Of a DNA stretch of 49,701 nt, positions 1 to 49,701 are shown piece by piece. Source of the DNA: Candidatus Acidiferrum typicum (GTDB lineage: Bacteria; Acidobacteriota; Terriglobia; Acidiferrales; UBA7541). The stretch lies in contig JAOAPV010000095.1 in NCBI GenBank assembly GCA_025463055.1, forward strand, positions 1 through 49,701. Direction: 5' to 3'. Within the stretch, counting starts at the first letter, position 1. Each line of letters begins with the position of its first letter. The notes under the pieces were generated by a model. The model saw only the letters and a program-made list of their open reading frames with translations, made no database searches and had not been told where the DNA came from. Position numbers and translations under genes: made by a program.

Positions 1-3000
1 CCGAAGAGCTCGCCAGAAACGAAAAACATCCCTACATCGCCCGCGTCCCCACGCGCCCCGATGAACTGCTCGGCCCCGCTTCGCCCAGCGATGTTCACGA
101 CCTCTACGCCATGCTTCGCGAGGCCAAAGGCGTGGATTTCACCCACTACAAGCAGACCACGCTGCAACGCCGCATCAAGCGCCGCATGGTTGTAAACCAG
201 GCGGACCGGCTCGAAGATTATGTGCGATTCATCAAGCGCAGTCCCAAGGAACTCGACGAGCTGTACCGCGACGTCTTGATCCATGTCACCGGTTTCTTTC
301 GCGACCCTGCCGCCTTCGATTCCTTGCGCAAACAGGTATTCCCTACGCTCGTAAAGAACCGCAAGCCTTCCCATTGGCCCCTCCGCGTTTGGATTCCCGG
401 TTGCTCCACTGGCGAAGAAGCCTACTCCATGGCCATCGCTCTGTTGGAGTACATTGGCCCGAACAACGCCAACGTCTCGGCCGCTCCCAATTCCCGCGCC
501 GTTCAAATATTCGCAACCGATATCAGCGATGCTGCGCTGGACCGCGCGCGCGCCGGCGTTTACCCAGAGTCCGTTCTTGCCGATCTTCCAGCTCCGCGCC
601 TGAAGCGCTTCTTTACTCGCGTCGACAAGGGTTATCAGGTTCACCAATCCGTCCGCGAACTCTGTATTTTCGCCAAGCAAAACATCACCAAAGACCCGCC
701 CTTCTCAGGTCTCGACTTGATCAGTTGCCGCAACCTCCTGATCTATCTCGGTCCGGAATTGCAAAAGCGCGTCATCCCCACCATGCACTACGCGCTCAAG
801 CCCGGCGCTTACCTCATGTTGGGTGGTGCCGAAAGCTTGGGAGTATTTGCCGACTACTTCACGCTCGTCGATAAGAAGTACAAGATTTATCAAAAGAAGA
901 CTACCGGCGCGCGCTTGGTTACCTACTTCACTGGCGTGGATTATTCTTTGCGTCGCCAGATAGAGCCTAAATCAGGAAAAACTCCGCCTTCCGGCCTCGG
1001 CATTGAGAAACAAGTCGAGCGCGAGTTGGTTAGCCGGTTTGTTCCCGCCAGCATCGTCGTTAATTCAGAAATGCAGATTGTCCAGTTCCGCGGCAAGACC
1101 GGCGCCTATCTGGAACCAGCCACCGGCAATCCTACCTTCAGCTTGTCAAAAATGGCCCGCGAAGGTCTCCTGATCGACCTGCGCGCCGCTATACACACGG
1201 CCAAAAAGGAAAACATCCCCGTCCGCAAGGAACGTGTCTCCATCCAATCTAATGGCGGCACCCGCGAAGTAAATTTCGAAGTTATTCCCATCCGGCCAGA
1301 GGCCTCCCACGAACTTTTCTATGTCGTCGTCTTCCAGGACGCGCCCGCCGGCTCTCCCTCTCGTGCGGTTTCCAAACGATCGGCGGCGCAGCAGGCCCGC
1401 AAAGAGCTCCCCCTCGCGCGTCAGAATGAACGCCTCTCTCGCGAGATAAGCCAACTTCGCACCCAGTTGCAATCCTTGATTGAAGAACACGAAACCACTG
1501 CGGAAGAGTTCAAAACCGCCAACGAGGAAGTGCTTTCCTCCAACGAAGAGCTGCAAAGTACTAACGAGGAATTGGAAACCGCCAAGGAAGAGCTCCAGTC
1601 CAGCAATGAGGAGCTGACCACCGTCAATGAAGAGCTACAAAACCGCAACCTCGAACTAAGCACCGCCAACAACGACCTCCTCAACGTCTTGGAAAATGTC
1701 AACATTCCCGTGGTCATCGTCGACAACGACGTCCGTATTCGCAGGTTTACGCCTGCCGCTCAAAAGCTTCTGAACCTGTTAGCCGGTGATGTGGGGCGCT
1801 ACTTAAGTGAGATTCGTCCCAACCTTGAGCTCCCCAACCTGGAGGAGATCGCCCGCCAAACAATTGAAACTAGCAGTCTTCAGGAGCTGGAAGTACGCGA
1901 TTCCGCCGGTGTCTGGCACCTGTTGCGTTCTCGTCCTTACAAAACCTTCGAAAGCAAAATCGAAGGGGCCGTTATCAGCTTTCAAGACATCGATGCTCTC
2001 AAGCGCCTCGTAGAGGAGACCCGCGCCTATGCCGACACCCTCATCGAGACCGCCCGCGAAGCCATCTTGATTCTGGATGCCAATCTCAATGTCTTAGTGG
2101 CCAACCCTTCCTTCTATAGCGCCTTTCACGTCTCGCCCACGCGAACCGTTAATCGCCCCATTTTCGAGCTTGGTAACCGCCAGTGGGACATTCCTGGCCT
2201 TCGCAAGTTGCTGGAGACCATCATCCAGGACAAAACCCGCGTCGATGATTTCGAAGTGCGCCACGAATTTGAGCACCTCGGCGAACGCGTCATGATTTTG
2301 AATGCCCGCCGTCTCAGCACAAAACAGTCCTTGATCTTCCTCTCCATTGAAGACGTAACCGAACACCGCAAATCCGATGAAGCTCTCAAGGTACAGACCG
2401 ACTTGCTGAAGCAATCCGAAGACAGCCTGCGCAGGCTTTCCGCTTACCTCATGACCCTGCAGGATGAGGAGCGCCGCCGCATCGCCCGCGAGTTGCACGA
2501 TTCCACCGGCCAAAAACTCGCCGCCGCAAAGCTGCAGCTCGATAGCCTGGTGAAATCCGGAAACCTTAAGTCCTATGAAAAGGTCATTGCGGAAACTTCT
2601 CAGTGGATTGACGAGTGCTTCCAGGAGGTTCGCACCCTTTCGCAGCTTTTGCATCCGCCTCTGCTGGATGAAGCTGGCTTGCTCTCCGCAACCCGCTGGA
2701 TGGTGGAAGGTTTTTCCGCTCGCGCCAAAATGCAGGTGGACTTTCAAATCCTAGGAGAGATTGGCCGTCTGCCTCAGCAAGTCGAGCTGGCTCTCTTCCG
2801 CGTGATTCAAGAGTCGCTTAGCAACATTCGTCGCCACTCCGGCGCCAACAAAGCACAAATAAAATTGGCGCGCAGCGACGGCTCCATCTCCCTCGAGATT
2901 CGCGACAACGGAAAGGGAATGCCGCCTGAATTGTTGTCGAGTTCCCGCAACAGAAAGCAGGTTATCGGCGTAGGCATTCTGGGGATGAGAGAGCGATTGG

Positions 3001-3092
3001 CCCAGCTAGGCGGAACACTGGAAATCGAATCCAGCAAAAGCGGCACCGCCGTAAAAGTTTCCCTCTCCGTGCGCGCCGCCGCCGCCCGTTAA
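1..3092 (+). CDS. CheB/CheR-type methyltransferase-PAS-histidine kinase fusion (5' end outside window)
   Basis: The reading frame is open to the left edge (codons from base 3), so the protein starts outside the window; the ATG at 111 is internal, because residues before it match the usual linker between CheB and CheR. Order seen: CheR methyltransferase (about 110-900; SAM motif WIPGCSTGEEAYS, then SCRNLLIYLG), a PAS-like segment, a long NEEL/STNEEL coiled coil (about 1400-1660) typical of CheB-CheR fusions, two PAS domains (about 1670-2000 and 2020-2370), a HisKA_3 dimerisation domain (RELHDSTGQ, His codon at 2496) and a HATPase_c domain (DNGKGMPPE, GVGILGMRERL). This is a soluble sensor kinase of the NarX/DegS catalytic type. 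An upstream CheB methylesterase domain is expected from the family but is not visible here. No partner receiver gene follows within the window. Confidence 0.93.
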   Translation, partial: EELARNEKHPYIARVPTRPDELLGPASPSDVHDLYAMLREAKGVDFTHYKQTTLQRRIKRRMVVNQADRLEDYVRFIKRSPKELDELYRDVLIHVTGFFRDPAAFDSLRKQVFPTLVKNRKPSHWPLRVWIPGCSTGEEAYSMAIALLEYIGPNNANVSAAPNSRAVQIFATDISDAALDRARAGVYPESVLADLPAPRLKRFFTRVDKGYQVHQSVRELCIFAKQNITKDPPFSGLDLISCRNLLIYLGPELQKRVIPTMHYALKPGAYLMLGGAESLGVFADYFTLVDKKYKIYQKKTTGARLVTYFTGVDYSLRRQIEPKSGKTPPSGLGIEKQVERELVSRFVPASIVVNSEMQIVQFRGKTGAYLEPATGNPTFSLSKMAREGLLIDLRAAIHTAKKENIPVRKERVSIQSNGGTREVNFEVIPIRPEASHELFYVVVFQDAPAGSPSRAVSKRSAAQQARKELPLARQNERLSREISQLRTQLQSLIEEHETTAEEFKTANEEVLSSNEELQSTNEELETAKEELQSSNEELTTVNEELQNRNLELSTANNDLLNVLENVNIPVVIVDNDVRIRRFTPAAQKLLNLLAGDVGRYLSEIRPNLELPNLEEIARQTIETSSLQELEVRDSAGVWHLLRSRPYKTFESKIEGAVISFQDIDALKRLVEETRAYADTLIETAREAILILDANLNVLVANPSFYSAFHVSPTRTVNRPIFELGNRQWDIPGLRKLLETIIQDKTRVDDFEVRHEFEHLGERVMILNARRLSTKQSLIFLSIEDVTEHRKSDEALKVQTDLLKQSEDSLRRLSAYLMTLQDEERRRIARELHDSTGQKLAAAKLQLDSLVKSGNLKSYEKVIAETSQWIDECFQEVRTLSQLLHPPLLDEAGLLSATRWMVEGFSARAKMQVDFQILGEIGRLPQQVELALFRVIQESLSNIRRHSGANKAQIKLARSDGSISLEIRDNGKGMPPELLSSSRNRKQVIGVGILGMRERLAQLGGTLEIESSKSGTAVKVSLSVRAAAAR

Positions 3093-3274
3093 GCCCCACT
3101 AGGCTGTTTGTGATGGGCTCCGGACGAACCCAAGCGACGCGATACTGACCTGACAACGTTTCCCACCGGGCGTGCGGCGCTGCTATTTCTCAACTTCCGA
3201 GTACCCCGTCATCCACCCAGAATACCCGCAAGGCTTCCAACAGGGTGAGGAACGGAATGCCAGACCGGTTCAAG

Positions 3275-5392
3275 TTATCGGAAGTTCTCCACAAGAAGGA
3301 TGTCACTATTTGGCGCCTCCCGTTGTGTGTAAAGGATTGTCCCATTGCTCGGGGAGACGGCTAATCCCGGCGCTTCCAGGACTGGACGGTTCCCCACATC
3401 GAACACTCGCGTAGTGCGGCGGGTTGTGATGTTGAAGAAAACGATCCCAGGTTTCGCTGTCATGTCGAGGTAATAAATGCCGTTCTCGACCACCGCCCAA
3501 TTGCCCCAGTAACCTGCTTCCAGAGAGCTTATGAGCTCGATCTCTTCACCGCCATTAGTCGGAATGCGCCATAATCCGGGAAGGGTCCGGCCTTTTGCAT
3601 AATAGAGGAATCTACCGTCGGGCGATTCGAACGCTGCAAATCCGCCGTGACGTGTCACTTGCACAGCGGGTCCACCTGCCGACGGCATCTTCCATACTTC
3701 CCAACGGCCGGCGCGATCCGACGCGAAATATATCCAACGCCCGTCTCGCGACCAACTTGGCACGTTGTCGCTCGATGGTTCCGTGGTGAGCCTACGAGGC
3801 GAGCCGCCCTGAGAATCCATTACAAAAATGTCTGCATTGCCCGCAGCGAGAGAGTCGAAAGCAATCCGTTGTCCGTCGGGCGACCAACGTGGAGTTCCAG
3901 CTACACAGTTGAAGTGGGTTAACTGAATGAGGCCGCTCCCGTCGCTCTGGCACATCCAGACTTCATAAGCGCCGCTGCGGGTGGATTCGAAGGCAATTTT
4001 ATTTCCATCAGGCGAGAACTGAGGACCGCTATCCATCCTGGTGGAAGATATGAACCTATCGGGAGGACTGGCCGAAAACAATGAATTAAGCTTCCTCCTC
4101 CAGATGTTGAGATTCGTCGTCTGGCGCACATACACTAATCGGTTTCCTCGAATCGAAGGTTCCACTCCCTCTTGACCAAACTGCAGCCGTTCTGGCTCAC
4201 CTCCACGAAGGGATATCTTCCAAAGCCAACCAGCATCTCCGACCCAACCAGCTTTTGCGAAAACGATATCTCGGCCGTCAGGGGTCCACGCTAGACCCCA
4301 GTTGTATGTAACACCCCAGAAAAGACGTTGCTCCTCTCCTCCCGAGGCCGGCACCGTGTAGATTGACTGGACTTCCTGCGACGATCTGTTGAAGGCTATT
4401 GTTTGACCATCAGGGGAGAATGCAGGACTGAAATCACTACTCGAAAACAGCGGGGAAGTCAGTCTGCGAACTTCGAGCGAATCGAGCGATAGGAGAAAAA
4501 TAGAAGAAGCATGCTCGTTACGGGATGCATGGTCAGAAAAAGCGAGTAACTTCCCATCTGGTGACCACGAGAGGCGGCCTAGGCACCAAAACACTTCGTA
4601 GAACTCTTGTTCCTCCCAAAGAGTCTTGCGCACTCTGCGCTCAGCGCCACCCAATGCGGGAATGATGTAAATGCCTGTCTCACCTTTTAGAATGCGACCG
4701 AATGCGATGTAGCGGCCATCGGGCGACCAAACCGGATTGAAGTCGATTGACGCCCCCTTGGTCACTCGTAGCGCTTCCCCAGTCCCGACGAGCTTCACAT
4801 ATAAGCTGAAGTGAGGGCCGGCTCCACCGTTCCAAGCGAAGGCCAAATGCTGGCCGTCTGGCGAAAGACTTGGGGAAAATTTCTCGCCTACGTTGGTGAC
4901 TACAGGGATTACAACCGGATGAACTGGTTTGGATTTAAACGAATGGCTGTAGTACAGAAAAGACACCGCAAGAGTACACGCCGTCAATCCGCCTAAAACA
5001 GCGTTTCTCGTGGACAGCCAGTGCCACGGTCTGGGCTGGGCTGACGGAGTCGCGGCCGGCATCTCAACATTGCCAATGAAGCGATATCCTCGGCGAGCGA
5101 GTGTTTCGACGAAGATGGGCGTTTCCGCCGATTCGCCCAGCGCATCGCGCAACCTCTTGATGGCGGCATTCAGGCCATGATCGAAGTCGACGAAGGTGTC
5201 CGCCGGCCAGAGCTTTCTGCGCAATGCTTCTCGGGTGACGACTTCTCCCGGCCGTTCAAGAAGCGCGGCCAATACTTGAAAGGGCTGTTCCTGGAGCTTT
5301 ACCTTCTGTCCGCGCTGGCGCAGTTCCCCGGTGTGAAGATTCACCTCGAACGTACTAAAACGGATAATTCGGAATAAGGGATTGGCTGACAC
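3275..5392 (-). CDS. Winged-helix DNA-binding protein with TolB-like beta-propeller
   Basis: An OmpR/CadC-type winged helix comes first (FEVNLHTGELRQRG ... KLQEQPFQVL ... ARRGYRF), then one transmembrane segment (AVLGGLTACTLAVSFLYY), then about nine TolB/PD40 propeller blades with the repeated SPDGxxIAF core. By family this is a membrane one-component regulator: DNA-binding head in the cytosol, propeller outside as probable sensor. I chose the GTG at 5392 (705 aa) because GAGGAA lies 6 bases upstream and the winged helix begins about 10 residues in. The frame stays open to an ATG at 5602 (775 aa), but that extension has no family features. It converges with the kinase gene to its left. No target gene is evident. 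Confidence 0.9.
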   Translation of the reverse strand: MSANPLFRIIRFSTFEVNLHTGELRQRGQKVKLQEQPFQVLAALLERPGEVVTREALRRKLWPADTFVDFDHGLNAAIKRLRDALGESAETPIFVETLARRGYRFIGNVEMPAATPSAQPRPWHWLSTRNAVLGGLTACTLAVSFLYYSHSFKSKPVHPVVIPVVTNVGEKFSPSLSPDGQHLAFAWNGGAGPHFSLYVKLVGTGEALRVTKGASIDFNPVWSPDGRYIAFGRILKGETGIYIIPALGGAERRVRKTLWEEQEFYEVFWCLGRLSWSPDGKLLAFSDHASRNEHASSIFLLSLDSLEVRRLTSPLFSSSDFSPAFSPDGQTIAFNRSSQEVQSIYTVPASGGEEQRLFWGVTYNWGLAWTPDGRDIVFAKAGWVGDAGWLWKISLRGGEPERLQFGQEGVEPSIRGNRLVYVRQTTNLNIWRRKLNSLFSASPPDRFISSTRMDSGPQFSPDGNKIAFESTRSGAYEVWMCQSDGSGLIQLTHFNCVAGTPRWSPDGQRIAFDSLAAGNADIFVMDSQGGSPRRLTTEPSSDNVPSWSRDGRWIYFASDRAGRWEVWKMPSAGGPAVQVTRHGGFAAFESPDGRFLYYAKGRTLPGLWRIPTNGGEEIELISSLEAGYWGNWAVVENGIYYLDMTAKPGIVFFNITTRRTTRVFDVGNRPVLEAPGLAVSPSNGTILYTQREAPNSDILLVENFR

Positions 5393-6169
5393 GGGAACTT
5401 CCTCGGGGCCGAAGTTTAACACTTTTCGGCTACAGTTCCGACTTCTGGTCATCCGGTATGAGGTTCTAAGAAGAATGAGGTCTTGATCCTTATTTTTATC
5501 GAGACGACACACTTCTTCAAAAGCTTCGAGCCATCGGGTAAGAGACTCTACCTTCTTGCTCGGCTGCCGTCTGGTCGGCCAACCGGAAGTAATCCGTTTC
5601 ATCCGTCATGCGGCCCGCCGGCGGCCATCCTTCCGCCTTCGGCGTGATATAGCGTTGAGCGCTCTGTTCAAACGAACGGTGTTGTAATGCTCTACGTAAC
5701 CCTAACAAGCCCACACTCACATCAACGTCGTCCGCAACAATGGGACAACCAAGTCTGGCTATTCATGGCCCGCCTCCTCCTCCCGCTCCCGCACGAACCA
5801 AAAGGTTCAACCCCTGCCGCTGTTGCATTCTCGAAAGGTGAATTTACTATTGCTTTATCACCAAGCCCGTGGTATGCTCCTTCATGTCAGCCCAAACAAT
5901 CCCCGTAACTCCTTTCTTTCTTATTACATCCCTCCAGGCCGAGCCTTATCAATCACTTACACACTCTTTTGCGCAACGGGAACTCACTATCTCCTCTGTT
6001 CTCTGTGGCTTCCGCACTCTTTTAACGTCAATAGGGGGTGGTACCCCCCCCCAATATTTGTGGTCTCCTACCGTGAACGCCTGTCGCTTTTCGTGCCTCC
6101 GCTGGATGGTGCGCCGCCCGAAATGGGTCTTTGCTGGTGGCAGCACTCTCAGGTGAGGAATAGCTTTTC
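5393..6169. other. Intergenic stretch with one copy of a dispersed repeat
   Basis: About 780 bases lie between two divergent genes. Short open frames here (for example 5687-5908 and 5823-6530) have no family features and the second runs into brkB-like coding sequence. The only structure I see is repeat copy A at 5926-6050, annotated separately. The promoters of the winged-helix gene and of the BrkB-like gene should lie here, but I could not pick convincing boxes. Confidence 0.6.
5926..6050 (+). repeat. Dispersed repeat copy A (about 125 bp)
   Basis: This copy aligns with the complement of 48231-48354 with only one single-base length difference. Conserved blocks are ACATCCCT (5926-5933), CTCTTTTGCGCAACGGGAA (5964-5982), GCTTCC (6008-6013), CACTCTTTT, then GTCAATA followed by a G-run/C-run hairpin (about 6034-6050). 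The spacers between blocks differ in sequence but keep exactly the same length (30 and 25 bases). By hand about 90 of 125 positions match. Confidence 0.75.
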
Positions 6170-7225
6170 ATGGCACAGAACCGATTTGGAACCCGAATCG
6201 AGGAGCCAGCCGCTCCCGAAACAAAATCTCCAGAACAGCGGCGTCTGCCCGACCAACCGCGTCGCGCGCCGCAGCGCGACCCGGCGCCGGACCGCGAGTC
6301 CGCTACCACGCCCAAGCCCTTCGCTTGGCGTCCCAAACCGATTTACGAACTTCTCAAAGCCACCTATGCCGAATGGAGCAAAGACAAAGTTCCTCGCATG
6401 GGAGCCGCCCTGGCGTATTACACAATTTTTTCTCTCGCCCCGCTTCTGGTCATCGCCATCGCCATCGCCGGCTTCGTTTTCGGCCAGAAGGCTGTACAGG
6501 GGCGAATCACAGACCAAATTCAGGGACTAGTTGGCCCCGATAGCGCGCATGCCGTCCAAACCATGATCCAGTCAGCTCACAAACCGGCACACGGCGTATT
6601 CGCCACCATCTTCGGCGTCGCCGTTTTACTACTCGGTGCATCCGGTGTTTTCGCAGAGATGCAGGATGCGCTAAACACGATTTGGAAAGTCGACACGACC
6701 TCCAAAACCGGAGCTTGGAATTTGGTGAAGGCGAGATTTCTGAGCTTTGGAATGGTCTTGGGTATCGGATTCTTGCTGCTGGTCTCCTTACTGCTCAGCG
6801 CGGCGTTGTCTGCGGTTGCCGCCTTTGCTTCTGAATTTCTTCCCATTCCGCCGGCCGCGCTCCATGCCATGGATTTTGTTTTCTCCCTTCTCTTTATCGC
6901 CGGCCTGATGGCCATGATCTTTAAATTGCTTCCCGACGTACCGGTTCCGTGGAGCGATGTATGGGTCGGCGCAACAATCACTTCCCTGCTGTTCACGGCC
7001 GGCAAATTCCTCATCGGCTTTTACATAGGCCATAGTGTCACCATGTCTGCTTATGGCGCAGCCGGTTCCGTGGTCATCATTCTTGCGTGGATTTATTATT
7101 CCGCGCTGATCCTCTACTTCGGCGCGGAATTCACTCGCGTCTATTCCACCCGCTGCGGCTCGCACCGCAGCCCGGAAACAAAGCATGCCGTTCGAGCCGC
7201 AAACGCGGCGGCCAACGTAGCGTAG
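6170..7225 (+). CDS. YihY/virulence factor BrkB family membrane protein
   Basis: The 351-residue protein has a proline- and charge-rich cytosolic N-terminus (about 50 residues), then the YihY/BrkB core beginning KDKVPRMGAALAYYTIFSLAPLL and five to six hydrophobic segments, with the family-typical GASGVFAEMQDALNTIW and YGAAGSVVIILAWIYYSALILYFGAEFTR. Family members are inner-membrane proteins once called ribonuclease BN; their transport or export role is unsettled. The ATG at 6170 follows AGGTGAGG at suitable distance. The gene stands alone. The poorly conserved N-terminal tail is longer than in many relatives. Confidence 0.93.
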   Translation: MAQNRFGTRIEEPAAPETKSPEQRRLPDQPRRAPQRDPAPDRESATTPKPFAWRPKPIYELLKATYAEWSKDKVPRMGAALAYYTIFSLAPLLVIAIAIAGFVFGQKAVQGRITDQIQGLVGPDSAHAVQTMIQSAHKPAHGVFATIFGVAVLLLGASGVFAEMQDALNTIWKVDTTSKTGAWNLVKARFLSFGMVLGIGFLLLVSLLLSAALSAVAAFASEFLPIPPAALHAMDFVFSLLFIAGLMAMIFKLLPDVPVPWSDVWVGATITSLLFTAGKFLIGFYIGHSVTMSAYGAAGSVVIILAWIYYSALILYFGAEFTRVYSTRCGSHRSPETKHAVRAANAAANVA

Positions 7226-7369
7226 ATGCGCGTTACGCCACAAGAAGCCGCGGGCAGACAGTAAGCTGACGAGACAACGAGTAGGAGAATTGGCAGCATA
7301 AAATCGATTTAAAGATGCCAAGGCGCGGACTTGGCGTTACAATGCGCCTCTGTTGCGGAGGTCGCATTG

Positions 7370-7801
7370 ATGATTCGCAGACTGACGCCGCGCTTGGCTT
7401 CTATATTTTTCGCGTGTACGTTTTTTGTGGGCGTGTTGTCTTCCACTGCTTCGCTCCGCGCGCAAAATAAACTTTCGACGAAGTGGGAAGAGCTCACCGC
7501 GCAAGATTTTCGCCAGGCAATTCAGCAGGCCAAAGGCACGTGCCTGCTTCCCTTCGGCATTCTGGAAAAGCACGGGCCGCATCTGCCGCTCGGCACGGAT
7601 TTATTGAATGTGCGCTACGCTTCGCTGCAAGCGACTTCGCATGAGTACGCGGTAGTTTTTCCCGAATATTATTTCGGCCAAATCTTTGAAGCCAAACACG
7701 AACCGGGGACCATCGCGTACAGCATGGAATTACAGTTGCGCTTGTTGCACGGTTTGAAGGCGTCGGCAATTACATGGATGTGCGGCGGCTGGCGACCGTA
7801 G
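7370..7801 (+). pseudogene. Creatininase-family amidohydrolase, N-terminal fragment
   Basis: The ATG at 7370 has a clean GGAGG (7357-7361) and starts a signal peptide (MIRRLTPRLASIFFACTFFVG ending near LRAQ). The creatininase start follows, with the metal-binding run GILEKHGPHLPLGTD and later EPGTIAYSMELQLRLL. Family members are about 240-270 residues and carry further metal ligands and a GHGGN segment. Here homology stops near base 7750 and the frame then reads foreign sequence to a stop at 7801. A secreted creatininase-like enzyme has therefore lost its C-terminal half; activity is very unlikely. The downstream half is replaced by an unrelated oxidoreductase fragment. Confidence 0.8.
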
Positions 7802-8235
7802 GGATCGATGACGCGACCATCAGCCCCGATTCACCCATCGTGCTCACGCTGAAAGTTTTGTATGCGTATCCGGGTTTACCGACAGAAGAGCAAGGACGTC
7901 GCGGCCGCACCGAAATGCTTGGCACATCCTTCCGCGATTACGAACAGCGCATCCGCGAACAGTTCGACGCGATGTTTGCGCACGTGGGATTCGATGCGAA
8001 GCGGGACATCGCTGCAATCATCCTAAATCGCTGGGGACACGCCTACTTGAATCCGCAGCCCGGATTTTTCTTCGGGAGCAACGGGAAGCCCGCGCCGCGC
8101 GAGATTTTACGCAGCGCCCCATTCGGGCGCATCGCGTTTGCGAACACAGATTTGGCCGGCGCCATGGACCACCGCTACTCAATCCTGGAAGCGCATCGGG
8201 CAGTGGGTCAGCTCGTAGATCAAGTCCTGACCTAA
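7756..8235 (+). pseudogene. FAD/NAD(P)-binding oxidoreductase, C-terminal fragment
   Basis: In a different frame from the creatininase fragment, codons from 7756 read EGVGNYMDVRRLATVGIDDA, then PDSPIVLTLKVLYAYPG, RGRTEML, NRWGHAYLNPQPGFFFG and GRIAFANTDLAGAMDHRYS. From memory this is the C-terminal substrate/FAD-closing part of large bacterial FAD-dependent amine-oxidase-like proteins. The N-terminal dinucleotide-binding fold is absent. An ATG at 7774 could in principle start a 153-residue peptide, but I see no ribosome-binding site. I read it as a remnant; the exact oxidoreductase subfamily is uncertain. Confidence 0.7.
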
Positions 8236-8368
8236 TGTAATGGGAGCAAGGACTGCGTTCACCTTTGAGGCCGCACCGTCGAGAGTGCCGCGCCATGCCC
8301 AAAAATAAGAGCGACTTTCCGAGTGTCGCGTAATCCGTGTGAAATCAGGAGAGCGGGCCAGCGGGATG

Positions 8369-8374
8369 TATAAT
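8369..8374 (+). promoter_or_regulatory. Possible -10 box of the Ser/Thr kinase gene
   Basis: An exact TATAAT lies 12 bases before the kinase ATG. No good -35 is visible at 16-18 bases upstream. If used, the transcript would be nearly leaderless, which fits the absence of a clear ribosome-binding site. This is an inference from the sequence alone. Confidence 0.3.
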
Positions 8375-8385
8375 GCCGCGCACCG

Positions 8386-9489
8386 ATGGCGCTTACTTCT
8401 GGCACGAAATTCGGACCTTACGAGATCGGCTCCCCTATCGGTGCGGGAGGAATGGGTGAAGTCTACCGCGCCCGAGATCTACGCTTTGATCGCACTGTTG
8501 CGATCAAGGTCTTGCCCAGCCACCTGTCCGACAATGCCGAAGCGAAAGAGCGCTTCGACCGCGAAGCTCGGTCCATTTCAGCTTTGAACCATCCCAACGT
8601 CTGCCAACTCTACGACGTGGGGGCGCAGGACGGAATCAGCTATCTGGTGATGGAGTTCCTGGAGGGCGAGACGCTGGCCGATCGCTTGCACAAAGGCCCG
8701 CTGCCGCTGCCGCAATTTTTCAAAATTTCGGTAGAGATCTGCGAAGGATTAGAAAAGGCACACCGGAGCGGGGTGGTCCACCGAGATCTGAAGCCCGGCA
8801 ATATTATGCTGACCAAGAGCGGCCCAAAGCTGATGGACTTTGGCTTGGCGAAGCCGACTGTGCAGGTCGCCACGTCCGTATCCGGCCTCGGCGTAACCGT
8901 CAGTACGCCGGCCGCGAGTCAGCCGCTTACGGCGCAGGGCACGGTGCTGGGAACGTTTCAGTATATGTCGCCGGAGCAGGCGGAAGGCCGAGAAGCCGAC
9001 GCGCGTTCCGACGTCTTTTCGTTGGGAACGGTTCTCTACGAAATGCTGACCCGGAAGCGCGCTTTCGAAGGCAAAACCGCGGCCAGCGTAATGGCAGCGG
9101 TGCTGGAACGTGATCCTGCGCCAGTTTCCTCTATACAGCCCGCGGTTCCCGCAGCGCTGGATCGGACGGTGAAAACGTGCCTGGCGAAAGATCCTGACGA
9201 ACGATTTCAAACCATCCACGATTTAAAAATGCAATTGAAGTGGATTGCCGAGAGCGGCGATTCCGCTTCATCCGCGGCACTAGCCGCTCCGGCTGTGCGG
9301 GAAAAAGGAATACCAGACAAGGCGGCCTGGATCGTTGTATGCCTCCGTCGTGGATTGGTCGCCAGACGGACGCTACCTTTCCTACTATGCCTTCAACACG
9401 AAAAAAGGACGCGGAGAGAATTGGATTGTCCCTCTGTTTGGGGATCGGAAACCGTTCCAGGTTGCTCCCGTTGGCGCTTCGCAATATGA
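8386..9489 (+). CDS. Serine/threonine protein kinase (PknB type), C-terminally truncated
   Basis: A complete Hanks-type kinase domain covers about residues 12-280: glycine loop GAGGMGEVYRARD (19-31), VAIK with Lys41, catalytic loop HRDLKPGN (132-139), DFGLAK (151-156) and SPEQAEGREADARSDVFSLG. All catalytic residues are present. Acidobacterial relatives continue with a transmembrane helix and a TolB propeller, giving roughly 850-900 residues. Here the protein runs out of homology near residue 312 (base about 9320) and ends in about 50 out-of-frame residues. The end of the propeller follows in another frame (9332-9883). The soluble kinase may still be active; the sensing half is lost. Confidence 0.85.
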   Translation: MALTSGTKFGPYEIGSPIGAGGMGEVYRARDLRFDRTVAIKVLPSHLSDNAEAKERFDREARSISALNHPNVCQLYDVGAQDGISYLVMEFLEGETLADRLHKGPLPLPQFFKISVEICEGLEKAHRSGVVHRDLKPGNIMLTKSGPKLMDFGLAKPTVQVATSVSGLGVTVSTPAASQPLTAQGTVLGTFQYMSPEQAEGREADARSDVFSLGTVLYEMLTRKRAFEGKTAASVMAAVLERDPAPVSSIQPAVPAALDRTVKTCLAKDPDERFQTIHDLKMQLKWIAESGDSASSAALAAPAVREKGIPDKAAWIVVCLRRGLVARRTLPFLLCLQHEKRTRRELDCPSVWGSETVPGCSRWRFAI

Positions 9490-9883
9490 CGGCAACTTTT
9501 CGCCCGACGGCCATTGGCTCGCGCACTTTTCCTACGAATCCGGACGCCCTGAAGTGTACGTGGTGCCGTTTCCCGGACCTGGCGGTAAGTATCAGATCTC
9601 GCGTGCCGGCGGCTGGAACCTGCGGTGGGGTAGCAAAAATCAACTGTACTTTTTGACTACGGGAAATCAGCTTATAGAGGCGCAGCTGAATCTGACCCCT
9701 ACGGCATTGCAGGTCAAGGCGCTGCGGCCACTGTTTCAGATGAACCTGCTCGATGAAGCTGCGCCGTTATTTGACGTTTCCGCCGACGGTAAGAGGTTTC
9801 TGATGGTGACACCGGCGCGAGCGGAGTCCAACGCCATTGGCTTGCTGCTGAACTGGTCCACTCTCACAGCAGCTAAAAAATAA
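9332..9883 (+). pseudogene. TolB-propeller C-terminal remnant of the kinase gene
   Basis: In the +1 frame relative to the kinase, codons from 9332 read SLYASVVDWSPDGRYLSYY, then FSPDGHWLAHFSYESGRPEVYVVPFPGPGGKYQIS and FDVSADGKRFLMV. These are the last blades of a TolB/PD40 propeller as found at the end of acidobacterial kinase-TolB proteins. The kinase tail overlaps it in another frame. The simplest history is one internal deletion that removed the membrane helix and most of the propeller and shifted the frame. A TTG at 9335 could start a peptide but lacks a ribosome-binding site. Confidence 0.75.
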
Positions 9884-9939
9884 CGTGCGGCGATCAGGTG
9901 GTGACCTAAATCCGTATAACTACAAGTGCGCGAAAGGTG

Positions 9940-10896
9940 CTAAACGCCCTGGAAAACGTCTCCGATGAAATCTTTAGGGCTTCTAAAGCCCTTGCCCCAG
10001 TCGGCGTCGGTGGCGGCGGTTGGCTTGGCGGCGACGATTTCGTCGAGCGATTTTCCTTGTTTCTTGAGAGCCGACACTTTTTCGCGAGTGCCGACCAGGA
10101 GGTCGCGATAGAAGACTAGTTGGGACTTGTTGGCGACGGCACCGTGCCCGGGGATGACAATCATTTTATCGGTGACTTTGGCGAGATTAGCTTCGGTGGC
10201 GCGAATCATGCCGTCGATGCTGCCGCCGGTGGAATAGTCGATGAAGGGGTAGTAGCCATTCCAGAAGGTGTCGGCGACGTGGATGATATCAGCATCCGTG
10301 AAATGGACGTAGATGTCGCTATCGGTGTGGGCGGGCGCGTAATGCTTGAGAGCGATTGTCGCGGCGTTGAGACGCACAGTCTGCTCCGTTTCGAAGACTT
10401 TTGCCGGAATGGCTCCTGCAGGTGACGCCTTAAACGTGAAATTCCAACCCTCGACTCGCGTATCTTTGGAGAGGTGACTTTTTGTATTCACGTGAGCGAG
10501 GATTTCCGCACCCTCGGAGTGCAGCCATTCATTTCCGTCGGTATGGTCGAAGTGCCAGTGCGTGTTGATGAGGTGCTTGATGGGATCGGAGCTAATGGAG
10601 ACTAGCGCTTGACTGATTTTTGGGCGCGCGCCAGCAAAGCCGGCGTCGATCAAGAGCTTACCGTCGGGGCCCGGGAGGACGGCAATATTTCCGCCTGCGC
10701 CCATGAGCACGCTCACGTTGCCGCGGAGTTTCTGGACGGTGATATTCGCGGCTGCGGCTGTTCTCCGAGCTGTCGCCACGAGGCCATTGTCATCAGCAAA
10801 CAGGTGGCGGGGAGCGAGCAAGCCAATAGTGGCAGCGACACTGGTGGATGCAAGGAAGCGGCGGCGGGAAATACCGGAATCTAGTTTGTTGTTCAC
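9940..10896 (-). CDS. MBL-fold metallo-hydrolase with Tat signal
   Basis: The 318-residue protein starts with a twin-arginine signal (SRRRFLASTSVAATIGLLAP), so it is probably exported folded. The metallo-beta-lactamase fold motif HWHFDH lies at residues 113-118, followed by HTDSDIYVHF, a VADTFWNGYYPFID segment and a PGHG motif, matching the zinc ligands of the superfamily. The substrate cannot be told from sequence; relatives are annotated as SoxH/quinoprotein-relay-type or generic MBL hydrolases. It lies downstream of, and on the same strand as, an alpha/beta hydrolase gene, with a strong inverted repeat in between. Confidence 0.9.
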   Translation of the reverse strand: MNNKLDSGISRRRFLASTSVAATIGLLAPRHLFADDNGLVATARRTAAAANITVQKLRGNVSVLMGAGGNIAVLPGPDGKLLIDAGFAGARPKISQALVSISSDPIKHLINTHWHFDHTDGNEWLHSEGAEILAHVNTKSHLSKDTRVEGWNFTFKASPAGAIPAKVFETEQTVRLNAATIALKHYAPAHTDSDIYVHFTDADIIHVADTFWNGYYPFIDYSTGGSIDGMIRATEANLAKVTDKMIVIPGHGAVANKSQLVFYRDLLVGTREKVSALKKQGKSLDEIVAAKPTAATDADWGKGFRSPKDFIGDVFQGV

Positions 10897-10951
10897 AGAT
10901 ATTCTTTCTTACTCAATTCACTAAATGCTCTGCGGCTTGACTGCGATCGAG

Positions 10952-10988
10952 TTACCCGGCCTTTGCGGCAAACTCAAAGGCCGGGTAA
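10952..10988. terminator. Long inverted repeat between two hydrolase genes
   Basis: Perfect 14-bp arms, TTACCCGGCCTTTG (10952-10965) and CAAAGGCCGGGTAA (10975-10988), flank a 9-base loop. It sits 10 bases after the alpha/beta hydrolase stop and 56 bases before the MBL gene start. No T-run follows on either strand, so it is not a classical intrinsic terminator. It could stop transcription weakly, stabilise the upstream mRNA or be a processing site. Confidence 0.55.
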
Positions 10989-10997
10989 TCCTAACGG

Positions 10998-11837
10998 TTA
11001 CGCCGCTGCTTTTGCTGTGCCTTTGAAAAAGGCGAGGAGGTCGGCATTGATCTGGTCGGCGTTGGTTCTGGGCATGCCATGCGGGAAGCCGGGATAGACT
11101 TTCAGCGTTGCGTTCTTGAGTATCTTGGAGGATAGGAGCGCCGATGCGCCGATGGGCACAATCTGGTCGTCATCGCCATGCATGACCAGCACGGGGATTT
11201 CTATCTTCTTGAGGTCCTCGGTCAAGTCGGTCTCTGAAAACACTTTAATGCAGTCGTAGTGAGGCTTGATGCCGCCCATCATGCCTTGCAACCACCAGTG
11301 CTCACGGATTCCCTCGGAACTTTTTGCGCCGGGGCGGTTGTATCCGTAGAACGGAAGCGTGATGTCCCGGTAGAACTGCGGGCGGTTGGCGGCGAGCTGG
11401 GCGCGGAGGCCATCGAACACGGAAAGGGGCAGACCGCCGGGATTTTTTTCCGTTTTCAGCATGAGCGGCGGGATAGCGCTGATTAACACCGCCTTGGCAA
11501 CACGCTTGCTGCCTTGGCGGCCCAGATAGCGGGTGACTTCGCCACCGCCGGTGGAATGCCCAACCATGATGGCGTTCTGAAGATCGAGCGCTTCGAACAC
11601 CTGCGCGAGATCGTCGGCGTAGGTGTCCATGTCATTGCCGTCCCAGGTCTGGCTAGAACGCCCGTGCCCGCGGCGATCATGAGCGATGACGCGGTAGCCC
11701 TGTTGGCCGAAAAACAGCATCTGGCCGTCCCAGTCGTCGGCGGTAAGCGGCCAGCCGTGTGAGAAAAAAATGGGCTGACCCGATCCCCAATCTTTGAAGT
11801 AAATCTTCGTGCCATCTTTCACTGTAATCGTGCTCAT
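10998..11837 (-). CDS. Alpha/beta hydrolase (non-heme chloroperoxidase/aryl esterase-like)
   Basis: The 279-residue single-domain hydrolase matches the cofactor-free haloperoxidase group: [15 protein letters not shown] and [11 protein letters not shown] near the N-terminus, nucleophile elbow GHSTGG (Ser95), an acid in HGDDDQIVP (about 221-228) and the histidine in GFPHGM (His253). There is no signal peptide, so it is cytosolic. These enzymes hydrolyse esters and show perhydrolase activity in vitro; the natural substrate is unknown. GGAG precedes the ATG on the minus strand (11841-11850 region). Confidence 0.93.
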
Positions 11838-12173
11838 TTGATTTTCTCCTTGCGTGGAATCAACCGAACCTCTGAGGCTTCGACCGCTTCCTCAGCTCTT
11901 CACAGTACGCGAGAAACATATCAAGGCGTCCGACGCGCGCAGTTGCAAAAACCGGTTTTGTGGAATTCTTCCGATTTAAGGCAATGCATTTCGCGCGGGG
12001 CCTCCTCGAGTTGTTAGCGTTAACGTTGCAGGATAGTCGGGGGCTGCGCATCACAAGATAGACCCGTTTATCTCCGGCGACAAAGGTTTTCTGCTGGTAC
12101 CCGAAATTGGTACTTCTGGTCGTCTCCTGCGTAGAACCCCTCAACTACAAAGCAATCCCCTCGATTTGGCGGG
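11838..12173. other. Intergenic stretch, no gene recognised
   Basis: About 335 bases between two minus-strand genes. It holds the ribosome-binding site of the alpha/beta hydrolase gene. An open frame over 11860-12144 has no family features. I see no repeat or RNA structure worth naming. Confidence 0.5.
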
Positions 12174-12494
12174 CTATTTTTTCTTGCTGAAGTGGGTGAT
12201 TTTGCCGTCGGCTACTGCGGCAACGTAGCTGCCGTTGATTAGGAATTGCATGACCTTCGCGCCTTTGCGGGCTAGCTGGGCCCAGCGCGACGTGGTTGCG
12301 GGATTTTGCTCGAGGCCGCGGATGCTCTGGCCGGCGAATTCGAAATCGACTTGAGCGAGCTTGGATTTTGCGGTGTGGTGAACGGGATAGGAATCGTCTC
12401 CCAGGCGCACGCGCTTTTTGCGTTCAACTAGCGCTTGTTGCCAGATGGAGAGTAGCGATTCATCGAGAGCTGATTTCTCGGTTTCTTCGGTCAT
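12174..12494 (-). CDS. Small conserved-looking protein of unknown function
   Basis: This 106-residue ORF is on the minus strand, divergent from the esterase gene. It is soluble, with an acidic N-terminus (MTEETEKSALDESLLSIWQQ), a middle DSYPVHHTAKSKLAQVDFEFAGQ and a Lys-rich C-terminus (ITHFSKKK). I do not recognise a domain. I accept it as a gene because codon use resembles neighbours, it has an ATG start and it fills the gap without conflict. The segment SRWAQLARKGAKVMQFL looks helical. Confidence 0.6.
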   Translation of the reverse strand: MTEETEKSALDESLLSIWQQALVERKKRVRLGDDSYPVHHTAKSKLAQVDFEFAGQSIRGLEQNPATTSRWAQLARKGAKVMQFLINGSYVAAVADGKITHFSKKK

Positions 12495-12499
12495 GCCAA

Positions 12500-12522
12500 A
12501 TCATTTCCGCTGGCCAAATGAT
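12500..12522. promoter_or_regulatory. Inverted repeat in a divergent promoter region
   Basis: ATCATTT (12500-12506) and AAATGAT (12516-12522) form a 7-bp inverted repeat with a 9-base spacer. It lies between the divergent starts of the small unknown gene and the esterase gene, where an operator would be expected. Short repeats like this can arise by chance. Confidence 0.3.
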
Positions 12523-12566
12523 AGCGCACCTCTGTTACCATCTTGCCGCCGTAGACAGGGAGAGGT

Positions 12567-13691
12567 ATGAGGCGAATACTTTTATCCATGGCAGGAATGC
12601 TCGCTTTCGGATGTGCGTTTGCTGCTTTGGCACAGACGCCGCCCCCACCGGTGGTTTCGCCCGAGGTACGCCCGGACGATCGCGTGACGTTTCGTTTTCG
12701 CGCGCCGAATGCGAAAGAGGTTGCGTTGTCATTGGAAGGCGCATCGAAAGACTTGGCGATGCAGAAAGACGAGCAGGGCGTCTGGAGCGTTACGACGGAG
12801 CCGCTTGCACCTGATTTTTACGGATATGCGTTCGTGGCAGATGGTGTGCACTTGATCGACCCTTCGAATCCTTTGATGAAACCAAACCTGCTGAACACTA
12901 CGAGCCAGGTGCATGTGCCGGGGCCGGCGCTCCCGTGGGAGGTGGGCGATGTTCCTCACGGCGAAGAGCATCATCATTTCTACAAGTCCGCGGTGGTTGG
13001 AGATCAGCGCGATTTTTACGTCTATACGCCGCCAGGCTATAACGCGCGCGGGAAGCAGACGTATCCGGTTTTGTACTTGCTGCACGGGTTTAGCGACGAC
13101 GCAAGTGGGTGGACAGCGGTGGGACGCGCGAATGTGATTCTCGATAATCTCATTGCGCAGGGAAAGACCAAGCCCATGCTCGTTGTGATGCCGCTCGGGT
13201 ATGGCGCTCCGGAAATTCTGCGCCTCGGATTCGGCGCGTTTCAACACACGGAACTGCGGGACCGAAATTTTGCAAAATTTAGCGAGGCTCTGCTGCGTGA
13301 GGTGCTCCCGCGGGTGGAGTCCGCTTACTTGGTGAACAAGGATCGGAATTCGCGCGCTATTGCGGGACTCTCGATGGGCGGAAGCGAGTCGTTGCTGACG
13401 GGATTGAACAACCTGGACAAGTTTGCTTGGGTTGGCGCGTTCAGCTCGGGCGGCATTTCGGAAGAGTTCGACAAAGATTTTCCGGGGCTGGACGCAAAGG
13501 CAAACGACCAGTTGAAGGTGCTGTGGATCGCTTGCGGAGTTGACGACCGGCTAATCGAACTGAACCGCAAGGTGCGGGCATGGCTAGACTCGAAGGGGAT
13601 CAAGAAGGTAGAGGTGGAAACGCCTGGAATGCATACCTGGATGGTTTGGCGGCGAAATTTGGTTACGTTTACCGGACTGCTGTTTCGGTGA
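12567..13691 (+). CDS. Secreted esterase with N-terminal CBM48-like domain
   Basis: A signal peptide (about 22 residues, ending FAALAQ) is followed by an E-set/CBM48-like domain (about 35-110: DDRVTFRFRAPNAKEVALSLEG, GVWSVTTEPL, YGYAFVADG) and a putative-esterase domain (about 120-374). The esterase part has RDFYVYTPPGY, PVLYLLHGFSDDASGW, nucleophile motif GLSMGG, and HTWMVWRRNL near the end with the likely catalytic histidine. The architecture is that of Fes/XynZ-type carbohydrate esterases, which cleave acyl or feruloyl esters on polysaccharides; the substrate is not predictable. GGGAGAGG precedes the ATG. It is probably periplasmic or secreted. Confidence 0.9.
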   Translation: MRRILLSMAGMLAFGCAFAALAQTPPPPVVSPEVRPDDRVTFRFRAPNAKEVALSLEGASKDLAMQKDEQGVWSVTTEPLAPDFYGYAFVADGVHLIDPSNPLMKPNLLNTTSQVHVPGPALPWEVGDVPHGEEHHHFYKSAVVGDQRDFYVYTPPGYNARGKQTYPVLYLLHGFSDDASGWTAVGRANVILDNLIAQGKTKPMLVVMPLGYGAPEILRLGFGAFQHTELRDRNFAKFSEALLREVLPRVESAYLVNKDRNSRAIAGLSMGGSESLLTGLNNLDKFAWVGAFSSGGISEEFDKDFPGLDAKANDQLKVLWIACGVDDRLIELNRKVRAWLDSKGIKKVEVETPGMHTWMVWRRNLVTFTGLLFR

Positions 13692-13810
13692 TCGTGGCCG
13701 CTTAAGGGATGAGCGCACAGGCTCGACTCGTAATTGGAATACAGTTTTGTTCTTAATGGCGGGTCTGATAGCCTTTAGATAGCCCCAGTCCTCGGAAACT
13801 CGAGGGACCT

Positions 13811-14080
13811 TTGCAAAATCTTACCGAGCATTTTGCGCATGTGCTGTTATTTGCCTGCCCGCAATGCGAGCGGCCCTTGGCATCGGCCTGCGCGAGCAGT
13901 AAACAGAATTTAGAAGAGGCGGACGCACACTTCTTCAATCCGCACTGCCATTGCGGCTGGACGGGAGCGGTTGCCGGGATGGAAGCCGTTAAGCACTGGG
14001 TGCAGCCGTGGCGCGGGTTCACTGCCGAGGTGGGCGCGGCCGGCCCTGGCGATGGCACGTGTGACGGCCGAGCGCACTAG
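13811..14080 (+). CDS. Small zinc-ribbon-like protein
   Basis: The protein is up to 89 residues, with CPQC near residue 16 and a CHCGW motif about 30 residues later, which could hold one zinc ion. The start is uncertain: TTG at 13811 or GTG at 13841. Composition after residue 70 becomes Gly/Ala-rich and may be less constrained. I recognise only the metal-binding pattern, not a named family. Confidence 0.5.
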   Translation: MQNLTEHFAHVLLFACPQCERPLASACASSKQNLEEADAHFFNPHCHCGWTGAVAGMEAVKHWVQPWRGFTAEVGAAGPGDGTCDGRAH

Positions 14081-14146
14081 GATTGCGCGAAAAGGAACAG
14101 GATTTTGTGGAGTGTGAGCTACCTCTTACAACGCCCACCTAAGGAT

Positions 14147-14521
14147 CTATCGCTCGCGGAGTTGTTCAATCCATTTGGAGAGGACATCGTGGCCAGAAGA
14201 TTCGACGTCGATGAATTCGATGCCCATGCCGATGCGCGGCTTGACGATGCGGACTACGGCGAGGCCCTTAGCAATTTGTCCCTTTCGCGAGAGAATGACG
14301 CGCACGCGTGATTTCAGCGCCAGCGGCTTGCTGGTGCAAATGAAACAGCCGCCCAGAGAGATATCGGAGGTCACGCCGGTGGCCTGCGCTCCCGTTTCCA
14401 AATCAATCAGCTCAACATCCGCTGCAAAGGGATAACGAATCGCGTAGCGGCGATCACGCACCCCCACTTTTAGCGATGGTCCCTTGGTCGTGCGATTTTC
14501 CATGACGATTACGTTGCTCAC
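14147..14521 (-). CDS. PilZ-domain c-di-GMP-binding protein
   Basis: A single PilZ domain (124 aa) with both ligand motifs: RxxxR at Arg25-Arg29 (RRYAIR) and DxSxxG at Asp53 (SDISLGGCF). By family it binds cyclic di-GMP and relays it to a partner. It ends IGMGIEFIDVESSGHDVLSKWIEQL, typical of PilZ C-termini. There is no membrane segment. It is close to a second PilZ gene (14776) on the other strand and to the first chemosensory operon, which suggests a role in motility or surface behaviour. Confidence 0.92.
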   Translation of the reverse strand: MSNVIVMENRTTKGPSLKVGVRDRRYAIRYPFAADVELIDLETGAQATGVTSDISLGGCFICTSKPLALKSRVRVILSRKGQIAKGLAVVRIVKPRIGMGIEFIDVESSGHDVLSKWIEQLRER

Positions 14522-14775
14522 TGGTGTTCGCCGTCCAGACCGATAGACGGAGATGCATTGAGAGGCACAAATCCGCTGACATCAGTGTGCTGGAAAAGCG
14601 GAAAAGCAGATGTAAAACCGTCTAGATAAATAGCCAAAACAGCAATAGGTCGTGCCTGGCGTGCTGGAATGCAGTGCGCTATTAGTGGGTACGACAAAGG
14701 AGCGCTGTGAGGCGTTTTACGTGTGCGGCCGCGTGCTAGTCTCAAAACAGCAGTATTCATGCGCGAATCGAGCCT

Positions 14776-15612
14776 ATGCGCCCCGAAGGACTTCGGCAAA
14801 GCGACCGTATTAATTTCCGGATGCCCGTGGAGGCATCGTGGTTTGCCGCCGGAGGTGTGGCTATCAAGCAGACGGCGCAGACGCTGCTGGTGAGCCGAAA
14901 TGGCGGCGTACTCTCCCTGGCTGAAAAGGTGTTGCCGGGGCAGGAGCTGACCCTGCGGCGACAGAACGGCGATGATTGGAAGATGGCGCGAGCGCGGGTG
15001 CTGGCAGAGTTTGATCGCGACGCGGATGGATTTCTGTACGCTTTCGTGATTTTGGAGCCGCGCGAGGATTTCTGGGGCATCGACTTCCCCGCACTGCATA
15101 CGGCCGAGGATGCACTCGCGCGGCTACTGATGGAGTGCAGCTTTTGCCAGCGGCGCGAGGTCGTCTACCTGAACGAACTGCAGCTGAAATCATTCGAAGT
15201 ACGGAAATGCGTGGCGCGACTGTGCACGCATTGCGACGCGCCGTCGATTTGGATTGAGGCGCTGTCGACGGCGAAACAGGACGGGGTAGCGCCGAAGCCC
15301 GTGCCGGTCGAAGAGCGCTTGAATCCGCATCGGAAAAAGAACCGCGTGAAGGCGCGCGTGCTGGCTTGTATACGGCGGCGCGGATTTCAGGAAGAAGTCG
15401 CGGTCTGCGAGGACCTGTCAAAAGGTGGGCTGAGCTTTCGCAGCCGCAATCAATATCCGGAAGGCACGCGGGCGGAAGTGGCGGTACCGTTTACGCCGGG
15501 AGCAGGCGCGATTTTCGTGCCGATCCGGATTGTTTTTTCGCAGGCGCTGCCGAATGTGGGGCTTTACCGGCATGGCGCGGCGTATGTGAAGCCGCCGATG
15601 GACGGGGCTTAG
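14776..15612 (+). CDS. Tandem PilZ-like protein with central Cys motifs
   Basis: In this 278-residue protein an N-terminal PilZ-like domain (RINFRMP gives RxxxR at Arg11-Arg15; the second motif is degenerate, VSRNGG) is followed by a middle segment with CSFC and CTHC pairs that could bind zinc. A C-terminal PilZ domain then has HRKKNRVKARV (RxxxR) and EDLSKGGLSF (DxSxxG). Only the C-terminal domain has a full c-di-GMP signature. It converges with the cheX end of the first chemosensory operon, separated by about 36 bases. The metal-binding centre between two PilZ folds is unusual to my knowledge. Confidence 0.85.
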   Translation: MRPEGLRQSDRINFRMPVEASWFAAGGVAIKQTAQTLLVSRNGGVLSLAEKVLPGQELTLRRQNGDDWKMARARVLAEFDRDADGFLYAFVILEPREDFWGIDFPALHTAEDALARLLMECSFCQRREVVYLNELQLKSFEVRKCVARLCTHCDAPSIWIEALSTAKQDGVAPKPVPVEERLNPHRKKNRVKARVLACIRRRGFQEEVAVCEDLSKGGLSFRSRNQYPEGTRAEVAVPFTPGAGAIFVPIRIVFSQALPNVGLYRHGAAYVKPPMDGA

Positions 15613-15648
15613 AGCGGCATCCCTTGTGATTCTCTGCCGGGCAAATCA

Positions 15649-16152
15649 TCAATCTAATGCGGATGCGGTTTCGCGTTCCTGACGACGGCGGTGCAGGTAG
15701 TGCATCGCGATGTTGAGGTAGACCTCGCCCGAGACCGTTTCGATACAAATCACCATGGCTTCGGTGTCGGCGCCACCGGCGAGCCCTTGCTCGTTCACGT
15801 GGATTTCCGGCGGGAAGACTTTGAAGCGGAAGCCTTGATCGTTCAGTAGCGTGACCGAATTTCCGATCACCATGTTGGCGAGCTCGCAGACAGTTTCGCG
15901 GGCCACTTGCTCGGACTGTTCCACTGCGGAACCTGCAAGATGGGTAGCAACCTTCAGCGCGACTTCCGGAGCTAAATCCAAGATAACGCGACCTTCGATT
16001 TCGCCCTTGATGAGGATGAGGGCGGCGATTCCTTTGCGGCGATAGGTTTCTTCGTCCATCGCGAGATCGACGATCTTTGTGGGCGCTTGCAACGATTCCG
16101 CAAAAACAGCGTCTGCGGCGTTGATGAACGGCTGAATGAGTTCCATTCTCAT
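15649..16152 (-). CDS. cheX: CheX-like CheY phosphatase
   Basis: The 167-residue CheC/CheX/FliY-fold protein has RETVCELANMVIGNS, which carries the ExxN phosphatase signature, plus EGRVILDLAPEVALKVATHLAG and GGADTEAMVICIET. By family it dephosphorylates CheY-P. It is the last gene of the minus-strand operon and overlaps the cheY stop by four bases (ATGA), so translation is probably coupled. That fits a signal-termination role for the receiver just upstream. Confidence 0.88.
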   Translation of the reverse strand: MRMELIQPFINAADAVFAESLQAPTKIVDLAMDEETYRRKGIAALILIKGEIEGRVILDLAPEVALKVATHLAGSAVEQSEQVARETVCELANMVIGNSVTLLNDQGFRFKVFPPEIHVNEQGLAGGADTEAMVICIETVSGEVYLNIAMHYLHRRRQERETASALD

Positions 16153-16601
16153 GAGCGGTGTTCTCCAGCAAGCGCGACGGGCGCACCGGCGGCGGTGGGA
16201 TCGTCGCTTAACACATAACGCAGGATTTCGTACAGGACTTCGGGCTTAACCGGTTTTTGCACGAAGTGCTTCGCGCCCTTTTGCAGTGCGGCGAGAATAT
16301 TTTCCTGATAGCCGACGGAACTCACCATCACGATGCGAGCTTCCGCGTGCTGACGCACAATGCGCTCGACGGCTTCGATGCCTTCCATCTGCGGCATGGT
16401 GATATCCATGAGCACGATGTCCGGCTTGGTGCGATTGTATTCCGCGATGGCCGTGAGCCCATCGCCGGCCTCACCGGCCACTTCGCCGCCGAACATCTCG
16501 ATCATCTTGATGAGATTTTTTCGAGCGAATACGGAATCGTCCACCACCAGGTAGCGGACCGGCCGGCTGTCTTTCCGAAGCAGAGCGGCGAATTGTTGCA
16601 T
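16149..16601 (-). CDS. cheY: CheY-like response regulator
   Basis: A single receiver domain (RYLVVDDSVFARKNL, phosphoacceptor in DIVLMDITMPQMEG, switch region MVSSVG, Lys in VQKPVKPEVL) with a short Ala-rich tail. I start it at the ATG at 16601, preceded by GGAGAAGG; an upstream ATG at 16625 would add eight residues. It is the output receiver of the first chemosensory set, between cheB and cheX. No DNA-binding domain is present. Confidence 0.92.
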   Translation of the reverse strand: MQQFAALLRKDSRPVRYLVVDDSVFARKNLIKMIEMFGGEVAGEAGDGLTAIAEYNRTKPDIVLMDITMPQMEGIEAVERIVRQHAEARIVMVSSVGYQENILAALQKGAKHFVQKPVKPEVLYEILRYVLSDDPTAAGAPVALAGEHRS

Positions 16602-16628
16602 GGCCTTCTCCTTGTCCCCTCGCACGAA

Positions 16629-17783
16629 CTAGGTGCGGTGGGAAGAAACGTGTGCCTTGTCGCTTTTCTCGTTCTTTTCAATCTTGTCTTTCTTCTCGGC
16701 TTTTTCGACGCGGTCGCGGTCAGCAGTTCGATCGCTGCCGCAGAGGCCGACTAGAAATGCACTCAAAGATTCGAGAGGAACAATCTTGTTGGCGTAGCCC
16801 TTTAGAATCGCGGCGCGCGGCATCCCGCTGACCACGCAGGTGTCTTCGCTTTGCGCGACGGTCATGCCGCCGGCGGCTTTGATGGCGCCGAGGCCTTCCG
16901 CACCGTCATCGCCCATGCCGGTCATGAGGACACCGACCGAAGTGAGCGTGAACTCTTGCGCGACGGAGTGGAAGAGCACGTCGGCAGAGGGCCGGTGGCC
17001 ATTTACCGGCGGGCCATCGGAGAGGACAGCCATGTCGCCGCGCGGCATGCGGCGCACTATCATGTGCCGATTGCCGGGACAAATCAGAACGCGGCCGGCT
17101 AGTAGCAAGTCGCCGGAACGCGCCTCCTGCACGTCAAGCGCGCAGCACTCGTCCAAGCGCCTTGCAAACATTTCGGTGAAGCCTTCGGGCATGTGCTGCA
17201 CGATTAGGATGGCAGCGGCGAAATCCGCGGGAATTTGCGACAGAACGTACTGCAACGCGTTGGGACCGCCGGTGGAAATCCCGATGGCGACGATGCGGCT
17301 TGGCGGAAGCGTTGCGCGCGAAGGCTTTTTCTGCGGAGGCTTTGTCTCGACCTCCACACTGGCGCGAATCTTGCGGCCGGACGCGCGCTTGGCGATTTTG
17401 ATTTTTTCGATCAGCTCCACGGCGATGGCGTCGAGATGCCCGGCAGCGGCGTCTCGCGGCTTAGCCACAAAGTCGATCGCGCCGAGCGCAAGGGCTTTGA
17501 ATGTGGAGTACGCGCCTTCTCTGGAATGCGTGCTGAAGACGATCACCGGCATGGGTGCGCGGCGCATAATCAGGCGCAACGTTTCGAGTCCATCCATTCG
17601 CGGCATTTCGAGGTCGAGCGTGATCACGTCCGGGTGAAACTCTTCAATTTTTTTCAACGCGAAGGCCCCATCCATGGCTGTGCCGATGACCTCGATGGAC
17701 GGATCGCGTTCGAGGATGGTGGGAATGAGCTTCCGCATAAGCGCGGAATCATCGACGACGAGGACGCGAATGCGCTCGCTCAT
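16629..17783 (-). CDS. cheB: Chemotaxis methylesterase/glutaminase CheB
   Basis: A receiver (phosphoacceptor Asp57 in VITLDLEMPRMDG) is joined to a CheB esterase domain with GISTGGPNAL (catalytic Ser), VQHMPEGFTEMFA (His) and LMTGMGDDGAEG (Asp). It removes methyl groups from MCPs, activated by CheA. The 384 residues include an extra Lys/Asp/Glu-rich tail (about the last 30 residues, KAEKKDKIEKNEKSDK), absent from standard CheB. It overlaps the cheA stop by four bases. Confidence 0.96.
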   Translation of the reverse strand: MSERIRVLVVDDSALMRKLIPTILERDPSIEVIGTAMDGAFALKKIEEFHPDVITLDLEMPRMDGLETLRLIMRRAPMPVIVFSTHSREGAYSTFKALALGAIDFVAKPRDAAAGHLDAIAVELIEKIKIAKRASGRKIRASVEVETKPPQKKPSRATLPPSRIVAIGISTGGPNALQYVLSQIPADFAAAILIVQHMPEGFTEMFARRLDECCALDVQEARSGDLLLAGRVLICPGNRHMIVRRMPRGDMAVLSDGPPVNGHRPSADVLFHSVAQEFTLTSVGVLMTGMGDDGAEGLGAIKAAGGMTVAQSEDTCVVSGMPRAAILKGYANKIVPLESLSAFLVGLCGSDRTADRDRVEKAEKKDKIEKNEKSDKAHVSSHRT

Positions 17784-19876
17784 GCGATGGCTCCCAAGGG
17801 AGTTGCGCGAGAGAGGCGCGAGAGCACTGCGGGCACGTTCAGAATCAGCACGACCGTGCCATCACCAAGAATGGAAGCGCCGCTGACCAGATCGCTGGAT
17901 ATGATCTCTGTGGGCAGCGCTTTAATCACCAGCTCTTCTTCTCCAACCAGGCTATCGACAACAAGGCCGAAGCGTTTTTCCGCGGCGCCGATGACAATGA
18001 CGAAATTGCGTTTCTTCTTTTTCCCATCTTGCACAACGACCGCGTGAATCTGGCTGAGGCTGTCCAGGCGCACTAGCGTTAAGATCTGTTCGCGGAGACG
18101 CAGAACTTCACGTTGATCCACGCGGTGAATTTCGGAATCGGTGATGCGGGTGATTTCCACTACAGAGGACAGAGGAACGGCGAAGAGGCGGCCGCCCACA
18201 CGGAATAGAAGGGTTTGAATACTGGCAAGGGTCAATGGCATACGCAACTGAATCGTGGTGCCGCGGCCTTTGACCGAGGAAACGTGAACCGTGCCTTTCA
18301 AGTTGTCAATGACCGTGCGGACCACATCCATGCCCACGCCACGGCCGGAGACTTCCGTGATTTCCGCTGCGGTGCTGAAGCCCGGTTCGAAAATCAGGTT
18401 CATGACTTCGGAATCAGTGAGACGTTGAATCTCCGCAGCTTTAACAATTCCCTTTTCTACCGCGTGCTGGCGAATTTGCACGAGATCAATGCCGCGACCG
18501 TCGTCGCGCACTTCGATGACGACCTGCGTACCTTGGTGGTAAGCGTTGAGGTAAACCGTGCCGCGAGCCGGCTTATTTGCTGCGATGCGCTGCTCGGCAT
18601 CTTCCACGCCGTGATCGACGGCATTGCGCACGAGGTGCATCAGAGGCTCCGCGAGCGCGTCGAGGATGCCCTTATCGAGGTCGGTGTTCTGGCCGGAGAG
18701 TTCGAGGGCGACATCTTTGCCGCACTGCTTGGCGACGTCGCGGACTAAGCGCGGAAATCGCCGAAAAAGCTGCTCGACCGGCACCATGCGAATCTTCAAT
18801 ACGCACTTGTGTAGCTCGTCAAGGACGCGCGACTGAAAAGCCAGCGCGTCGGACAGCTTGGCGCGGACAGGATCGCGCGCATGGCGCTGGTCAAATTCCG
18901 TGAGGCTGCGATGAAGCATGGACTTGCCGATGATCAGCTCACCGACCAGGTTCATGACTGCGTCAATGCGTGCGGCATCAACGCGCAGACTGCTTTCGGC
19001 AATTGTGATGGCGGCAGAGCCCGTGGCTTTCGCAGCGTCGGCGTTCGCGGCGGCACTAGTCGGTCTCGACGCGACGGTTGTCGCTTGCACCTCCAAAAGC
19101 TCGCCGAGCAGTTCGTGCTCCGCAGTGTCTGGCGTGGCAGCACGCTCGATACGCACATCCGAAACGACAGAGGGAATACGGCAGCGCTGCGCGATGTGCT
19201 CCTGTGATTGGTTACTGGCCAGCGCAGCCTCGACAATCTCCAAGGTCTCAGCCGCGGAATTATCCTCCGGACGCAGTGCGATGAGCGTCCCGCAAGCGTG
19301 CAAAACATTGCGAATCAACTGGAATGCCGCCGCGTGCATCAAGCTGGCAGGGTCAACGCGGAGTGCGACGTTGTAGACGGTTTCGCCGCGATGCACGGCT
19401 TCGGAAATCATGAGGTGTTCGTATTCGGTCCAATGAAACTGAGCGGCGATTCCGCTGACAGCAGGCGCGGTCGGCACTGACGCCGCCGAGCCATGAATCA
19501 AGGTGCGCATCATCACGCGCAAGGAGTCAGCCGAAGGTGGCTCGGCGTTGCGTTGATAGGCCGAGAGCATCGCTCCGAAATTGTCAGCCGCAATTAGAAC
19601 AATGTCCGCAAGGCGCGAACCGACACTGAGTCCAATTTGCGGCGACAGCACGTCCTCCAGCTCGTGAGCGAGTTCACTTAATTTGTGAAAGCCGCACGCA
19701 GCGGAATCGCCTTTGAGCGTGTGCACCGCGCGGCGCACACGGCGAATAACTTCTTCGTCCGTGGGATTGGCCTCAAGATCAAGTCCCGCTTCATTGAGCG
19801 ACTGTAACAGCTCATTCGCGCTCTCAAAGAAAAGCGCGCGCAGCTCCGAATTGCGATCTTCGGGGAAGAGGCTCAC
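17780..19876 (-). CDS. cheA: Chemotaxis histidine kinase CheA
   Basis: In this 698-residue kinase the phosphotransfer domain has His52 (AVHTLKGDSAACGF). A divergent middle region follows (about 130-300, P2-like, Ala-rich end), then the dimerisation domain (RIDAVMNLVGELIIGKSMLHRSL), ATPase domain (LMHLVRNAVDHGVED, DDGRGID, GRGVGMDVV) and a CheW-like regulatory domain (TLLFRVGGRLFAVPLSSVVEI). It phosphorylates CheY and CheB in response to MCP input. Its start overlaps the cheR end by four bases, and its end overlaps the cheB start. There is no C-terminal receiver, unlike the second CheA of this window. Confidence 0.97.
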   Translation of the reverse strand: MSLFPEDRNSELRALFFESANELLQSLNEAGLDLEANPTDEEVIRRVRRAVHTLKGDSAACGFHKLSELAHELEDVLSPQIGLSVGSRLADIVLIAADNFGAMLSAYQRNAEPPSADSLRVMMRTLIHGSAASVPTAPAVSGIAAQFHWTEYEHLMISEAVHRGETVYNVALRVDPASLMHAAAFQLIRNVLHACGTLIALRPEDNSAAETLEIVEAALASNQSQEHIAQRCRIPSVVSDVRIERAATPDTAEHELLGELLEVQATTVASRPTSAAANADAAKATGSAAITIAESSLRVDAARIDAVMNLVGELIIGKSMLHRSLTEFDQRHARDPVRAKLSDALAFQSRVLDELHKCVLKIRMVPVEQLFRRFPRLVRDVAKQCGKDVALELSGQNTDLDKGILDALAEPLMHLVRNAVDHGVEDAEQRIAANKPARGTVYLNAYHQGTQVVIEVRDDGRGIDLVQIRQHAVEKGIVKAAEIQRLTDSEVMNLIFEPGFSTAAEITEVSGRGVGMDVVRTVIDNLKGTVHVSSVKGRGTTIQLRMPLTLASIQTLLFRVGGRLFAVPLSSVVEITRITDSEIHRVDQREVLRLREQILTLVRLDSLSQIHAVVVQDGKKKKRNFVIVIGAAEKRFGLVVDSLVGEEELVIKALPTEIISSDLVSGASILGDGTVVLILNVPAVLSRLSRATPLGAIA

Positions 19877-20817
19877 GCATTGACCTCGAGCCTCTGGTAG
19901 GCGGTGCCGTTATTTTCGTGCACCATCCGAAATTTCTGCGTTAGCCCGAAAAGACTTTCCGCGTGGCCGACAAACAGATAGCCGCCCGGATTCAAGCAGT
20001 GCCAGAACTTTTCAATCAGGCGCTTCTGTTCGGCTTCGTCGAAATAGATCATTACGTTGCGGCACAAGATCATGTCGTTGCGGCGCGGCAAGAATTCCGT
20101 CTTGAGATTGTGAAAATCGAACTGCACCAACTCTTTTAGCTGGGGCTTGATGGCGTATTTGTCGGCGGATTTCTCGAAATAGCGCAGGCGGCAAGTGTAA
20201 TCTACCGGTTCCATCTGGATTTCGGTGTAAAGACCTTCCTGACCGGTGCGCAGGCTGGCGTAGCTGATGTCGGACGCTACGATCTCGAGCTTCCAGGGCG
20301 GCGGGATCAGCGGCTTCGGAGAAGGCATGTCGAACGGAAGCGGGTTGCGCAGGTAGTAGTACGCCAGCGCGTCACAAATAAGAATGGCGACGGAATAGGC
20401 CTCTTGCCCCGAGGAACAACCCGCGCTCCAAACGCGAAGAGTCCAATCGCGCCGCTCCTGCTTGCGCTTCAAGATTTCTTCGAGAACGGTCTTCTGCAAA
20501 AGGTCGAGCTGCGGGCGATTGCGGAAAAAACTGGTTTCGTTGACGGTGAGATTTTCCAGCAGTAACGCCAGCTCGTTTTTGCCTTCGCGGCTAGTGAGCA
20601 GGCGATAGTAACTGTAAAAGGAATCAAGCTGGCAAGCTTTGAGTCTTCGCTGCAAGCGATCCTTGAGGAAATGCGAGCGGCGCTCATCAAAAAACATTCC
20701 GCATTCCTGATAGACGAGCGTCTGCAGAAGCTTGAGCTCCGCTTCGGTCAGTTGAATCTGTGCGGTGAGCGTTCCCATGGGCAGGTAACGCGGCGCGCAA
20801 AGCGACTCCATCCGCAA
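19873..20817 (-). CDS. cheR: Chemotaxis protein methyltransferase CheR
   Basis: An N-terminal CheR helical domain (TEAELKLLQTLVYQECGMFFDERRSHFLKDRLQRRL) and SAM-binding domain (LRVWSAGCSSGQEAYSVAI, ASDISYASL, MILCRNVMIYFDEAEQ, GGYLFVGHAESL) are both complete. It methylates MCP glutamates with S-adenosylmethionine. The 314 residues include a small insertion between the SAM motif and the next strand (about 185-205, YYYLRNPLPFDMPSPKP). A downstream ATG near residue 14 is an alternative start. Confidence 0.95.
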   Translation of the reverse strand: MRMESLCAPRYLPMGTLTAQIQLTEAELKLLQTLVYQECGMFFDERRSHFLKDRLQRRLKACQLDSFYSYYRLLTSREGKNELALLLENLTVNETSFFRNRPQLDLLQKTVLEEILKRKQERRDWTLRVWSAGCSSGQEAYSVAILICDALAYYYLRNPLPFDMPSPKPLIPPPWKLEIVASDISYASLRTGQEGLYTEIQMEPVDYTCRLRYFEKSADKYAIKPQLKELVQFDFHNLKTEFLPRRNDMILCRNVMIYFDEAEQKRLIEKFWHCLNPGGYLFVGHAESLFGLTQKFRMVHENNGTAYQRLEVNA

Positions 20818-20832
20818 TTCAGCGGAGCAAGC

Positions 20833-21309
20833 TTACTTTGCAGCACCTACGAGTTCCGCGGCCTCCTCGAATCGTTTGTACTCCGGGCGATGCAACAGTT
20901 TCGCAATGTCCAATAAAATGATGAGGCGGCCTTTAAGCTTGCCGACGCCGGTGACGTAGCCGGACTCGCCTTCTGCGAAGAGCGATCCGGGAGCTTCAAT
21001 TTCTGACGGCGCAAGCTTCAATACTTCTGACGCCGCGTTGACGATTAGGCCGACGAGTTTGTTGTCCAGTTCGACGACCAGAATGCGGTTCTTTTTGTCG
21101 GGCTGAATGTCGGATTGGCCGAAACGCTTGCGCAGGTCCATCACAGGAATGATTTTTCCGCGCAGGTTGATGACGCCTTCCACTGTTTCAGGGGCGCTGG
21201 GGACGGCAGTGATCTCCGGAACACGAACGATTTCGCGTACCGAGCCAATGCGCACGCCAAACGTTTCGTTTCCGATGCGAAAGCCGACGACTTGGAGGTC
21301 TTTTTCCAT
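20833..21309 (-). CDS. cheW: Chemotaxis adaptor CheW
   Basis: A single CheW domain: VGFRIGNETFGVRIGSVREIVRVPEITAVPSAPE, GVINLRGKIIPVMDLRKRFG, and GKLKGRLIILLDIAKLL. It links CheA to the MCP in the receptor array. It lies between the MCP and cheR genes in the minus-strand operon, with 16-17 base gaps on both sides. Confidence 0.96.
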   Translation of the reverse strand: MEKDLQVVGFRIGNETFGVRIGSVREIVRVPEITAVPSAPETVEGVINLRGKIIPVMDLRKRFGQSDIQPDKKNRILVVELDNKLVGLIVNAASEVLKLAPSEIEAPGSLFAEGESGYVTGVGKLKGRLIILLDIAKLLHRPEYKRFEEAAELVGAAK

Positions 21310-21325
21310 CGCTTGGTTCCGTCGC

Positions 21326-23338
21326 CTACTGACGCGCCTCGGCGTATTCCATTTCTCTTTCGCGCCGTGATTCTTTCTTGCGGCGTCCTTCGGGCGACTC
21401 GCGGCGCGGGCCGTTAGGCTGCGGTTCGTGCTGTTCCAGAACGAAGCGATCCATGCTGTCCAAGAGGTTGCGGGAGAGCTTGAGCATCTGCTCGGCGGCG
21501 GCAGAAAGCTCGGTGGAGCTGGAGGCTGATTGCTGCACGAGTTCGCGCATCTTGTCCATCGCGCGCACGACGGCTTGTGCGCCCGAAGCTTGTTCCTCGA
21601 CGGCGGAATTGATTTCCTGGGTGATTTCCGTTAAGCGGCCGGTGGCTTTCGCTATTTGTGAGGAGCCAACGGATTGCTCGTTGGTAGCGGCGCCAATTTC
21701 CTGCGAGAACTTGTAGACTTCCGTGACAACGTTGGAGATTTTGTGCAGCGCGGAACCGAGATCGTTTCCGAGGCTTAGCCCTTCTTCGACGATGCGCGTG
21801 CTACGTTCCATATTTTCGACCGCTTGACGCGCCTCGCGCTGAATACTTTGGATCAGGTCAGCGATTTCCTTCGTGGATTGCGTGGACTTCTCCGCGAGTT
21901 TGCGGACTTCATCGGCAACCACGGCAAAACCGAGCCCGTGCTCGCCGGCGCGGGCCGCTTCGATAGCCGCGTTCAAGGCTAGGAGATTCGTCTGCTCCGC
22001 AAGATCGTCGATAACTTCGATAATTTTGCCGATGTCGTCCGCGCGATGACCCAAGACATTGATGATCTCAGCGGAAGACTGAATTGCGTGGTTCGTGCGA
22101 TTAAGACCGTCTGTGGCTTTCTCCATCGTGGAGATGCCATTAACGACTTCTTCGCGGGAACGATTGGCGATATCGAGCAAGACTTTGGCCGTGTCCGCGA
22201 CGCGGTTGATGGACGTGACCATCTGATCGATGGAAGCGGAAGTTTCCGCGACGCTGGAGGCCTGCACTTGCGTGTTCTTCACCACGTTTTGCACGTTGAT
22301 GCTCATCTCGTGCATCGTGCTGGTCACTTCCTCAATGGCGGAGGAAGCCTGCACGCTAACTTTGGCCGATTCGTCTGCCGCACCGGCAACCTGGCTTGAG
22401 CCGGCGGAAACCTGGCTGGCGGAGTCGCGGGTCGTGCGCACCAGGTCCTGAAGACCGTGCGACATGCGCAGGAAAGCATTGCCGAGCGTGTCGCGCTTTG
22501 AACGCGGAACGACTTCGACGCTGAGGTCGCCCTCGGCAACGGCCATGGAGACGCCGGCCATTTCCTTCAAGTACGCGACCATATTGTTAAATGTAGTGGC
22601 CAGCGCGCCGATTTCGTCGTTGCGGTGGATGTCGATGTTCTGGTCGAGGTCGCCGGAGTCGCCGATTTCACGTGCTACCGTAATCAAGTGGGTCAGAGGC
22701 TCGGTAATGGATTTCGCGGTGTAGAAGGCGATGAACCATCCGGCCAAAAACGCGACCAGCGTTCCCGCCGTGGTCAGGCCGGTAGTAAACTTGCTCGCGG
22801 TTACCGCAGATCTTGTCGAGTCATCAAGGGCCTTTGTGATGTCCACATTTGATTGATCAAGAACGGTCGACGATTTTACGAGCCACGATGCCGGATCCTT
22901 TTGCAGATAAAAAATCTGGAGATCGGAGACGGTGGCATCGCCGGCATCCACTTGATGACGCTTGGCGAGCAAAGGCTTGGCGAAATTGTCGGCCCAGCTT
23001 GCTTCCGTTCCTTCCACCTGAATCAGGGAAACTCGCAGCAGGTCGCTGCCTGCCTGAGACTCGCCACGCTTCATGATCTCGCCGATTTCCTGAAGTCCGC
23101 GCGTGACTTTTTCCTCGTCGCGTGGATCGCCGCTGAGCAGAAAGTTGTTGAGGTTCAGCCGGTTGAGCATGATCTGATAGCGCACGGATTCAATGGCGCG
23201 CACGCTTTCCAGAGCGGTGGAAGCCTCCTTGCGCGCCGAGCTCTCTTTCATTCCGGCGATCAAATTCACGCCCAGCAAAATCAGTAGGATCGACAGAATC
23301 GATCCGAATCCAAGATAGAGTTTCTTGCCGATCGTCAT
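21326..23338 (-). CDS. Methyl-accepting chemotaxis protein
   Basis: I start it at the ATG at 23338 (670 aa), preceded by GGAGG; the longer frame from 23434 adds 32 residues ahead of the first membrane helix. TM1 is YLGFGSILSILLILLGVNLIAG, followed by a periplasmic domain of about 150 residues (four-helix-bundle type by position), TM2 (TAGTLVAFLAGWFIAFY), HAMP, and the signalling hairpin with tip [19 protein letters not shown]. Several coiled-coil glutamine/glutamate pairs could be methylated. It leads the cheW-R-A-B-Y-X genes and is probably the dedicated receptor of this array. The ligand is not predictable. Confidence 0.95.
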   Translation of the reverse strand: MTIGKKLYLGFGSILSILLILLGVNLIAGMKESSARKEASTALESVRAIESVRYQIMLNRLNLNNFLLSGDPRDEEKVTRGLQEIGEIMKRGESQAGSDLLRVSLIQVEGTEASWADNFAKPLLAKRHQVDAGDATVSDLQIFYLQKDPASWLVKSSTVLDQSNVDITKALDDSTRSAVTASKFTTGLTTAGTLVAFLAGWFIAFYTAKSITEPLTHLITVAREIGDSGDLDQNIDIHRNDEIGALATTFNNMVAYLKEMAGVSMAVAEGDLSVEVVPRSKRDTLGNAFLRMSHGLQDLVRTTRDSASQVSAGSSQVAGAADESAKVSVQASSAIEEVTSTMHEMSINVQNVVKNTQVQASSVAETSASIDQMVTSINRVADTAKVLLDIANRSREEVVNGISTMEKATDGLNRTNHAIQSSAEIINVLGHRADDIGKIIEVIDDLAEQTNLLALNAAIEAARAGEHGLGFAVVADEVRKLAEKSTQSTKEIADLIQSIQREARQAVENMERSTRIVEEGLSLGNDLGSALHKISNVVTEVYKFSQEIGAATNEQSVGSSQIAKATGRLTEITQEINSAVEEQASGAQAVVRAMDKMRELVQQSASSSTELSAAAEQMLKLSRNLLDSMDRFVLEQHEPQPNGPRRESPEGRRKKESRREREMEYAEARQ

Positions 23339-23405
23339 CGCGAAAAACCTCCGCTCCCCAAACAAACGCCTAACGCCTATAGGATCGGGCCGTTCCCGTC
23401 CCGCC

Positions 23406-23750
23406 TCAGCTACCCGCGGTAAATTCAAATTCAACGACCTGGGTGGTTTCCTCCGGTGCCGCTACAAACTTCCATTCCTTCACCGCATCGATACAAGACT
23501 GCACCAGAAGCGGATGCCCGCCCAGCGCACGCGTACTCTTCACATGGCCGTCCGGAGTGATGATCACTTCGATTTTGACCCTGCCCACCACGTTCATGCG
23601 CTTGGCGAGTTCCGGGTACGCGGGAGCAACTTTAGTCTTGACCTTGCGCTTGTTTTCTTCGGCTGAGGACGATTGGGCGAGTGCATGCGTTCCCAAGGTC
23701 GACGACAGCGCCACACCCACAACTAGTTTGCGAATCCAATTGGGTCTCAT
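23406..23750 (-). CDS. TonB C-terminal-domain protein with signal peptide
   Basis: The roughly 114-residue protein has a signal peptide (RKLVVGVALSSTLGTHALAQ) then a TonB_C domain (AYPELAKRMNVVGRVKIEVIITPDGHVKSTRALGG split around the conserved YP and GHPLL, ending VKEWKF). It lacks the long Pro-rich spanning linker and a retained membrane anchor is doubtful, so it is probably a periplasmic TonB-like protein rather than a full energy transducer. ATG 23750 or GTG 23756 follows GAGGAGG. It lies 67 bases upstream of the MCP gene on the same strand and probably heads that operon. A sigma-54-like promoter sits at 23795-23811. Confidence 0.8.
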   Translation of the reverse strand: MRPNWIRKLVVGVALSSTLGTHALAQSSSAEENKRKVKTKVAPAYPELAKRMNVVGRVKIEVIITPDGHVKSTRALGGHPLLVQSCIDAVKEWKFVAAPEETTQVVEFEFTAGS

Positions 23751-23794
23751 CGACACCAAGCCTCCTCTGAATGGGATACCCCAGCGTTAGAGAA

Positions 23795-23811
23795 GGCACG
23801 TGGGTTGCCAG
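23795..23811 (-). promoter_or_regulatory. Sigma-54-like promoter before the TonB-like/che operon
   Basis: On the minus strand the site reads CTGGCAACCCACGTGCC: GG and GC ten bases apart, with TGGCA at -24 and TGC at -12. The predicted start (about 23784) would give a 34-base leader containing GAGGAGG. TGAGAC-type repeats lie about 120-165 bases upstream (23930-23975). Based on the sigma-54 consensus only. Confidence 0.45.
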
Positions 23812-23929
23812 CGTTTGGCGTGGCGGGAGAGATCAGCGGCGCCATAGGAATTTCCGTCCAAGCACAAGGCAACAGAAGAGTTAGAGCGATTTCTACGGTG
23901 CGGTGACCGCGTGGACTGGCGAGCAAGTT

Positions 23930-24053
23930 GTCTCAGCCCACGGGGACTGAGGCGCTACCGGTCTCACGCTGAGACGTGCTGAAGACATTTCGCTCAGGCA
24001 TGATGGACGATTCGGCAACAGAGTCGCGACGCGTCATTGACTCACATTGAGAT
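23930..24053. promoter_or_regulatory. Cluster of TGAGAC-type inverted repeats (candidate activator sites)
   Basis: GTCTCA-CGC-TGAGAC at 23961-23975 is a perfect 6-3-6 inverted repeat. Related half-sites are GTCTCA (23930-23935), TGAGGC (23948-23953) and GACTCA-CAT-TGAGAT (24039-24053); another TGAGAC starts at 24091. They lie between the divergent TonB-like/che operon and the NtrBC-like operon (about 315 bases without a gene). The placement suits enhancer sites of the NtrC-like protein encoded at 26869. Confidence 0.5.
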
Positions 24054-24074
24054 AGCCCGGTAGGGTGGTAGCGC

Positions 24075-26480
24075 GTGGCGCTTGTCAAATTGAGACGCGA
24101 GCATGCGTCCTCAGTAAAAATGCCTAAAACGAAGACCATCGAGAAAACGCCGCGAACCGCGGCGCGCCGAAACTCAACTGCCGCGCCCGCCGCGTTGAGC
24201 AATCAGGCCGAAGAGCTGATGGAGCTTGCGGTAGATGCGGCGCAGTCGCGCCACTTGCCTGGATTTCTCGAGCGATTCGCGGAACGCGCTGCGCGTATGC
24301 TTTCAGCGGAGTGGTGTGCGGTGATGGTTTTTCGCGGACGCGAGACGGATTCCTATCAGACATCGAGCGGCAAAGAGCGGCCTGATGCGGCGGAGCAGAC
24401 TTCCCTGGTCCGCTATGCGCGCGAGCTTGGCAAAGAGATTGTGGTACGGCCGCTGGGGGCGGACTCAGCCGCTCTTGCTGAATCGCTAAAGGGAAAGGTG
24501 GCAGTTCTCGTTCCAATCACCGCCAGCGATGCGGAAAGCCTCGGCGCGATCTGCCTGGTACGCGAACAGAAGACGCTAGGCGAGGCGGAGCAGCGGCTTT
24601 TGCGCGCGCTGGCCAGCCACGCGGCACTATCGCTGGAAAATTTTCGGCGATTCTCGCAACTGGAGCGCTCAAAGCGCCAGTGGGTGGAAGATATCGACGC
24701 AATCAGCGACTACATCGTTGTGCATGATCGCTCGTGGCGCGTTGTGCGAACGAACAGGTCCCTCGCTTCGCATCTGGGAGTGCCCCCGGTCGCCTTGGTA
24801 GGCGAAGCGATGAGCAGCTTGCGGCAGATCGCGGAAACGGGCAGCGATCTTCCGTGCCCGTTTTGCCGGGACACGCAGCAGGCACGAGAAGAATATGTGG
24901 TTGCCTCCCCCGAACGAATTTTTCTGGTGTCCACCTCGCGTACGCCGGGCGTCTCCGACGACGACACGCGCACGATTCACGTTCTGAAAGACATTACCGA
25001 TCGGCGGGAAGCGGAGCGCCGGTATCGCGAACTGTTCGACAGCATTCAGGAAGGGTTATTTTTCGCCACGCCGGATGGTCGGTTTCTGGACGTAAACGAT
25101 GCGATGGTGCGCATGCTGGGGTATGACGCGCGCGACGAACTGCTGCGCGCCGACGTCGGCCCGCATTTATATCCTGCGGCGGCGGCTCGAGAGCGATTTT
25201 TGCTGGCGCTAGCGGAGCGCGGAGTTTTGCGCAACTACGAAGAGACGCTGCGCCGCAAAGACGGCACGCTGCTGCACACACTGCAAAACATCACGGCCGT
25301 GCGCGACTCGCGCGGAAATATTGCGCAGATACGCGGGCTGATGCTGGATGTGACCGAACAAAAAACGTTTCAGTCGCAATTGCAACGCGAACGCGACTTC
25401 AACCAGAAAATCCTGAATACCACGCAGAGCATGATCCTGGTGCTGGATACGGCCGGACTGATCAGTTACGCGAATCGCCGCTGCTTTGAAGCGGGTTATC
25501 ACAAAGACGAACTGATCGGCCATCGCCTGGTGGATTGGGTGGAGACTTCGCATCGTAGCGATTTCGAGGCCGCGCTGGAAACAACGGCGCATGGCCAGCA
25601 AGTGGAAAATCTGGAACTGCCCGTGCGACGCGGCGATGCCTCAATGGGGCATTTCTCCATCAGCTTGAGCCCCATGCGGGACGAGCAGGATGCGGTGAAC
25701 AGCGTGGTCGTAGTAATGACCGACATCACCGATGCCGCGCTGCTGCAGGCCAAGCTGGCGCACTCAGAAAAAATGGCGACGATTGGACGGCTGGTTTCGG
25801 GCGTTGCCCACGAAGTGAATAACCCGCTGGCGGCGATTCTTGGATTCACTGATTTGCTCCTCGAAAATCCACAGGTTCCCGAAAGCGCGCGCGAAGATCT
25901 GCAAATCATCTTGCACGAGACGCAGCGCACCAAGGACATTGTGCAGGATTTACTAAGTTTCGCGCGGCAGCGGCCCGTGCAGCGCGAGCTGGTGCAAGTA
26001 AACAGCGTGCTGCGGCAAACGATTAAACTCCGCAGCTATGACTTCGCGAGCCACGGCGTGGAAGTCGTCGAGGAATTCGACGAAAAGCTATCGCCCGCCC
26101 TCGGCGATTCGCAGCAGTTACAGCAGGTTTTCTTGAATATTCTCAACAACGCGTATGACGCCGTGCAAGAAGCGGGGCAACGCGGCCGCATCGCTATCCG
26201 CACGCGGTTGCGCGGCGAATCCATCGAAGTCGCCGTTACGGATAACGGTACAGGCATCGCGGACCCGGAGCGCATCTTCGATCCGTTTTATACGACCAAG
26301 CAGGCCGGCAAAGGCACCGGGCTCGGCTTGAGCATTTGTTACGGCATCGTACGCGCGCACGGCGGCGAAATTTTGTGCTGGAACAACTCCGAACAGCCCG
26401 GCAGCACGTTTGTCGTCCGCGTCCCGGTCGCGAATGAAGCCAGTGTGACCGCCGCACTGGCGAAAGAGGCCGGGCGATGA
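24075..26480 (+). CDS. GAF/PAS sensor histidine kinase (NtrB-like)
   Basis: The 801 residues have no membrane helices. A GAF domain (about 45-195) is followed by three PAS domains (about 205-315, 320-440 and 450-560; the first has a CPFC motif), then HisKA with His579 (SGVAHEVNNPLAAILGF) and HATPase_c (NILNNAYDAVQEA, DNGTGIADPERIFDPFYTTKQAGKGTGLGLS). It is a soluble NtrB-type kinase and, by position, the partner of the receiver and the sigma-54 activator that follow with four-base overlaps. The GTG at 24075 is taken; an ATG at 24120 would remove 15 residues and put a TGAGAC site into the leader. Confidence 0.93.
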   Translation: MALVKLRREHASSVKMPKTKTIEKTPRTAARRNSTAAPAALSNQAEELMELAVDAAQSRHLPGFLERFAERAARMLSAEWCAVMVFRGRETDSYQTSSGKERPDAAEQTSLVRYARELGKEIVVRPLGADSAALAESLKGKVAVLVPITASDAESLGAICLVREQKTLGEAEQRLLRALASHAALSLENFRRFSQLERSKRQWVEDIDAISDYIVVHDRSWRVVRTNRSLASHLGVPPVALVGEAMSSLRQIAETGSDLPCPFCRDTQQAREEYVVASPERIFLVSTSRTPGVSDDDTRTIHVLKDITDRREAERRYRELFDSIQEGLFFATPDGRFLDVNDAMVRMLGYDARDELLRADVGPHLYPAAAARERFLLALAERGVLRNYEETLRRKDGTLLHTLQNITAVRDSRGNIAQIRGLMLDVTEQKTFQSQLQRERDFNQKILNTTQSMILVLDTAGLISYANRRCFEAGYHKDELIGHRLVDWVETSHRSDFEAALETTAHGQQVENLELPVRRGDASMGHFSISLSPMRDEQDAVNSVVVVMTDITDAALLQAKLAHSEKMATIGRLVSGVAHEVNNPLAAILGFTDLLLENPQVPESAREDLQIILHETQRTKDIVQDLLSFARQRPVQRELVQVNSVLRQTIKLRSYDFASHGVEVVEEFDEKLSPALGDSQQLQQVFLNILNNAYDAVQEAGQRGRIAIRTRLRGESIEVAVTDNGTGIADPERIFDPFYTTKQAGKGTGLGLSICYGIVRAHGGEILCWNNSEQPGSTFVVRVPVANEASVTAALAKEAGR

Positions 26481-26872
26481 ACGCGCAGAGACAGACCGTC
26501 ATCGCGCCCATCTTGCTTATTGAGGACGAGCCTTCCGTCACAGCTTTTCTGCGCGCCGCCCTGGAGCGCCACGGATACGCGGTCGCCAATGCCGCATCCG
26601 GCGCCGAAGGCTTGAAGATGTTAAGCGGCGGAAACTATTCGGGCGTGATTTCAGATATTCGCATGCCAGGCGCGGTGAACGGCGCGGAAGTGCACGCGTG
26701 GATACAGAAGAATCGGCCGGAATTGTGCGCGCGGATTATCCTGATCAGCGGTGATACCGCCAACAGTGAAACCCAGGCTTTTCTGGCACATAGCGGCACG
26801 CCCTGCATCGAGAAACCGTTTCGCGTTCAAGAACTGATGACCGTTGTGGAGAAAACCTTCGGGAAGCCATGA
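26477..26872 (+). CDS. Single-domain response regulator
   Basis: A 131-residue receiver: ILLIEDEPSVTAFLRAAL, phosphoacceptor in GVISDIRMPGAVNG, and Lys in CIEKPFRVQEL. It overlaps the kinase stop and the NtrC-like start (ATGA on both sides), so all three are translated together. It may act as a phosphate sink or intermediate, because the same kinase has a second receiver in the next gene. Confidence 0.92.
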   Translation: MNAQRQTVIAPILLIEDEPSVTAFLRAALERHGYAVANAASGAEGLKMLSGGNYSGVISDIRMPGAVNGAEVHAWIQKNRPELCARIILISGDTANSETQAFLAHSGTPCIEKPFRVQELMTVVEKTFGKP

Positions 26873-28290
26873 GCGACGAACTGAAAACACGTTTACTGGT
26901 AGTGGATGACGAGCAGAGCATCCGCCGCCTTTGTATGACCATTGGCAATTCGTTGGGGTTCGCCTGCGTCGAATCCGAAAGCGCGGAAGCTGCTCTCGGG
27001 CGCCTCGACGCGGATATACCGGACCTCGTCCTGACTGACCTCAAGCTCCCGACCCAGTCCGGCGTCGAACTGCTGCGGCAAATCAAGAGTCTACTGCCGC
27101 GTACAGAAGTAGCCATCATGACCGGCCACGGCTCCATCGAATCCGCAGTCGATGCCATGAAGCTTGGCGCTTACGACTACATCGAGAAGCCATTTCGCGT
27201 GGAAAAGATGCGTCTGCTGCTGCAGCGCATGGCGGAAAAGGTTCGACTGGTCACCGAAAACGCATTTTTGCGCGAGCGGGTGAGCACCGAAGAAAATCTC
27301 GATGGCATCATCGGCACATCGGCCAACATTCAAGACGTCTTGCGTATGATTTCGCGCTTGAAGGACACGCGCACTCCCGTTCTGATTTCCGGCGAGAGCG
27401 GCACGGGCAAAGAATTGGTAGCGCGCGCGATTCATTTTCGGGGCACGATGGCGCAAACTCCTTTCGTTGCCGTCGATTGCGGCTCGCTAGTGCCGACGCT
27501 GATGGAAAGCGAGCTCTTTGGCTACGAGAAGGGCGCGTTTACGGGAGCCATTAAGACAAAAGCCGGACTCTTCCAAGCCGCGAATGGCGGCACGATTTTC
27601 CTCGACGAAATTGGCGAGCTGCCGCAAGAGATGCAAGCCAAGCTCCTGCGCGTACTGCAAGAAAAGGAAGTCCGCCCGGTTGGCAGCAACGATCACGTCA
27701 CGGTGGACGTGCGTGTCATCGCCGCAACTAACCGCGACCTGGAAGCCGCCTACCGCGACGGCACCTTTCGTAAGGACCTCTATTTTCGATTGAACGTCGT
27801 AACCGTGCACCTTCCCGCGCTCCGCGAGCGCCGTTCGGACATTCCCATGCTCGTGCACCACTTTCTGGACCGCTACGCGCCTGGCGCAAACATCCAGGTG
27901 ACCTCCGCGGCCATGAAGAGCCTGCTGCACTACGATTGGCCCGGAAACGTCCGCGAACTCGAAAACTGCGTTGCCCGCGCCGTGACCCTTGGCGATCATC
28001 AGACCATTGACGTTAACGATCTTCCGCCGGCGATCCGCACCGAACAGCCTTCCGCGGCGCCGCTGTCGCCCCAGGACTCTGCTTCACTTTCCACCACCGC
28101 GCTCGCCGAAATGGAGCGCATGACCATCCTGCGCGTATTCGAGCAAGCCAATGGCGACAAAGCGCTCGCCGGCAAAATGCTCGGCATCAGCCGCGCCACG
28201 CTGTATCGCAAGCTGAAGCGCTACAACATCCCCGCCAAAGCCACCTCGTCGGCCGCGACTCCCGAGCAGCAGCGCGCCGCGTCGCACTAG
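26869..28290 (+). CDS. Sigma-54-dependent response regulator (NtrC family)
   Basis: Receiver (Asp57 in [13 protein letters not shown], Lys in [10 protein letters not shown]), AAA+ domain (Walker A GESGTGKE, the sigma-54 contact loop GAFTGA, Walker [12 protein letters not shown], sensor [20 protein letters not shown]) and a Fis-type HTH ([18 protein letters not shown]) are all complete in 473 residues. It should bind enhancer sites and remodel sigma-54 polymerase when phosphorylated by the kinase upstream. Candidate sites with the TGAGAC motif flank this operon on both sides and precede each chemosensory transcription unit, suggesting it controls them. Confidence 0.96.
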
Positions 28291-28340
28291 CGGCGATCCG
28301 TCTCATTCCATCGTCGACTCACGTCCGTCGGCACCAGCGC

Positions 28341-28374
28341 TGAGACGCAAACGTTTCACGCTGAGACGTTTGCG
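28341..28374. promoter_or_regulatory. Extended TGAGAC-type inverted repeat
   Basis: CGCAAACGTTTCA (28346-28358) and TGAGACGTTTGCG (28362-28374) are 13-base arms with one mismatch around CGC. A further TGAGAC begins at 28341 and GTCTCA at 28300-28305. It lies in the gap between the NtrC-like gene and the second chemosensory set, 75-108 bases before a sigma-54-like promoter. Confidence 0.55.
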
Positions 28375-28448
28375 CGCCAAGTACCATCCGGGAAATCCCT
28401 AACCCACGTCATTTCAACTGCTTCACCACTCAGTACCGCAACTCCTTT

Positions 28449-28465
28449 TTGGTGTCCGACGTGCA
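28449..28465 (+). promoter_or_regulatory. Sigma-54-like promoter of the second chemosensory set
   Basis: TTGGTGTCCGACGTGCA has GG and GC ten bases apart, TGG at -24 and TGCA at -12; the CACG part of the consensus is missing. It shares GACGTGCA and the TGG spacing with the site at 31171. The predicted start is near 28476, just before the PilZ-like gene. Confidence 0.4.
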
Positions 28466-28485
28466 TTCCTCATCGCCGGGACACT

Positions 28486-28911
28486 GTGTTTCGCGGCGGT
28501 ACGTGTGTGCAGGCCCGCGAAACCAACGAGCTGAGGCGTGGGCAAGCGAGAGGCTGCGTGAAGCGTTCAACCGAAGTTGCCGCCAACGAACTCGAAGTCG
28601 ATTGCGTCGGGCAACTGGCGCGCTTTTTCCCGGGCTCTGCGCCGGTTCGCGTACCCGTACAAGTGACCTCGCTGCGTGTTGGGGGCGCCAAGCTGCGGGA
28701 GGCCACGATCTTAGAATTCGGCGGCGCACAGCACGCGATTTTCATTTCAAAGTTGCCGTTGGAGTTTGAAGACCACGTGCGAGTGCAACGCGATGCACGT
28801 GCCGGCGCAACAGCCGATGCCACCGTTGTAGCAGTGCAGTACCACGAAGGGCGAAAGGCTGTAGCCGTCAAATTCACGCAAGGATTGTGCGATTGGGTGA
28901 TGCAGCCGTGA
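28486..28911 (+). CDS. PilZ-like small protein
   Basis: Up to 141 residues. The GTG at 28486 fits the predicted sigma-54 start only with a very short leader; the GTG at 28558, after GAGAGG, gives 117 residues and starts closer to the folded part. The sheet-rich region VPVQVTSLRVGGAKLREATI ... AVAVKFTQGLCDWVM resembles a PilZ fold, but both c-di-GMP motifs (RxxxR and DxSxxG) are missing. If PilZ, it is a non-binding type. It overlaps the next gene by four bases (GTGA). Confidence 0.6.
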   Translation: MFRGGTCVQARETNELRRGQARGCVKRSTEVAANELEVDCVGQLARFFPGSAPVRVPVQVTSLRVGGAKLREATILEFGGAQHAIFISKLPLEFEDHVRVQRDARAGATADATVVAVQYHEGRKAVAVKFTQGLCDWVMQP

Positions 28912-30353
28912 ACAAAACCACAACGACACTCAACCCGGCTCCCGCACGGCCAGAAGCCACTCGGCAGGAACAGTGGGAAGAGCTTCGTTCTGTCTTCCCG
29001 ATCTATGTCGCGCTGGCAAAGCAATTGGAAATCGCCATCCCCATTCCGCAGGAGAAGCGCAACCTCCCGGAGAAGCCGCCGCTTGAACTTTTCAAGCAAG
29101 TACAAAACTGGCTGGACGGGCTTGATTCGCGCGTGCTCGTTCACCAGTTGCGTCATCTGCTGCAGCAGACCACGCTAAACGCAAGCGAGAGCGGGCTTCG
29201 CGGCCTGATTCAGCGGCATCTTCGCAAACCGTCCAAGACAAATACCGACCGCGACAAAATTGACTTCCTGCTAGTGCAATATTTCGCGCTCTGCGCGCCC
29301 GCTAAGATCTATCACAAGCAAATCGAACTGGCAGACACCGCCGTAGTGATGAAGCCGGTCCTCGGGGAGACGGATACCGCTCCGCTCGCCTGGTGCGAAC
29401 CATTGGAAAAAATGATTACTTCGTTGCGGGGCTTTCGCGGCTTGCGCGACATGCTGAAAAACAGTTTCATCGCCGAGGGCCGCAAAGTGAAAGAGGCTGC
29501 TGGCGGTATGTTTTACGATCCTTCGGCTCTCCTTACCTTCATTCGCTTCAATTTCCTGCTGCGCCGCACGCTGATTGAGTTGATGCACGCCGATCTGATC
29601 GCCATTCGTTCCGGCCTTATGCAGCTCGAAGCCGCAGGCACGCCGACTATCGATTGCCGCCAATTGGGCCTCTCCGCCTCCGAGCCGCTCGCCAAAATCA
29701 CGCAACTCGCGAATGAATGGAAACAGCCATTCCAGAAGGAGTACACGGAGCGCACGGTCAACGAAACGTTTGAAAAGCTGCTGAATTTGCGGAGTGATGT
29801 AGAAAAGGCACTGGAGCAGTTGGCCGCGAAATCCAGCGCCGCCGCCGCGCGCACTCCCGCGCCACCCGCTAAATCCGAAGCGCCCGCTACAAAAGCACCC
29901 GACAAACCAGCGAAGGCGCGCGAAAAAGCCCCGGAGCCGGAGACCGACCCCGGCATGGATTTTGAGAATTGCCTCGAGCAAATTTGGGAGCAGCTCATTG
30001 CCACACCTCCAACGCGTGGCCGCTCGATGACCACGGTAAAAATCGGCCGCGCACGCATCCTGATGTCCTCCTGGGAAGTCACTGCGTTCGTTAGTGAAGA
30101 CGGCCCTGCGGCGGACGATCTGCGCCGCGCCGTAGTAGCGCGCGCTATGCTGACCGCAGCGATAGAGGCTGCCAAGGAAACCGGCAATGCTACAGGACTC
30201 GATCGCGCTCTCTCGGTAGCTCGCGTGGAAGTTTCACGGCTGCAAGAGCGTGTCGATGTAGCCAAGCAAGCCAAGGACACCGAAGCAGCGGTGAACCTCG
30301 GCATCAGCACGAAACGATTGCTTTCGGCGCTCGACGAAGCCGAAAAGTTGTAG
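28908..30353 (+). CDS. Protein of unknown function in the chemosensory operon
   Basis: I do not recognise this 481-residue protein. The GTG at 28908 overlaps the previous stop (GTGA), arguing for coupled translation. It is soluble and mostly helical by composition. The N-terminal part (about 10-300) has FPIYVALAKQLEIAIPIP and YDPSALLTFIRFNFLLRRTLIELMHADL. An Ala/Pro/Lys linker (about 307-350) follows, then a C-terminal part with MDFENCLEQIWEQL and a helical end rich in charged residues (LSVARVEVSRLQERVDVAKQ, split coiled coil). Position between a PilZ-like protein and chemosensory components suggests a scaffold or output role, which is inference only. Confidence 0.85.
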   Translation: MNKTTTTLNPAPARPEATRQEQWEELRSVFPIYVALAKQLEIAIPIPQEKRNLPEKPPLELFKQVQNWLDGLDSRVLVHQLRHLLQQTTLNASESGLRGLIQRHLRKPSKTNTDRDKIDFLLVQYFALCAPAKIYHKQIELADTAVVMKPVLGETDTAPLAWCEPLEKMITSLRGFRGLRDMLKNSFIAEGRKVKEAAGGMFYDPSALLTFIRFNFLLRRTLIELMHADLIAIRSGLMQLEAAGTPTIDCRQLGLSASEPLAKITQLANEWKQPFQKEYTERTVNETFEKLLNLRSDVEKALEQLAAKSSAAAARTPAPPAKSEAPATKAPDKPAKAREKAPEPETDPGMDFENCLEQIWEQLIATPPTRGRSMTTVKIGRARILMSSWEVTAFVSEDGPAADDLRRAVVARAMLTAAIEAAKETGNATGLDRALSVARVEVSRLQERVDVAKQAKDTEAAVNLGISTKRLLSALDEAEKL

Positions 30354-30407
30354 ATAGAACGACGGCGGAAAGCGTTTGCCGAAATACTCTCGGGGAGTGG
30401 GCCACTT

Positions 30408-31091
30408 TTGCGAAGCGCCAGCGTACTGATCCTGACCGATGAAACTGACTTTGCAAGGCTGCTGACCGCGTGCTGGCAAGCGGAGAAGCACGCGCCAGGA
30501 ATCACCGTGCTGGGCAGTGATTTGTGGAGGGATCACGAACCGCTGCCGCACGATCTCGTCGTAGTCGGACCGCTCCGCGACGGCAAACTTTCCGAAATCC
30601 TGCGTTCGCTCGAGCCGGCCAAGGCTCTCATCCTGTGCGCGCCTGCGGATTCCCGCGAACTAAGCCATCTGCGCACCAAGTACCCGCGCCTGGTGCACGT
30701 ACCGTTACGCGAAGATTGGACGCAAACGCTGCTGCTCGTTGCCGGGGAGTCCTTGCGCCGCACCGAAGCGTTGCGCCTCGCGCGTCAAGCAGAGGGCAAA
30801 GCCGCTCGCAACGAACAGTACGCCACGCTTGGCCGCTACATGATGGACATGAAGCACAGCGTCAACAACGCGCTGACCTCGATGATTGGCAACGCGGAAT
30901 TGCTGCTCCTCGAGCCCGGCCAACTCTCGAAACAATCGCTCGCGCAGATCAAAACCATTCACAGTATGGCGATGCGCATCAACGAAATCATGCAGCGTTT
31001 CTCATCGCTAGCCAGCGAGATGCGGGAGGCTGAGAATGCTTCTCAAGCTGAGACGGAAGAAGCTCCGGCGGCCCAAGCGCGGCGCCGCTGA
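30408..31091 (+). CDS. Pseudo-receiver plus histidine-kinase dimerisation domain, no ATPase
   Basis: Residues 1-115 resemble a receiver fold (VLILTDETDFARLLTACW), but the phosphoacceptor position reads DLVVVGPL, without Asp. Residues about 135-205 resemble a HisKA/DHp domain: ATLGRYMMDMKHSVNNALTSMIGNAELLLL with His150 in the H-box place. The protein then ends with an Ala/Glu tail (227 aa), so no HATPase domain follows. It could be a phosphotransfer relay or a dimerisation decoy. The TTG start follows GGGGAG. A TGAGAC-type site lies in its 3' end (31031-31054). Confidence 0.75.
   Translation: MRSASVLILTDETDFARLLTACWQAEKHAPGITVLGSDLWRDHEPLPHDLVVVGPLRDGKLSEILRSLEPAKALILCAPADSRELSHLRTKYPRLVHVPLREDWTQTLLLVAGESLRRTEALRLARQAEGKAARNEQYATLGRYMMDMKHSVNNALTSMIGNAELLLLEPGQLSKQSLAQIKTIHSMAMRINEIMQRFSSLASEMREAENASQAETEEAPAAQARRR
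31031..31054. promoter_or_regulatory. TGAGAC-type repeat inside a coding 3' end
   Basis: Three half-sites with three-base spacers, TGAGAA, TTCTCA and TGAGAC, make two overlapping 6-3-6 inverted repeats; the first is perfect. It lies 117-140 bases before the sigma-54-like promoter at 31171, although it also encodes the tail of the DHp-like protein. Confidence 0.45.
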
Positions 31092-31170
31092 CCCACTTTA
31101 GAACCGCTGTAACCTATTCATTCTGCAAGGCATATACCAAACGGACACTGCGGCGGCTCGCACCACGGCG

Positions 31171-31187
31171 CTGGCCGCTGACGTGCA
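31171..31187 (+). promoter_or_regulatory. Sigma-54-like promoter before the receiver-cheW-MCP genes
   Basis: CTGGCCGCTGACGTGCA: GG and GC ten bases apart, TGGC at -24 and TGCA at -12. The predicted start at about 31198 leaves a 27-base leader containing GGGAGAAGG before the GTG at 31225. It shares GACGTGCA with the site at 28449. Confidence 0.45.
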
Positions 31188-31224
31188 CCTCTGCTCTGCG
31201 GAGAACTATGGGGAGAAGGCTGCC

Positions 31225-31587
31225 GTGCTGAAAAGGGTCCTGATTGTTGATGATTCACCGGCGCAGGTGAAGCTGATTCAGGCCGTCCTCGAGCCTGAAG
31301 GCTACCCCTCCGTGGGTCTCAATGATCCGAGGCGCGTCGAAGAAATGATTACGGCAGAGCGCCCCAGCGTGATCTTGTTGGACGTGGTGATGCCAGACCG
31401 CAACGGTTTCCAAATTTGCCGCGAGCTAAAGAGCAGCACAGAGTTCAACACCATCCCGGTGATCCTTGTGACCTCCAAGGACACGGCCAGCGACCGCTAC
31501 TGGGGCGAGCAACAAGGCGCCGATGGCTATGTCACCAAGCCTTTTACGCGCGAGGAATTGTTGCGCGCGGTTCGCAGGTTCGCATGA
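31225..31587 (+). CDS. CheY/PilG-like response regulator
   Basis: A 120-residue single receiver (RVLIVDDSPAQVKLIQ, phosphoacceptor in VILLDVVMPDRNGFQIC, Thr in LVTSKD, Lys in VTKPFTREEL). The style matches PilG/PilH receivers of Pil-Chp-type systems. I start it at the GTG at 31225 after GGGAGAAGG; the longer frame from 31183 overlaps the proposed promoter. It is followed by cheW, MCP, cheR and cheA. Confidence 0.92.
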   Translation: MLKRVLIVDDSPAQVKLIQAVLEPEGYPSVGLNDPRRVEEMITAERPSVILLDVVMPDRNGFQICRELKSSTEFNTIPVILVTSKDTASDRYWGEQQGADGYVTKPFTREELLRAVRRFA

Positions 31588-31624
31588 TCGGCCGAATGAA
31601 CACGGAAGCGAGAGCAAGGAAACG

Positions 31625-32152
31625 ATGAACGAAGATTTTCATCTGACACCCCTGGCCGCCGATGCAGACGCCGCCGATCTGCTCGAAGCCCTCGGGCCGC
31701 TTGAAGAGCGTCCCCCGGAATCGCAGTACTGCGTGTTTCGTAGCGGACGTGAACGTTTTTGCTTTCCCGTTCTTGACGTAGAGGAAGTCTTGGAGTGGCC
31801 GCTGCTAACCAAGCTGCCGCTCGCGCCTGCCTACCTGCTCGGAATTTTTAATTTGCGCGGAGCGATTGTGCCGTTGATAGACATCGCCATGACCGAAGGC
31901 CGCCGCCCAGGGCTCTTGCCCAAGCACGTGGTGGTGGCTTCACTACGCGGCGACGGTCATCACGACGATGTGCGCATCGGAATTGCGTCCGACGAGGTTA
32001 TCGGCACCTATAGCGTCACGTCTGAAGATTTATTGGAACAAGCGCCGGAAAATGTGCCGCATTGCATCGGCATGCTGCGCCACGACGACCGGCTGGCTCT
32101 GCTGCTCGATTTGAGGAGATTGCTCGAGGTATTTCCGGGCCCAAGCATTTGA
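31625..32152 (+). CDS. cheW: CheW-like adaptor
   Basis: After about 35 acidic residues comes a CheW domain: [50 protein letters not shown], and [14 protein letters not shown]. The ATG at 31625 follows AAGGA. It couples the MCP and CheA of the second array and sits directly before the MCP gene. Confidence 0.93.
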
Positions 32153-32210
32153 TGGGCGGCAGCCGCATCAACCCGCGGTGCGGCAACCGCCACAGACATT
32201 TGGAGGAAGT

Positions 32211-33659
32211 ATGAAATCGCGATTGAGTTCCACAATCTGGACGCTAGTCATCGTCAACGGACTGGTCCTGTTCGGCGTGCTCGGGCTGGCTTACAACGCC
32301 GGACGGCAGTCCAACGGTGCGTCCATTCTGGATTTTGGCTCGCTACCAAGCGGCGCCAGCGGGTCGGTGCTGATTGCTCTGTTCCTCGTGCTAGGGGCGA
32401 TTGTGTTTCTCGCATGGCGGCTGAACAGCTCGTTTATAGGCCCGGTGCAGGAGCTCGCGCAGTTCTCCGAGCGGCTTGCGGCCGGTGACCCACGCGCGCG
32501 CGTGGAAGTCACCTCTAACGACGAGCTGGGCTACATCGCCGAAAACTTGAATCGTGCCGTCGCTCGCGTCTCCAAGGCTACCAGCAACCAGGAAGCCAGC
32601 GACCACCTGCAGCGCAGCATCACCGAATTGCTCACCGTCATCAATCAGGTTGCACGCGGCGACTTGACGCTGCGTGGCAAAGTTACCAACGACGCGCTCG
32701 GCAACGTCGCGGACTCCATAAACTACATGCTCGACAACTTCACCAAGGTTCTCGAGCGCGTTCGCAAAGCCGCGATGGAAGTCACTGCGTGCTCCAACAA
32801 CATCCTTGTCGCGGCCGACCAAATGCAAGCCGGCGCGACACAGCAGGACCAGGAAATCACCAACACGTCCAGCGCCGTCGAAGAGCTCACCGTTTCGATG
32901 AAACAAGTATCCAACAACGCGGAAGCCAGCGCGGAAGCCGCTCGCCGCGCGCTCGACGCCGCCGAACAGGGCAACCGCGCGGTGCGCGATACGCTGGAAG
33001 GCATGCAGCGCATTCGCGCCTCCGTGCAAGCCACCGCGAAAAAAATCAAATCGCTTGGCGACCGCTCTCTGGAAATTTCGGAAATCATCAACGTCATCAA
33101 CGACATCACGGAGCAGACCAACCTGCTGGCGCTAAACGCTGCCATTGAAGCAGCGCGAGCAGGAGAAGCGGGCCGCGGCTTCGCGGTCGTTGCCGACGAA
33201 GTCCGCAAACTGGCCGAACACTCCCGCAGCGCCACGAAAGATATCGCGGCACTTATCAAAGCCATTCAGGCGGAAACAAACGAAGCCGTCGTGGTCATGG
33301 AAGAAGGCACGAAAGAAGTGGAAGGCGGCGCGACACTGGCTGATCAGGCCGGACGCGCGCTCGACGCGATTTCCACCGTCGTTCGCCAATCCGCGGAGCT
33401 GGTGCAGGAAATTTCGCTGGCATCGAAGCAGCAGGTACGCGGCACGGAAGGCGTCGCACACGCCATGCAGATCATTTCCAACATCACGCGCCAGACTTCG
33501 CAGGGCACACGCGGCACCGTGGCGACCGTCAGCCAGCTTGTAAAGCTCTCGGACCAATTGAACGAAGCGTTGGCCCAGTTCCGCGCCATCAACAAGCAAG
33601 CCAACAATATTGCTTCGGAAGTATCCGAGCGGCCCGTTCCAGCAGTCGCTCTGCGGTAA
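32211..33659 (+). CDS. Methyl-accepting protein without a periplasmic sensor domain
   Basis: The ATG at 32211 (482 aa) follows GGAGG. TM1 (about 9-27) and TM2 (about 43-65, [17 protein letters not shown]) are separated by only about 15 residues, so there is no room for a ligand-binding domain. HAMP-like segments follow, then the signalling hairpin ([20 protein letters not shown] tip). It must sense through the membrane, the HAMP units or protein partners. FrzCD and some PilJ-like receptors are functional parallels. It lies between cheW and cheR. Confidence 0.93.
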
Positions 33660-33676
33660 GCGGTCGATGATTTTTT

Positions 33677-33697
33677 GCTCCGGCCAGGCGCCGGAGC
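33677..33697 (+). other. Hairpin between MCP and cheR genes
   Basis: GCTCCGGC (33677-33684) and GCCGGAGC (33690-33697) form a perfect 8-bp stem with a 5-base loop, preceded by six T. The T-run is on the wrong side for an intrinsic terminator in the sense direction. It may set mRNA stability or downstream translation, since cheR begins 16 bases later. Confidence 0.5.
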
Positions 33698-33712
33698 GGA
33701 AACGTTGGCATC

Positions 33713-34597
33713 ATGAGCGAACGCCATGGACCGGTAGCCGGTCTGAGCGAACACGAATTGAGCGAGATCCGCATGCTGATTGAAGAGCGGACCGGCATTT
33801 GCTTCGACGAATCGCGCGAGCGTTTCTTCTCCACGCGCGTTAGCGAACACTTGCGCGCAAAGAAGTTCGCCACCGGCACGGACTTGCTGCGCGCGATGCG
33901 CAAGACCAACGTCGAGTACGAAGCGCTGCTGGAAGGCCTTCTTACCCAGGAGACTTCGTTTTTCCGTTACCCGGCGGTGTACGAAACCTTTGAGAAGCGC
34001 GTGCTCCCGGAATTGCATGTGAAGAAATTTTGGAAGAATCCCAGAACGTTGCGCGTGTGGAGCGCCGGCTGCTCCACCGGCGAAGAGCCTTATTCTATCG
34101 CTATCACCATCGCGGACGCACTTTCGTTCAGCGATGCCTGGAACGTCGAGATTTTGGCCACGGATGTGGGTCGTCAAGCCCTCAAGCATGCAGAGCGCGG
34201 AGTGTACTCCGGTCGCAGCCTCGGCAGCGTTACCCCCGCTCAGCTCTCGTCACATTTCGCCGCTGTCGAAGGCGGTCATCAGATAAAGCCGCGTCTCAAG
34301 AAAATGGTCACTTTCGCGCAAATGAATCTCGCCTCCGCGGTCTACGTCGGCCGCATGGACCTGATTTTCTGCATGAACGTGCTGATCTATTTCTCGGAAG
34401 AGCGCCGCCGCATCCTCGTGCAGCGCTTCTACGACTCCCTTGAGCCCGGTGGCTATCTGTTTCTCGGACACTCCGAGTCCATCTCCAAGATGCCCGTAAA
34501 ATTTCAAGCCATCGTGCTGAACGATTGCATCCTGTATCGCAAGCCGACCGCCGAGGAATTCCAGAAACCCGAACTCGTCACGGAGGGACGCGCGTGA
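33713..34597 (+). CDS. cheR: Chemotaxis protein methyltransferase CheR
   Basis: The 294-residue CheR has its N-terminal domain (LSEIRMLIEERTGICFDESRERFFSTRVSEHL) and SAM domain (LRVWSAGCSTGEEPYSIAIT, ILATDVGRQALKHAERGVYS, MDLIFCMNVLIYFSEE, GGYLFLGHSESI) complete. It methylates the MCP encoded just upstream. The cheA start overlaps its stop (GTGA at 34594). Confidence 0.95.
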   Translation: MSERHGPVAGLSEHELSEIRMLIEERTGICFDESRERFFSTRVSEHLRAKKFATGTDLLRAMRKTNVEYEALLEGLLTQETSFFRYPAVYETFEKRVLPELHVKKFWKNPRTLRVWSAGCSTGEEPYSIAITIADALSFSDAWNVEILATDVGRQALKHAERGVYSGRSLGSVTPAQLSSHFAAVEGGHQIKPRLKKMVTFAQMNLASAVYVGRMDLIFCMNVLIYFSEERRRILVQRFYDSLEPGGYLFLGHSESISKMPVKFQAIVLNDCILYRKPTAEEFQKPELVTEGRA

Positions 34598-37557
34598 GCA
34601 TGCCCGACCGCGAAGCCGTCGAAATCTTCCTCCAGGAAGCCTCGGAGCACCTGCAATATTTGCGGGAGTACGTCAGCGTGCTTCAAGAAGTCGAGCCGCG
34701 ACGTGAAGATCTTGAGCGCCTGTACATCGCGGCGCACACTCTGAGCGGCACCTCGGCCAGCTACGGCTTCCCGCGTTTCTCGGAGGTTGCGGGCAAGCTC
34801 GCTCACGTTTTCCAATACGCGCTGAACGCCACGCTCGGCAACGATTTGCACGGACCACTCACCGAATTTCTTTCCGATGGAATTTCGGTCCTGGAAACCG
34901 ATTTGCTCGAAATCAGCGACACCGGCGATGAAAGCATTGAAGACATCGCCGGTTTCAAGGAGCGCTATCGTTTCGCGTTTCCAGCCGAACCCGCGCCGCT
35001 CAACTACGGCCAGCAGCGCCTCACTGAGCAGGCCATCGAGCAGCATGCGCAGGAAGTCCAAGAAGAGGCGTCCACTGGTTCCTACTTCGACGCGCTGCCC
35101 GCCGATGACGAAGTGCCGGACGAGATTCTGGAATTCTTCCAACCGGAAGCAGAAGAACATCTGCAAGTCGTCAGCGATTGCCTAATTTCTCTCGAAGGCA
35201 ACAACAATCCAGAAGAAATCAATCGCCTCTTCCGCGCGATCCACACCGTGAAAGGTTCGGCGGCGCAAGTCGGCTTGAAGCGCCTGGGCGGCATCGCGCA
35301 CCGTGTCGAGGACTTAATCGGCCGTTTGCGCGACGCTGAAATCGAGCCATCCGCGGCGGTCGTCGATCTCTGCTTGGCATCGGTCGATGTGCTGAAGAAG
35401 ACTTTGCATCGTCAGTGGGCCGACGAATCCGAAATGCGCGCTGAAGTCGATTCCCTGCTCGGGCGCATCGCGGAATTCGCGCCATCCGAGGAACAAGAAT
35501 TCGACGCGGCACAACCTGTGGCCGTTGAATCGAGTGCTGCTCTGGAACAGAGCGCCGCGCAAGCGCCGGCCATGACACGCAAGCCTGGCAAGCATCCCGT
35601 TGCTGCCAATGCTGCCAAATCCGTGCGCATCGCGCTGGAACGCCTCGACCGCATGATGAATACGGTCGGCGAGCTGGTCATCAACCGCACACGCATGGTT
35701 GGCCGCGTAGCAGAGCTAGAGAAACTCGTCGATACCCTCGGCTTTTCCAAGGAACGCCTCCACGGCAAGGTTTCCGAATTCCAGGAAAAATACGAATTCA
35801 ATCGCATCAGCTCTTCGCGAAGCGCCGGCGCGTGGAACCCAGCAAATACGCCACAGCGCCTCAGCAGTGCGGCCGCCGGAGACACTTGGTCCGATTTCAG
35901 CGAACTCGAAATGGACCGCTACGATGATTTCAATATTCTTTCGCGCTCAATGGCGGAAATTTCCGCCGACGTGAACGAAGTCCTGACGCAGTTGGAAGGC
36001 TACATCGGGCGTGTGGAAGGCGACATCGACGAGTTCACCAAACTCGCGCATCACCTCCAGGACGAATTCACCGCCGCCCGCATGGTGCCCATCGGAACGC
36101 TTTATTCGCGACTATCCCGCGCAGTGCGCGACGCTGCCACATCCGCCGGCAAACAGGTCGAGCTAGATCTCACTGGCAGCGAAACCGAGCTGGACAACAA
36201 CATCATTCAGCAAATTTCCGACCCGCTCGTACACCTGGTGCGCAATTCCGTCGCTCACGGCATCGAACACGTGGCCGAGCGCCGTGCATCCGGTAAGTCC
36301 GAAGCAGGCAAAGTTTCCCTGCGCGCGTATCATCGCGGTAATCACATTTACATCGAAGTTGAGGACGACGGTGGCGGCATCGATTACGATCGCGTGAAAG
36401 CCAGCGCGATTGAGCGCGGCCTCGTCTCACCCGAAACCGCAGACCGGCTCACCGACCGCGATTTCCGCGAGATGCTCTTCCATCCTGGCTTTTCTACCGC
36501 GCCCGCAAAGACCGAACTAGCCGGCCGCGGCGTCGGCCTGGACGTCGTGCGCGCCAATCTCAACGCGCTGAATGGCGAAATCGACATTCAAAGCACGCGC
36601 GGCCAAGGTACAAAGTTCACGCTGAAAGTTCCGCTGACGTTAATCATCTCCCCCGCACTGTTCGTGCGTTGCGGCGGCACCAGCTTCGCGCTACCTCTCG
36701 CCGTTGTAGAAGAAATCCGCCGCCTCCGCGCTGACGAAATCGAAGACGTCGGCGGCAAGCTGCTAACCAAGGTTCGCGACGTAGTCACCGAAGTCATCCG
36801 GCTGGACTCCTATCTCGGCCTACCGCCACTCGAGCCCATCAACGGTTATTTCCGCATGGTCGTGGCCAACGCCGGCAATCGCCAGATCGGCCTCGTCGTC
36901 GAAGAAGTCATCGGCAAAGACGAAATCGTAATCAAGAATCTCGGCGAGTACCTGCGCCGCGTCAAGCTTTTCCCCGGCACTACGATCGCTCCCGACGGCA
37001 GCTTGATTCTCCTGATCGACCTAAATCGCATGGTAGCCAGCGAGCCGAACGAGCGCCGCACCTTGCAAGCCAGCGCGACCGCCGCGCGTATCTTCGCTCC
37101 AGGCTCCACAGCAGTCGCTCGCGGCACGATCCCCGCCGAAGCAATCGATCGCGTGGAGCACGAGCGCGTGATCGTCGTGGCCGACGACTCTATCAGCGTG
37201 CGCAAATTCGTTGGTCGCATGCTCGAAAAGAACGGCTATCGCGTGAAGCTCGCCGCCGACGGCCTGGAAGCCGCCGAACTAGTCGCGCAGCACGGATGCC
37301 ACCTCGTCATCACCGATCTCGAAATGCCGCGCATGACCGGCTACGAGCTCATGGTGCAATTGCGCCAAAGCCCCACAACGCGCCGCATCCCGGTCATGGT
37401 CGTAACATCGCGCGCCGGCGCCAAACATCGCGACCGCGCCATGAAAGAAGGCGCCACCGCATTTTTGACCAAGCCCGTGCAAGAAGATCAATTGCTCGCC
37501 GCGGTCGAACAACTTATAGGAACGGAGGCAACGCGTCCGCTCGTACCAGTGGCGTAG
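34594..37557 (+). CDS. cheA: Hybrid CheA kinase with two Hpt domains and a receiver
   Basis: 987 residues from the GTG at 34594 (overlapping the cheR stop). Order: Hpt1 with His48 (AAHTLSGTSASYG), Hpt2 with His217 (AIHTVKGSAAQVG), linker, dimerisation domain (RLDRMMNTVGELVINRTRM), ATPase domain (LVHLVRNSVAHGIEH, DDGGGIDYDRV, GRGVGLDVV), CheW-like domain and a C-terminal receiver with Asp908 (VITDLEMPRMTGYEL, Lys in LTKPVQEDQL). ChpA and FrzE kinases share this hybrid design. The receiver may compete with the separate CheY-like proteins for phosphate. Confidence 0.96.
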   Translation: MSMPDREAVEIFLQEASEHLQYLREYVSVLQEVEPRREDLERLYIAAHTLSGTSASYGFPRFSEVAGKLAHVFQYALNATLGNDLHGPLTEFLSDGISVLETDLLEISDTGDESIEDIAGFKERYRFAFPAEPAPLNYGQQRLTEQAIEQHAQEVQEEASTGSYFDALPADDEVPDEILEFFQPEAEEHLQVVSDCLISLEGNNNPEEINRLFRAIHTVKGSAAQVGLKRLGGIAHRVEDLIGRLRDAEIEPSAAVVDLCLASVDVLKKTLHRQWADESEMRAEVDSLLGRIAEFAPSEEQEFDAAQPVAVESSAALEQSAAQAPAMTRKPGKHPVAANAAKSVRIALERLDRMMNTVGELVINRTRMVGRVAELEKLVDTLGFSKERLHGKVSEFQEKYEFNRISSSRSAGAWNPANTPQRLSSAAAGDTWSDFSELEMDRYDDFNILSRSMAEISADVNEVLTQLEGYIGRVEGDIDEFTKLAHHLQDEFTAARMVPIGTLYSRLSRAVRDAATSAGKQVELDLTGSETELDNNIIQQISDPLVHLVRNSVAHGIEHVAERRASGKSEAGKVSLRAYHRGNHIYIEVEDDGGGIDYDRVKASAIERGLVSPETADRLTDRDFREMLFHPGFSTAPAKTELAGRGVGLDVVRANLNALNGEIDIQSTRGQGTKFTLKVPLTLIISPALFVRCGGTSFALPLAVVEEIRRLRADEIEDVGGKLLTKVRDVVTEVIRLDSYLGLPPLEPINGYFRMVVANAGNRQIGLVVEEVIGKDEIVIKNLGEYLRRVKLFPGTTIAPDGSLILLIDLNRMVASEPNERRTLQASATAARIFAPGSTAVARGTIPAEAIDRVEHERVIVVADDSISVRKFVGRMLEKNGYRVKLAADGLEAAELVAQHGCHLVITDLEMPRMTGYELMVQLRQSPTTRRIPVMVVTSRAGAKHRDRAMKEGATAFLTKPVQEDQLLAAVEQLIGTEATRPLVPVA

Positions 37558-37564
37558 AGTATCC

Positions 37565-38692
37565 ATGGCACCCGCAGCAACAAAGAAATTCCGCGTTCTG
37601 ATCGTCGACGACTCTGCCTTCATGCGCAAAGTCCTGGAGGCGATTTTCAACGCCGACGATCAGCTACAGGTTGCAGGCCACGCCAAAGACGGCCGCGAAG
37701 CCATCGCCATGGCCGAGTCGCTGAAGCCTGATGTCATCACCATGGACATCAACATGCCCCACATGGACGGCCTGCAAGCCACCGCGCAGATCATGACCAC
37801 GAATCCGAAACCTATCGTGGTCGTAAGTTCGGAATCGCGTGAAGGCGCGGCCAGCACGCTCAAAGCACTCGAACTCGGCGCCATCGAATTTGTAGCCAAG
37901 CCCTCGAGCGGCATCGACCTGGATATGCAAAGTGTCAAGGAAGAATTGCTACGCAAGGTACGCATGGCCGCGAAGGTGCGCGTCGTACGTACCGCATCGC
38001 GCCTCGCGCTAACGGTACAAGGCACAAACGGCAGCGCCGCCCCAGCCAGGCCAGCGCCGCCAGTGCGCACAGCTCCAGTTGTCCCCGCGGACCAACGCTT
38101 CCCCGTTGTCGTGCTCGGCGCGTCGACTGGCGGCCCCGCGACGGTAATGCGCTTGGCCCCAGGATTCACACGCGACTTCCCTGCTGCCGTTTTCCTCGTG
38201 CAGCACATGCCGGCGACTTTCACAACGCAATACGCAGCGCAGCTCGCCGAATTCACCAGCATTCGCGTCAAGGAAGCCGAAGCCAACGAAACCGTGCAGC
38301 CCGGCACGCTCTACATCTGTCCCGGAGCGCAGCATCTACGCGTCACTCCCACCGGCCGCATTCAACTCGACGGCGCGACCGGTCGCATCAACGGCTACCT
38401 ACCCAATATCGATGTGACCATGGAAACCGTAGCAGCCTACGCCGGCGCCATGAGCATCGGCGTAGTGCTCACCGGCATGGGCAACGACGGCGCGCTCGGC
38501 GCAAAAGCAATCAAGGCGGCTGGCGGGTTAGTTCTCGCGCAAGACGAAGCCACCTCCGTAATTTTCGGCATGCCCGCGGAAGCCATCAAACTCGCCGCGG
38601 TCGACCAAGTCCTCGCCATTGACGACATCTACGCCGCCATAGAAAAGCGCGTGATCGGCATCTGCAAAGCCATACCCGTGGGAGTCAAGTAG
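37565..38692 (+). CDS. cheB: Chemotaxis methylesterase CheB
   Basis: Receiver (VLIVDDSAFMRKVL, phosphoacceptor in VITMDINMPHMDG), a Pro/Ala-rich linker, and the esterase domain (GASTGGPATV with Ser, VQHMPATFTTQYA with His, LTGMGNDGALG with Asp) in 375 residues. It reverses the action of CheR on the upstream MCP. It follows cheA by seven bases. Confidence 0.96.
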   Translation: MAPAATKKFRVLIVDDSAFMRKVLEAIFNADDQLQVAGHAKDGREAIAMAESLKPDVITMDINMPHMDGLQATAQIMTTNPKPIVVVSSESREGAASTLKALELGAIEFVAKPSSGIDLDMQSVKEELLRKVRMAAKVRVVRTASRLALTVQGTNGSAAPARPAPPVRTAPVVPADQRFPVVVLGASTGGPATVMRLAPGFTRDFPAAVFLVQHMPATFTTQYAAQLAEFTSIRVKEAEANETVQPGTLYICPGAQHLRVTPTGRIQLDGATGRINGYLPNIDVTMETVAAYAGAMSIGVVLTGMGNDGALGAKAIKAAGGLVLAQDEATSVIFGMPAEAIKLAAVDQVLAIDDIYAAIEKRVIGICKAIPVGVK

Positions 38693-39261
38693 TGCGCCCT
38701 TTATCCCCAACCAAGACTCCCGCTGCGCGCACCGAGCAGATTATTTTATTCCGCGTGAGTGGTCAGATTTTCGCCGTCTCCTCTGCTTCCGTCCAGGAAG
38801 TTCGCGGCGTTGACAGCCTTTCCGGAGCCGCCAAGGAGATGTCGTACCCCGCGCTGCGCAAGGTGAAGTATTTCGTGCGTCGCGGCGAAAATTCCGTGTA
38901 CGTCATTAACGCCGCCATGCACTTCGGCTTGCCGCCCGCGCCTCCCGCACTCGTTTTCGTACTGCGGCGCACGCGCACGGCTCTGCTGATCGACGGCATC
39001 GAGAAAATGACCAGCATGAGCCGCTTGCAAGCGCTGCCTCTCGCCTATTGCAACGAAGAGCGCACTTGGTATCGCGGCCTCACCGCCCTGGACCAAACCG
39101 TTGTGCCGGTCGTCAAGCCCGACGGCTTTTTGACTCCCGATGAGCTTTTTCTGCTGGATGCTTCGCTCTCGCAAGAGGCCGATGCAGAAGCAAAACACCA
39201 AGCTGAGCTTAACGCGCCAGACGAGCAACAAGACGAGCACAACACGAGCATCACGCAATGA
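38692..39261 (+). CDS. CheW-like protein with acidic tail
   Basis: 189 residues. A CheW fold is suggested by EQIILFRVSGQIFAVSSASVQEV, YFVRRGENSVYVINAAMHFG and LDQTVVPVVKPDGFLTPDE. The tail (about 160-189) is acidic and Gln-rich. It starts at a GTG that shares one base with the cheB stop. It is more divergent than the other CheW proteins and may define a separate docking class. Confidence 0.8.
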   Translation: MRPLSPTKTPAARTEQIILFRVSGQIFAVSSASVQEVRGVDSLSGAAKEMSYPALRKVKYFVRRGENSVYVINAAMHFGLPPAPPALVFVLRRTRTALLIDGIEKMTSMSRLQALPLAYCNEERTWYRGLTALDQTVVPVVKPDGFLTPDELFLLDASLSQEADAEAKHQAELNAPDEQQDEHNTSITQ

Positions 39262-39740
39262 CCTCGATCGCCGAAACCGATCTGCAATCGTTTGTCCTGC
39301 TCCGGCTGGGTGACCGCCGCTTTGCCATAATGGCCACTCAAATTGCAGAGTTAGTCGCCCCCAGCCGCATCTTTCGCTTCCCACATCGCACCAGTGAAGT
39401 GGAAGGCGTGATCTTGCGCCGCGGTCGCATCGTGCCCGTCTGCGATGTTGCCGAAAAACTTCTCGGCAAGGGATTGCTGTCGCGCCGCTTCTATTTAATC
39501 GTGCAGCGCCGATACGGCGCCCAAACGGAGTGGGTCGCCCTGCCGGTCAGCGGCGATTGCGAGCTCATCAATGCAGAGATGACTTTGCCCAGCGACACGG
39601 ACACGCCGCACGTTTCCGGCTGGCTCTCGCACGCAGGTGACGTCATCGAAGTGCTCAACCTCGCCGCGTTGACTCCCGGTCCAACCGAAGCGGCGCCAAC
39701 GCCAACCTCCGCGCCCATGCAGCAGGAGGCCAGGCCATGA
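39258..39740 (+). CDS. CheW-domain protein
   Basis: 160 residues with a recognisable CheW fold: FVLLRLGDRRFAIMATQIAELVAPSRIFRFPHRTSE cut at the typical strand turns, VEGVILRRGRIVPVCDVAEKLL, and GDVIEVLNLAAL at the end. A Pro/Thr tail follows. ATGA overlaps on both sides tie it to its neighbours. With the genes at 31625 and 38692 it makes three CheW-type proteins in one set. Confidence 0.85.
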   Translation: MTSIAETDLQSFVLLRLGDRRFAIMATQIAELVAPSRIFRFPHRTSEVEGVILRRGRIVPVCDVAEKLLGKGLLSRRFYLIVQRRYGAQTEWVALPVSGDCELINAEMTLPSDTDTPHVSGWLSHAGDVIEVLNLAALTPGPTEAAPTPTSAPMQQEARP

Positions 39741-40510
39741 TCCCCATCGGCCGTCCCGCAAAGATTCTGCTCATCGACAGCAACGTCTACTTCGCCAAGA
39801 AGCTCGGCGATGCACTCAAGCGCGAGGGTTTTGAAGTGATTTCCAGCACGCAAGCCGCATTCGCGCTAACCACCCTTGAATACGACGCGCCCGCCGCCAT
39901 CGTCTGCGCCACCAACCTGCGCGAGATGGGCGCTCTCGAAATCGCCAAGATCATTCACGCCGACCCGAAAAATTCCGCGCTGCCCGTGATTGCCCTGGGC
40001 GACGGGAGCCAGCGCGCCTTGATGGAAGCGTTTCAGGCGGGCTGTGACGACTACATCGATCGCCGCCGCACGCCCGCGACGATTGCTTCACACGTGCGCA
40101 ATATCGTCACCAGCAAGGCGGAAGGCTTCCAGCCCACGCAGATGTTGGCTCAAGCGGACACCAGCATGAGCGGCAGCCTCTCCCACACCGATCTTCCCGG
40201 CGTGCTGCAAATGCTGGGCCACGCGCACCAAACCGGCGCGCTCCACATCAACGCCGCGAACGCCGACGCTGTGCTCTTTTTCGATGCCGGCGAAATTCGC
40301 CATGCAGAATGCGGCAGCCTGTTCGGCGACGAAGCCGTCGTACACATCGTCAAGAGTGTTCACGGAGGCGGCACCGGAGTTTACAAGTTTCTCTACGGAA
40401 GCACGTCAACGCAGCATACCGTGCTGCGTAATGCCACGGATCTCATGCTCGATGCCATGCGCGAATTCGATGAAGGTGCTCGCGACATGGCGGATAAGGA
40501 AGCGCTATGA
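39737..40510 (+). CDS. Degenerate receiver with DUF4388 (PATAN-like) domain
   Basis: 257 residues. The N-terminal receiver fold (KILLIDSNVYFAKKLGDAL) lacks the phosphoacceptor (AIVCATNLREMG has no Asp) and the conserved Lys (YIDRRRTP), so it is probably not phosphorylated. The C-terminal DUF4388 domain reads SGSLSHTDLPGVLQMLGHA and AVLFFDAGEIRHAEC. In cyanobacteria and Deltaproteobacteria such domains occur in output regulators tied to pili and gliding. It is translationally coupled (ATGA) to both neighbours. Confidence 0.85.
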   Translation: MIPIGRPAKILLIDSNVYFAKKLGDALKREGFEVISSTQAAFALTTLEYDAPAAIVCATNLREMGALEIAKIIHADPKNSALPVIALGDGSQRALMEAFQAGCDDYIDRRRTPATIASHVRNIVTSKAEGFQPTQMLAQADTSMSGSLSHTDLPGVLQMLGHAHQTGALHINAANADAVLFFDAGEIRHAECGSLFGDEAVVHIVKSVHGGGTGVYKFLYGSTSTQHTVLRNATDLMLDAMREFDEGARDMADKEAL

Positions 40511-41319
40511 GCGAAGCAATGACCATCCCTCCCTTGGCCGATGCGCCCGCGAAGCGCACGCCCACGGTATATTTCATCGACGACAGCGCCACCATGCGCG
40601 AAGTCATCAAGATTGCCTTCCGCCGCGAGAGCATCAACATTATCGCGTGCGCCGACGCCGCCGCCGCGCTCGCGCAATTCCCCCAGAATCCACCGGACGC
40701 CGTCATCACCGACGTCATCATGCCAGACCAGGACGGCTACTCCGTCTGCACGCAAATCAAGCAGCACGCGGAATATGGCTCGATACCCGTAATCCTGATG
40801 TCCGGAGTTGTAAACAAGACCGTCGCGGATAAGGCCATTGCCGTAAAGGCCGACGAATTAATCCGCAAGCCATTTCAGCCGCAGGAATTGATTAGTCGCG
40901 TAAAAAGCCTGCTGGGACCAAAAATCGCTGCGCTGCCCGCGCCCGAACGCCACGTCGGTGCCAGCTCGCTGCAAACCTTGTTTGCGCCCCCGGCTCCGCC
41001 TCCTCAAGCACTTCCCGCTTCGCCGCCCTTGCAAGCTGTGCCGCTTGCCATGCAGCCATCTCACACAGCAAGTGCGCCGCCCGAAAATGTCTGGCCCCGC
41101 GCGCTCGCCGAAGCTTTCACGCCAAAGCCGACCGCGCCCGCGACGCCCACTGCCCAGGGATTTCGCGCACCGGCCGCGAGTCCAGACATCATGAAGCTCA
41201 AAACCGAAATCGCGCGCCTCGAGCTCCTCGTCAAGAAACTTCAAACAGAGCTACAAATCGAGCGCCAATACAATCAAGCCCTCGACCAACACATCCACAA
41301 CCTAACCACCACCGAATAG
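40507..41319 (+). CDS. Receiver with Pro-rich linker and C-terminal coiled coil
   Basis: 270 residues: receiver (VYFIDDSATMREVIKIAF, phosphoacceptor in AVITDVIMPDQDGYSVC, Lys in IRKPFQPQEL), a long Pro/Ala linker (about 140-225), and a coiled coil (KLKTEIARLELLVKKLQTEL). The coiled coil may drive oligomerisation or partner docking on phosphorylation. It is the last gene of the second chemosensory set. Confidence 0.88.
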   Translation: MSEAMTIPPLADAPAKRTPTVYFIDDSATMREVIKIAFRRESINIIACADAAAALAQFPQNPPDAVITDVIMPDQDGYSVCTQIKQHAEYGSIPVILMSGVVNKTVADKAIAVKADELIRKPFQPQELISRVKSLLGPKIAALPAPERHVGASSLQTLFAPPAPPPQALPASPPLQAVPLAMQPSHTASAPPENVWPRALAEAFTPKPTAPATPTAQGFRAPAASPDIMKLKTEIARLELLVKKLQTELQIERQYNQALDQHIHNLTTTE

Positions 41320-41436
41320 CTCCCGTTCATTCGCGATATTTACATCAAGATTTCGCTCCGACGCCGACCCTGACTCATCTCGTTTGAACGAACGCCCATT
41401 CCGGTTCATAGTGAAAGAGCATTGGGAGGTCGCCTC

Positions 41437-41619
41437 ATGCGCGGTTTCATCTGGCTTGCCATCGCCCTGCTGCTGATTCTTGCCTGGATCGGAAGCTTCA
41501 TCATGTACCATGTCGCTGGCTTTCTGATTCATCTGCTTCTGATCTTTGCCCTAATATCGCTGGTGATTCATGTTTTCAGCGGCAGACGCGACGGGCGTGA
41601 CGTAGTTCGCCGGGACTAA
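41437..41619 (+). CDS. Small membrane protein, lmo0937/DUF5670-like
   Basis: 60 residues from the ATG at 41437, preceded by GGGAGG. Two hydrophobic helices (FIWLAIALLLILAWIGSFIM and IHLLLIFALISLVIHVF) are joined by a short turn with a charged tail (SGRRDGRD). The size and pattern match the lmo0937 family of small membrane proteins, whose function is unknown. Confidence 0.75.
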   Translation: MRGFIWLAIALLLILAWIGSFIMYHVAGFLIHLLLIFALISLVIHVFSGRRDGRDVVRRD

Positions 41620-41634
41620 CACTGGCCAGCAGAC

Positions 41635-42474
41635 ATGGACAAGCTTCTGCACTTTGGTCGCATTTGTTTCTCCATCTCCATCGCCTTCTTTGGGGCTCAA
41701 TATCTGCTCTATGGTCGCTTCGAAGGAGGCTTGCCGCTCGTACCGCCGTGGACGCCGGGCGCTCCGGCCTTGGCATATGTACTTGGCGCGGCCCTCATTC
41801 TATCGGCCGTAAGCATCGCCACCCTATGGAACGCGCGCTATTCCGCACTTTCTATAGGGACCCTGCTACTCCTGTCTTTCCTGTTCTTGCACAGCCTTCA
41901 TGCCTCTTCGATTCTCCACAATGGCACGGACCGCACCCGCGCCTTTGAAGGTCTAACGCTATCGGCCATAGCCTTCACTCTGGCGGGAACTCTGTCCAAC
42001 GGCCGCAACTCTCAAGCGCAGAACACCACCACGAACTGGCCCATAACTCTCGGCCGCTTCTTATTCACTTTCTCCATGATCGTCTTTGGCGCGCAGCATT
42101 TCATGTATGCCGCCTTCATTGCCACTCTCATTCCGGCTTGGATTCCTGTTCATCTTTTCTGGGTCTATTTCAGCGGTACAGGCTTTATCGTCGCGGGCCT
42201 ATCTATCGCCACCGGCATACTTGCGCCGCTAGCCTCAATGGGCTTGGGACTGATGTTCCTGCTCTGGTTCCTTCTTCTGCACGCGCCCCGCGTCGCCGCC
42301 AGTCCACGCAATGGCAACGAATGGACAAGCGCCTTCGTAGCGCTAGCCGTATCGGGTGGCTCCTTCATCCTGGCCGCCGCGCTCGCCACAACAACTCAAC
42401 CGCTTGCCAAAGAAAAAAGCGGGCCCGAGAGGCCCGCCTTTCCGAGAAACCAAGAAACCTACGTCGCGAAATAA
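41635..42474 (+). CDS. DoxX-like multi-pass membrane protein with internal duplication
   Basis: 279 residues with about eight hydrophobic segments. The two halves repeat the same pattern: LHFGRICFSISIAFFGAQYLLYG near residue 5 and LGRFLFTFSMIVFGAQHFMYA near residue 137, each followed by PPWTPG or PAWIPV and more helices. This suggests duplication of a four-helix DoxX-type unit. Its last codons overlap the terminator of the opposing rpsT gene (42414-42437). Function unknown. Confidence 0.8.
   Translation: MDKLLHFGRICFSISIAFFGAQYLLYGRFEGGLPLVPPWTPGAPALAYVLGAALILSAVSIATLWNARYSALSIGTLLLLSFLFLHSLHASSILHNGTDRTRAFEGLTLSAIAFTLAGTLSNGRNSQAQNTTTNWPITLGRFLFTFSMIVFGAQHFMYAAFIATLIPAWIPVHLFWVYFSGTGFIVAGLSIATGILAPLASMGLGLMFLLWFLLLHAPRVAASPRNGNEWTSAFVALAVSGGSFILAAALATTTQPLAKEKSGPERPAFPRNQETYVAK
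42409..42437 (-). terminator. Intrinsic terminator of rpsT, inside the opposing gene
   Basis: GCGGGCC (42419-42425) and GGCCCGC (42431-42437) form a 7-bp GC stem with a five-base loop. Read on the minus strand it is followed by TTTTTTCTTT. It lies about 40 bases after the rpsT stop but within the last codons of the plus-strand membrane protein gene. Confidence 0.75.
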
Positions 42475-42477
42475 AAT

Positions 42478-42780
42478 CTACGCCTTTGCCGCTTTCGCTC
42501 CGTTAAATGCCAGCGACAAACGCGACTTATACCGATTCCCCGTATTTTCGTGCAGCACGCCCTTGCTGATCGCCACATCGATAGCCGACATCGTCGGCTG
42601 TAGAAGACTCCCGGCCGCCGTGCTGTCACCTGAGGTAATCGCCGTGCGCAGCCGCTTCATCAATGTGCGCACCCGCGTGCGGTTGGCCCGGTTCACTTCC
42701 GCGCGTTGACGAGCTTGCGCCGCGCGCTTCAGAACGGACTTCTTCTTCTTCTTTACTTTGGTAGCCTGTCCCTGGGCCAT
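42478..42780 (-). CDS. rpsT: 30S ribosomal protein S20
   Basis: 100 residues, very basic, with the S20 pattern: KKKKKSVLKRAAQARQRAEVNRANRTRVRT, then TMSAIDVAISKGVLHENTGNRYKSRLSLAFN (read across short gaps). It binds 16S rRNA in the small subunit. AAAGGAG precedes the ATG. It converges with, and its terminator overlaps, the membrane protein gene; it diverges from the AAA+ ATPase gene with a 56-base gap. Confidence 0.96.
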   Translation of the reverse strand: MAQGQATKVKKKKKSVLKRAAQARQRAEVNRANRTRVRTLMKRLRTAITSGDSTAAGSLLQPTMSAIDVAISKGVLHENTGNRYKSRLSLAFNGAKAAKA

Positions 42781-42810
42781 CTATTGCTCCTTTTACGTGT
42801 TCCGGAAACC

Positions 42811-42822
42811 TTTAACGTTAAA
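42811..42822. promoter_or_regulatory. Perfect 12-bp palindrome between rpsT and the AAA+ gene
   Basis: TTTAACGTTAAA sits in the 56-base gap between divergent starts, 15 bases before the AAA+ start codon. It could be part of a shared promoter or an operator. No further copy was noticed. Confidence 0.35.
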
Positions 42823-42836
42823 CGAGGCGTTTCCCT

Positions 42837-44414
42837 TTGTCAAACGAACCGAAAGGCATTTCTTCGGGGCAAACTCTGACGCAGCCGCCCAGTAGCGCCG
42901 CTTCTGTACCGGCAAAACCCGCAAACCCGCGCCCAAATAAGCGCGACGAGCTGCGGCTGCTGGTGAATTCGCACCACCCCATCATCGCCGTCGAGACGCC
43001 CGAAGAAGAGCGCCTCGAACAATTGCTTCTCGATGTTGCCGCAGAACTCGCTGTTCCTATGTACACCTGGAGCGTCACTTCCGGCTTGGCCAAGGCGCAC
43101 GGCGCCCCAATCTACAACACGGATAGTCCCGAGCAGGCTGTCGGAAATATTGCGCTGATTCAGGGCGACGCCATTTTTCTGCTGAAGGATTTTGCGCGTT
43201 ATTGCGACAACGATCGCGTGTGTCGCCGCCTGCGCGAGCTAGCGGAAAAATTCCGCGCCGAGCGCCGTTCCATCGTGATTACCGCCGCTGCTTTGCAATT
43301 GCCTCCAGATCTGCGCGGCGACTCCGTGCCATTTCAACTCGGGTTGCCAACTGCGGACGAATTGCTGCAAGGCGTGAAGAATGTGCTCGCCGAAATGAAC
43401 CGCACCCAACAAATTCCGATCACCCTCGATGTCGCAGGTATCGCGCAGCTCGCGCAGAATTTGGTCGGCTTGCCGCAAGAGGAAGCCATGCGGGCATTAC
43501 GCATGTGCATCCTCGCGCGGCGGCGCATAGACGCCGGTCTCTTGGACGCTGCCCTCGATGCCAAGCGCGACGCGCTGCGCAGCGACGGTTTGCTCGAAAC
43601 CGTGCGACGCGATGCATCGTTTGCGGACGTCGCCGGATTGAAGCGCCTGCGCGAATGGATAGCCAAGCGCAAAAGCGCTTTGACTCCGGAAGGCCGCCGT
43701 TTCGGGCTCGAGCCGCCCAAAGGGATTCTGATTACGGGCGTGCAAGGCTGCGGCAAAAGTCTGGCGGCGCGGTCTGTAGCTGGCGAATGGGGCTACGAAA
43801 TGGCGCGCCTCGATGCCGGCGCGCTCTACGACAAATTTATCGGCGAGAGCGAAAAGAAGCTGCAAAAAGCGCTGGAGCTAGCGCAAAAACTCGCGCCCAT
43901 GGTGCTGTGGATCGACGAAATCGAGAAAGCATTTGCGTCCGCCGGGAGCAGCGGCGATGCCGATGCCGGGTTGTCTCAGCGCTTGTTGGCCACGTTGTTG
44001 ACCTGGATGCAAGACCGCGAGAGCGGCGTCTTCCTCGCCGCGACATCGAATAACATCAGCGCCCTTCCTCCGGAAATGCTGCGCAAGGGCCGCTTCGACG
44101 AAATTTTCTTCGTGGACCTGCCAAGCGCGGAGGTGCGCAGCGCCCTATTCGCTCTGCACTTGAAAAAGCGCGCACGCGACGTAGCCAGCTTCGATTTATC
44201 AAAGCTCGCTGTCGCCAGCGAAGGCTTCAGCGGTGCCGAAATCGAGCAAGCCATCGTCTCCGGCCTGTACACCGCATTCGCCCAAAAGCAGCAGCTCAGC
44301 ACGGAAATATTGATCGGCGAAATCCGCGGCACCCAACCCCTCAGCATCACCCGTGCGGAAGACATCCAAGCCATTCGCAACTGGGCCAAGAACCGTGCCG
44401 TACCTGCCGACTAG
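42837..44414 (+). CDS. Ycf46-like AAA+ ATPase
   Basis: 525 residues. The N-terminal domain (about 35-260) matches the Ycf46 group (ELRLLVNSHHPIIAVETPEEERLEQLL, then AIFLLKDFARY). The AAA+ module has Walker A GVQGCGKS, Walker B MVLWIDEIEKAF, sensor TSNNISALPPEMLRKGRFDE and the second-region SEGFSGAEIEQAI. Family members are soluble; a role in carbon-uptake control has been proposed in cyanobacteria. The TTG start at 42837 is weakly supported (GAGG about ten bases before). Confidence 0.92.
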   Translation: MSNEPKGISSGQTLTQPPSSAASVPAKPANPRPNKRDELRLLVNSHHPIIAVETPEEERLEQLLLDVAAELAVPMYTWSVTSGLAKAHGAPIYNTDSPEQAVGNIALIQGDAIFLLKDFARYCDNDRVCRRLRELAEKFRAERRSIVITAAALQLPPDLRGDSVPFQLGLPTADELLQGVKNVLAEMNRTQQIPITLDVAGIAQLAQNLVGLPQEEAMRALRMCILARRRIDAGLLDAALDAKRDALRSDGLLETVRRDASFADVAGLKRLREWIAKRKSALTPEGRRFGLEPPKGILITGVQGCGKSLAARSVAGEWGYEMARLDAGALYDKFIGESEKKLQKALELAQKLAPMVLWIDEIEKAFASAGSSGDADAGLSQRLLATLLTWMQDRESGVFLAATSNNISALPPEMLRKGRFDEIFFVDLPSAEVRSALFALHLKKRARDVASFDLSKLAVASEGFSGAEIEQAIVSGLYTAFAQKQQLSTEILIGEIRGTQPLSITRAEDIQAIRNWAKNRAVPAD

Positions 44415-45556
44415 GCTAATTTCAAACTCGGATCGGCATTCAGCGAAGTGTCCGCGAATATTCCGGATTTGAATCTGGAGTACGCGGCCGCCGCGATCAT
44501 GGCCGCGTTATCGGTGGACAGTGCGCGGCTGGGGAAGAAGACTTCCAGACCTTTGGATTTTGCGCGGTCCTCAAATGTGGCGCGTAGCTGACTGTTGGCA
44601 GCGACTCCACCCGATACCAGAATGCTTTCCGCGGATAGTTCTTCCGCGGCGGCCAGAGTGCGGTCGACTAAATCGCGAACGACCGCGTTCTGAAATTCAC
44701 GCACGAGCGCCAAGGTTTGCGAACTGCACAACGGCAGCAACTGCTCGTATTTGCGCTCCCCGCGCGCAAGCGATTCTTCCCTGCGATGAATTTCTGGCGC
44801 GTACTCGGGATGCTCGCGGACATGGTAGAGAACGGCGGTCTTGAGTCCGCTAAAGCTGAAATCGTAAGGATTGCCGCGCGTCTTGATCGATCCGAATTTC
44901 ACCGGGGCGGGTACGCCGTTTTTTGCAGCAGCAAGGCGGTCCAGAATTGGGCCTCCCGGATAGCCGAGGCCAAGCAGCTTGGCAACCTTGTCGTACGCTT
45001 CACCCGCAGCGTCATCGCGTGTCTGCCCAATCTTCCGATACAAAAATGGCGCAAGCCCTCCCTGTGGCACAGCCATTTCTGGCTGTGCGCTCACTGCGTT
45101 CGTCACCTCATATAAAACCGTGTGCCCGCCAGAAACAATCAGGCACACCGCAGGCAATTTCGGCTCAGAACCGCTTTTGTGCGCTTCCAGAAAAACGGCG
45201 TGGACGTGACCTTCCAGATGATTCACCGGTACGAGCGGTTTTTGCAGTGCCGAAGCAAGTGTTTTTCCGTAGGTGATGCCAACCAACAAGGCGCCGACAA
45301 GTCCGGGGCCATGCGTCACACCGATGGCATCGATATCCGCCAACTGCATCTTCGCTTGCTCCAGAGCTTCGCGCACAACGGGAACGATCTGGCGCAGGTG
45401 CTCGCGCGAGGCCAACTCCGGCACGACGCCGCCATATTTCCGGTGCACATCGATTTGCGAAGCCACCACGCTGGACAAGATTTCGCGTCCGTCAGCAACA
45501 ACCGCCGCAGCGGTCTCGTCGCAAGAAGACTCGATGCCTAGAATGCGCACGCTCAT
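44411..45556 (-). CDS. tsaD: tRNA N6-adenosine threonylcarbamoyltransferase
   Basis: 381 residues from the ATG at 45556 (a longer frame to 45625 adds 23). ASKHA-fold motifs: ILGIESSCDETAAAVV, GLVGALLVGITYGK, the metal motif HLEGHVHA (HxxxH), VSGGHT and SGGVAANSQLR. It forms t6A37 in ANN-decoding tRNAs and is essential in most bacteria. After VLYEVT there is a run of about 23 residues before IGQTRDDAAGEAYDK where E. coli TsaD has about seven. The extra DNA carries a palindrome (45067-45088). It overlaps the AAA+ stop by four bases in convergent orientation. Confidence 0.95.
   Translation of the reverse strand: MSVRILGIESSCDETAAAVVADGREILSSVVASQIDVHRKYGGVVPELASREHLRQIVPVVREALEQAKMQLADIDAIGVTHGPGLVGALLVGITYGKTLASALQKPLVPVNHLEGHVHAVFLEAHKSGSEPKLPAVCLIVSGGHTVLYEVTNAVSAQPEMAVPQGGLAPFLYRKIGQTRDDAAGEAYDKVAKLLGLGYPGGPILDRLAAAKNGVPAPVKFGSIKTRGNPYDFSFSGLKTAVLYHVREHPEYAPEIHRREESLARGERKYEQLLPLCSSQTLALVREFQNAVVRDLVDRTLAAAEELSAESILVSGGVAANSQLRATFEDRAKSKGLEVFFPSRALSTDNAAMIAAAAYSRFKSGIFADTSLNADPSLKLA
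45030..45105. repeat. Candidate palindromic insertion inside tsaD
   Basis: GCACAGCCA (45067-45075) and TGGCTGTGC (45080-45088) are perfect 9-bp arms with a TTTC loop. They lie inside the roughly 16 extra residues of TsaD relative to E. coli and B. subtilis. The frame is kept. Boundaries are estimated from the protein comparison by memory, so they are approximate. Confidence 0.5.
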
Positions 45557-45749
45557 ATTTTTATTCTGCGCCACCGCATCACAAACCTGCAAACACTCGA
45601 GCGGCAGCGCCAGCATCCTGTTCAACCCTGACCCGCGAAGTGGCTGGCGCGTTCATCTCCCGGCGCGTGCCCCACCTAACTTTTATTCACCCAACAGGTG
45701 TTTTCCGCCTTGTGCTACAGCTTCCACGGTATTTTCTCTTAGGCGCGGA

Positions 45750-45779
45750 TTGACAATTCTATTGCGACGCGTCTACTGT
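45750..45779 (+). promoter_or_regulatory. Candidate sigma-70 promoter of galU
   Basis: An exact TTGACA (45750-45755) is followed after 18 bases by TACTGT (45774-45779), which matches the -10 consensus at three of six positions. It would start transcription about 40 bases before the galU ATG. Confidence 0.4.
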
Positions 45780-45826
45780 GCGAAGGGAATGCTGCCAAAC
45801 CTCCCCTCGAGCTTGCGCTAAATCTA

Positions 45827-46750
45827 ATGACTACAAACGACTCGCAGTCGTCTCCGAACTCCGTTCCCCTGCGTAAAGTAAGAAAAGCCGTCCTGCCCGC
45901 CGCAGGGTTGGGCACGCGCTTTCTGCCCGCCACCAAAGCGCAACCGAAGGAAATGCTGACGGTTGTCGACAAGCCGCAGATTCAATACGTCGCGGAAGAA
46001 TGCGTCGCGTCCGGGATCGAGCACATCATTATTGTCACCGGGCGCGGCAAGAGCTCCATCGAAGATCACTTCGATGCCTCCCCATTTCTCGAAGATTTTC
46101 TCGAGAAGCACGGTAAGAAGCAGCAAGCCAAGATGGTGCGCAACATTGCGGACATGGTGCAGGTCAGCTACACGCGGCAGAAGGAACCGCTTGGACTTGG
46201 TCACGCCGTACTCGTCGCGCGCGATTTGGTCGGCGACGAGCCGTTCGCCGTCCTGCTCGGCGATGTCCTGATCCCCGGCGAAAATCCGGCGACCAAGCAA
46301 CTCATCGAAGTCTACGAGGCGACTGGAGTCGGCGCGATCGCGGTCGAGGAAGTGCCGCGAGACCGCACTCATCTTTATGGCATTGTGGCTGGAGAGCCGG
46401 CACCGCAGCCTCCGTTTGGCGCGCGATTGCTGCGCATTCATGATTTGGTGGAAAAACCGAAACCGGAAAATGCGCCCTCGAACTTGGCTATTACGGGCCG
46501 CTATGTTTTGCCGCCTTCCATTTTCGATTGCCTGCAGCGCACGAAGCCGGGCGCGGGAGGCGAGATTCAGCTCACCGACGCATTGCGCCTGCTGTCGCAA
46601 GAACAAGGCCTGTGGGCCTACATCTACGAGGGCATTTCCTACGATGCCGGCGACAAGCTCGGCTTTTTGAAGGCTACCGTGGAGCTCGCGCTGCAAAATC
46701 AGGAACTAGGCTCCGATTTTCGCGCGTACCTGAAAACGCTGAAACTGTAA
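45827..46750 (+). CDS. galU: UTP-glucose-1-phosphate uridylyltransferase
   Basis: 307 residues with the GalU signature AVLPAAGLGTRFLPATKAQPKEM, KPQIQYVAEECV, GHAVLVARDLVGDEPFAVLLGDV, LVEKPKPENAPSNLAITGRYVL and GGEIQLTDAL. It makes UDP-glucose from UTP and glucose-1-phosphate for cell-envelope and exopolysaccharide synthesis. The gene is monocistronic, divergent from tsaD and convergent with the FmdB-like gene. Confidence 0.97.
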   Translation: MTTNDSQSSPNSVPLRKVRKAVLPAAGLGTRFLPATKAQPKEMLTVVDKPQIQYVAEECVASGIEHIIIVTGRGKSSIEDHFDASPFLEDFLEKHGKKQQAKMVRNIADMVQVSYTRQKEPLGLGHAVLVARDLVGDEPFAVLLGDVLIPGENPATKQLIEVYEATGVGAIAVEEVPRDRTHLYGIVAGEPAPQPPFGARLLRIHDLVEKPKPENAPSNLAITGRYVLPPSIFDCLQRTKPGAGGEIQLTDALRLLSQEQGLWAYIYEGISYDAGDKLGFLKATVELALQNQELGSDFRAYLKTLKL

Positions 46751-46764
46751 ACCCAACCTGACGA

Positions 46765-47121
46765 TTATTTTTTCTTCTCCGATTTCGCTGACTTCTCGGA
46801 TTTCTCGGCTTTTTTCTCTTTGCTTCCTGAATCTTTCGATCCTGAATCTTTTGGCGCTGAATCCTTCCCGCCCGAATCCTTCGCTGAATCTTTCGACTCG
46901 CTTGCGCCCTTTTCTTCTTTGCCTGAATCGCCGCCGGACTTTTTGCCGCCGTAATCCGTGACGTACCAGCCGGAGCCTTTAAATTGAATCGCGGGGGCGG
47001 AGAACAGCGCTTCCACTTTGCCGCCGCAGTGCGGGCATTTTTTCAGATGCGGCCCGGCCATGTTTTCGATCTTTTCCGTCTTCCGGCCACATTTCAGGCA
47101 TTTGTACTCATACAGAGGCAC
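46765..47121 (-). CDS. FmdB-type zinc ribbon protein with Lys/Asp/Ser tail
   Basis: I start it at the GTG at 47121 (118 aa), because AGGAGA lies just upstream and the family begins (M/V)PLYEYKC. Two Cys pairs (CLKCG, CPHCGG) form the zinc ribbon, followed by IQFKGSGWYVTDYG, typical of the family. The second half is low-complexity: DSGxK-type repeats and a Lys/Glu/Ser end, encoded partly by a 15-bp tandem repeat. FmdB domains are putative regulators of unknown action. It diverges from rsmI. Confidence 0.9.
   Translation of the reverse strand: MPLYEYKCLKCGRKTEKIENMAGPHLKKCPHCGGKVEALFSAPAIQFKGSGWYVTDYGGKKSGGDSGKEEKGASESKDSAKDSGGKDSAPKDSGSKDSGSKEKKAEKSEKSAKSEKKK
46826..46885. repeat. 15-bp tandem repeat in the FmdB-like gene
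   Basis: Four imperfect units of 15 bases sharing the core CTGAATCTTT/CCGAATCCTT (46826, 46841, 46856, 46871) encode the DSGxK-type repeat of the protein tail. Copy-number change would keep the frame. Confidence 0.75.
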
Positions 47122-47207
47122 AGAAACTCTCCTTTTGCTGGTGCGGAATCGCTGAGTATACCATGCTGACGACAACTGCTTTCGCCGCGCGTGCTAGACT
47201 CCTAGCT

Positions 47208-48128
47208 ATGTCTGCAAAGCATGGTGCCGAGAATTCCGGCGAGCAACCATCGAGCTCGCAAACGAGCGCGGCGGAGCCTCGCGGTTGCCTCTACATCGTT
47301 GGCACGCCGATCGGCAACCTTGAAGATATTACGCTTCGTGCGCTGCGCATCTTAAAGGAAGTCGACGTTATCGCATGCGAAGATACGCGGCATACGCAAA
47401 AGCTGCTGAACCACTACAACATCGAAAAAAAACTGGTCAGCTACCACGAGCACAACGAAATGACGCGCTCGCCGGAGTTGCTCATCCAACTCGAGCAGGG
47501 CGCCAAGGTCGCGCTAGTCAGCGACGCGGGCATGCCGCTCGTCTCCGATCCAGGCTACCGGCTGGTCACGCTTTGCGTGCGGCACAAGATTCCCGTCGTG
47601 CCCATCCCCGGCCCTTCCGCGATGCTGGCTGCGCTCTCGGCGGCTGGACTGCCCAACGAGGAATTTCTATTCGTCGGATTCTTGCCGGCGCGCAGCGGCG
47701 AACGGCGTCGCATGCTCGAGCGGCTGCGGATCGAAGAGCGCACTATCATTTTTTACGAAGCGCCGCATCGCGTGGCGGAGAGCATCGCCGATTTGCTCGA
47801 CATTTTAGGTGACCGCCCCGCTTGCCTGGCGCGCGAAGTGACCAAACTTTACGAGGAATTCTTGCGCGGCAAGCTCTCGCAGCTTGCGGAATCTTTGGCG
47901 GAGCGGCCCGCGCGTGGTGAAATTACCCTCCTCGTGGGTCCACCGGAACAGTCCGGCGTCGGTGGGCAAGTGGACTCAACGCAAAGTTTGTCGGATCGCG
48001 TCGAAGAACTGATCCGCCAAGCCAAGCTGGACCGCAAAGATGCGCTGAAGCTCGCGGCCAAAGAGCGGGGCATAACGCGCCGCGCCGCCTACGACCAATT
48101 GATCGATAGCAAAGCAAAGCCGAATTAG
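47208..48128 (+). CDS. rsmI: 16S rRNA 2'-O-methyltransferase RsmI
   Basis: The ATG at 47208 (306 aa) is chosen because homology starts about 25 residues later; the frame opens at 47163. Motifs: CLYIVGTPIGNLEDITLRAL, ACEDTRHTQKLLNHY, ALVSDAGMPLVSDPG, PIPGPSAMLAALSAAG, FVGFLPARSGERR and EAPHRVAESI. It methylates C1402 of 16S rRNA using SAM. The C-terminal helix region (DRVEELIRQAKLDRKDALKLAA) is typical of the family. No ribosome-binding site is obvious, so it may be leaderless. Confidence 0.95.
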   Translation: MSAKHGAENSGEQPSSSQTSAAEPRGCLYIVGTPIGNLEDITLRALRILKEVDVIACEDTRHTQKLLNHYNIEKKLVSYHEHNEMTRSPELLIQLEQGAKVALVSDAGMPLVSDPGYRLVTLCVRHKIPVVPIPGPSAMLAALSAAGLPNEEFLFVGFLPARSGERRRMLERLRIEERTIIFYEAPHRVAESIADLLDILGDRPACLAREVTKLYEEFLRGKLSQLAESLAERPARGEITLLVGPPEQSGVGGQVDSTQSLSDRVEELIRQAKLDRKDALKLAAKERGITRRAAYDQLIDSKAKPN

Positions 48129-48573
48129 CCTTCGACGTTCTAATCAATTGATGTATTTGTTGGCTCCTTCTGTGAGGTAAACCGCCGGTTGCCCTTCCTG
48201 CGAACCTTGGCAAGCGTGGTTTCTGAACGAGGGGGGGTGCCACCCCTATTGACAAGAAAAGAGTGTGGAAGCTGCTGAAAACATTGGTCATACCAGATTC
48301 CCGTTGCGCAAAAGAGTTCGTAACTGCATGAACGCAGTGGGCTTACAGGGATGTGATAGGCAGCACAGGGCTTGCGCCCTCGGAAGACTCGGTCGGCCGA
48401 ACATTCGGGACGACGAGAGTCCGCTGCTGGGTCTACCCACCCCCCTGTTTTGGGGCAAATAGGCGGCAAGGTGCTGAAAACAAAGGGCACGGACCGGAAA
48501 AAGAGATGCAAGAGACTTTAAGAGGCTGCAAGCCACTGAAGGTACGAGATTTAGACTCGGGCGGCGGGAGGAA
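48129..48573. other. Intergenic stretch with repeat copy B
   Basis: About 445 bases between rsmI and a dehydrogenase remnant. It contains repeat copy B (48231-48354) and a second G/C hairpin-like stretch near 48440-48457 (CACCCCCC then TTTTGGGG). A minus-strand open frame (48140-48511) crosses it, but its conservation is at the DNA level, so I do not call a gene. Confidence 0.6.
48231..48354 (-). repeat. Dispersed repeat copy B
   Basis: On the minus strand this matches copy A (5926-6050): ACATCCCT at 48354-48347, CTCTTTTGCGCAACGGGAA, GCTTCC, CACTCTTTT, GTCAATA and a G-run/C-run hairpin ending near 48231. The hairpin has one G fewer than copy A, giving a length of 124. Confidence 0.75.
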
Positions 48574-48948
48574 CTAGCGAGGTTTGTTCGAGATAACACG
48601 AGCGAGGTTACAACAGATCTGAACGTATGTCAATAGTAAACTTGTAAGTGCAATGGTGTGAATGCGGTGGGCGGAAAAGTCAAAAACCCACGGGGCTACT
48701 GTGGTGTTGATGTCTGTGGAGACGCTGACCTCTCGCCAGCGTTCTGCATCGGCTGTGCGCGTTGCCTCGGCTTGGCTGGCGTACTCGACGGCGTCGCTGC
48801 CAATCAGAAGGTGCGGGGGCAACTGATCGCTCGCAGCCAGACGAAGGATGACCTGAGCCACCTTGACCGGATCGCTATTCTCGTTACCCCAGTGAGACTC
48901 CAGGGCCTTGATCAAGCCGCCCACGGACGGTTCATACTCCGGGAGCAA
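48574..48948 (-). pseudogene. Short-chain dehydrogenase, C-terminal remnant
   Basis: The useful part reads EPSVGGLIKALESHWGNEN, DPVKVAQVILRLAASDQLPPHLLIGSDAVEYASQAEA and ERWREVSVSTD, the usual C-terminal end of SDR-family oxidoreductases of the DUF-free 'SDR family NAD(P)-dependent' group. The Rossmann fold with TGxxxGIG and YxxxK is absent. About 40 further residues after STDIN are unrelated. It lies just after the aldo/keto reductase gene on the same strand. A truncated, non-functional remnant is most likely. Confidence 0.7.
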
Positions 48949-49002
48949 GCGGGAAGCTTAAACGCCGGCACCTGCATCACTATTCTGCCTGAAGGGCCGC
49001 AC

Positions 49003-49701
49003 TTAGAGCAGCAAGCGATCCCACGTGCCGCCATACCTAATTGCACGAACCATCTCTCTGTCGTAAATACTCTGAGGGAATCCGGGTTCGATTCGGCTTG
49101 CTCCATCGAGGGATTTCAATTGTTCGGCGGAGAGTTCCATATCCAAACTGGCGAGATTATCCTGGAGTTGAGATACCCTCCGCGCTCCTATGATCGGGAT
49201 TACTGGCACCGTTCGATGCCGGAGCCAGGCGAGTGCGACTTGTGCCATGCTGCGACCTACCTGTTCGGACACCGATTTCACTGCGGAGATGATCCGCGCC
49301 GCGAGTTGTTCCTCGGGAAGGAATTCCTTCATTCCCTCGTTGGTCATCCGCCCCTCGGCTTTACCCTCGCCGTGATACTTCCCGGTCAACATGCCTTTCG
49401 CCAAGGGAGACCATGCCAGAACCCCCAAGTTCAAAGCTTTCGCCATAGGAACAAGTTCGCGCTCGACCGTTCGCTCGATCAGGCTGTATTCGATCTGCAA
49501 CCCGGTAAACTGTGTCCAGCCTCGAAGCTCGGCCAGAGTGTTTGCCTGGGCGACCCACCACGCGGGAGCGTCCGAGATGCCGACGTAGAGAACCTTGCCC
49601 TGGCGAACCAGGTCGTCCAGACCGCGCATGGCTTCTTCCACAGGTGTGATCCCGTCCCACATGTGCACCCAGTACACTTCGATGTAGTCGGTTTGCAGTC
49701 G
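49003..49701 (-). CDS. Aldo/keto reductase (5' end outside window)
   Basis: The frame is open past the right edge: codons up to 49701 read RLQTDYIEVYWVHMWD, so the apparent start at 49677 is internal. Seen: YWVHMWDGITPVEEAM, GKVLYVGISDAPAWWVAQ, LAWSPLAKGMLTGKY, VPIIGARRVSQLQDNLASLDMEL (read with short gaps) and a normal C-terminus. The catalytic Asp/Tyr/Lys region lies outside the window. Relatives reduce aldehydes and ketones with NADPH. The last 232 or so residues look intact. Confidence 0.9.
   Translation of the reverse strand, partial: RLQTDYIEVYWVHMWDGITPVEEAMRGLDDLVRQGKVLYVGISDAPAWWVAQANTLAELRGWTQFTGLQIEYSLIERTVERELVPMAKALNLGVLAWSPLAKGMLTGKYHGEGKAEGRMTNEGMKEFLPEEQLAARIISAVKSVSEQVGRSMAQVALAWLRHRTVPVIPIIGARRVSQLQDNLASLDMELSAEQLKSLDGASRIEPGFPQSIYDREMVRAIRYGGTWDRLLL

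Follow-up and report, generated by a model that had tools for sequence, protein, structure and literature searches.

An intergenic repeat family of an Acidobacteriota genus that resembles a mobile promoter-leader cassette with a conserved leader core

About 30 copies of a repeat lie between the genes of Candidatus Acidiferrum typicum, often just before a gene. We consider this repeat family undescribed, and no description of it was found in open-licence papers in PubMed Central. It resembles a mobile promoter-leader cassette but is defined by a conserved leader core. According to the reading that we favour, to which we assign a probability of roughly 0.4, the element is a duplicating promoter-leader cassette whose core would serve, probably at the transcript level, as an unfolded platform for sequence-specific binding. 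The starting point was a pair of copies, A and B, in the window, that is, the whole analysed stretch of 49,701 nucleotides, which is contig C140 of a 5.33-Mb draft genome (G000, hereafter the home genome).

The repeat pair and its distribution

Copies A (5926-6050, plus strand) and B (48354-48231, minus strand) align without gaps and are identical at 78 of 110 positions up to the G run. When the first 110 bases of copy A were placed everywhere in the window, on both strands, the next best placement after copy B reached 47/110, against a background with a mean of 27.4 and a standard deviation of 4.5 matching positions per 110. The blastn comparison of the two copies gave an E value of 4.3e-16 over the last 97 bases, and the pair is absent from the list of a general repeat finder. 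Thus, the pair in opposite orientation with spacers of equal length, as reported in the preliminary description, is real. Some details had to be revised. The longest exact block, given as 19 bases, comprises 20 (ACTCTTTTGCGCAACGGGAA), and the element is longer than the 125 bp first assigned to it, as seen from the model matches and from promoter-like boxes still further upstream (Table 1). The G/C end does differ in length between A and B; the short hairpin ascribed to it is possible in most copies of the home genome, but not in those of the G-run type. The weak unit upstream of copy B overlaps the third-best placement of copy A in the window. A BrkB-family gene follows copy A; copy B, an orphan, points towards the 3' end of a tetrapyrrole methylase family gene, which we take to be rsmI-like.

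Table 1. Positions of the two element copies, their parts and the adjoining genes in the window
Feature	Positions	Strand	Remarks
Copy A of the element	5911..6052	+	Model R1 match, 102 bits; copy in R1 training set
Copy A, promoter-like -35 TTGCTT	5850..5855	+	Inside box TTTACTATTG starting at 5843
Copy A, promoter-like -10 TATGCT	5873..5878	+	ATG at 5884 behind -10
Copy A, first unit motif CACTCTTTT (R1)	5962..5970	+	Read from sequence
Copy A, second unit motif CACTCTTTT (R2)	6015..6023	+	53 bp after first motif
Copy A, G/C end GGGGGTGGTACCCCC	6034..6048	+	Read from sequence
BrkB-family gene behind copy A	6170..7225	+	PF03631 match
Copy B of the element	48229..48369	-	Model R1 match, 104 bits; copy in R1 training set
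Copy B, first unit motif AACTCTTTT (R1)	48310..48318	-	Read from sequence
Copy B, second unit motif CACTCTTTT (R2)	48257..48265	-	53 bp after first motif
Copy B, G/C end GGGGTGGCACCCC	48234..48246	-	Read from sequence
Weak, possibly degenerate further unit upstream of copy B	48433..48505	-	9.7 bits, E 0.026
Copy B, promoter-like -35 TTGACA	48628..48633	-	Inside box TTTACTATTGACA starting at 48640
Copy B, promoter-like -10 TGTAAC	48607..48612	-	Read from sequence
Tetrapyrrole methylase family gene, 3' end facing copy B	47163..48128	+	PF00590 match

The home genome was searched with a pattern first and then with model R1, built from 21 copies. The 41 matches at E up to 1 included 29 copies above 75 bits, after which the scores fell sharply to 35 bits. 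R1 also matched 20 of 24 genus mates and none of 16 genomes outside the genus. A broader model, R2, was built from 33 copies of 15 genomes (33 of 36 candidates; L071, which lacks the motif pair, was left out, as were L049 and L140). All but a few of the element-bearing genomes found belong to one Acidobacteriota genus: R2 matched 34 of 89 family genomes, 30 of the 36 in the genus and 4 of the 53 in other genera. Copy numbers per genus genome rose to at least 39 with R2, these counts being lower bounds with 40 candidates scored per genome. Both models were trained partly on copies that they later find, and 15 R2-positive genus genomes gave R2 no sequence (G004, G006, G009, G015, G016, G017, G023, G041, G042, G043, G045, G046, G047, G048, and G051). 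Acidobacteriaceae bacterium RYN_13 carries an apparent orthologous copy, located before the same aconitase-family gene, presumably leuC, as home copy L037. The many further copies that the preliminary description had anticipated thus exist, 29 in the genome and others in relatives. Since the genome holds 29 strong copies, A and B are just two of these and no special pair, and the view that they bound a 42-kb segment is not supported.

An identical copy of the element (143 bp, 100%) was observed at the ends of two contigs of one relative (G008:C8:60-119 and G008:C27:25-84), so that element repeats may break assemblies and hide copies. Thirteen viral loci matched a short element pattern, the best of them with 17 bits in R2 and the rest with at most 11, compared to 73 for L029, and a plasmid search gave no match to the element. 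Within the viral and plasmid sequences covered, a phage or plasmid origin was rejected on these grounds. We also noticed a second intergenic repeat, designated C type (CCCTTTAGAATSAACACTTAYG.AAAAAC), of which the home genome has 20 copies (G000:C14, C44, C132, and others; L190-L193) and the reversed control none. It is probably a sister of the element; its exact unit pattern matched 5 of 299 genomes, four in the genus and one in another genus of the family.

Leader anatomy, neighbouring genes and folding

The element consists of two tandem units of ~53 bp, each with CGCACTCTTT, and ends in GGGGGTGG followed by a C or G run. Genus-wide, the consensus units are CAACCCCTTTnTTTTCAAnCnnTTnCGCACTCTTTTGCGCAACGG and CAACTCnTTTGTTTTCAATCnnTTCCGCACTCTTTCCATnGCAACGG, followed by the same closing parts, and the unit consensus reads CAACyCCTTTnnTTTCAAnCnnTTnCGCACTCTTTTgCgCAACGG. 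The CACTCTTT motif pair was spaced by 53 bp in all 21 copies first compared, and a second script returned the same spacing for 22 of 22 home copies in which both motifs were resolved; L053 looks 8 bp shorter. A motif-pair search with a free gap of 44-74 bp in 36 genomes yielded 155 matches in 21 genomes versus 6 in the reversed control. Among the 150 matches listed, 103 showed a spacing of 51-53 bp, 29 of 61-63, 6 lay between these classes, and 3 were spaced by 71-72. By eye, many of the 61-63 bp rows carry an extra 10-base copy of CRCTCTTTtG. Moreover, the circular statistic of the spacing amounted to 0.79 at 10.5 bp versus 0.81 at 9.5 and 10, and thus had no peak at 10.5 bp. For both reasons, we regard helical phasing of the units as no more than suggestive.

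The base composition before the G run was C 0.31-0.35 and G 0.12-0.15 in seven genomes, and the mean C minus G value of the home copies was reached by 1.9% of the window stretches. With the G run included, the core values were 0.10 and 0.13, which is no higher than the 0.10 to 0.18 of the upstream leader. The skew thus characterises the leader as a whole. The two end types were compared with the orientation of the next gene. In the home genome, this gene was opposite in 5 of 6 copies of the G-run type and in 5 of 23 of the hairpin type (p 0.01, in a post hoc test with counts entered by hand and two end types assigned visually); across the 105 loci, end type and orientation were not clearly linked.

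Upstream of 11 of the 29 home copies lies a sigma70-like box in the sense of the element. Nine of these boxes resemble TTTACTATTGACA, are followed by a -10 and are located at -67/-68, and two lie further up. No promoter-like box was present in the other 18 copies, and the downstream control region had a box in 0/29. Three of the 11 box-bearing copies (L042, L043, and L050) have a reverse-sense box as well. Directly upstream of several copies without a near box (L009, L014, L016, L018, and other home loci), we observed a paralogous B-type unit (TTACGAATCCCTTTTCCCGCAACCCCTTTGTTTTCACATCC..GGGGTGTG).

According to our home-made gene finder, the next gene is on the same strand for 19 of 29 home copies (p 0.07) and for 66 of the 101 loci at which a downstream gene was called (105 loci in eight genomes; p 0.001 if independent, the loci being not fully independent). 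The next gene was thus on the opposite strand at 35/101 loci and 10/29 home copies. Ten home copies, including copy B, face the 3' end of the opposite gene, for example that of ribosomal L17 or of a member of the lactate/malate dehydrogenase family. The genes downstream of the copies are unrelated to each other. In a Pfam scan of the same-strand genes (without that of L040), 14 of 17 matched a family, hardly two alike, including Ku, CoA transferase, aminopeptidase P, alanyl-tRNA synthetase, the aconitase family, GHMP kinase, cytochrome P450, aminotransferase, ETF-QO, radical SAM, and others.

A structured RNA had been among the initial proposals. RNAalifold on 21 copies gave -0.18 kcal/mol and five weak pairs, none of them compensatory, and a structured RNA was rejected as far as the core is concerned. 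Palindromic sequence is confined to the G/C end of hairpin-type copies and absent from the core. Rfam had no match in the window, and in the 13 relatives' loci only five tRNAs reached the gathering score. As a separate observation, the G007/G010 leaders share, soon after the -10, a putative conserved hairpin on the 5' side, GGCGCGGAGGAGA...CCTTGTCCGCGCC (e.g., L113:2409-2453 and L132:2695-2738), with 90.3% standard pairs but only two pairs with double changes. Of 500 shuffles, 61 reached the observed pairing, 85 the number of double-change pairs, and 13 the score.

Constrained letters that belong neither to a fold nor to a reading frame suggest recognition by a protein or by another nucleic acid. 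According to our working model, the sigma70-like promoter seen in part of the copies would transcribe a leader of tandem ~53-nt units that ends with GGGGGTGG and the C or G run. The pyrimidine-rich, G-poor core would then offer a single-stranded platform to a sequence-specific factor, and the bound factor would set how far transcription or translation runs into the next gene. A reader of the Rho type or of the S1/cold-shock type would fit the core composition. The sense of the boxes, the preference for sense genes and the excess of C over G favour action at the RNA level. Against it stand the opposite-strand genes next to a third of the copies, the 18 copies without a box, the reverse-sense boxes, the C minus G skew common to the whole leader, and the region +180..+400, which in G013/G049 pairs is conserved like the core (see below). 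The reverse-sense boxes and the leader-wide skew slightly lower our confidence in an RNA leader platform.

The motif spacing, with its two classes of 51-53 and 61-63 bp, suits DNA phasing and favours action at the DNA level. The element could accordingly be read as an operator array, i.e., direct repeats about five helical turns apart, occupied on one helix face just downstream of promoters by a repressor, a wrapping protein or a nucleoid factor, while transcription of the core would be incidental. The constant 53-bp distance in the home copies, the few genus-wide matches between the two classes, the lack of a common RNA fold and the third of copies that ignore the orientation of the next gene are consistent with such an array. 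However, many of the 61-63 bp rows have the extra motif copy and many are of shared descent, so that the second peak does not represent many independent events; the circular statistic has no peak at 10.5 bp, and the composition is strongly strand-asymmetric. We consider an operator array possible, though somewhat doubtful.

Conservation between species and spread of the element

In 17 orthologous pairs, chosen for a motif pair in both members, which fixes 16 of the 120 core positions, the core (-30..+90) was 90-97% identical, and 12 pairs had no gaps. The core medians were 0.95 for nine G013/G049 pairs and 0.94 for the G007 group (seven G007/G010 pairs and one G007/G009 pair), compared to coding medians of 0.92 and 0.93, respectively. 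In the same order, the medians were 0.88 and 0.91 for -150..-30, 0.83 and 0.59 for -300..-150, 0.93 and 0.87 for +90..+180, and 0.96 (level with the core) and 0.91 for +180..+400. Conservation of the core thus clearly exceeds that of the flanks upstream, and just downstream only in the G007 group. Of 18 initial pairs, L133/L118 and L134/L115 were left out because their motif pair is in another register, and L129/L162 was added. Of 109 loci, 11 lacked a motif pair and were omitted from the duplicate and pair comparisons; the seven home copies among them were restored by model coordinates, starting with the gene-group comparison.

The pN/pS ratio of the element was 0.80-1.04 over three frames and two groups of home copies (L043 and L053 were left out because of their frame and L057 because of a short match), and it was clearly below 1 in none of the frames tested. 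Coding conservation of the overlapping frame, which the preliminary description had named as one observation that would speak against its view, was therefore not found. Together with a core as conserved between species as coding DNA, these values bear out the proposed constraint at the nucleotide rather than the protein level.

Within genomes, duplicates of 100-596 bp stand before different genes and have modular borders; in six G005 loci, for instance, a border lies at -112. An element is retained by one gene group in four species (G009, G010, G013, and G049), its subfamily differing, by eye, between the lineages. In several orthologous pairs, the upstream sequence is unrelated from about the element on, and the element and the downstream gene are kept; some of these ends are contig ends, and in one reverse case the similarity breaks on the downstream side. 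Close relatives often lose their upstream similarity in the vicinity of the element, so that a general role of the element in rearrangement is possible. In each of two species, we also observed ~550 bp that two different genes have in common in their leaders, at 84-85% identity (L146/L147 and L154/L159); by eye, the letters shared across the pairs suggest gene conversion.

The mobility considered at the outset is thus borne out as far as duplicated blocks of up to 596 bp next to different genes are concerned, but no transposase could be linked to the element and no empty site was found, the element being present in the relative in both of two tries. The repeat-finder list, which had also missed the A/B pair, contained no inverted pair of at least 20 nt within either copy, and RNAalifold gave no paired arms. 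The cassette would spread by duplication and by recombination between intergenic copies.

Duplication and gene conversion could have copied a dispersed repeat without any host function, its similarity between species being kept by homogenisation. The duplicates with modular borders, the subfamilies that differ between species and the often replaced upstream flanks would fit such a repeat. Its core, however, equals coding DNA in identity between orthologues, with few gaps and lower values upstream (in pairs chosen for the motif pair), and four species have kept the element in one gene group. A repeat without function is, in our estimation, quite unlikely.

A relation to RAYT genes was also considered. 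PF01797 (RAYT-like) matches occur in 29 of the 36 genus genomes. The element exceeded 22 bits in 7 of 40 stretches around such matches, versus ~1.4 expected by a hand calculation from the genome density of R2 matches (Poisson 0.0006); the stretches cover 41 of 42 PF01797 matches in eight genomes, which were chosen after some near element/RAYT pairs had been noticed. In the seven stretches, the element was 0.4-2.7 kb away from the RAYT open reading frame, and the other 33 had no element above 22 bits. By eye, the RAYT genes read (six beside an element and five in the home genome) are flanked by other, palindromic repeats, and the core is not palindromic; on this basis, we rejected the element as the repeat of these RAYT genes. 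A REP/REPIN-like element moved by RAYT, a Y1 transposase, is very improbable despite the excess near PF01797 matches. As a side observation, the genus has several divergent PF01797 genes per genome, with elements commoner nearby than expected (L194-L233).

A conserved leaderless small open reading frame or leader peptide is scarcely credible and was rejected. It is hinted at by an ATG or GTG at exactly -27, behind the -10, in 11 of 29 copies and by the variability in the ten in-frame copies, which is lowest at the second codon position (0.21) and highest at the third (0.30). Against it stand a pN/pS of 0.90 in the start-codon frame (0.92 and 1.04 in the other two), stops or frame shifts in other copies, and the distance of 53 bp, which is not divisible by 3 and thus places the shared motif in two frames. 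Moreover, inspection by eye of the G005, G007/G010, and G013/G049 leaders revealed no such start.

Relation to known systems and possible role

Mobile promoters are homologous sequences located upstream of unrelated genes within one genome. The element likewise provides homologous upstream regions for non-homologous genes of one genome, with a promoter-like box in part of the copies. A mobile promoter also carries an active promoter inside the moving segment; the element has predicted consensus boxes in 11/29 copies. It differs in that it is defined by a conserved ~53-bp tandem unit in the leader, under strong nucleotide constraint, and that the sequence in front of it is replaceable. In Rho-dependent attenuators (rut leaders), an unfolded leader with more C than G precedes genes, with a G/C block at its end. 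The element, too, is unfolded, richer in C than in G and ends with a G/C block; its skew is leader-wide, and an action of Rho is putative. In contrast to composition-driven rut sites, which need not be conserved in sequence, the element is conserved in a fixed register.

With REP/REPIN elements and their RAYTs, the element has in common tens of short intergenic copies per genome, differing subfamilies and persistence between species; PMC8049555 describes part of these features, and the phrase "mobile promoters" occurs in this paper. It differs from them in its directional, non-palindromic core, and the RAYT genes read have repeats of their own.

Our favoured reading of the element as a promoter-leader cassette can be extended to a leader code common to the genus. 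In each genome, one post-initiation control would then govern tens of unrelated genes through interchangeable cassettes with tandem, unfolded ~53-nt sites for an undescribed sequence-specific factor. The site subfamilies would change together between species, and the promoters in front would be swapped. Such joint change is expected if the sites and their reader coevolve. We consider this extension rather unlikely in its full scope.

To our knowledge, gene control in Acidobacteriota has been little studied. That a non-coding and unfolded leader element is so strongly constrained and occurs in tens of copies suggests a further layer of control with a putative reader, and the copies constitute a ready set of sites for finding this reader. 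The family would exemplify repeated DNA between genes that is highly conserved without being a structured RNA or a REP element.
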